Assembly (NCBI RefSeq): GCF_003003775.1 | Contig: NZ_PVWJ01000051.1 | Coordinates: 1 to 34,175 of the forward strand | Source: Merismopedia glauca CCAP 1448/3 | GTDB taxonomy: Bacteria > Cyanobacteriota > Cyanobacteriia > Cyanobacteriales > CCAP-1448 | Length of the DNA: 34,175 nt | Direction: 5' to 3' | Shown: piece after piece, positions 1-34,175 of the stretch | Layout of the letters: each line of letters opens with the position of its first letter | How positions within the stretch are numbered: position 1 is the first letter of the stretch | Notes under the pieces: generated by a model | Databases searched by the model: none | What the model was told of the DNA's origin: nothing | Seen by the model: only the letters and a program-made list of their open reading frames with translations | Position numbers and translations under genes: made by a program

Positions 1-19
1 AGATGTGTATAAGAGACAG
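1..19. other. Tn5/Nextera mosaic-end adapter sequence
   Basis: The first 19 bases are AGATGTGTATAAGAGACAG, identical to the Tn5 transposase mosaic end used in tagmentation libraries. They directly abut an open reading frame that is interrupted mid-gene. This is almost certainly untrimmed sequencing adapter and not genomic sequence, and it marks the left side as a contig end. Confidence 0.93.
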
Positions 20-361
20 ACCTAGAATTGCGGCAAAAGGTGTTTGTTTTTGAGCAACTTGACTCAGACGAGTAATATTTTGATTGGGGTATTTGCGTTT
101 TCTACCAGTAAATCTTTCGTTACCTTCTAGAAGTATTTTCAAAGCTTCATCTGGAGTTGCATCTTGTTTTTCAGAAGTGTTAACTGGCGTTTCTACTTGA
201 GGTATCGGTGTTGGTTTAGGTGGAGTAATTTCGGTTTGGGCATCAGATTTTTGAGAACTTAAGCTGACGGTTACTAAACCAGTTCCCACGGCACCCGCAC
301 CCAATTTAATTAAGTTTCGACGAGAGAAGTTGAAGTTTTTTTGAGAATGTGCTGTTTTCAT
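20..361 (-). CDS. ecaB: Tat-exported beta-carbonic anhydrase, N-terminal part (EcaB-like)
   Basis: This is the first 114 codons of a minus-strand gene whose 3' part is lost at the contig edge. The protein starts MKTAHSQKNFNFSRRNLIKL, a twin-arginine signal (SRRNLIK) followed by a Gly/Ala-rich hydrophobic core and no obvious lipobox Cys. A Pro/Thr-rich linker comes next, then the segment TPDEALKILLEGNERF and a stretch ending QTPFAAILG. That is the typical lead-in of beta-class carbonic anhydrases, in which the zinc motif CxDxR normally follows at once, so the catalytic residues are just off the window. The expected role is CO2/bicarbonate interconversion on the lumenal or periplasmic side. It starts 52 bp after ndhF3 on the same strand, so co-transcription is likely. 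EcaB of Synechocystis is known to be linked to NDH-1 CO2 uptake. The family call is strong; the EcaB orthology is inference. Confidence 0.82.
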
Positions 362-413
362 TTTTCTACCACTCATGAATTTTCGACGATTATTTTATTG
401 GTTTAATTCAATC

Positions 414-2285
414 CTAGAAAGATAATTGAATCAATCCTGCTGTGAGTAAACCCAAAAACACAGTTAATCCCAAGATAATTGTCAGTAGATAAAACTGACC
501 TTGACCGGAAGTATTGTATTTCAATCCTTGACCGCTAAATACTGTCGCCAAACCGACTAAATTAACTAATCCATCCACCACATTTCGATCTAGCCAGTCA
601 GTAACCTTCGCAATTACAGCTACTACTAAAACAATTGTGTAGCGATAAAGCTGAGGCGTATAGAAATCGTAAGCGAATAGGTTTTGTAGCGGTTTAAAAG
701 GTAATTGAATCGGCTTTTTCCACAGAGGATTGAGATAGATAATACTACCAATTCCCACACCAGAAATAGTAGACCAAACTACTAATGGAGTTAGTTGCTG
801 ATGCAAGTTTTCCCACCGAGGTAAGAGGGATAAATTGTGTAAAATTATGGGTACGTGCAGAGTAATAGCTAACAAAACTACCATTGGAAATACCATTGTC
901 CAAGCTACTTCAGGCGATCGCTCGGTCATTTCCTGGGGTTTTCCGCCAAATACTAACCCAAATTCTCGCGTTAGGCTAAAAGCAGTCAAAGCATTAACCA
1001 CTAACACCAAACCTAACAGCCAGGGATGCTTATCCCATAATCCATCGACTAACTTGAGGATTGCCCAAAATCCGCCAAAAGGTGGGAAACCAATCAAACC
1101 AGCAGCACCAACTAGATACGATATTGCCGTAATGGGTCTTCTAGACCACAACCCCCCTAATTTAGTTAAATCTTGGGTAATAGTATTTAAAATTACCCCA
1201 CCAATGCTCATTACTAATAGTCCCATCGCTACAGCATGAGCTAACAGAAGTAAATAAGCTGCATCATCATTGAGAGTCCCCACAGCAATGAAAACTAGTC
1301 CCATATACGCGCTGACACTGTAAGATAGAGAGCGCTTGATATCAATTTGGGCGATCGCAATTAAACTCGCACCCACCGCCGTTACAGCCCCAATTCCCAC
1401 CGTTACAGCCAATGCTGTCGGAGAAAGGGCGATTATGGGTTGCAACTTAATCAGTACCCAAGCACCCGTAGCCACTACCACCCCATTCCGTAAAATCGTA
1501 CTGGGTAAAGGGCCTTCCATCGCTTCATCTAGCCACAAATGCAACGGGAATTGAGCGCATTTCCCCATTGGACCTGCAATTAACGCTAATCCTAGTAAAG
1601 TAAAGGTAGTAGGATGTGCTGCTGCATATTGGCGCACCGACTCGCTATTCGCCCACTGGGCTAATTCCGTGAAATCCCAAGTTCCAGCTAAAGGAAGTAA
1701 GGCAATTACCCCCATTAATAAGATCAAATCTCCCGCCCGTTTAGTTAAGAAAGCATCCCTAGCCCCCGTCACCACGAGAGATTGATTGAACCAATAACCT
1801 ACTAGTAGATAAGTCCCCAATGTCAGGACTTCTAAAACTATATAGCTGAAAAACAGAGAATTAGACAAGGCTAAAACCGACATCCCGCCTTCAAAATAAG
1901 CCAGGAAAGCAAAAAATCTGCCCCAACCCCAATCCATTTCTAGGTAACCCACCGCATACAGTTGCGCTAACAGGTTTAAACCCGTCACCACCACCAACGC
2001 TGCGACATTCACCCCAGAAATTTCTAAAGGTAAAGTCAACTGCAAGTTAGCCACTTCTAACCAAGTTATGGATAGCTTTTGGGGTACGCCATTCCAAATG
2101 CCTGTCAAGGCTAAAACACTATGCACAAAAGCCAATAGTGTCATCAATAGATTAACGTAACCCGCAGGTCTAGGGCCTGTGCGGCTAGTAATCGCAGGTA
2201 ACCACAAAATTGAGAATAATGCCCCTAAAAGAGTGTAGAGGGGTACTATCCAGACTGTTTGGACAAAAAATGAACTCATGCTCAT
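414..2285 (-). CDS. ndhF3: NAD(P)H-quinone oxidoreductase subunit F, CO2-uptake type (NdhF3/NdhF4)
   Basis: A 623-aa polytopic membrane protein of the NuoL/NdhF proton-pumping antiporter family. The central region GARDAFLTKRAGDLILLMGV and the following GPMGKCAQFPLHLWLDEAMEGPLPSTILRNG carry the conserved Lys/Glu-containing helices, and the C-terminal extension is that of NdhF, which makes it longer than DabB-type proteins. The N-terminus (WIVPLYTLLGALFS, RTGPRPAGYVNLL) resembles the NdhF3/NdhF4 branch found in CO2-hydrating NDH-1MS complexes of the thylakoid, which use ferredoxin-driven electron flow to turn CO2 into bicarbonate. Two in-frame ATGs lie at 2285 and 2279; the first is preceded by TAGGTAA. 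A LysR gene is divergent and a carbonic anhydrase follows. In the usual operon ndhD3, cupA and cupS follow ndhF3; here they would have to lie beyond the contig edge. F3 versus F4 rests mainly on the regulator next door. Confidence 0.85.
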   Translation of the reverse strand: MSMSSFFVQTVWIVPLYTLLGALFSILWLPAITSRTGPRPAGYVNLLMTLLAFVHSVLALTGIWNGVPQKLSITWLEVANLQLTLPLEISGVNVAALVVVTGLNLLAQLYAVGYLEMDWGWGRFFAFLAYFEGGMSVLALSNSLFFSYIVLEVLTLGTYLLVGYWFNQSLVVTGARDAFLTKRAGDLILLMGVIALLPLAGTWDFTELAQWANSESVRQYAAAHPTTFTLLGLALIAGPMGKCAQFPLHLWLDEAMEGPLPSTILRNGVVVATGAWVLIKLQPIIALSPTALAVTVGIGAVTAVGASLIAIAQIDIKRSLSYSVSAYMGLVFIAVGTLNDDAAYLLLLAHAVAMGLLVMSIGGVILNTITQDLTKLGGLWSRRPITAISYLVGAAGLIGFPPFGGFWAILKLVDGLWDKHPWLLGLVLVVNALTAFSLTREFGLVFGGKPQEMTERSPEVAWTMVFPMVVLLAITLHVPIILHNLSLLPRWENLHQQLTPLVVWSTISGVGIGSIIYLNPLWKKPIQLPFKPLQNLFAYDFYTPQLYRYTIVLVVAVIAKVTDWLDRNVVDGLVNLVGLATVFSGQGLKYNTSGQGQFYLLTIILGLTVFLGLLTAGLIQLSF

Positions 2286-2598
2286 TTACCTATCTAAAAT
2301 TTGCCAACAGCACTAGTAGTGCGCGTTGCTTCGCACCAGTAGAACTATATTCTCTGGTCAAAAAAATTAGTTACATCTAACCAGCCATTTGGCTAGTTTT
2401 GAAAGAAGAAAGGGAGAATAAAGCTTAATTAACCAACTTAAGTAGGCTCATAATCTATTTAACTCTCCCCAACTCGAAATTTGTAACAAATTAATCCCTC
2501 TATCGATATCATAGGACGAAATCATCATAATGAAAAGTCAAATATAGTAATCTGAATGATAGAATAAAGTCTATTAAAAAAACCTTTAGGAGATAGAG
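2286..2598. promoter_or_regulatory. Divergent ndhF3 / LysR-gene control region
   Basis: This 313-bp gap separates two divergent starts, so it must hold both promoters. It is AT-rich and contains a 15-base near-perfect palindrome, AATTTGTAACAAATT (2478-2492), with seven-base arms around one A. LysR-family regulators usually bind dyads in their own divergent promoter, so this is a candidate operator. Nearer ndhF3 is GC-rich repeat-like sequence around 2313-2340. The LysR gene has a clear ribosome-binding site, TAGGAGA, six bases before its ATG. Exact -10/-35 boxes cannot be fixed by eye. Confidence 0.5.
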
Positions 2599-3522
2599 AT
2601 GATTAAAAACGCCACTATGCATCAACTGCGGGTTTTTGAAGTTGTGGCTCGCCATTGCAGCTACACTAGGGCTGCGGAAGAATTATTTCTAACTCAACCG
2701 ACAGTCTCTATGCAAATGAAGCAACTTACCCAGGCTGTTGGTTTACCACTGTTTGAACAAATTGGTAAGCGCCTCTATCTCACTGATGCCGGACAAAAAC
2801 TCTACACTACCTGTAAAGATATTTTTGATCGCTTGTCTCAGTTTGAAATGGATATCGCCGATATGAAAGGGATGAAGCAGGGACAATTGAAGTTATCTAC
2901 AGTGACTACCACTAAATACTTTCTCCCTCGGATTTTAGGACCATTTTGCGATCGCTACCCAGGAATTGATGTCTCGTTAAAGTTTACTAATCACGAAGGG
3001 ATTCAACAATATCTCCATGAGAATTCCAGCGACTTATATATCCTTAGCCAAGTCCCAGAAAATCTAGATGTAGTCTCTTACAAAGTGATTGAAAACCCTT
3101 TGGTAGTTTTGGCTCCCTATAATCACCCGCTAACTAAGGAAAGGCAAATCCCTATAGCAAGAATCGCAGAAGAACCTTTTATTATGAGGGAATCTGGCTC
3201 AGGTACGCGCCAAGTAGTCCAAAAGCTCTTCGATCGCCACGACTTGAAGTTGAAAGTCCGGTTGGAACTCAGTAGTAACGAAGCAATTAAGCAAGCTATT
3301 GTGGGAGGCTTGGGTTTATCTATCTTGTCTCGCCATACCCTAGCTCTCGAAGGTATGACTAAACCCTTAGCTGTATTGGATGTTGCGGGTTTTCCCATCC
3401 AAAACTATTGGTATGTCATTTACCCTAGTGGTAAACAACTATCAGTTGTGGGGCGCACTTTCCTTAATTATTTACAGCAAGAGGGAGAGCAAATTACTGA
3501 AGCGTCTGCTTTCTTTAACTAG
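2599..3522 (+). CDS. ccmR: LysR-type regulator of inorganic-carbon genes (CcmR/NdhR/CmpR family)
   Basis: A 307-aa LysR-type transcription factor. Residues about 7-66 form the winged helix-turn-helix (MHQLRVFEVVARHCSYTRAA, then ELFLTQPTVSMQMKQLTQAV). Residues about 95-300 are the two-lobed periplasmic-binding-like effector domain with ESGSGTRQVV and SSNEAIKQAIVGGLG, which are strongly conserved in the cyanobacterial CcmR/NdhR and CmpR proteins. Those regulators sense 2-oxoglutarate/NADP+ or 2-phosphoglycolate/RuBP and control low-CO2 genes, including ndhF3-ndhD3-cupA and cmp. The start is fixed by TAGGAGA six bases upstream; a second ATG at codon 7 is also possible. Divergence from ndhF3 favours CcmR/NdhR over CmpR, but sequence alone does not fully separate the two. 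Confidence 0.82.
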   Translation: MIKNATMHQLRVFEVVARHCSYTRAAEELFLTQPTVSMQMKQLTQAVGLPLFEQIGKRLYLTDAGQKLYTTCKDIFDRLSQFEMDIADMKGMKQGQLKLSTVTTTKYFLPRILGPFCDRYPGIDVSLKFTNHEGIQQYLHENSSDLYILSQVPENLDVVSYKVIENPLVVLAPYNHPLTKERQIPIARIAEEPFIMRESGSGTRQVVQKLFDRHDLKLKVRLELSSNEAIKQAIVGGLGLSILSRHTLALEGMTKPLAVLDVAGFPIQNYWYVIYPSGKQLSVVGRTFLNYLQQEGEQITEASAFFN

Positions 3523-3586
3523 GAACTCGGCTAAGCGATCGCTGGGTTGAAAATGCACGATCGGCTACAAAAATCTGGGGGCTGTT

Positions 3587-3806
3587 TTACCAATTTCTAA
3601 CCACAAGTCCCCAATCTCCAATTTGGTAATTAAGCTTAGACACAACAACAGCACCTTTGTCGTCTAACTCAATCACTTCCTCTAATACAAACGTCGTCCC
3701 AGAGTCGCTTCAAACAACATTTGAAACCGTTGCTCCCTGGTAATTAAATGAGGAATTATGAGGACTGAAACAAGGTGCTGCTATTGGTTTTAGACGAGAC
3801 AGACAT
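3587..3806 (-). pseudogene. Decayed small protein gene, frameshifted and interrupted by a stop
   Basis: On the minus strand an ATG at 3806 begins MSVSSKTNSSTLFQSS and then stops. In a shifted frame the reading continues as HNSSFNYQGATVSNVV, meets TGA at 3710-3712, and goes on as SDSGTTFVLEEVIELDDKGA and further to a stop at 3587. The composition looks protein-like (acidic, regular), unlike random intergenic translation. The last residues are encoded by CCCCAATCTCCAATT-like repeat sequence, so the true C-terminus is uncertain. I do not recognise the family. It may instead be chance coding potential. It converges on the LysR gene. Confidence 0.35.
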
Positions 3807-3980
3807 AGAATGAAACAGCGTTGATACCTCTCAACTAATTTTACTTCAACTGTGCTGTGTTAATCTGCCTTTCAGAAGCTTTTAATTGGCTTCTATTAAT
3901 AGAATAACATCATAGTTTTTGGGCACAAGTATTTGAAATCAAACTTTACGATTTGGTGAGTAAGCGATCGCCCCCAGGTT

Positions 3981-4126
3981 ATACCAATTCACCTTGAAAA
4001 CGCTACAAATCTTGGGTAGGGGGCGGTTGCTGAAGTGCCAGAACCTGCGTCTGGCACCGCAACCTCCGCAATGCATTGCGCCCCTACAGAGGGTTAATAT
4101 GTAGCAGGTAAATAGTGAATTGGTAT
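3981..4126. mobile_element. MITE-like element, ATACCAATTCAC termini
   Basis: The ends are perfect 12-base inverted repeats, ATACCAATTCAC at 3981-3992 and GTGAATTGGTAT at 4115-4126. The 146-bp interior has no ORF and contains further GC-rich dyads (TGCCAGAACC...GGCACCGCAACC, GCAATGCATTGC). Related termini and internal bases (CTTGAAA, CGCTACA, AATATGTAGC) recur at 17882-17981, so this is a dispersed non-autonomous family. Confidence 0.7.
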
Positions 4127-4293
4127 TAAGAAATCTTGATACTGTCGATCCGTTCTGGCTTCAGCCAGCAATGAAGTATACCTTATAGTTAGGCGATCGC
4201 GGTTCTTTGGTAGCAGCTAGGTCATCCCACTCTAAAATGTTACTTGGTCTGGATGAGATTAACTCTAGAGACAGGTTGAGGTAAAGGCGGATT

Positions 4294-6105
4294 ATGGCAC
4301 TGATTGTTCAAAAATATGGCGGGACTTCTGTAGGCTCAGTAGAACGGATTCAAGCGGTAGCGCAACGGGTTTGTCAAACTGTGGCGCAGGGAAACTCGGT
4401 AGTAGTAGTAGTCTCAGCAATGGGGAAAACTACCGATGGTTTGGTAAAGCTAGCTCAAGAAATCTCGACTAATCCCAGTCGCCGAGAAATGGATATGCTC
4501 CTTTCGACGGGGGAACAAGTAACCATCGCCTTGCTGAGTATGGCTTTGCAAGAATTAGGACAAGCAGCCGTCTCTTTAACAGGGGCGCAAGTAGGAATTG
4601 TCACTGAAGCCGAACACACCCGCGCGCGCATTTTGGAAATCAAAACCGAACGGATGGAACGACATCTGCAAAACCAAGAAGTAATCGTCGTTGCGGGTTT
4701 CCAAGGAATTAGCACCAGTACGGACTTAGAAATTACAACTTTGGGAAGGGGAGGATCGGATACTTCCGCCGTTGCCCTAGCTGCTGCCTTAAAAGCTGAT
4801 GTATGCGAGATTTATACTGATGTTCCCGGTATTTTAACTGCTGACCCCCGCTTAGTTCCCGATGCTCAATTAATGGCAGAAATTACCTGCGATGAAATGC
4901 TGGAATTAGCCAGTTTGGGAGCCAAAGTTTTGCATCCTCGCGCTGTGGAAATTGCCCGTAACTATGGGGTTCCTTTGGTGGTGCGTTCCAGTTGGACAGA
5001 CGAACCAGGGACAAAAGTTGTTTCGCCTCAGCCTCAATCTCGTTCCCTAATAGGCTTGGAAATTGCTAAACCCGTCGATGCGGTAGAATTTGACACAGAT
5101 CAAGCCAAAGTCGCCTTATTACGAGTTCCAGACCGCCCAGGAATTGCGGCTAGTTTGTTTGGAGAGATTAGCGATCGCGATATTGATGTCGATTTAATCA
5201 TTCAATCGATCCACGAAGGGAACACTAACGATATTGCATTTACTGTAGCTAGAAACATCCGCAAACGGGCTGAAGCAGTGGCTGAAGCGATCGCCCCTAC
5301 TTTATGTCGTTCTAGCCCCATAGAGACTAATTCCGAAGTCATCATCGATGAGGATATCGCCAAAGTCAGTATAGCTGGCGCGGGGATGATTGGTCGTCCT
5401 GGAGTTGCAGCTAAAATGTTTGCGACACTAGCTGCGGCTGGGGTGAATATTCAAATGATTTCCACCTCAGAAATCAAAGTTAGTTGCGCGATCCACATGG
5501 CTGATAGCGACTTAGCTTTGGGAGTTTTGTGCGATACTTTCGAGATTCAAGAATCTCCAGTCAAATTAGGTAACGCTAGCCCCCAGAAGAGCCATGAAGC
5601 CCCAGTTAGAGGCGTGGCACTAGATTTAAACCAAGCCCGTCTCGCCATTCGTCACGTGAGCGATCGCCCAGGAATGGCGGCGAAAATCTTTGGCTTACTC
5701 GCCCAGAATAATATCAGCGTCGATACCATTATCCAATCCCAACGCTGTCACATCATTGATGGAATCCCCACCCGCGATTTAGCTTTTACCGTGGCTCAAG
5801 GGGATGCGAAACAAGCCCAAACCCTTTTGTCTCAAGCCTCTGCGGATTTTGGTGGTGGAGATGTCTTACTTGACGAAGAAGTTGCCAAAGTCAGCATTGT
5901 TGGTGCAGGAATGGAAGGAAACCCAGGGGTAGCGGCAAAAATGTTTACTTCTCTAGCCCAAGCTGGAATCAACATCCAAATGATTACTACCTCAGAAATC
6001 AAAATTAGCTGCGTCGTCAGTCAAGAACAAGGGACGCTAGCCTTGCAAACCGTTCACCAAGCCTTTGAGTTATCTGGGAGTCAAAAATTTGAGGTTGCTG
6101 CTTGA
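4294..6105 (+). CDS. lysC: Aspartate kinase with four ACT domains
   Basis: A 603-aa enzyme that phosphorylates L-aspartate to aspartyl-4-phosphate, the first step to lysine, threonine and methionine. The amino-acid kinase domain spans about residues 1-245: it opens with [10 protein letters not shown], and [24 protein letters not shown] and [14 protein letters not shown] supply the phosphate and aspartate sites. Two ACT pairs follow, at about 265-425 and 440-600, seen from the repeated phrases [14 protein letters not shown] / [16 protein letters not shown] and [20 protein letters not shown] / [20 protein letters not shown] with [11 protein letters not shown] / [11 protein letters not shown]. 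Four ACT domains are usual for cyanobacterial aspartokinases, against two in most bacteria, and they carry the allosteric lysine/threonine sites. The start is ATG at 4294, about seven bases after a weak purine stretch. It is monocistronic, with a palindrome cluster downstream. Confidence 0.95.
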
Positions 6106-6180
6106 TTTCGCCATTTTTTAAGATATTTTTGGGGTAGGCATTATGCCATAGGTGTGATCTTAACGTGAAACCTTTACCCC

Positions 6181-6318
6181 GCCGTGAACTCAAGTTCACG
6201 GCTAATAGCCCAAGTCCACTGTTCGCGTAGCGTCACGCAGTGATAGTGGACTGAAAATAGTTCTTAGAGTCCTCTAAAGAGGACTTTAGCTATAAGCCAG
6301 GGGTTTTCAACCCCTGGC
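6181..6318. repeat. Cluster of four palindromes between lysC and FKBP gene
   Basis: Four hairpin-forming inverted repeats follow each other: GCCGTGAACT/AGTTCACGGC with a 2-base loop (6181-6202), AGTCCACT/AGTGGACT with a 24-base loop (6213-6252), AGTCCTCT/AGAGGACT with a 2-base loop (6268-6285), and GCCAGGGGTT/AACCCCTGGC with a 3-base loop (6296-6318). All arms are perfect. They sit between convergent genes, so they could terminate transcription from both sides. The string of unrelated palindromes also resembles the hairpin ends of IS200/IS605-derived non-autonomous elements. Confidence 0.75.
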
Positions 6319-6391
6319 GGTTGTTGTCTAAACCCAGCGTGCAAAAAGCGTTTTAGCCTTAAAAGCGGCGGCGGTTGAGTTAGTTTGTGAC

Positions 6392-6907
6392 CTATTTGAC
6401 ATCCAACAGTTCGACATCAAAAATTAGGGTGGCGTTAGGAGGAATGACACCGCCAGCACCGCGAGAACCGTAACCTAATTCTGGGGGAATAATCAAGCGA
6501 CGTTGACCGCCAACTTGCATGGTGCTGAGTCCTTCATCCCATCCTTTGATTACTTGTCCAGCACCGATTTTAAAGTCAAAAGGTTGATTGCGATCGCGGG
6601 AACTATCAAATTTTTTGCCGTTTTCTAGAGTCCCAGTATAGTGAACGACAACTCTTTGTCCTGTTTTTGGGGTTGCGCCTTCACCAACTTTTTGGTCGAT
6701 GTATTTCAGTCCCGAAGGGGTGGTTTGAACGTCGTTATTTTCAGGATTTGAGGTACTAGTCATAGAATTATCGGCGATTACAATAGCAGGTTGATTGACG
6801 TTGAGTTCGTCAGCTAGAGCAGATGCGGTTGTATTGTTGAACTGAGCAAATACTACTAGTAACCCACAGACCAGCATAACGCTTAAGCTGATTAAAATTT
6901 CTCTCAT
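6392..6907 (-). CDS. FKBP-type peptidyl-prolyl cis-trans isomerase, exported
   Basis: A 171-aa protein. The FKBP fold covers the last ~95 residues, from TPSGLKYIDQKVGEGATPKT through VHYTGTLENGKKFDSSRDRN, FDFKIGAGQVIKGWDEGL and PPELGYGSRGAGGVIPPNAT to FDVELLDVK. The active-site aromatic and Asp residues of the family (Y of VHYTG, F/D of KFDSS, V/I/W of GQVIKGW, Y of LGYGS) are all present. It catalyses proline isomerisation during folding. The N-terminus (MREILISLSVMLVCGLLVVF) is a signal peptide or anchor, then a low-complexity linker, placing the enzyme in the lumen or periplasm. An upstream in-frame ATG at 6946 exists, but the one at 6907 is chosen because GGGAGAAAG lies seven bases before it and because it gives a clean signal peptide. 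It follows the coiled-coil gene by 29 bp and is probably in its operon. Confidence 0.9.
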   Translation of the reverse strand: MREILISLSVMLVCGLLVVFAQFNNTTASALADELNVNQPAIVIADNSMTSTSNPENNDVQTTPSGLKYIDQKVGEGATPKTGQRVVVHYTGTLENGKKFDSSRDRNQPFDFKIGAGQVIKGWDEGLSTMQVGGQRRLIIPPELGYGSRGAGGVIPPNATLIFDVELLDVK

Positions 6908-6936
6908 CTGATGCTTTCTCCCAATTTTTTTCAGTC

Positions 6937-7260
6937 TTAACGCCATTGTTTGTTTTCTAGATCTCGCACTTGCCTTTCTAAGCGATCGATTCGTCCCCGC
7001 AATTCATCCATTTCCGATTGACGAGGAACACCCAAATCCTGAAGTAGATTCCGCATATATCTTTGCATTTGGGTTTCAAAGCCACCTTGATCTACTTTGA
7101 TTTGTTGTAGCATTTCATCAACAAAAGCTTTTGCCTGATCGGGGTTCAGCTTACCATCTTTCACCCATTGGTCGCTCACTTCTTTGAGTTTTTCGGTGAC
7201 TAGGGAGGTAGTACCTACCCCAATCATCAGCATCTGTTTCAGCCAGTTATTAGCATCCAT
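6937..7260 (-). CDS. Small helical coiled-coil protein, phasin-like
   Basis: A 107-aa cytosolic protein, all helical by composition. It starts MDANNWLKQMLMIGVGTTSL, has a charged middle (KLKEVSDQWVKDGKLNPDQA) and ends in a coiled coil (MDELRGRIDRLERQVRDLEN). The layout (N-terminal amphipathic helix, then KLNPDQAKAFVDEM-like segment, then leucine-heptad tail) matches small proteins annotated as phasin-like or PHA-granule-associated in cyanobacteria. A role at polyhydroxyalkanoate granules is only a family-level guess. An earlier in-frame start at 7290 would add ten residues, but the ATG at 7260 fits the conserved beginning better and has AAGG about 11 bases upstream. It lies between nblS and the FKBP gene on the same strand, 95 bp after nblS. 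Confidence 0.7.
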   Translation of the reverse strand: MDANNWLKQMLMIGVGTTSLVTEKLKEVSDQWVKDGKLNPDQAKAFVDEMLQQIKVDQGGFETQMQRYMRNLLQDLGVPRQSEMDELRGRIDRLERQVRDLENKQWR

Positions 7261-7355
7261 AATTTTTGCCTTATAATTACCCCTTTCCACAAGGTAGCTA
7301 AAACTAGGTTAACAGTTTCCCGAACATCAAGGTTCTACCTTTCCATCACCCAAAC

Positions 7356-9431
7356 TTAAGTTTCTATGACTAGCACATTAGCATCCTGGGGAGAGAGAAC
7401 TTCAGTATTTTTGGTGGGCTTAGGTTCTGGTTTTTGATAAACGACTAAATCGAACCAAAAAGTGGTTCCCACAGCAATTTCACTGACTAAATTGACTCTA
7501 CTATGGTGTTTTTGTTCGATAATGTTGCGGACAATTGATAGTCCTAATCCAGTTCCTTCTAGGGTATGGACGCGGTTTTCCACTCGGAAGAAACGGTCAA
7601 AAATTGCCTGTCGATCTTCGGTTGCAATTCCAATACCCGTATCTGCAATTTCCACCCGCACGAATTGAGAGGTTTGATTGGGTGATTCTGCCTCTACTTC
7701 AGTCGTAGCAGTTTCTGGCACTGTATTATGGGCGATCGCATAAGCGCGGATTGCCACTTTCCCTCCAGACGAAGTGAATTTTAGACCATTGCCGACCAGA
7801 TTCGTTAAAACTTGCAGTAAAAGGTCATAATGCCCTAGTATTGGCGGTAAATCTGGCTCTACATCTTTAATGAGTTCAATTCCCTTATCGCGGGCATTAA
7901 GTTGATAGGTGCGTAAAGTTTGCTCTATTGGTTGGATCAGTTCAACTGCTTCTAAGTTGTAAACGCGGGAAGATTCTAGACGAGATAAGTCAAGGACATC
8001 GTTGACTAAACGGGTTAAGCGATCGGTTTCCCGATTGGCTGTATCTAAAAATTCTGCCCGTTCAGCAGATGAAAGATCATCCCCATAGTCATGCAAAGTT
8101 TCGATAAAAGATTTGATATTAAACAAAGGTGTGCGGAGTTCGTGAGAAATGTTGCTGATAAATTGACCTTTTGCCTCATTTAATTCTACTTCTCGCGTAA
8201 TATCTTGAACAGTCATCGCCACACCTTTAACAATATCTCGATACTGATCGAGAACAGTAGTTAACAGAATTCGGATTGTCCGTTCCGTAGGTTGAGTCAG
8301 GGTAATCCTAAACTCACCGCGATCGCGATCGCCGTGGCGTTCAACCTCAGCATCTAGTGGTGAAGCAATATTACTACTCTTGCTTTGATACCCGTGTCCT
8401 TCCCCAGCCGCAATTTGATATAAAGGTCGAGTAATTTCGACTTGAACGGGTGCAGGTAGGATTTTGAGGACATTTTGCCCAATAATATCTTGACTCTCCC
8501 AACCAAAAATTCTTCTAGCAGTGGGATTAACTAAGATGACATTTAAGCTAGTATCAATTAAAACCGCACCATCAGCAATTGTTGAGACTAAAGTTTCCAA
8601 TTTAGCTTTTTCAGCCGTTAATTCTTCAATATTTTGCTCTTCATAACGTTCTAATCTCTCTCCCATCTCGTTGAAACTAGCGATTAATTCTCCTAGTTCT
8701 CCCCGTAAAGGCAAATCTATCCGTTGTTTGAAGTTACCCGCCGCGATATTTTTGACCCCAACTAATAGTTCCTTAATCGGTTGAGTGATCATCAAAGCAT
8801 TAAAAACAGCCCCCAAAATCACCATTACCCAAATAGAGATGAAGACAGCTATGGTTACATCTCTAGTCAGGTTAGAAGAAGCCACTACCCTAGCATTAGG
8901 ATTGATCCCGATCGCCAATACTCCTAAATATCTGCCCTCATGATGCAAGGGAACAAAAACATCAGTGATTTCTCCATCTGGAGTGATATGCTGCCGAACC
9001 ATCGGCAATTCGGCACTATCTTCAAAGTTTTCGGGGAGATTGATTCTTCTTTGAATCGTCAGAGAGTTTTGGACTTGGGATTCAGAAAAGGGAATTCCTA
9101 AGAATATTTGTCCATTCTCGTCAGCATAGAGCATATATCTAATGCTGGAAGTGGTACTGTAAAAGCGGTGCGAAAACCTAGCTGCTTGAGCTAGATCCTT
9201 TTCAGCAATTAAAGGGGCGACATTGGCTGCTAGCAATAAACCCAAGTCGCGTCCAAAACGAGTATCATTCATGCGGGTGTCTTGTTGGATGGAATTAACC
9301 GCCCAAAATGTCACTCCACTCATAATTAATGAGACGAACAAGGTGGCTGCTGCTAGAAGTTTAGTTTGCAGGGTGAATTCCGCCCACCATTCGGCTATTG
9401 TTTGTCTAAGATTCTTGATTATGGCTAGCAA
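7356..9431 (-). CDS. nblS: Two-component sensor histidine kinase NblS (Hik33/DspA type)
   Basis: A 691-aa membrane kinase. TM1 is about residues 24-47, an extracytoplasmic sensor region runs to about 190, and TM2 is about 192-218. HAMP follows (QPIKELLVGVKNIAAGNFKQ), then PAS (about 275-405; LVSTIADGAVLIDTSLNVIL), HisKA with phospho-acceptor H430 in ISHELRTPLFN, and HATPase with N-box LTNLVGNGLKF, DTGIGIA and GTGLGLSI. The sensor and HisKA parts (TRFGRDLGLLLAANVAP, DYGDDLSSAERAEFLDTANR) are characteristic of NblS/Hik33, the high-light, cold and nutrient-stress kinase that works with RpaB/NblR. The frame has no ATG near its beginning. TTG at 9431 is taken as start because an in-frame TAA lies 21 bases upstream and the known N-terminus aligns there. 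It ends with an unconserved tail (KPEPKPTKNTEVLSPQ). Confidence 0.92.
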   Translation of the reverse strand: MLAIIKNLRQTIAEWWAEFTLQTKLLAAATLFVSLIMSGVTFWAVNSIQQDTRMNDTRFGRDLGLLLAANVAPLIAEKDLAQAARFSHRFYSTTSSIRYMLYADENGQIFLGIPFSESQVQNSLTIQRRINLPENFEDSAELPMVRQHITPDGEITDVFVPLHHEGRYLGVLAIGINPNARVVASSNLTRDVTIAVFISIWVMVILGAVFNALMITQPIKELLVGVKNIAAGNFKQRIDLPLRGELGELIASFNEMGERLERYEEQNIEELTAEKAKLETLVSTIADGAVLIDTSLNVILVNPTARRIFGWESQDIIGQNVLKILPAPVQVEITRPLYQIAAGEGHGYQSKSSNIASPLDAEVERHGDRDRGEFRITLTQPTERTIRILLTTVLDQYRDIVKGVAMTVQDITREVELNEAKGQFISNISHELRTPLFNIKSFIETLHDYGDDLSSAERAEFLDTANRETDRLTRLVNDVLDLSRLESSRVYNLEAVELIQPIEQTLRTYQLNARDKGIELIKDVEPDLPPILGHYDLLLQVLTNLVGNGLKFTSSGGKVAIRAYAIAHNTVPETATTEVEAESPNQTSQFVRVEIADTGIGIATEDRQAIFDRFFRVENRVHTLEGTGLGLSIVRNIIEQKHHSRVNLVSEIAVGTTFWFDLVVYQKPEPKPTKNTEVLSPQDANVLVIET

Positions 9432-9480
9432 GGTATTGCGGATGAAAATTTATAGATAATAATAAGTTTTATTTTGGCAT

Positions 9481-9548
9481 TTTATTGCAGAAGTAGAGAC
9501 GTAGGATTTTATTGCAGAAGTAGAGACGCAGCACCGCTACGTCTCTAC
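9481..9548. repeat. Tandem plus inverted GTAGAGACG repeat
   Basis: A 24-base unit, TTTATTGCAGAAGTAGAGAC plus four bases, occurs at 9481-9504 and again at 9508-9531 with one change. The second copy pairs with GCTACGTCTCTAC (9536-9548) to give a 13-base stem with one mismatch (9520-9532 against 9536-9548). It belongs to the same GACGTAGC hairpin family as 17917, 19552 and 23814. Confidence 0.7.
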
Positions 9549-9601
9549 AGACAGATAATTTAGATCGCTCTTAGTAGTTAATTTTGGGGATGAGAAGTTT
9601 T

Positions 9602-10591
9602 ATGGCACGTTACGATGTATATGGTCTGGGCAACGCTCTGTTAGATATTGAATGTGAAGTAGTTCCAGAAACGCTTCAGGAATTGGGCATCGAAAAAGGA
9701 GTCATGACGTTACTTGATGAGGAGAGTCAAAATAAGATTTTAAATCATTTGGATGGCTCTGCTCACAAACGGACTTCTGGTGGTTCGGCGGCAAATACGA
9801 TCGTTGCTGTGAGTCAGTTTGGTGGTAAAGCTTTCTACTCTTGCAAAGTTGCTAGGGATGAACCTGGCGCATATTATCTCGACGATCTTCTCCGTTGTGG
9901 TGTTGATACCAACCTCCAGCAGCATCCAGCCGAACCTGGAATTACGGGTAAATGCTTGGTTTTTGTGACTCCCGATGCCGATCGCACCATGAATACCTTT
10001 TTGGGGATTTCCTCTCGGTTCTCGGAAATGGATTTGGTTCCCGAAGCGATCGCTGACTCTACCTACACTTACATAGAAGGATACCTAGTTACGGGAGAGC
10101 ATAGTAAAGAAGCTGCGATTAAAGCTAGAGAAATGGCTTTATCATCCGGTCAAAAAGTAGCATTAACCTTATCCGACTTAAATATGGTCAAATTCTTCAA
10201 GCAGGGTTTGCTGGAGATGATTGGTACAGGGGTAGATTTTATCTTTGCTAACGAGAGTGAAGCCTTACAGATGGCAGATACTCAGGAATTGGTACAGGCG
10301 ATCGCTCATTTGAAAACCTTGGCTACAGGCTTTGCGATCACCCGTGGTGCGAAGGGTTCCCTAATTTTTGATGGAGAGACAGCTTACGAAATAGAACCTT
10401 TTCCAGTGAAAGCCATAGACACAGTTGGCGCTGGAGATATGTATGCTGGAGGAGTATTGTACGGTATTACCAATGGCATGGATTGGGCAACTGCGGGGTG
10501 TTTGGGTTCGATGGCTTCAGCTAAACTAGTTACTACTCTAGGTGCAAGGCTGGAAAAAGCCGATATGCAGTCTTTGCTGGCTCAATTATAG
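9602..10591 (+). CDS. PfkB-family sugar/nucleoside kinase, probably adenosine kinase
   Basis: A 329-aa ribokinase-fold kinase. The N-terminus MARYDVYGLGNALLDIECEV is the substrate-lid start, SGGSAANTIVAVSQFGG is PfkB signature 1, and IDTVGAGDMYAGGVL is signature 2 with catalytic base D279. The length and the phrases YEGYLVTGE-like and FANESEAL are typical of cyanobacterial proteins annotated as adenosine kinase, which turn adenosine into AMP and help clear the by-product of S-adenosylhomocysteine. TTG at 9584 and ATG at 9590 are in frame, but ATG 9602 is preferred: GGGGATGAGAAG lies just upstream, and homologues begin M-(x)2-YDVYGLGNAL. A perfect hairpin, AGCAGGCA-TCT-TGCCTGCT, lies 33 bases after the stop. 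Substrate identity is inferred from family resemblance. Confidence 0.85.
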   Translation: MARYDVYGLGNALLDIECEVVPETLQELGIEKGVMTLLDEESQNKILNHLDGSAHKRTSGGSAANTIVAVSQFGGKAFYSCKVARDEPGAYYLDDLLRCGVDTNLQQHPAEPGITGKCLVFVTPDADRTMNTFLGISSRFSEMDLVPEAIADSTYTYIEGYLVTGEHSKEAAIKAREMALSSGQKVALTLSDLNMVKFFKQGLLEMIGTGVDFIFANESEALQMADTQELVQAIAHLKTLATGFAITRGAKGSLIFDGETAYEIEPFPVKAIDTVGAGDMYAGGVLYGITNGMDWATAGCLGSMASAKLVTTLGARLEKADMQSLLAQL

Positions 10592-10624
10592 GCTGTTTAG
10601 CTAGAAATTGATTCTTTACTGTGG

Positions 10625-10643
10625 AGCAGGCATCTTGCCTGCT
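10625..10643. terminator. Hairpin after PfkB-kinase gene
   Basis: AGCAGGCA and TGCCTGCT form a perfect eight-base stem with a TCT loop, 33 bases after the kinase stop codon. No T-run follows, so it is a weak terminator candidate or a dispersed repeat. Confidence 0.4.
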
Positions 10644-10694
10644 TCATAAAAACCTAATGCTGTCGAAACAACTGGCGATCGCCATTTAAAGATT

Positions 10695-11711
10695 ATGAAT
10701 ATTCATTCCCCCATCCAAACTTCCCTTAAACCTTCAGTTACACCTTTTGCTACTAAATTAGGACAGCCACTTACCAAAAAACAGATTAGCATTTTACAAA
10801 TTAATCTAGGAAAGCGTTGTAATTTAGCCTGTACTCATTGTCATGTAGAAGCAGGACCAAAACGTACTGAAGAAATGAGTGAGGAAGTTTGCGATCGCCT
10901 GATTGAATTAATTCACAAATTTCCGCAAATTAAAACTGTAGACTTAACTGGTGGCGCACCAGAAATGAATTATGCTTTTAAGCCATTACTTGAAGCAGCT
11001 AGAAATACTGAAAAAGAAGTAATAGTACGTTCCAATTTAACTATATATTTTGAAGAGGGATTTACATATTTACCTCAATATTTTGCCGAAAATCAAGTCA
11101 GAGTTGTAGCTTCTTTACCTTGTTATTTACAAGATAATGTTGATAAAATGAGAGGGCAAGGTGTATATGATGCTTCAATTAAAGCGTTGCAAATACTCAA
11201 CGATCTTGGTTATGCTCAAGACTCAAATTTAATCTTAGATTTAGTCTACAATCCTGCAATCCCTAACTCTAGCGAATTTTCTTTAACTCCAGATCAGGGA
11301 AATTTACAAACTGCTTATAAAAAGTTTCTCCAAGACAAATTTAATATTAGATTTAACCACATATTTACTATAACTAATTTACCGATTGGTAGAACTAAAT
11401 TTCATCTTCAACATCGAGGGTTAGAACAAGATTACTTACATTTTTTAGAACATAATTATAATGCTGATACAGTGGCTACTTTAATGTGTCGCAATCAGTT
11501 GTCAATCGATTATTTAGGCGATGTTTATGATTGTGATTTTAATCAAATGGAAAACATCCCAGCAACAAATTCTGAAAAAGACAAATTAACAGTAGAAAAA
11601 TTACTCGCAGCCAACTCCTTAGATGTAATTGAAGAAGTCGCAACGGCTTTATACTGTTATGGATGTACCGCAGGATGTGGTTCTAGTTGCGGTGGTGCTT
11701 TAGTTGGTTAA
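10695..11711 (+). CDS. arsS: Radical SAM protein, arsenosugar-biosynthesis ArsS family
   Basis: A 338-aa radical S-adenosylmethionine enzyme. The cluster motif is CNLACTHC (CxxxCxxC) at about residues 42-49 in the phrase QINLGKRCNLACTHCHVEAG. TVDLTGGAPEMN is the SAM-binding GGE-like motif, and IRFNHIFTITNLPIGR is a conserved ArsS block. The C-terminal Cys-rich part (CRNQLSIDYLGDVYDCDFNQ, then CYGCTAGCGSSCGGAL) is the DUF3641-type auxiliary region. In Synechocystis the homologue joins dimethylarsenite with the SAM adenosyl group on the way to oxo-arsenosugars. No arsM methyltransferase is in the window. A rhodanese gene follows 28 bp later and a PfkB kinase precedes by 103 bp. The family call is firm; that arsenic is the substrate here is inference. 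Confidence 0.85.
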   Translation: MNIHSPIQTSLKPSVTPFATKLGQPLTKKQISILQINLGKRCNLACTHCHVEAGPKRTEEMSEEVCDRLIELIHKFPQIKTVDLTGGAPEMNYAFKPLLEAARNTEKEVIVRSNLTIYFEEGFTYLPQYFAENQVRVVASLPCYLQDNVDKMRGQGVYDASIKALQILNDLGYAQDSNLILDLVYNPAIPNSSEFSLTPDQGNLQTAYKKFLQDKFNIRFNHIFTITNLPIGRTKFHLQHRGLEQDYLHFLEHNYNADTVATLMCRNQLSIDYLGDVYDCDFNQMENIPATNSEKDKLTVEKLLAANSLDVIEEVATALYCYGCTAGCGSSCGGALVG

Positions 11712-11739
11712 GGAAGAGGGAAGAAGGAAGAGGGAAGAT

Positions 11740-12075
11740 ATGATTGCAGCAATTAAAGTTCAAGAATTAGCAGAAAAACTCAATAGCGATCGCCAAGAGG
11801 TACAATTAATTGATGTGAGAGAACCTGGAGAAATAGCGATCGCTCAAATTCCTCATTTCTCTAATCTACCATTAAGTCAATTTGCCCAATGGTCAGATCG
11901 CATCTTAGAATTATTTAATCCCGAACTCGAAACCATTGTACTTTGTCATCATGGCATTCGTTCGGCTCAAATGTGTCAATGGCTAAGCAGTCAAGGATTT
12001 ACGAATTTGAAAAACGTCAGTGGTGGAATTGATGCTTACTCAGAAATAGTCGATTTATCGGTTCCAAGATACTGA
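11740..12075 (+). CDS. Single-domain rhodanese-like protein
   Basis: A 111-aa rhodanese fold. The LIDVREPGEIAIAQIPHFSN motif opens the domain, and the active loop LCHHGIRSA carries the persulfide Cys with the CxxGxR pattern of active sulfurtransferases. SQGFTNLKNVSGGIDAY closes it. It is expected to shuttle sulfane sulfur in the cytosol. The frame can be read from TTG at 11704, overlapping arsS by eight bases, but the intervening codons (KEEGRRKRED) come from a purine-rich GGAAGA repeat, and ATG 11740 gives the usual rhodanese start with AGGGAAG five bases before it. It is probably co-transcribed with arsS, and such pairing suggests thiol/persulfide chemistry or sulfur delivery beside the radical enzyme, which I infer only from position. 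Confidence 0.85.
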   Translation: MIAAIKVQELAEKLNSDRQEVQLIDVREPGEIAIAQIPHFSNLPLSQFAQWSDRILELFNPELETIVLCHHGIRSAQMCQWLSSQGFTNLKNVSGGIDAYSEIVDLSVPRY

Positions 12076-12142
12076 ATTTGGAGTTCGGAGTTTAACCCAA
12101 ACTCAAGTTAAAAAATAATTCATGTTTGCCGAATTAAATACT

Positions 12143-12940
12143 TTATCTACATAACCAATAATTAGCCGCATTGTATATAGGTGTAATTGGTAAAATCCAA
12201 TCAGCAGTGGGATCGATAGGCACGTATTTACTTAAATCCGATCTAGGATCTTGATTGACTAAAATGTTTTTTTGATTGAGACTCCAGATCGTTAAACGTC
12301 TTTGTTTTAATCGCTTAAATAAATAAGCAGTTTGAATTTTCAAAAGCTGTCTTTGGCGATCGCGATCGATTTGTAAGTGAATTTGAAACTGAGGTTTTTG
12401 AGAAATCTCTGCCAAGCTAGGAATTTGAAAAACCTGGCAAAACTCTGCATCAAATCCCAACTCAGCCTCGCTAAAATCTATATAATGAGTCAACCTTTTC
12501 ATCACTAACACTTCTTTAAAAGAAGCAGAAGAGTGGCGATCGCGCAAGTAAAAATGTGTGGGACAAATTTGCAGTAAGCTTTGTTCCTTTAAAGAAAGAT
12601 TAGTCTGAAATTGGGCAGATAAATTCAAACTTCGAGCAAACTGTTGGCGTAAATTATCTCCATAAAGTCTACCTTCAGAACATTTAAATACTAAGCGTTC
12701 CTCTGGTAGTAAGCTAAACTTAAGATTGTCATGACTTAAAATATGAATGCCCTTATCTATAGGGTTAGGATATCGATTGATATTATAAATATCTCGATGT
12801 TTGCCTAAATCTTCGATTAAGAGATTTAATTCTGACACAAACGAACTAATATCTTGATATTTTTCTAATACTTTTCTATGAAAATCAACAGAAAAGTCTA
12901 GGTTTTTTTCAGATAAATTTAAAGCGATCGCTGGATTCAT
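12143..12940 (-). CDS. Conserved-looking protein of unknown function
   Basis: A 265-aa soluble protein that I do not recognise. There is no signal peptide or membrane segment. The N-terminal half is helical and charged (NLSEKNLDFSVDFHRKVLEK), then mixed beta/charged (LKFSLLPEERLVFKCSEGRL). The second half has HLQIDRDRQRQLLKIQTAYL, a Lys/Arg-rich helix (FKRLKQRRLTIWSLNQKNIL), and ends with an aromatic motif (DPTADWILPITPIYNAANYW). Codon use and HIP1 content resemble the neighbours, so there is no sign of recent transfer. It is divergent from the CyanoP gene, with 108 bp between the starts, and convergent with the rhodanese gene. The ATG at 12940 lies beside a HIP1 site and has no strong ribosome-binding site. 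Confidence 0.75.
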   Translation of the reverse strand: MNPAIALNLSEKNLDFSVDFHRKVLEKYQDISSFVSELNLLIEDLGKHRDIYNINRYPNPIDKGIHILSHDNLKFSLLPEERLVFKCSEGRLYGDNLRQQFARSLNLSAQFQTNLSLKEQSLLQICPTHFYLRDRHSSASFKEVLVMKRLTHYIDFSEAELGFDAEFCQVFQIPSLAEISQKPQFQIHLQIDRDRQRQLLKIQTAYLFKRLKQRRLTIWSLNQKNILVNQDPRSDLSKYVPIDPTADWILPITPIYNAANYWLCR

Positions 12941-13048
12941 CAGTCAAAAAGTTCAACTAGATTGCTCGTCCAAACTCAGCCATAATTTCCAAGAATACGA
13001 TCGATACGATAATATTTTAATGCCAACCCCATACTAACGACAAAAACA

Positions 13049-13603
13049 ATGTTGAGACGCATCGCTGTTATTTTATTGCTTTTAGTGAGCTTAAGCTTGT
13101 TTCCAGTCGTTAGATCGGCTAATGCAGCTATTACAGCCGGTCTTAAGCCTTATATAGATAGCATAGACGGTTACAGATTCCTTTATCCTAACGGTTGGAC
13201 AGAAATTGCTGTCAAAAATGGTCCCGATGTAGTTCTTCACGATCTGATCGAACAAAGCGAAAACGTCAGCGTGATCGTTAATCCAGTTCCTGATGGTAAA
13301 ACTCTAGCAGATTTAGGGACTCCAGGAGAAGTAGGATACAAATTGATGAATAATGCGATCGCTCCTACCAATTCTAATCGTCAAGCTGAATTAGTCAACG
13401 CCGAAAGTCTGGAAAAAAATGGCAAAATATACTACATACTAGAATATGCAGTCAAAGCTCCCCAAGGAGAGCGTCATAACGTCGCTAGTGTAGCTGTAAA
13501 TCGCGGTCAATTGTATACCTTCAATGCTTCAGCTACAGAAAAACGCTGGCGTAAAATCAAAGATCTACTGACGCAATCAGTCAAATCCTTCACCGTAGAT
13601 TAG
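13049..13603 (+). CDS. psbP2: CyanoP, PsbP-domain photosystem II protein
   Basis: A 184-aa exported protein of the PsbP family. The signal peptide (residues about 1-27, MLRRIAVILLLLVSLSLFPV to ANAA) has an AxA-type cleavage site. The mature part starts with KPYIDSIDGYRFLYPNGWTE, the diagnostic CyanoP motif, followed by VSVIVNPV, LGTPGEVGYKLM and a C-terminal YTFNASATEKRWRKIKDLL. CyanoP acts at the lumenal side of thylakoids during photosystem II assembly. Known CyanoP proteins are usually lipoproteins with a lipobox Cys just before the domain; no Cys is present in this leader. The Maf gene follows 118 bp downstream, a pairing seen in other cyanobacteria. The start at 13049 gives the expected leader length. 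Confidence 0.9.
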   Translation: MLRRIAVILLLLVSLSLFPVVRSANAAITAGLKPYIDSIDGYRFLYPNGWTEIAVKNGPDVVLHDLIEQSENVSVIVNPVPDGKTLADLGTPGEVGYKLMNNAIAPTNSNRQAELVNAESLEKNGKIYYILEYAVKAPQGERHNVASVAVNRGQLYTFNASATEKRWRKIKDLLTQSVKSFTVD

Positions 13604-13721
13604 AAGGAAGAAGGAATAGGGAAAAAGGAAGAAGGAAGAAGGAAAAAGGCATAAATAATATCTAATCCCCAATCCCCAATCCCTAATCCCCAATCCCCAA
13701 TCTCAATCCCTAATCCCCAAC
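13603..13721. repeat. GGAAGAA purine tract and CCCCAAT heptamer repeats between cyanoP and maf
   Basis: The whole gap between the two genes is short tandem repeats. A GGAAGAA-type purine tract runs 13603-13649, and AATCCCC/AATCCCT heptamers run 13664-13720, ending one base before the maf ATG. These are the short tandemly repeated repetitive (STRR) sequences common in filamentous cyanobacteria. No ribosome-binding site is visible before maf as a result. Confidence 0.8.
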
Positions 13722-14315
13722 ATGAACAATCCTCAATTTGTTTTAGCTTCAGCTTCCCCCGCACGCCGTCGTTTGCTAGAAAGTGTAGGAATCAACGCCA
13801 AAATTTTGGTGAGTGATTTTGATGAATCTTTGATTCAAAAACAAGAACCCATCGATTTAGTTCAAACTCTAGCTCAGTGTAAAGCCGAAAAAGTAGCTCA
13901 ACAGTGTGAAGATAGTCTAATTTTAGGTTGTGATTCCGTATTGAGTCTAGGGGGTGAAATATATGGTAAACCAGATTCACCAGCACAGGCGATCGCTAGA
14001 TGGCAAAAAATGCGCTCTCAAGTAGGTATCCTATACACTGGTCATGCTTTAATCGATCGCAGGCAAGCTAGACAAGTCGTCAAATGTGGAATTACCCGCG
14101 TTCACTTCGCCGATCTGACAGATACGCAAATTAAAGCTTACGTTAAGACAGAAGAACCGTTAAAATGTGCTGGATGCTTTGCTATAGAAGGTCGCGGCGG
14201 ACTTTTCGTAGAGCGCCTAGAAGGCTGTCATACTAATGTAATTGGACTCAGCTTACCTTTATTAAGGCAAATGTTGGCTGAGCTAGGCTATGATGTGACT
14301 AATTTTTGGGATTAG
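13722..14315 (+). CDS. maf: Maf-family nucleoside triphosphate pyrophosphatase
   Basis: A 197-aa protein with the Maf/HAM1 fold. [14 protein letters not shown] is the P-loop-like signature (SxSPxRxxLL), FDES the nearby acidic motif, [16 protein letters not shown] the catalytic Asp block, and [12 protein letters not shown] plus [14 protein letters not shown] the C-terminal substrate-site motifs. The enzyme hydrolyses non-canonical or methylated nucleotides to monophosphates, or limits septation. The catalytic Asp is followed by SV instead of the common TV, which is a mild variation. The ATG follows a CCCCAAC repeat with no Shine-Dalgarno, so expression may depend on leaderless or weak initiation; a later start would delete the conserved SASP motif, so this start is kept. 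Confidence 0.93.
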
Positions 14316-14826
14316 CCTTCTGCTACGCGGTATTCCTCACCTGTCGAAACTGAAGCCAAAGCGATTAAGGAATTTTTGACTCACAGTTATAGCAGTTGAA
14401 GCATAGAGCTAAAAATACCGACTTCTGACTTCTGACTTCTAAAAATAGTGTCCTGGTAGACGAGACGCAACTAGATAAGCATTTTCAATAGTCATTAGCT
14501 AAATTAACCCACTTTAAATCTTCCTCCAAAACCACTTGATGAGAGTATTAAAGTCACCAATACTTGATTTTTAAAAGATTCCATTTAACTTATGTGTAAA
14601 AACTACTAAGATTTTGGGTACTCTTGGCTAAACAGGTACAAAATATGAGGTGTTCATTAAATTTACCTATTTGTAAACCTTATTGATATTTGACGTTAGC
14701 ACTACCACCCACGTGGGAGTTAATGTGAAAATCTGCGGATCGCCCTAACATTAGTTAAAGAAGCAAATCATCAGCAAAAGTTCACTAAAAATACAGTTCA
14801 ATTCCAAGTTTTAGAGGAAAAGTTTT
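14316..14826. other. Gene-free stretch upstream of the 969-aa protein
   Basis: These 511 bases show no convincing gene. They contain three GACTTCT heptamers (14420-14440) and a CCCACGTGGG palindrome (14708-14717). The end holds the ribosome-binding site AGAGGAAAA before the ATG at 14827. The long AT-rich part from about 14470 is a reasonable place for a promoter and a long leader. Confidence 0.55.
14420..14440. repeat. GACTTCT heptamer repeat, three copies
   Basis: Three exact head-to-tail GACTTCT units. The reverse-complement family (AGAAGTC) occurs at 29085-29112, showing that it is a dispersed STRR. Confidence 0.8.
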
Positions 14827-17736
14827 ATGCCACTGAGCAATGAGTTCAAAGCCAAAATTAAGGCAGGTAATGTTAAAGAAGCTTTAGAAATGGCTTTAGC
14901 AGAAGCTGTAGAATTGAAAATTACTACTTGGGTAGCTCAAGAGTCAAAAGATGATGCATCAGGATTAGAGGGTGTTGATGCTTCACCAAGTCAACGCCTA
15001 GAAACTCGTATCAACCTATTGAGCAATGAGATAGCCACCGAAATAGGCGAACAATTCGTAGATGGTGCTATTTACAGCCAATTAAAAGTATTTCACCAAG
15101 AGCAAGTTAATCAAAGTCACAGACTAATTCAGAATAATATTAACTGCTTGCAAAGACTGCTAAATCTTTGGGGACGCTTAGATCCCCAAATAGCCGCATC
15201 CTTACCAGCAGTTGAAGAAAGCGCTCTTTCGCCAAATCAACCATTATTAATTGATGACGACGAAAGAGACGTTATACCTCTATCTACACCAATAGTAGCT
15301 TCATCTGTAGCTGAAACTCCAATTATCTCCGTTCCGGAAGTTCCTTCTCCCGAAATCAACCCAACCGAAGCTGAAGATAGCAACTCAGGGATTAGTATCC
15401 CTGGAGTAGTGACGGTAGCTGGAGTTAGTATGTTAGGAATGAGCCTCTATGCAAATCGCGAAGATAGCGATCGCACTGAGGAGACAGAATCATTATCTGA
15501 GTTGGAGGTTCGAGAACTTGAATCACAACCCACAACTGATTTAGAAAGTTCTCTGTTAGAGTCAACAGATCTAACTCCAGTCAACGAAGATCGTCCCCCA
15601 GAATTAGTCAGCGATTGGGGTAATGCAGATCTAATCTCTTCATCTCCAGAAGAGATCCCCAATGCTTTCTCATCATTAGACGAGCAGCCATTAGCAGCCT
15701 CAGCATTCTTAGATCCATTTAGCGATAGTGTTCCTGTAACTTCCTCCATAGAAAGCTTGGGTGAAGCCGAAATTGCGCCTCCAGAGGATGAATCTAATTG
15801 GGAAATGGAAACCTATTCTCAAAGCGACATTCCTACAATGGAAAGCTTGGGTGAAGCCGAAATTGCGCCTCCAGAGGATGAGTCTAATTGGGAAATGGAA
15901 ACCCAGTCTCAAAGCGACATCCCTACCATAATTGAGATTCCTACAATGGAAAGCTTGGGTGAATCTGGATCTGAGATTGACCTAATTTCCTCTGAAAACG
16001 CAGCTTTATCCCTAGCAGGCATGAATTCAGAAGTTTCACCTTTTGAAGCAATGGATTCCCAAGCTGATTTATCAGAAGCGATCGCCCCTCAAGAGTCAGA
16101 TACCTGGATGGAATCTGACCTTAATTTACCTTCTGCGACACAGTTTTTCTCAGACGAGCAAGTATCTTTAGAGACACAATCTCAAGCTGACGAAGAAATT
16201 GATTCATTTGCCTTCTCTCCGGCTACAAACTTCGATAATTTGCCTATTGCGGTCGAAGATGATGTTTATGGCGTAGATAGTATCGAAAGCTTCGACGATC
16301 TTGCCACTCCACCAGTAGAAACATTTGCCGAAGCGGGGGTTGACGAGTTAGAAGAAGTACAGGCGATCGCAACTCCTGTCCTCGAAAATCCATTCGATCT
16401 CCCAGAAACCCCATCATTCCAACCAGAAAGCTGGGAACCAGAAACCCCTGCGACTCCAGATCCCGTCAGTGAAGCTGAAGATCTAGATTTCAATCTCCCT
16501 GGTGCTGCGGTTTTAGGTGGAATTGGATTTGCTGGCTTAGGTTTAATCGGTACTCAAACAAATGCTGAAGAAGAAGCGGTAGCAGAAGTACCGATTGACA
16601 ATGTGTCTCCACTCTCACCAGAAGACAATATTTCGGAATTACCTACAAGTATTTCGTCTTTAGATCAGCTAGTCTTTACAGAATCTGCTGTGACACCAGA
16701 AGCAGAACTGGCTCTCGATCAAACTCCCACAGATGCTACTGTTAACCCTGAAGATGTACCTGGTTTGTGGGCACCGCCAACTCTAGAAACTTGGGATATT
16801 TCTCAAGAAGCAACGGCTCCAGTTTTTGATGACACCCAAATGCCAGATTGGGGCTTAGAAACCATCTCTCAAGAATCCACAGGCGCTCAAGCTCCAGAGA
16901 TATCTGCACCTGAACCTGAACTAGATTCCTGGAATATGGCAGATTTGTCCGCCACTGAGGCAGAAATGCCCGATTGGGCGTTAGAAACCATTTCTCAACC
17001 ATCTATAGAAGCTCCGGCTCCAGAGATATCTGCACCTGAACTTGAACTAGATTCCTGGGATATGGCAGATTTGTCCGCCAATTCTGATTTGGATGCTGCT
17101 AGCCTTGAATTAGGGTTAAATAATGAACCAGAATTATTAGCTGGAGAAATTATTGCTCCTACAGGGCTTACAGAGTTCGATCCCTTAGAGAATGTCTTAG
17201 ATCCTGAAAAAGATTTAAACACCTGGGAAATTGAATCTTCCTTATCTTCTGAAACTAACTTGAATCAAGATTTAGATGATTTAATTGGTCGTGAAGAGAT
17301 CGATGATAATAGTCTAGATTTATCCACTCCAGAAGTCTGGGATAACTGGACAGAAGAAGAGGAAGATGCTGTGGCTGGATTGAGCGAATTATCAGGGGAT
17401 ACAGCCCCCGTGGATCTAGCTAGTTTAGATTTGGACGATGAAAACTGGGAATTGCCAAATGATACCCAAAAGTGGGCAGATCCTTTTGCAGATAACAGTC
17501 TCGACGGTTTAGATGATTGGGAACTAGTGAAACCAGAACCAGTTCAACCAGCCATTACTAACACTACTGAAGATCTAGATATCTTCCTGAATAGTCCTGA
17601 ATCTGCTAAATTTCCCACAGAACCCCAAAATTTGACTTCTCCAGAAGATTTGTCTCAATGGGGTAACGATGACGATCCTTTTGCCGATATATTTTCGATG
17701 GAGTCATCAGATCTACCAAAAAACAAAAATAGCTAA
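14827..17736 (+). CDS. Large acidic, repeat-containing protein of unknown function
   Basis: A 969-aa protein I cannot assign. Residues 1-115 look folded and helical (MPLSNEFKAKIKAGNVKEAL, then LETRINLLSNEIATEIGEQF and a helix with INCLQRLLNLWGRL). The remaining 850 residues are strongly acidic, Ser/Pro/Glu/Asp-rich and probably disordered. Two short glycine-rich hydrophobic segments resemble each other: about 188-209 (SIPGVVTVAGVSMLGMSLYA) and 556-577 (NLPGAAVLGGIGFAGLGLIG). Internal repeats include a 30-residue unit (SLGEAEIAPPEDESNWEMET start at about 309 and 339) and a 42-residue unit with MPDWGLETISQ / LDSWNMADLSA. Tryptophans recur in D-S-W or W-x-x-E settings through the tail, like short linear binding motifs. 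AGAGGAAAA supports the start. A two-gene unknown cassette lies downstream on the same strand. Confidence 0.8.
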   Translation: MPLSNEFKAKIKAGNVKEALEMALAEAVELKITTWVAQESKDDASGLEGVDASPSQRLETRINLLSNEIATEIGEQFVDGAIYSQLKVFHQEQVNQSHRLIQNNINCLQRLLNLWGRLDPQIAASLPAVEESALSPNQPLLIDDDERDVIPLSTPIVASSVAETPIISVPEVPSPEINPTEAEDSNSGISIPGVVTVAGVSMLGMSLYANREDSDRTEETESLSELEVRELESQPTTDLESSLLESTDLTPVNEDRPPELVSDWGNADLISSSPEEIPNAFSSLDEQPLAASAFLDPFSDSVPVTSSIESLGEAEIAPPEDESNWEMETYSQSDIPTMESLGEAEIAPPEDESNWEMETQSQSDIPTIIEIPTMESLGESGSEIDLISSENAALSLAGMNSEVSPFEAMDSQADLSEAIAPQESDTWMESDLNLPSATQFFSDEQVSLETQSQADEEIDSFAFSPATNFDNLPIAVEDDVYGVDSIESFDDLATPPVETFAEAGVDELEEVQAIATPVLENPFDLPETPSFQPESWEPETPATPDPVSEAEDLDFNLPGAAVLGGIGFAGLGLIGTQTNAEEEAVAEVPIDNVSPLSPEDNISELPTSISSLDQLVFTESAVTPEAELALDQTPTDATVNPEDVPGLWAPPTLETWDISQEATAPVFDDTQMPDWGLETISQESTGAQAPEISAPEPELDSWNMADLSATEAEMPDWALETISQPSIEAPAPEISAPELELDSWDMADLSANSDLDAASLELGLNNEPELLAGEIIAPTGLTEFDPLENVLDPEKDLNTWEIESSLSSETNLNQDLDDLIGREEIDDNSLDLSTPEVWDNWTEEEEDAVAGLSELSGDTAPVDLASLDLDDENWELPNDTQKWADPFADNSLDGLDDWELVKPEPVQPAITNTTEDLDIFLNSPESAKFPTEPQNLTSPEDLSQWGNDDDPFADIFSMESSDLPKNKNS
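15751..15966 (+). repeat. 90-bp in-frame tandem repeat inside the acidic gene
   Basis: Unit 1 (15751-15840) and unit 2 (15841-15930) differ at only a handful of bases. A third copy begins at 15949 after an 18-base insertion and diverges after GAAAGCTTGGGTGAA. The near identity at DNA level implies a recent duplication. Confidence 0.9.
16840..17079 (+). repeat. 126-bp period in-frame repeat inside the acidic gene
   Basis: Two units start at 16840 and 16966, each encoding MPDW(G/A)LETISQ and ending with LDSW(N/D)MADLSA. The last 60 bases of each unit are nearly identical, while the middle has drifted more, so this repeat is older than the 90-bp one. Confidence 0.85.
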
Positions 17737-17881
17737 ATATTAGAGCCAGAATCTCGACTAAATGCCGATTTTCTGGCTCAATATTCCTCAAAGTTGTTGA
17801 TTGCAGAAAATTAAGCCTCGTGCTAGAATCCTGTCGCAGACTCTTCAGAACCGCTTCTGATTGAATGGTAAGACTTAAATA

Positions 17882-17981
17882 ATACCAATTCTTGAAAGTC
17901 ACGCTACAGATCCAAAGTAGAGACGTAGCACTGCTACGTCTCTACACACCAATATGTAGCCCAACAAACGGAAAATGGTAT
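17882..17981. mobile_element. MITE-like element with ATACCA termini and nested palindrome
   Basis: The ends are ATACCAATT (17882-17890) and AAATGGTAT (17973-17981). Internal CTTGAAA, CGCTACA and AATATGTAGC are shared with the 3981-4126 element. A 29-base palindrome, GTAGAGACGTAGCA-C-TGCTACGTCTCTAC, sits at 17917-17945. The element ends 24 bases before the likely start of the downstream gene. Confidence 0.7.
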
Positions 17982-18005
17982 GAGTTCAGCCGAGTTTTGT
18001 ATAGT

Positions 18006-18755
18006 ATGTTAATTGCTGTGGTAATAACAGCAGATCGGGAAACTAGTAACGGAACCAACTCAGTGGTAACTAACCAGTCGCAAAGGTTTGTGCAATCTCT
18101 CACAGATACACTCAGCGAACTCACTGCTGTGGAAGTTAATACGATGGTGGTAGATGATATTACCCCAAACAAGTTTATCCCTTGGGAGGTGTATCGAGAT
18201 ATCTATCCCATTTCTAAGCAATATCTAGATCGTCAGGGTATACATAAATCTTTGCGCCAGCAATATTTGCACCTACGCAAACAACTGGAAATAGAGTACT
18301 GTTTGTATCTCAAAGAAAACGATCCCACAATCTTACAAGATTCTCGCATCCTGACCGACCCTACCGTCAGTATTGAGCAAATAGAAACTAGGTTGCCCAA
18401 TCCTTTAAATCCAGGCATTAGTAGTCAAGAAGTCAACAAAATAAACGAACTTCTCCATAATGGTCGCTTATTGCGAACTTTAAGGAAGATAGGAGAACTG
18501 AAAGTTTCTCTAGATCGCCAAAACCAGATGCTGAATTCATCTGATAATGCACCAACACTAGATAGTAACATTATCTACGTGCAGACTATTACCCAGATCG
18601 ATGGAGAAATTACCAACCGCTTTCATCAACAGTTTCTCAATCATCAGCACAAAGATCTGATCTTTCAACTCCATCAAGAAGCGGTAACGATGGGAGACAG
18701 ACAATGGCAAGGACTGGTAGAATTCACAGTCAAGCTACTACAGTTTCTGTCGTGA
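18006..18755 (+). CDS. Unknown soluble protein, first gene of a two-gene cassette
   Basis: A 249-aa protein, not recognised. It starts MLIAVVITADRETSNGTNSV, has a beta-rich beginning, then helical charged segments (SLRQQYLHLRKQLEIEYCLY, LLRTLRKIGELKVSLDRQNQ) and ends with a helix (EFTVKLLQFLS). No export signal or membrane span is evident. The reading frame stays open upstream to 17892, but those 38 codons are made of the inverted-repeat element at 17882-17981, so the ATG at 18006 is preferred. It lacks a clear Shine-Dalgarno; the spacing suggests that the promoter may lie in or beside the element. The next gene begins 13 bp after the stop, indicating an operon. Confidence 0.7.
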   Translation: MLIAVVITADRETSNGTNSVVTNQSQRFVQSLTDTLSELTAVEVNTMVVDDITPNKFIPWEVYRDIYPISKQYLDRQGIHKSLRQQYLHLRKQLEIEYCLYLKENDPTILQDSRILTDPTVSIEQIETRLPNPLNPGISSQEVNKINELLHNGRLLRTLRKIGELKVSLDRQNQMLNSSDNAPTLDSNIIYVQTITQIDGEITNRFHQQFLNHQHKDLIFQLHQEAVTMGDRQWQGLVEFTVKLLQFLS

Positions 18756-18768
18756 GATTAACTAAATA

Positions 18769-19506
18769 ATGAACAATCCAGAAGGACATCCTGTTGCTGT
18801 TAATTTTACCAAAGCAATTAACCTTGATGAAAAAATTGAAGTAGTTGAAGAAACAGATTCTCAAGGATTAATTGTATTTAGATTCATAGGCTTTAAATTA
18901 GATAAAAATTCAGTTAATAAAATCTTACAAGCACGCTCTCAGGGAGAAAAGCTCTATCTCAGTCGAGATTTATTAGATAATTTACGCACCTGTGCTTTGT
19001 CGGAAGGAGAGCATAGAAATGGTGGAAATCGTTTCCAATCGGGGATGACTTTTTGTACTTATTATCAAAAAAATGGAGAGGCTTCTTTCTCCGATAAAAT
19101 CTTGATGCGTACTGCTATTTCTCTAGATGGAGATATTATTAATCAAGTCAGAAAAGAGTGTTTGAATAATCCCCAAAAGTGTTTGGCTATTGGTACGGCT
19201 CATCATTGGTTAATTGCTCAAATTACCCAGCAAATAGGAGTTAAAGCCGTTAGCTATAAATACGTTCAATGGAGAATCTGGGGAATTGCTCTAGCTGTAG
19301 GTGTAGTTGCTCTGATCTTGGCTGTGACAAATATCATCCCCTGGTGGTTATTTGCCTTAATTGCGCTAGCAGCAGCCTTAGCCGCCTTTTTCTTGCCTAG
19401 TCAGGTAGGAATCCGCCGTCGGGAGTGGATTCAATGGCTAACAGCATTTTTGTCGCCTAATGGGAGCGATCGCGCTAAACGCATCTGGCGACAACTAATC
19501 AGCTAA
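18769..19506 (+). CDS. Unknown protein with a C-terminal two-helix membrane anchor
   Basis: A 245-aa protein. Residues 1-165 are a soluble domain with no signal peptide (KIEVVEETDSQGLIVFRFIG, LYLSRDLLDNLRTCALSEGE, RNGGNRFQSGMTFCTYYQKN). Two membrane helices follow at about 170-190 (WGIALAVGVVALILAV) and 194-212 (WWLFALIALAAALAAFF). A basic tail (GIRRREWIQWL, RAKRIWRQLIS) follows and would stay cytosolic by the positive-inside rule. The family is unknown to me. It is 13 bp after the 249-aa gene and so almost certainly co-expressed and possibly a partner that recruits it to the membrane. The downstream boundary is a GACGTAGCAC hairpin shared with the convergent peroxiredoxin gene. Confidence 0.75.
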   Translation: MNNPEGHPVAVNFTKAINLDEKIEVVEETDSQGLIVFRFIGFKLDKNSVNKILQARSQGEKLYLSRDLLDNLRTCALSEGEHRNGGNRFQSGMTFCTYYQKNGEASFSDKILMRTAISLDGDIINQVRKECLNNPQKCLAIGTAHHWLIAQITQQIGVKAVSYKYVQWRIWGIALAVGVVALILAVTNIIPWWLFALIALAAALAAFFLPSQVGIRRREWIQWLTAFLSPNGSDRAKRIWRQLIS

Positions 19507-19551
19507 AATTAATCTAATTTGCTGCTTCAAATGCGATCAAACCTATTGTCC

Positions 19552-19587
19552 AGACGTAGCACTTGGGCACAGCGAGGTGCTACGTCT
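19552..19587. terminator. GACGTAGCAC hairpin between convergent genes
   Basis: AGACGTAGCAC (19552-19562) and GTGCTACGTCT (19577-19587) form a perfect 11-base stem with a 14-base loop, TTGGGCACAGCGAG. It lies between convergent stops at 19506 and 19600, so it can serve as a two-way terminator. The same stem and nearly the same loop recur at 23814-23847, showing that it is also a dispersed repeat. Confidence 0.6.
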
Positions 19588-19599
19588 CTAGAGCTAAGT

Positions 19600-20163
19600 C
19601 TAGCTTTTTTTAGATTCTTTCAAATAAGATAAGATTGTCTGAGCATCAGAAACTTCAAAGGGATCGTCCGGGCATAAATCTGCAAATCCTGGCTCAATAA
19701 ACATTTTTTCAATTTTCCCATCATCAACCACCATTGAGTAACGCCAAGAACGCATTCCAAACCCAAGGTTGTCTTTATTGACTAGCATCCCCATTCCCTT
19801 GGTAAATTCCCCAGAACCATCGGGTAGCATAAAGATTTTCTGCACTCCTTGGTGTTTGGCCCACTGGAACATCACAAAAGCATCATTTACCGATACGCAA
19901 ATTACTTCATCAATTCCTTGATGGCGAATCTCATCGTAAAGTTCTTCATAGCCAGGTACTTGACTGTTAGAACAGGTAGGAGTAAATGCTCCTGGTAAAC
20001 CGAACACAACTACTCGTTTACCGCCGAAAATGTCCTGTGTGGTGCGATCTTGCCAACGGTAGGGATTGGAACCTTCTACAGACTCGTCGCGAACGCGGGT
20101 TTTAAAGGTAACGTTAGGTACGGTACTGGGGTGTCTGCGATCTATTACAGCTTGGTCACTCAT
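19600..20163 (-). CDS. Type II (Prx5-like) peroxiredoxin
   Basis: A 187-aa thioredoxin-fold peroxidase that reduces H2O2 and alkyl hydroperoxides. The peroxidatic cysteine is C64 in [18 protein letters not shown], with the Pro, Thr and Arg (R139 in [11 protein letters not shown]) of the active site present. A second Cys, C164, lies in [16 protein letters not shown] near the C-terminus, where PrxII-type enzymes often form disulfides or accept glutathione. There is no transit or signal sequence, so it is cytosolic. It is close to Synechocystis sll1621, whose expression is under PerR control. Here a PerR/Fur-like dyad lies at 20317-20331, 153 bp upstream of the start, with a 101-bp inverted-repeat element between. 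GGAGT is 11 bases before the ATG. Confidence 0.92.
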
Positions 20164-20196
20164 GCTTTTTTTACTCCTAATTAAATGTTTTAAGCT

Positions 20197-20297
20197 AGGA
20201 CTTACGCACTGAAACGAAATTTTATGGTCCTATGCGTCGGTATAGAAGCTAGAAGCCTCATTCTACCGTCGATAATCTGGCTGAGTGCGTAAGTTCT
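20197..20297. mobile_element. MITE-like element with AGGACTTACGCACT termini
   Basis: AGGACTTACGCACT (20197-20210) and AGTGCGTAAGTTCT (20284-20297) are inverted repeats with one mismatch in 14. The interior has no ORF but contains a further imperfect dyad (CGGTATAGAAG with CTTCTACCG-like bases). Such termini are typical of small non-autonomous elements in cyanobacteria. It separates the peroxiredoxin gene from its presumed operator. Confidence 0.7.
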
Positions 20298-20314
20298 GTA
20301 AACATGAATATCAT

Positions 20315-20333
20315 AGTCATAATGATTATGACT
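20315..20333. promoter_or_regulatory. PerR/Fur-like operator
   Basis: AGTCATAATGATTATGACT is a perfect palindrome with nine-base arms around a central G. Its 15-base core (20317-20331) fits the 7-1-7 PerR box TTATAATNATTATAA at 13 positions. Given that peroxiredoxin genes are classic PerR targets, this is a strong operator candidate, though the family sequence cannot separate PerR from Fur or Zur. Confidence 0.75.
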
Positions 20334-20626
20334 TGTCAACCACGGAAGTTAGGATTTTCTAACAAGAAGGCGAAAAAGTACAGGATGCGTCAGTAGAAGG
20401 AAGCACTCAAGAGAGCATGGAAGTAAGATCGATGCACAGATAAGTCTGTTTTTTCAGGCTCAATACTCTCCTTGTCTCAGAGTTACGCAAAAATACGCCT
20501 CAATACAACAATACCTATAATTGCTTAATAACTTTGCCAGAAGTCTATTGATTACAACGATATTTCTCAAACACTTCCTAATTCTCAAAGATCTATAATT
20601 AACATCATCAATAGCAGTAACCTGTC

Positions 20627-21280
20627 ATGCTTGCAGCTACCTCTGTCGCTAAACCCATCAAAAGTATAGAACTGAGTCCTGGTAGTACCATTCAGATTCC
20701 CAACGTTACTTGGGAAGAATTTGAAGCCTTATTAGAAGCATGGGGAGAAAAACGCCACACCAGGATTGCATACAGTCAAGAAGTATTAGAAATAATGTCG
20801 CCTTTACCCGCCCATGAAAGACCGAATAGAATTATTGGGGATCTAGTTAAAGTGCTTCTAGATGCTCAAAATCGAGATTGGGAAGATTTTGGTTCGACAA
20901 CTTTCAAAAATAAAGTAGCAAAAGTAGGATTGGAACCAGATACTTGTTTCTACATCCAAAATGCAGCGCAGGTACGAGAATGCATGATGAGTATGGATTT
21001 AATTACTTATCCACCCCCAGATTTAGCTATTGAAACAGATGTTACTTCAAATACAGCTTTTCAGGCTTATACAGCCATAAAAGTTCCAGAACTTTGGATT
21101 TACGATCGCGGTAACTTTAAAATCTATCTTTTCCAAGAAAGTAAATATATAGAATCCACTACCAGTCAGATATTTCCCGACTTACCAATATTAGATTTAA
21201 TACCTAGTTTGGTCAAAAAAGCTTTAGAAATCGGCGGTAGCAAAGTAATTAGAGAGCTAAGGCAACAAATGTCAAAATAA
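20627..21280 (+). CDS. Uma2-family (DUF820) putative restriction-fold nuclease
   Basis: A 217-aa member of the Uma2 family, which is hugely expanded in cyanobacteria and has a PD-(D/E)xK nuclease fold. It shows the family order VTWEEFEALLEAWGEKRHTR, then LEIMSPLPAHERPNRIIGDL, EPDTCFYIQNA with an acidic residue, PPPDLAIETDVTS carrying the catalytic Asp/Glu, and VPELWIYDRGNFKIYLFQ. All the usual acidic residues are present; the Lys position of the PD-ExK triad is less clear. The biological role of the family is not settled. The stop codon is followed at once by a 112-bp inverted-repeat element. Confidence 0.88.
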   Translation: MLAATSVAKPIKSIELSPGSTIQIPNVTWEEFEALLEAWGEKRHTRIAYSQEVLEIMSPLPAHERPNRIIGDLVKVLLDAQNRDWEDFGSTTFKNKVAKVGLEPDTCFYIQNAAQVRECMMSMDLITYPPPDLAIETDVTSNTAFQAYTAIKVPELWIYDRGNFKIYLFQESKYIESTTSQIFPDLPILDLIPSLVKKALEIGGSKVIRELRQQMSK

Positions 21281-21392
21281 TAGACCTCTTGCATAAATAC
21301 TAGAATTGTTAGTTGAGTCAAGGAACAAGGAAGAAGGAAGAGGGAAGAAGTAAGAAGGGATCGATTTCTCAAATACTTTTGCAAGAGATCTA
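21281..21392. mobile_element. MITE-like element with TAGACCTCTTGCA termini and purine tract
   Basis: TAGACCTCTTGCATAAATAC (from 21281) is matched by an inverted copy ending GCAAGAGATCTA at 21392, 17 of 21 bases pairing. The interior carries a GGAAGAAGGAAGAGGGAAGA purine tract like those at 13603 and 11711. It begins directly after the Uma2 stop. A single end of the same family (TAGATCTCTTGCATAAGT) lies at 23779-23796. Confidence 0.65.
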
Positions 21393-21452
21393 ATGGAAAT
21401 GGGATCGCAGTACCAATCTCAAATTCTCAGATACAATCGGTATTCTGCATAA

Positions 21453-22388
21453 CTAACGTTGAAAACCCTTAATTTCAGCTAACGTGTACAGGGGTCTACC
21501 TTTCACTTCTTCGTAAATTCTGCCGACATATTCGCCTAAAATGCCGATACTGACTAATTGCACCGCACCGAGGAAGAAAATAGCGATCGCAATTGTAGCA
21601 AATCCGGTAACTGGTGAGTGAGTATCGGATAGTCGCCAGTACAAGACTAAAATAGCCATAATTGCTGACATCAGAGCCGAAAATAAGCCCAAGTAAGTAG
21701 CCATCCGTAAAGGCACTTTAGAGAAAGATACCAAGCCATTAATCGCTAAAGCCAAGGACTTACGGAAAGTATACTTGACTTCTCCCGCAAATCTGGGATC
21801 GCGTTCAAAGCGAATCGCAGTTTGCTTAAATCCAATCCAAGAACGTAATCCTCGTAGATAACGGTTACGTTCTGGCATCTGATTCATCAAATCTACAACT
21901 TGACGATCTAACAAGCAAAAATCCCCTGTATCTGTGGGAATATCCACATCAGCCAACTGTTTTAAGATCCGGTAAAAGGAGTAAGCCATAAACTTTTTGA
22001 ACCAGCCTTCCTTTTTCCTACTGGTTCTTTGGGCGTAAACTACCTGATAACCATCCCGCCATAAGTTAACCATGTCTGGGATGAGTTCTGGCGGATCTTG
22101 CAAATCCGCATCCATAATGATTGCCACTTCTCCCCGCACAAAGTTTAGCCCAGCCGTGACTGCAATTTGGTGACCAAAGTTACGGGCTAAACTGAGATAG
22201 CAGACTCGCGAATCTTGATCATGTAATTCTCGCAACAAAGACACAGAGCGATCGCGACTACCATCATCTATAAGTATCAGTTCCGCTTCTCCATCTAACT
22301 CGTCCATGATGGGTTTGAGGCGACGATACAGTTCTGGCAAAGTTTTCTCTTCGTTATAAACTGGAACGATCAGAGAGTATTTCGGCAT
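21453..22388 (-). CDS. GT2 glycosyltransferase, polyprenyl-phosphate type with C-terminal membrane helices
   Basis: A 311-aa DPM1/GtrB-like enzyme. The GT-A domain spans about residues 1-225: [32 protein letters not shown] (nucleotide site), [10 protein letters not shown] (metal-binding DxD) and [11 protein letters not shown]. Two transmembrane helices follow at about 232-255 and 263-290 ([20 protein letters not shown]), then the tail [17 protein letters not shown], a hallmark of this subfamily. It transfers a sugar from a nucleotide donor to a polyprenyl phosphate at the cytosolic face, feeding glycan or glycolipid synthesis; the sugar cannot be told. Its ATG at 22388 lies inside the preceding pentapeptide-repeat gene, overlapping by 35 bp, so translation is probably coupled. 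Confidence 0.9.
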
Positions 22389-23625
22389 CGCTATTGCCTC
22401 CTGGTTCCTGGGGATTAATGCGGGCTATTTGTCTTGCCAATTCTAGCCGATTCGGTATCCCTGCACATCCTCCAGGGATAGTAGCGCGAGTTGTTTCCCC
22501 TCCCCAAGCACAACAGTAGTAACGCTGTTCTTCTGACATACACTGGACGTTAGTAAAATCAGCATCTTCCACCACAGCGCCTGTATTTGCACCTGTTTGG
22601 TAGTCAGGGGGGTGAATTCGACTTCTAGGACTAGCTGTTTCTATGGCACCATAATGGAAACGAGCGCCTTTAATATCTGCTCCCGATAGTTTAGCTTCAT
22701 ATAGTATGGTTCTGGAGAAATTAGCTTTAACTAGATCGCAATTACTTAAATTTGCTCTAACTAAATTAGCTTCGCTCAAATCTGTCCACCGAAGATCCGT
22801 TCCAGCCAAGTCTGAACCTGCTAGCATCACCCCTAAATCGATTACCCGTACCCCATAAAGTCGATCTTCCGCATAACCGCCATCTCCATTTAACATTGGT
22901 CGTCCCAGACGGCGATCGCGCTGTAAGGGTGTAATTAGCTTGGATTGAGATAAAAACCGTAAAACCTTAGCTCTCCCTGCTGCATCAATGCTACTTAATA
23001 ACGCTGCCGTTCTCCCTTCTGCAAAAGCTTGCTCTTGGGGCCAATCTTCCAAAAAACCTTTATCATCTAAAGCTAAATCGGAAATTCCTTGAAAGTAGGT
23101 ATCAATGGTTTGCTGTTGAGTAATAATATTTTGCTGCGTAGTTAGGCGGTTTTGCTCAATAGTTAGATCCCGCGAAATGACATACTGTTGCCAAGCAATA
23201 TAAACAGCTAAAACCGCAATAAAAATCTGTCCTACTGCTCCAGTCCATTCTGCCAGAGAACCGATCGCATCCCATTGTAATTGGCTACCTAAATTAACTA
23301 AACCACCGTAGAACCCAAAATATCGAAAAATAACAGCTATAGCCAGAAAAAGAGCGATTAAAGATAGTATCTGGGCTTTTTGATCGGGAGATAATACCGA
23401 TAAAATTGCTCGTTGGAAACCTCCCCACAAAATTGGGACAGAGACTAACAGAATGACTAAAGTACCCGATAACCCCAGCCAGATATTATCAATGGTTAAA
23501 CCAACGATCGTGACCGCGATCGCCCCGATAATTGCGGGATAAACTAGGGGTTTAACTGGTTTTGGGCTAATAGTTGGGTTGGTAGTTGTGATCGCTTGGG
23601 GTTGATTCGTTGGTGTAATGGTCAT
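22354..23625 (-). CDS. Membrane protein with pentapeptide repeats
   Basis: A 423-aa protein. The Pro/Thr-rich N-terminus (1-27) is followed by membrane helices at about 28-48 and 50-70, one near 85-105 and one near 130-150. A charged, Gln-rich helical stretch comes next ([20 protein letters not shown]). At about 275-335 there is a run of A(D/N)LxX pentapeptides ([40 protein letters not shown]), enough for two or three coils of a right-handed beta-helix. The end is Cys-rich ([14 protein letters not shown]) and low-complexity. The function of such anchored pentapeptide proteins is unknown. It overlaps the glycosyltransferase start by 35 bp, so a role in the same envelope-glycan process is a positional inference. 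Confidence 0.8.
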
Positions 23626-23730
23626 CCTAGTTTAATCTGGCAGTCTTGTATTCTACACATTAATCAAGATTTTAACTAAGACTGGAGCCTCATAATTTCC
23701 CAAAATATAGTTTGAAAGCGATCAGATCTA

Positions 23731-23796
23731 ATACCATTTCGCCAAATGTGGACTACAGATAAATACAATTAAATACAATAGATCTCTTGCATAAGT
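23731..23796. repeat. Remnants of two MITE families
   Basis: ATACCATTT followed by CGCC, TGTGG and CTACAG (23731-23760) matches the inverted end of the 17882-17981 element. TAGATCTCTTGCATAAGT (23779-23796) matches the terminus of the 21281-21392 element. Neither has a visible partner nearby, so both look truncated. Confidence 0.5.
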
Positions 23797-23813
23797 CACA
23801 CAAATATCAATCT

Positions 23814-23847
23814 GACGTAGCACTTCGGCACAGCGAGGTGCTACATC
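23814..23847. repeat. GACGTAGCAC hairpin after GGDEF-EAL gene
   Basis: GACGTAGCAC (23814-23823) and GTGCTACATC (23838-23847) form a ten-base stem with one mismatch, and the loop TTCGGCACAGCGAG is nearly identical to that at 19563-19576. It lies ten bases past the stop of the minus-strand gene and may act as its terminator. Confidence 0.65.
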
Positions 23848-23857
23848 TCGATCCAGG

Positions 23858-26077
23858 TTAAATCTTCATAAGTTCAGCCAGTATCGCTGCGGAATTGAGA
23901 GGTTTAAAGAAGAAGAAACCTTGAGCCGATTCGCAACCTAGTGATTTAAGTAAATCGCATTGCTCTGCCGTTTCTACACCTTCAGCAATCACATCCATAC
24001 CTAAATTATGAGCTAGGGAAATAATGGTGCGGACAATTTCAAAGTTTTCGCTATCAACACTCATACCATTAACAAAAGAGCGATCGACTTTCAGTGTATT
24101 AATCGGAAAACGACGGAGATATCCCAAGGAAGAATAGCCTGTGCCAAAGTCATCAATACTCAACATAATCTGGCGATATCTTAGTTGCTTCAGCAATTCT
24201 AAGGTTGATTCTCCCTGATCCATGAGCATACTTTCGGTAATTTCTAATTTCAGGTAACTACCATCTAGACCTGTATTGGTCAGGATTTGATCTACAGTGG
24301 AGATAAAATTTGGGGCTTGAATTTGCTTACTTGCCAAATTAACACTTAACTTTAAGGCAGCAATTTGAGGTAATTCGGTTTGCCAAGCCCGAAATTGTCG
24401 GCAGGCTTCTTGTAAAACCCATTTTCCAATCTCAACAATCAGCCCAGTTTCTTCAGCAATGGGAATAAATTCACCAGGGGAAACAAAGCCACGCTCTGGA
24501 TTTTGCCAACGAATCAAGGCTTCTAATCCCTGAATTTGACCAGTCTGCAACGAAAGAATGGGTTGATAACAGAGGAAAAACTCTTTTCTTTCTAAAGCTA
24601 GTCTTAGCTCTCTTTCTGTCTGCAAGAGAGTTAGAGCCTTTTCATACATCTCTGGATCGAAAATCGCACAACGACCCTTACCTAGTCCCTTGGCGCGATA
24701 CATGGCAATATCAGCATCTCGCAAAAGATCGGCAGCACGGTGATATCCAACGGAACTAAGCACCACACCAATACTGGCACTGGTAAAAACCGTATTTGCC
24801 CCAATTTTGAAGGGTGAGGTGATTTGAGCTAACAGACGTTCAGCCAGAAGCTTCACATCAGCGATATCCTGCATATCTTCTAACAACACAGTAAACTCAT
24901 CGCCACCTAGACGAGCTACAGTATCGCAACTGCGTAAAAATCCCTCCATTAATTGAGCGATTTCAATGAGCAACTGATCCCCTACTGCATGACCAAGACT
25001 ATCATTAATAATCTTGAAGCGATCGAGATCTATGAAGAGTACAGCAAACCAATAATCTGGATGTCGCTCACTTCGTTTGAGCGCTTGTTCCACCCGCTCC
25101 ATAAACAAGGTACGATTGGGAAGACCTGTGAGGTGATCGTGGAGGGAGTCATAGCGCAGTTGGGCTTCAGCACGCTTACGCTCAGTGATATCTGAAGCAA
25201 TGCTATCTACTCGAATCGCTTTACCGTGTTCGTTATTAATCAGACGGCTACGATGACTCAACCAATAAACTTCGCCATCTGGTCGCATAATTCGATACTC
25301 TAAATTTAGACTACCGCTCTCTAGTAACTGGGGAAAAGCTTGCTCGACTCGCCAGCGATCTTCTAGATGAATTACTTCTAGCCAAAGATTGGGATTTTTA
25401 AGAAACTCAAACCGAGAGCGACCATAGACTTTTTCAGTGGCAGGATTTAAGTAAAGAAACTGAGAGTTTTGAATCCCATTCCCTCCTAGTAAAACCGTCG
25501 GTAAAGACATGGACCATACTACTTCATCGAGGGCGTTGAGAATACCTTCTAGCCGTTGTTCGCTCTCTTGAAGTTTTTGTTGTGTCTCCACACGTACAGC
25601 ACTTTCTTCAACTAATCGAGCCGTGCGTTTTTTGACTTCTTGGGCTAGTTTTGCCGTTAATTGGCTAATTTCTTGCTTGGCTGCTTGTAGTGCCAATTGA
25701 TGCTGAACCCGTACTATAACCTCTTCGACCTGAAACGGCTTAGTAATGTAGTCTACCCCTCCCACTTCAAAGGCTTTGACTTTATCAAACACATCATCTA
25801 AGGCGCTGAGGAAAACCACAGGGATCTCACTGGTTTGGCGATCGCTTTTGAGCCTTTGACACACTTCATACCCATCCATTTCTGGCATGGTGATATCCAG
25901 CAAAATGAGATCGGGGAGACTAGTTTTGACGGTCATTAGTGCGATGGAGCCACTTTTAGCACAGCGAACCTTAAACCCTAAATTACTAATAGCAGCCGAC
26001 AAAACTCGCAGATTATCGGGTAAATCGTCAACTATTAAAATCTTTCCCTTATCGGTCGCTAAATTATTGTTATTCAT
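23858..26077 (-). CDS. Response regulator with PAS, diguanylate cyclase (GGDEF) and phosphodiesterase (EAL) domains
   Basis: A 739-aa cyclic-di-GMP signalling protein. REC covers about residues 12-130 with phospho-acceptor D61 in LILLDITMPEMDG. A coiled-coil linker follows (LTAKLAQEVKKRTARLVEES), then PAS/PAC (about 165-300). GGDEF (about 310-475) has RLGGDEFTVLLED intact, with an RSCD inhibitory site exactly five residues before it. EAL (about 485-735) has LEALIRW, EITESML, IDDFGTGYSSLGYLRRFP and VIAEGVE, so the catalytic Glu/Asp/Lys set appears complete. Both synthesis and breakdown of c-di-GMP are therefore possible, with REC phosphorylation as the switch. The start ATG overlaps the stop of the hybrid kinase by four bases (26074-26077), which makes that kinase its likely partner. 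Confidence 0.94.
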   Translation of the reverse strand: MNNNNLATDKGKILIVDDLPDNLRVLSAAISNLGFKVRCAKSGSIALMTVKTSLPDLILLDITMPEMDGYEVCQRLKSDRQTSEIPVVFLSALDDVFDKVKAFEVGGVDYITKPFQVEEVIVRVQHQLALQAAKQEISQLTAKLAQEVKKRTARLVEESAVRVETQQKLQESEQRLEGILNALDEVVWSMSLPTVLLGGNGIQNSQFLYLNPATEKVYGRSRFEFLKNPNLWLEVIHLEDRWRVEQAFPQLLESGSLNLEYRIMRPDGEVYWLSHRSRLINNEHGKAIRVDSIASDITERKRAEAQLRYDSLHDHLTGLPNRTLFMERVEQALKRSERHPDYWFAVLFIDLDRFKIINDSLGHAVGDQLLIEIAQLMEGFLRSCDTVARLGGDEFTVLLEDMQDIADVKLLAERLLAQITSPFKIGANTVFTSASIGVVLSSVGYHRAADLLRDADIAMYRAKGLGKGRCAIFDPEMYEKALTLLQTERELRLALERKEFFLCYQPILSLQTGQIQGLEALIRWQNPERGFVSPGEFIPIAEETGLIVEIGKWVLQEACRQFRAWQTELPQIAALKLSVNLASKQIQAPNFISTVDQILTNTGLDGSYLKLEITESMLMDQGESTLELLKQLRYRQIMLSIDDFGTGYSSLGYLRRFPINTLKVDRSFVNGMSVDSENFEIVRTIISLAHNLGMDVIAEGVETAEQCDLLKSLGCESAQGFFFFKPLNSAAILAELMKI

Positions 26078-28833
26078 AAATTTTCTATCTGTTGAGCCAT
26101 ATTCATAATGAGATCGAAATCAAAGTTATCCACTTTCCTCTGGAGGTCTTTTCTCAGAGCCAAATGTTCTACAGGAATTTCCACGATCAACTGAGTAATC
26201 TTGTCTCGATCCAGTTCAGAGGCGGCATCGGACAGGTAGAGCCACCACTTTGGTGGCATGACTGTTAAAGCTGACTTGGTAAGTTGCTCTATTGGTGTTG
26301 CTTCTGGCTCACTAATTACTAGTGTTTCATAAATATATTTAACCCCCAAAAATTGACCGATTTTGTCGAATATTTCATGTTCTAGGAAAGGTTTACGGAC
26401 AAAATCATCACAGCCGACCGCTCTAATGCTCGGAATCTCTTCAATCAAGGCACTAGCGGTGAGGGCAATGATAATGGTGGCGTGTCCCTGCAAATGAGAT
26501 TTAATTTGCTGTGTCGCTTCAAAGCCATTCATGACTGGCATTCGCATATCCATCCAAATTAGATGTGGTTCCCAGGATGACCACAGAGCTAGAGCTTCTT
26601 GTCCATTTGCTGCTTCTTGCACTTCAAAACCGATGGGTCTCAGCAGTTTCACTATGACTTGACGATTTTCCCAGCGATCGTCAACCACTAAAATCCGATA
26701 ACGTGGTTGATCGGGAACTAAACCAACTACTCGTCGAGTTTTTTGGTGGCGGGGAATATGGGCTAAATCGCTCAATTCTAGGGGGATCTGAAATTCAAAG
26801 CTTGCCCCTTGACCGAGTTGGCTACTTACTTTCAAGTCTCCACCCATTAGCTGGACAAATTTGCGACTAATTGCCAGCCCTAAACCTGTTCCTTGTTCGG
26901 ACTGACGACCGATTTCTGTTTGGACAAATGGTTCAAATAAAGACTCTAAATCTTGGGGAGCAATACCAGGTCCAGTATCTTCGACGATGAATTTTAAATA
27001 GGTTTTTTCTGGACTATCTACAGACGCGATATATTGGGTCTGTACGCGCAACCAAATGTGACCTTTTTGAGTGAATTTGATGGCGTTACCCAATAAATTT
27101 AGTAAAACTTGGCGGAGTTTTTTTTCGTCAGTTTTAATATATCGAGGTAAGTCTTCGGCGCGATCGATGATGAGACTTAGACCTTTGAGGTTGGCTCTTA
27201 GGATCAACATCTCTTCAATCGTCTCTAAAACGGCGTAGAGATCGAAGTCATTTTGGTTGAGGGCAATCCGACCTGCTTCAATTTTCGACATATCGAGAAC
27301 ATCGTTAATCAAAGATAGTAGATGTTCTCCACTGCGAGTAATAATGCCCAGATTTTCTTGCTGCTCTGGCTTTAGCTCGCGATCGCGGTTCATGACTTGG
27401 GCAAAGCCCAGAATAGCGTTCAACGGGGTGCGTAATTCATGGCTCATATTCGCTAAGAATTCGCTTTTGGCACGGTTAGCGGCAATCGCTGAGGATTTAG
27501 CGGTTTCTGCCTCTTTCGTGGCTTCTGCTAGCTGTACAGTCCGCTCTGACACCCGCTTTTCTAGTAAATCTACCCAATCTCTGAGTTGTTGAGCCATCCC
27601 GTTGAAGGCTTGAGACAAACTATTCAGTTCTCGAATGCTTTTGACCTCAACCTTCTGGTTCAAATCTCCACCAGCGATCGCCTGACTGGCGTTACTCAAA
27701 TGCTCAATAGGACTAGTAATCCAACGGGAAGTCAGCATTCCCAGCAGTGTCGTTGTCATTAAAGCCGCAAAACACAGCAAGATTGTGGTTCGAGTATTGG
27801 CATTAATTTCGCCCATAAAGTCCGATTCAGGGATAGTGACTATCACCACCCAATCCAAACCATAGCGATCGCGCCAAGGTAATACCTGCACAAACTGCCG
27901 TTGATCGTCCCAGAAAAACTCTAACTGTTTTTCCGATGTAATCGCCTGAAAACTCCCAAATTTCTCCTTGAGATGTTCGGCAGTCATCCTAATCTGAGGA
28001 TCGGGGCTGTTCAGAGCGCTCAACCGTTGAGTTTTGCCATTGACGATATTGTAGGTTTCCCGAACACTAGAATTGCCAACTAACATACCATCTCGTTCGA
28101 TAATAAATACCCTACCCTGGGGGCTAATTTGTAACTGACGCAGAAAATTACTAATCTCGCTGAGCAGCAAATCTGTACTAAAAACCCCTATAAGTTGACG
28201 CTTTTTGTCATAGATAGGATAAGCCACAGTGGCAGCGACATAACCCGTAAACCCTTCTGCGGTATAGATTTTACTCCAAACGGGTTTTCTAGCTTTCACG
28301 CCATCTTGATACCACTGGTCTTGACGTGCATCGTATTTAGTCGCATCCAAGAGCTTCGTCCGATTTCCTTGAGCATCAGTTGCATAAGCATAGTCTTTGC
28401 CATCTACTAGAGAATGTTGCACCACAGTGACTCCTTGTCCTGGAAGCCACCTACCAGCACCACCACCTGCCCCAGTATTTAAATAATAACCAATAAAGTT
28501 AATATTTGGGTAAATGTGAGCTTGTTTCCAGAAAAAACGTTCCGCTTGGCGAAAATTATGAATATCGATCAAGCCTGTTTGTAAGGCATCAACTCCCAGC
28601 GCTCCAATTTGAGGGGGAAGACCTAGATATGAGTCAAGATGTTGATCGACGCGATCGCTGACTTCGTTACTCAAGTGTTCTACTAGGCGATTGACTGCTT
28701 TCTGACCATTTCTAAAAGAAAGGTATCCCACCAGTCCAACTGCCAGAAAAACTTGCATCACAAAGGGTACAATCAGGAAAAATCTTAACGGAAATTTGGC
28801 GAGATATTGACCATAATTAGTTTTTGGGGTCAT
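26074..28833 (-). CDS. Hybrid sensor histidine kinase with Cache sensor and receiver domain
   Basis: A 919-aa protein. TM1 lies at about residues 15-38, then a large extracytoplasmic double-Cache-type region (about 45-345; WYQDGVKARKPVWSKIYTAE, AATVAYPIYDKKRQLIGVFS, WVVIVTIPESDFMGEI). TM2 is about 350-370, HAMP follows (ITSPIEHLSNASQAIAGGDL), then a coiled coil. HisKA has H465 in NMSHELRTPLNA, HATPase has NAIKFT, EDTGPGIAPQDL and GTGLGLAISRKF, and a receiver carries D762 in HLIWMDMRMPVMNG. The last ~95 residues (from YIYETLVISEPEATP to MNMAQQIENL) match a short conserved tail of such cyanobacterial kinases, without an Hpt histidine that I can identify. It senses a small extracellular ligand and probably phosphorylates the downstream GGDEF-EAL regulator. 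Confidence 0.93.
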   Translation of the reverse strand: MTPKTNYGQYLAKFPLRFFLIVPFVMQVFLAVGLVGYLSFRNGQKAVNRLVEHLSNEVSDRVDQHLDSYLGLPPQIGALGVDALQTGLIDIHNFRQAERFFWKQAHIYPNINFIGYYLNTGAGGGAGRWLPGQGVTVVQHSLVDGKDYAYATDAQGNRTKLLDATKYDARQDQWYQDGVKARKPVWSKIYTAEGFTGYVAATVAYPIYDKKRQLIGVFSTDLLLSEISNFLRQLQISPQGRVFIIERDGMLVGNSSVRETYNIVNGKTQRLSALNSPDPQIRMTAEHLKEKFGSFQAITSEKQLEFFWDDQRQFVQVLPWRDRYGLDWVVIVTIPESDFMGEINANTRTTILLCFAALMTTTLLGMLTSRWITSPIEHLSNASQAIAGGDLNQKVEVKSIRELNSLSQAFNGMAQQLRDWVDLLEKRVSERTVQLAEATKEAETAKSSAIAANRAKSEFLANMSHELRTPLNAILGFAQVMNRDRELKPEQQENLGIITRSGEHLLSLINDVLDMSKIEAGRIALNQNDFDLYAVLETIEEMLILRANLKGLSLIIDRAEDLPRYIKTDEKKLRQVLLNLLGNAIKFTQKGHIWLRVQTQYIASVDSPEKTYLKFIVEDTGPGIAPQDLESLFEPFVQTEIGRQSEQGTGLGLAISRKFVQLMGGDLKVSSQLGQGASFEFQIPLELSDLAHIPRHQKTRRVVGLVPDQPRYRILVVDDRWENRQVIVKLLRPIGFEVQEAANGQEALALWSSWEPHLIWMDMRMPVMNGFEATQQIKSHLQGHATIIIALTASALIEEIPSIRAVGCDDFVRKPFLEHEIFDKIGQFLGVKYIYETLVISEPEATPIEQLTKSALTVMPPKWWLYLSDAASELDRDKITQLIVEIPVEHLALRKDLQRKVDNFDFDLIMNMAQQIENL

Positions 28834-29084
28834 TTTTAAAGACTCCGAGTTAAGATTGAGGTCGAATACTTGGCTAGCAGCGTCGTCAAACCATTTTCAT
28901 AAAACAGTCTAGGTTGAAAATTGACTTGGTTAAACTAGTTTTAAAGTGCCCAATTCAGGAGAATAATTAACTTAATAGTTAAAATACAGTCATAAAAAAC
29001 GTAGGAATTAAAAGGTGATGACATTGTTGGTGGTTAGGTATTAGATATTTCGGCGTTGCTGAATCAAGATATGAACTAGTGTAT

Positions 29085-29112
29085 GAAGTCAGAAGTCAGA
29101 AGTCAGAAGTCA
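29085..29112. repeat. GAAGTCA heptamer repeat, four copies
   Basis: Four exact tandem units inside the 29044-29207 element; the inverse orientation of the repeat is found at 14420-14440. Confidence 0.85.
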
Positions 29113-29144
29113 AAATAGTGAGAGATCGGGGGCAAAATAAAACC

Positions 29145-29172
29145 CAATCAACAATCAACAATCAACAATCAA
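29145..29172. repeat. CAATCAA heptamer repeat, four copies
   Basis: Four exact tandem units that abut the right inverted end of the surrounding element. Confidence 0.85.
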
Positions 29173-29290
29173 CAGTTCATACTTCAAATCAGCAATGCCG
29201 ATATTTCTTCTGAATTCTGTACAGACGCGCCACTTCGTGTACGCGTAAAGCGCTTATATTTATTGCGTCTCTTTTAATCAGGAGTTGGTT

Positions 29291-32200
29291 GTGAGTAACT
29301 TTTGTGTTCATAGATGGTTTGAAGCCCAAGTGGTGCAAACACCAAACGCGATCGCCCTCATCTTCGGAAATCAACAGTTTACCTATCAACAATTAAACCA
29401 GCGAGTTAATTGTCTAGCTCATTATCTGCGTCGTTTGGGTGTCCAACCAGAGACATTGGTGGGTTTGTGTTTAGAGCGATCGCTCGATATGATGGTGGGA
29501 TTATTAGCCATTCTCAAAGCTGGTGGGGCATATGTACCCCTAGATCCATCTTACCCCCAAGAACGGATTGCTCTGATGCTGGAGGATGCTCAAGTCTCCA
29601 TCTTGCTAACTCAACAATGCCACAGTTTAGATTGTGAGGCTAAAGTTGTCTGTTTAGATACAGATTGGTTCCAAATTTCGCAAGAAAGCTCTGAAAATCC
29701 TGATAATATAGTCGAACTCCATCATCTAGCCTACGTTATTTATACCTCCGGTTCTACAGGCAAGCCCAAGGGGGTGATGATTGAACACCGATCGCTGATG
29801 AATTTTGTCCGAGGTGGGAGCGAAGCATATGGTATAGTAGCGGGCGATCGCGTGCTTCAGTTTGCTTCGATTAGCTTTGATACGGCAATTGAAGAAATTT
29901 TCTTGACTTTAGTTAAAGGTGCGACTCTGGTACTGCGTACCCCAGAAATGTTGCGCTCAATTCGGTTCTTTCTGCAAACTTGCGCGGATTTAAATCTGAC
30001 TGTATTAGATTTACCTACTGCCTTTTGGCATAAGCTGTGCATGGAATTACCCAGCGTACAGCTACCTCCATCCTTACGTTTAGTCATTATTGGGGGCGAA
30101 CGAGCGATTCCCCGTTGGCTAGAAGCTTGGAAAAAGTTTGTTAATCCGCAAATCAGACTGATTAATACCTATGGCCCAACCGAATCAACTGTTGTCGCTA
30201 CCTATTGCGATTTAGCTGGTTCTGAAGCGATTATGACAGAAGGCGATCGCCTAGTCCCCATTGGAAAACCGCTACCTAATATTCAAACCTATGTCCTCGA
30301 TGTAGCTGGAGAATCTGTTTACCCTGAGATGACAGGTGAGTTGTATCTCGGCGGAGTTAGTCTAGCACGGGGTTACTTAAACCATCCCGAACTCACCGAA
30401 ACTCACTTTTTATGGAAAACGATTGATGGAAAAGACAAAATTAGGTTATATCAAACCGGAGACTTAGTTCGCTACCGCCAGGATGGAAATTTAGAATTTC
30501 TGCATCGAGTTGATAATCAAGAAAAGATTCGCGGGTTTCGGATCGAACTGGGGGAAATTGAAAGTTTTTTAGAGGAAAATCTAGCTGTTAATGAAGCCGT
30601 TGTAGTGGTTCGGGAAGATGTTCCAGGGGACAAGCGTTTAGTAGCTTATGTATCTTACAACTTACAGGGGGCAGATGGAGTTGAGTCGAGCCGCGATCGC
30701 CTAGAAGCTGAGCAAATCAATCAATGGCAATTCATCCACAATAAAGATGAGTTTAATCTAAGTAAAGACAACTGGAGCAGAACCTTCAATATCAGTGGCT
30801 GGATGAGCAGCTATACGGGCGAATTAATCCCCGATATTGAAATGCAAGAATGGGTAGATCGCACTGTAGACCGAATTTTAGCGCTCAAACCTCACAAGGT
30901 TCTAGAAATTGGCTGCGGAACTGGTTTGATTCTGTTTCGAGTTGCACCCCACTGTACCAGCTATGTCGGCACAGATTTTTCAGAAACGTCACTCCAGTAT
31001 ATCGAACAGCAACTGCATCATGAATCCATTAACCTGCCCCAAGTTACCCTAAAACAGCATAAAGCTGATGAATTACAGGAAATTGAACCCCAATCTTTTG
31101 ATACCGTCATCATCAATTCAGTAATTCAGTATTTTCCCAGTATTGACTACTTGATTACCGTCATCGAACAAGCCGCCAACACGATTCAACCAGGCGGTTT
31201 TATATTTATTGGAGATATCCGAAATTATTCATTGTTAGAAGCATTTGCGACATCTGTAGAACTATTCCCAGCCACCAATGACTCATCTACAGAAGAACTC
31301 TGGGGAAATATCCAAAAACGATTACTTCAAGAAGAAGAACTCACCATCGATCCAGCTTTCTTCCACGCTTTACAGCAACGCTTACCCCAAATCAGCGCAG
31401 TACAGGTACTTGTCAAACGTGGCGAGTTTGCCAACGAACTAACTCAATTTCGATACGATGTAGTTTTGGAAATTGCTTCTGTCATATCTGTAGGGGAGGC
31501 GGAGGAGCAGAGGAGCAGAGAGAGAGATTTTGCTGGAGAATGGATTGATTGGCAAAAAGAGCGGCTCACAATCCCAAAATTACGCCAACTACTCCAAGAA
31601 ACTAACCCTCCAATGCTAGGGATTGCTAGAGTACCCAACGCACGAGTGTTAACCGCAGTCAAAGCTGTAGAACTGCTCAAGAGTTCTAACTGTCCTGAAA
31701 CTATTGGAGTCTTAAGAGAGGAATTAGCCGTAATAAATTCAGAAATAGGCGTAAATCCTGAAGATTTATGGCATCTTGCTCAAGACTTACCCTACGAAGT
31801 TTCTATTAGTCTGATGGATGGTGAAAAAGATGGTGCTTATACAGTCTGGCTCCAGCATAAATCAACCAAAATTGGCAAGCAACAGCCATTTCAACCCTCT
31901 AGTTCCATTGAGATCAAACCCTGGCACGCTTATGCCAATAACCCTCTCCAGAGTAAAGCTTGTCAAGATGTAGCAGTACAACTCCGTACTTACTTAAAGC
32001 AGCGTTTGCCAGATTACATGATACCTTCAGCTTTTGTCATTTTAGATAGTCTACCTCTGACTGCCAATGGCAAAATAGATCGCCGCTCCTTACCTGCTCC
32101 AGCTTCTACTAGACCTATCTTGGACAATGCCTTTGTACCTCCTCAGACTAAGATAGAAGAAGAATTAGCAAATATTTGGACTAAAATCCTAAAAATAGAT

Positions 32201-33565
32201 TTAATTGGGATTAACGATAGCTTTTTTGAACTGGGGGGCGATTCATTGCGTCTCATGCAGTTATTTGCGGAAATAGAGAGCCACTATCAAACAGTTCTCT
32301 CTTCCCAAAATTTCTTTCAAATACCTACAATTACCGGATTAGTCGAGCAAATTACTGAAATAGATAAAGGGACTGCTTCCAGTGCAACCGAGCGAATGTC
32401 TTTGACAGAGCTACAAGCTGAGACAACCCCAGATATTTCCATTGAGGGGGAAACTCCTGACAAAAATCTTTGGATAGCTCCGAAATGCATTTTTTTGACT
32501 GGAAGTACGGGTTTTATCGGCAGTTTCGTTTTATCGGAACTCTTACAAAAGACTGATGCCAAAATTTACTGTCTGGTTCGCGCTCAGAGTTTGACACGAG
32601 CATATCAGAAACTCCAGCAAGCCTTTCAGAAATATTTGCCCGGAATCCCAGCTTATAATTCGCGGATTATTCCGATTATGGGCGATTTGGCTCGTCCCCT
32701 CTTAGGATTGTCAAGAGAGCAATTCCAGAAATTGACAGAAACAATAGACGTTATCTATCACGTCGGTGCGAGTGTGAACCTGTTCTATCCCTATGCAGCT
32801 TTAAAAGCAGCTAATGTGATTGGAACGCGGGCAATATTACAATTGGCAAATGCAGGTAAACTCAAACCAGTTCACTACATTTCCACTTTAGATGTATTTG
32901 AACCACTAGCAGCGACAGGGGTTTCTACAATTTACGAAGATGACAATATTGCTCAAGGAGATGAAATTACTGGCGGTTACGCTCAAAGCAAATGGGTGGC
33001 AGAGCAGCTTGTAACTCGTGCGGGGGCGAATGGACTACCTATCTGCATTTATCGACCAGGAATGGTCACGGGACATTCTCAAAGTGGGTTATCTAACCCT
33101 GAAGACTTGATGTGTCGCCTGCTGATGAGCTTTATCCAACTGAAAAGCGCGCCTCAGCTAGATTGGACGATCGATATGACCCCTGTAAATTATATCAGTC
33201 AGGCGATCGCCCATCTGTCTTCTCAGCCCGAATCTGTAGGAAAAACCTTTCATCTAGTCAATCCTCAACCCGTACCTCTTGATCGAGTGGTTCATGAACT
33301 CAATGACTTTGGACATCCAATTCAACAAGTGGGCTATGAGCGATGGCAAACTATGCTCAAATCTAGGAATAATGCCCTTAGCCCTCTAGCTAAAGTCGTT
33401 ACTGAAGCTATTGGAGAACAGCACATAACCCGTCTAGAAATCTGGTTGGCGGGAAATCAGTTATTTGACTGCCAAAATACCATTATGGGGCTAGAAGGTA
33501 GTGGTATTGCCTGCCCAATTGTCAATCATGAAATTCTAGAGAAATACATTGGTAGCTTGGTATAG
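29291..33565 (+). CDS. Single-module NRPS: adenylation with N-methyltransferase insert, carrier protein, thioester reductase
   Basis: A 1424-aa synthetase. The adenylation domain begins at the N-terminus: YTSGSTGKPKGV (A3), SFDTAIEEIF (A4), NTYGPTEST (A5), GELYLGGVSLARGYL, YQTGDLVRY and RIELGEIE (A8). An N-methyltransferase (about 480-760; GWMSSYTGELIPDIEMQEWV, SAM motif VLEIGCGTGL at about 537) is inserted before A10 (NGKIDR at about 925). The carrier protein has S985 in LGGDSL for phosphopantetheine. The reductase (about 1065-1424) has TGSTGFIGS and the catalytic pair Y1230/K1234 in YAQSK. So it should activate one amino acid, N-methylate it and release it as aldehyde or alcohol. There is no condensation domain. 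By motif alignment with GrsA I read the pocket as D-T-E-D-I-G-T-V-V, which I can only call polar. GTG at 29291 is the start: AGGAG is six bases upstream, while TTG 29285 is too close. Confidence 0.93.
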   Translation: MSNFCVHRWFEAQVVQTPNAIALIFGNQQFTYQQLNQRVNCLAHYLRRLGVQPETLVGLCLERSLDMMVGLLAILKAGGAYVPLDPSYPQERIALMLEDAQVSILLTQQCHSLDCEAKVVCLDTDWFQISQESSENPDNIVELHHLAYVIYTSGSTGKPKGVMIEHRSLMNFVRGGSEAYGIVAGDRVLQFASISFDTAIEEIFLTLVKGATLVLRTPEMLRSIRFFLQTCADLNLTVLDLPTAFWHKLCMELPSVQLPPSLRLVIIGGERAIPRWLEAWKKFVNPQIRLINTYGPTESTVVATYCDLAGSEAIMTEGDRLVPIGKPLPNIQTYVLDVAGESVYPEMTGELYLGGVSLARGYLNHPELTETHFLWKTIDGKDKIRLYQTGDLVRYRQDGNLEFLHRVDNQEKIRGFRIELGEIESFLEENLAVNEAVVVVREDVPGDKRLVAYVSYNLQGADGVESSRDRLEAEQINQWQFIHNKDEFNLSKDNWSRTFNISGWMSSYTGELIPDIEMQEWVDRTVDRILALKPHKVLEIGCGTGLILFRVAPHCTSYVGTDFSETSLQYIEQQLHHESINLPQVTLKQHKADELQEIEPQSFDTVIINSVIQYFPSIDYLITVIEQAANTIQPGGFIFIGDIRNYSLLEAFATSVELFPATNDSSTEELWGNIQKRLLQEEELTIDPAFFHALQQRLPQISAVQVLVKRGEFANELTQFRYDVVLEIASVISVGEAEEQRSRERDFAGEWIDWQKERLTIPKLRQLLQETNPPMLGIARVPNARVLTAVKAVELLKSSNCPETIGVLREELAVINSEIGVNPEDLWHLAQDLPYEVSISLMDGEKDGAYTVWLQHKSTKIGKQQPFQPSSSIEIKPWHAYANNPLQSKACQDVAVQLRTYLKQRLPDYMIPSAFVILDSLPLTANGKIDRRSLPAPASTRPILDNAFVPPQTKIEEELANIWTKILKIDLIGINDSFFELGGDSLRLMQLFAEIESHYQTVLSSQNFFQIPTITGLVEQITEIDKGTASSATERMSLTELQAETTPDISIEGETPDKNLWIAPKCIFLTGSTGFIGSFVLSELLQKTDAKIYCLVRAQSLTRAYQKLQQAFQKYLPGIPAYNSRIIPIMGDLARPLLGLSREQFQKLTETIDVIYHVGASVNLFYPYAALKAANVIGTRAILQLANAGKLKPVHYISTLDVFEPLAATGVSTIYEDDNIAQGDEITGGYAQSKWVAEQLVTRAGANGLPICIYRPGMVTGHSQSGLSNPEDLMCRLLMSFIQLKSAPQLDWTIDMTPVNYISQAIAHLSSQPESVGKTFHLVNPQPVPLDRVVHELNDFGHPIQQVGYERWQTMLKSRNNALSPLAKVVTEAIGEQHITRLEIWLAGNQLFDCQNTIMGLEGSGIACPIVNHEILEKYIGSLV
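31494..31527 (+). repeat. GGAGCAGA-type repeat inside the NRPS reading frame
   Basis: GGAGGCGGAGGAGCAGAGGA followed by GCAGAGAGAGA is a purine-rich tandem repeat like those seen in intergenic STRRs. It encodes EAEEQRSRERD in frame just after the methyltransferase part, where a linker can tolerate an insertion. Confidence 0.65.
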
Positions 33566-33591
33566 GGCATAGGGCATAGGGCATGGGGCAT
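33563..33591. repeat. TAGGGCA heptamer repeat overlapping the NRPS stop codon
   Basis: Three exact TAGGGCA units and one TGGGGCA unit. The first TAG is the NRPS stop codon, so the repeat array begins at the gene end. Confidence 0.8.
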
Positions 33592-33597
33592 TTCTTA

Positions 33598-33632
33598 AGG
33601 CGATCGCGTAGCGTGCTGGAAGCATATCGCCT
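33598..33632. terminator. AGGCGAT hairpin after the NRPS
   Basis: AGGCGAT (33598-33604) and ATCGCCT (33626-33632) form a seven-base stem around the phrase CGCGTAGCGTGCTGGAAGCAT. It lies between convergent genes and may stop transcription from either side; no T-run follows. Confidence 0.45.
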
Positions 33633-33675
33633 CCCCCTGCCGACTAAACTTAGTTTACAGACTTAGTTTACTTCC

Positions 33676-33696
33676 GACTCCCGACTCCCAACTCCC
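33676..33696. repeat. GACTCCC heptamer repeat, three copies
   Basis: GACTCCC, GACTCCC and AACTCCC in tandem, ten bases before the MAPEG stop codon. It is another STRR. Confidence 0.75.
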
Positions 33697-33706
33697 AAAA
33701 TTTAAC

Positions 33707-34099
33707 TCATGATTTCAGTAAATTCAAAATTACTCCAATTAGCGAACCAATAATCAGCACCATTGTACTAAAGGAAGAAATAGCAAAACCTGGAAGCCGC
33801 TTTTCGACAGATTGATAGTATCCCCAAGCGTAGAGAATTCGTCCGACAACCCACACTGCTCCCAATACTGCTCCCCATAAAGGGCTGATATAGTAGGCGA
33901 AGAGCCACAAAGCTGGGAGAAAGAGAACTATTTGTTCGACAGTATTTTGTTGAACTCGTAAAACTCTTTCAAAATCAGGATTACCAGTGGTTTGGGGGAG
34001 CTTGACACCGTATTTATTTCTGGCTCTGCCAACATTAATCACCATCACAAAGTAGACAATCAGAGCAATAACTGTAACTAGGCTAGTCAGGGCAAACAT
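33707..34099 (-). CDS. MAPEG-family membrane protein
   Basis: A 130-aa protein with four predicted membrane helices, at about residues 4-24, 55-73, 74-94 and 105-127. The motif sequence FERVLRVQQNTVEQIVLFLP and then LYAWGYYQSVEKRLPGF are typical of MAPEG (membrane-associated eicosanoid/glutathione metabolism) proteins, in which the Arg/Gln/Asn/Glu residues of the second helix line the glutathione site. A microsomal glutathione S-transferase-like or peroxidase activity is likely, but the substrate in bacteria is usually unknown. It converges with the NRPS gene. The ATG at 34099 has no strong ribosome-binding site; homologues begin with the same hydrophobic helix, which supports this start. Confidence 0.87.
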   Translation of the reverse strand: MFALTSLVTVIALIVYFVMVINVGRARNKYGVKLPQTTGNPDFERVLRVQQNTVEQIVLFLPALWLFAYYISPLWGAVLGAVWVVGRILYAWGYYQSVEKRLPGFAISSFSTMVLIIGSLIGVILNLLKS

Positions 34100-34127
34100 A
34101 AGTCAAATTGCGAGTTGAGAGGTTCAG

Positions 34128-34175
34128 CTATTCACCCAAGTTGCTAGTGATAAATTGGATGTACTCTTGAGGGAT
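34128..34175 (-). CDS. C-terminal end of an unidentified gene, cut by the window
   Basis: A minus-strand frame enters from the right edge and ends IPQEYIQFITSNLGE-stop at 34128. Its 28-bp distance to the MAPEG start and same strand would fit an operon, but 15 residues are too few to name the protein, and chance openness cannot be ruled out. Confidence 0.35.
   Translation of the reverse strand: MPQEYIQFITSNLGE

Follow-up and report, generated by a model that had tools for sequence, protein, structure and literature searches.

The window analysed here is the whole of one contig (C51; 34,175 nucleotides) of the Merismopedia glauca CCAP 1448/3 genome, which is assembled in 254 contigs (5.2 Mb). 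Bases 1–19 read agatgtgtataagagacag, which we take to be the Nextera mosaic end; we read them as untrimmed sequencing adapter and not as a chimeric join, with genuine sequence from base 20 onward, and the same remnant may occur on further contigs of the assembly. The contig end falls within a carbonic anhydrase (CA) gene, ecaB, the 119-aa N-terminal part of which occupies 20–376 on the minus strand in a reading frame that is open at the contig end. This fragment contains SRRNLIKLGAGAVG (complement of 20–376) and carries a twin-arginine export signal, SRRNLIKLGAGAVGTGLVTVSL (SRRNLIKL). Because the catalytic core lies outside the contig, the 119-aa fragment by itself gave no match at E 0.001 to a Pfam or NCBIfam model; in a quick tree the window CA groups with the NDH-linked EcaB proteins of genomes G015 and G100 (three-row set, 99*). 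The preceding gene on the same strand is ndhF3 (414–2285; 623 aa), and the spacer between them (377–413, minus strand) has no terminator-like site listed within it. Two ecaB starts are possible, an ATG at 376, which lies 37 bp past the ndhF3 stop, and an ATG at 361, which lies 52 bp past it; the original prediction had given the spacing as 52 bp, which is correct for the second ATG and not for the first.

The identity of NdhF3 is clear from the ndhF3_CO2 model TIGR01960 (953.3 bits; cut-off 588.7) and from the alignment of residues 6–611 with chain F of 6TJV, the NdhF3 of the solved NDH-1MS complex (706 bits). In this alignment R39, Y43, and E116 of the window protein correspond to Arg37, Tyr41, and Glu114 of a putative CO2 channel. 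A non-polar tunnel through NdhF3, linking the lumenal side with the zinc site of CupA, has been proposed with these three residues (PMC6981117). A 2026 review (PMC13249358) describes the tunnel idea as based on structure alone and calls for biochemical evidence.

Divergent from ndhF3, across an intergenic region at 2286–2598 in the list of open reading frames, is a gene for a 307-aa LysR regulator (2599–3522, plus strand), which agrees with the CcmR-type regulator foreseen alongside ndhF3. Its best solved relative is 5Y2V, which we take to be NdhR and whose record is named Rubisco operon transcriptional regulator. The score to 5Y2V (386.8 bits) exceeds that to CmpR 5Z49 (258.7 bits), a chain of only 239 residues, the ranking being one against CmpR; the protein is thus nearer NdhR than CmpR, and its gene adjoins ndhF3. 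Genome G015 has a 77% identical regulator gene divergent from ndhF3, and at several other loci less closely related ones adjoin ndhF3. Within 1–2700 there are 7 promoter-like sites versus 5.6 in shuffles and 2 terminator-like sites versus 2.6, and an NdhR-binding pattern gave, at no more than 3 mismatches, 45 matches in the whole window versus 51 expected by chance, so that neither scan yields a usable binding-site signal.

The other half of ecaB lies at a matching contig end. A whole-genome Pro_CA search led to three places, one of them contig C12, which ends inside the gene and encodes on its minus strand (L004 11614–12000) a 128-aa C-terminal part with GHERC that matches PF00484 at 96.3 bits (cut-off 25.7). 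When an intact orthologue from genome G015, of the same family (L115), was used as query against both contigs, its residues 4–94 aligned to C51:17–340 with 56% identity and its residues 112–235 to C12:61751–62122 with 74% identity. An 18-row alignment of the family reads PFAAILG, then CADSRVPxEIIFDQGLGD, then LFVCRVAGN, and on the strength of these matches and this alignment an estimated 18 codons or so (~54 nt), including the CxDxR zinc block, would fall in the assembly gap. On C12, ndhD3 starts 126 bp after the CA stop, cupA follows 65 bp later, and a convergent gene comes next, so that the gene order, with C51 and C12 joined by homology and not by a spanning read, is ndhF3-ecaB-ndhD3-cupA. 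The claim that an EcaB-like Tat CA adjoins ndhF3 is therefore upheld by the alignment of both halves to the intact orthologue; the suspicion of an assembly join near base 20 is dispelled by the adapter at bases 1–19 and by the half found on C12, and the neighbouring contig indeed has ndhD3 and cupA after the CA. The view that the usual order is altered was right in that a CA directly follows ndhF3, but ndhD3 and cupA have not been replaced; they come after the CA.

Compared with the known NDH-1MS operon ndhF3-ndhD3-cupA-cupS, the M. glauca operon keeps ndhF3 (in the window), ndhD3, and cupA (both on C12) in order and with key residues, and differs in having ecaB between ndhF3 and ndhD3 and no cupS adjoining cupA. 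The CupA on C12 has chain P of 6TJV as its best solved relative (709.5 bits), and its H128 and R133 correspond to zinc-site residues there (residue roles after PMC6981117 and PMC13249358). In a genome search, fasciclin-type (CupS-like) genes were found only on C25 and C3; cupS 3′ of cupA is a feature of the Synechocystis operon, and membership in the NDH-1MS operon does not need it. Contig C20 bears an ndhF4-ndhD4 set of its own, accompanied by a CupB-like gene (43% to CupA).

The linkage is not peculiar to this genome. In an order draw of 148 genomes, a CA match at 1e-8 was found in 112 and an SbtA match in 70, NdhF3 also being searched, and genes were mapped by tblastn in 107 CA neighbourhoods and at 13 ndhF3 loci without a nearby CA. 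The NDH-type CAs of this draw comprise 56 tree rows in 53 genomes, the window's copy counted. Forty of the 56 rows, from 39 genomes in 15 families, occupy the ndhF3/ndhD3 interval; the linked CA is thus present in 39 genomes, the window's included, out of 53 in which an NDH-type CA was usable and out of 148 overall, and an intact linked copy is absent from the other 109. Two rows (family f31) come after an ndhD4-cupB set and 14 lie elsewhere or at contig ends, and the 13 ndhF3 loci without a CA read ndhF3-ndhD3-cupA. Across 39 measured rows the median gap is 104 bp before the CA (range 13–846) and 109 bp after it (42–1012), the extremes deriving partly from a tandem pair in locus L129. Mostly short, these gaps are compatible with a single transcript, without proving one. 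At L129 itself (genome G074, 5495–6995), two NDH-type CAs stand in tandem between ndhF3 and ndhD3.

A phylum draw of 292 genomes, which overlaps the order draw, contains 30 genomes with hits of 320 bits or more, a cut placed at a break in the list (next score, 295.5). The CA is co-directional with ndhF3 and begins within 250 bp downstream of it in 24 of these genomes, one of which, G167, comes from another order and shows a complete and intact ndhF3-CA-ndhD3-cupA (L253); in 5 of the 30 the CA is unlinked. In genome G330 (L252) the CA lies directly upstream of ndhF3, not downstream. Relics of ecaB with large internal deletions remain between ndhF3 and ndhD3 in G026 and G091, within the order, and in G386 and G292, outside it (L079 2990–3450; L153 5500–6030; L254 5720–6180; L258 4800–5380). 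Since relics sit in the same slot in four genomes, they suggest that the ndhF3/ndhD3 slot is old and that the CA gene has been lost more than once.

A scan of named genomes with the 18-row alignment yielded at least 80 loci, which overlap the other draws and are no census. Among the 80 named loci listed, 21 have ndhF3-CA-ndhD3 (counting L182, where the D gene best matches NdhD4, yet cupA is next), 2 more have CA-ndhD3-cupA at contig ends, 15 have sbtA-sbtB-CA, and 1 has cupB-CA (L192, from Chamaesiphon, apparently the same contig as L080). The linked examples include Microcystis aeruginosa LEGE 91341, M. wesenbergii, Fischerella muscicola PCC 7414, Westiellopsis prolifica, Nostoc linckia FACHB-104, and Limnofasciculus baicalensis. 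At L080, L088 (family f31), and L192 the NDH-type CA directly follows cupB of an ndhF4-ndhD4-cupB set. EcaB therefore pairs also with the second NDH-1 CO2-uptake system.

M. glauca has a second Tat-CA, which directly follows sbtA-sbtB (C69, L005 6858–8866, minus strand). This unit of sbtA-sbtB with a Tat-CA of a sister clade occurs in 24 order-draw genomes, namely the window's and 23 others, and differs from the NDH unit in both CA clade and transporter; eleven genomes, again including the window's, have both units. A maximum-likelihood tree of 106 rows separates the Sbt-type clade (S, 50 rows) from the NDH-type clade (N, 56 rows) with branch support of 100/99. Half of the S rows (25) lie beside sbtA, meaning within 3 kb on the same strand, and 25 lie elsewhere; no N row is beside sbtA (0/56) and none of the S rows falls in the ndhF3/ndhD3 slot (0/50), the labels having been assigned partly by hand (the second CA of L092 as sbtA, and L141, which has an SbtA-like protein of 24% identity nearby, as unlinked). 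At L077 the CA is ~2.5 kb from sbtB, with room for another gene between. In a quick tree of 110 rows (109 CAs and an outgroup), the locus label needs 13 changes, versus a shuffled mean of 51.0 and no shuffle as low among 200, a contrast to be read with the knowledge that near-copies make some clustering of labels expected. Left out of the trees were CA pieces of <200 aa (L079, 52 aa; L153; L151; pieces in L058 and L102) and L154, which has no CxDxR motif; the 106-row tree also omits the outgroup and the long-branched L149, L150, and L152, the last three of which fall with the S clade in the 110-row tree. Because the outgroup root of that tree is unreliable, we claim no direction of gain or loss from it. 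In L060 (G088) and L079 (G026) an S-type CA lies near a cupA, outside the ndhF3/ndhD3 interval. Among the neighbours of CAs unlinked to uptake genes, several are recurrent and none was recognised as a carbon-uptake gene.

By our own rule, twin arginines followed by a hydrophobic stretch are present in 56/56 N rows and 44/50 S rows, and three of the six S-row misses (L063, L065, and L066) read GRRNFLNL, failing only the rule; the twin arginines are invariant in the 18-row alignment. A motif scan found CxDxR and HxxC in 54/56 N rows and 50/50 S rows, and L093, which reads AHERC, keeps its ligands by eye, giving 55/55 of the readable N rows. For the window copy, whose zinc ligands the original prediction had made decisive, GHERC is present on C12 and the CxDxR position lies in the unassembled gap. 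The AlphaFold model of L115 (mean pLDDT 77, with residues 1–42 below 50) finds its best fold match in the Mycobacterium tuberculosis β-CA 2A5V. A division into uncleaved NDH-type anchors and cleaved Sbt-type signals was considered and rejected, as AxA-like sites are common to both: strictly defined, in 37/56 N rows and 41/44 S rows with a recognised Tat segment, and, relaxed, in 52 and 42. PEPAVAQ, with which an N-type signal typically ends, appears cleavable. A comparison of the clades for specific residues that could form an NDH contact face gave only 5 columns above the cut, too few to argue from.

These features lead us to a reading that we favour tentatively, at somewhat less than even confidence: the window holds one end of a low-CO2 NDH-1MS (NDH-1_3) operon whose lumenal EcaB partners the complex. 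EcaB would be produced together with NDH-1MS from ndhF3-ecaB-ndhD3-cupA and exported in folded form by the Tat system to the lumenal side of the thylakoid membrane, where it would interconvert HCO3− and CO2 beside the mouth of the putative NdhF3 gas tunnel. HCO3− reaching the acidic lumen could be converted there to CO2, which would pass to the CupA/NdhF3 site and be hydrated to HCO3− on the cytoplasmic side. Judged from sequence, EcaB would be active on the lumenal or periplasmic side and would most likely feed CO2 to this channel; a lumenal CO2 supply fits because the NDH-type CA keeps its export signal in every row and adjoins the gene for the tunnel subunit. The Sbt-type enzyme, on this logic, would convert periplasmic CO2 to HCO3− for SbtA. 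A broader version, about which we are a little more hesitant still, is that NDH-type EcaB is a dedicated lumenal feeder and its Sbt sister serves SbtA by the reverse reaction, exported CAs being paired operon by operon. The dedicated NDH-1/CA unit of the original prediction fits the recurrent linkage in many genomes; co-transcription, a lumenal over a periplasmic site, the direction of the reaction, and physical contact with the complex we infer.

Published work bears on this reading from several sides. EcaB of Synechocystis is mostly on thylakoids and reportedly interacts with CupA and CupB (PMC10096703, PMC11360081), and a 2023 review sets cytoplasmic and lumenal CO2 supply side by side and calls a role of thylakoid EcaB probable (PMC10096703). 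CupA and CupB are cytoplasmic (PMC13249358), which counts against lumenal contact, since the partners reported for EcaB face the cytoplasm and it is not obvious how a lumenal EcaB would touch them. A periplasmic location of the Synechocystis enzyme has been described too, and one report had it as inactive (PMC11360081 among the sources). In Microcystis PCC 7806 at high CO2, ndhF3 is reported as slightly down and ecaB as constant, which argues against tight co-expression there.

The co-regulation of an external CA that is useful at low CO2 could also explain the linkage without any partnership with NDH-1MS. In this rather unlikely account EcaB would be periplasmic and would equilibrate CO2 and HCO3− or recapture leaked CO2. 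The Tat system in cyanobacteria serves the plasma membrane too, and 14 of the 56 NDH-type rows lie outside the operon, both in keeping with this account. A merely periplasmic role, however, fails to explain the locus preference of the two clades, in which N rows are never beside sbtA and S rows, exported just as well, never occupy the ndhF3/ndhD3 interval, and this argues against co-regulation only. The localisation reported for Synechocystis EcaB cuts both ways, periplasmic in part and mostly thylakoid (PMC10096703, PMC11360081).

We consider it doubtful that EcaB is instead a cytoplasmic-side accessory or regulator of CupA/CupB whose twin-arginine stretch is an anchor or a relic. Such a role would accommodate the reported interaction with CupA/B together with CA activity (PMC10096703) and the cytoplasmic position of CupA and CupB themselves (PMC13249358), but twin arginines kept in every N row would be unexpected of a relic, and many rows have an AxA-like site behind the signal. 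It is highly improbable that the linkage arose in assembly or is confined to this genome. The contig does end in adapter sequence within the gene; its other half, however, adjoins ndhD3 at the matching contig end, and the intact order is seen in G015, in 37 further draw genomes, and in the 21 named loci described above.

T. vestitus BP-1, or a relative, is presumably the source of the NDH-1MS structure. A published table shows BP-1 without ecaB, and EcaB is therefore not essential to the complex or to the tunnel mechanism; the 109 draw genomes lacking an intact linked copy and the 14 NDH-type rows placed elsewhere likewise weigh against the favoured reading. The closest known counterpart of the window protein is EcaB (Slr0051) of Synechocystis sp. 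PCC 6803, likewise an exported β-CA with a twin-arginine signal, which is reported to work with NDH-1_3/4 (PMC10096703, PMC11360081). By gene number, slr0051 is unlinked from sll1732-1733-1734 (ndhF3-ndhD3-cupA), unlike ecaB of the window; our use of the name EcaB rests on the Tat-CA clade, Synechocystis being outside the named loci listed. CAH3 of Chlamydomonas offers a comparison in function: it is a thylakoid-lumen CA that produces CO2 from HCO3−, but it is an unrelated, α-class protein, and its CO2 is destined for the pyrenoid. DAB2 (DabA2/DabB2) of Halothiobacillus, a second functional comparison, combines a β-CA-like protein with a complex-I-like membrane subunit in CO2 uptake; DabA2, however, is cytoplasmic and itself the vectorial hydratase, whereas EcaB is an exported classical β-CA and CupA does the hydration.

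EcaB and NDH-1MS are already known; the operon composition appears to be new. The examined parts of the EcaB and NDH-1MS literature make no mention of an ndhF3-ecaB linkage or of a pairing of CAs with uptake operons, which is no proof of its absence from the literature, and the separation of the genes in Synechocystis, the usual model, and the lack of ecaB in BP-1 may explain why little attention has been paid to the link. Reviews treat as open whether CO2 arrives at the CupA/CupB site from the cytoplasmic or the lumenal side (PMC10096703, PMC13249358), and call the physiological role of EcaB undefined or only probable (PMC10096703, PMC11360081). The position of a gene for a Tat-exported CA between those for NdhF3 and NdhD3 provides independent genetic evidence of the importance to this complex of carbon chemistry across the membrane, and, if our reading is true, the lumen is the source from which NDH-1MS draws its CO2. 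The value of the linkage lies not in its strangeness but in making this question testable: it offers a direct way to test the CO2 source of a high-affinity uptake machine, and it names organisms in which to do so, such as Fischerella muscicola PCC 7414 and Microcystis aeruginosa LEGE 91341.

The Tat-CA that follows sbtA-sbtB widens the picture, suggesting that exported CAs are paired with inorganic-carbon uptake systems more generally. The CA-SbtA pairing may be wider than the cyanobacteria. Tat-type CAs adjoin SbtA homologues in Gemmatimonadaceae (L229) and Planctomycetaceae (L246 and L247). Near the Sbt unit of M. glauca itself, at L005 10710–11828 on the plus strand, a dCTP-deaminase-like gene has, by eye, an apparent intein insert.
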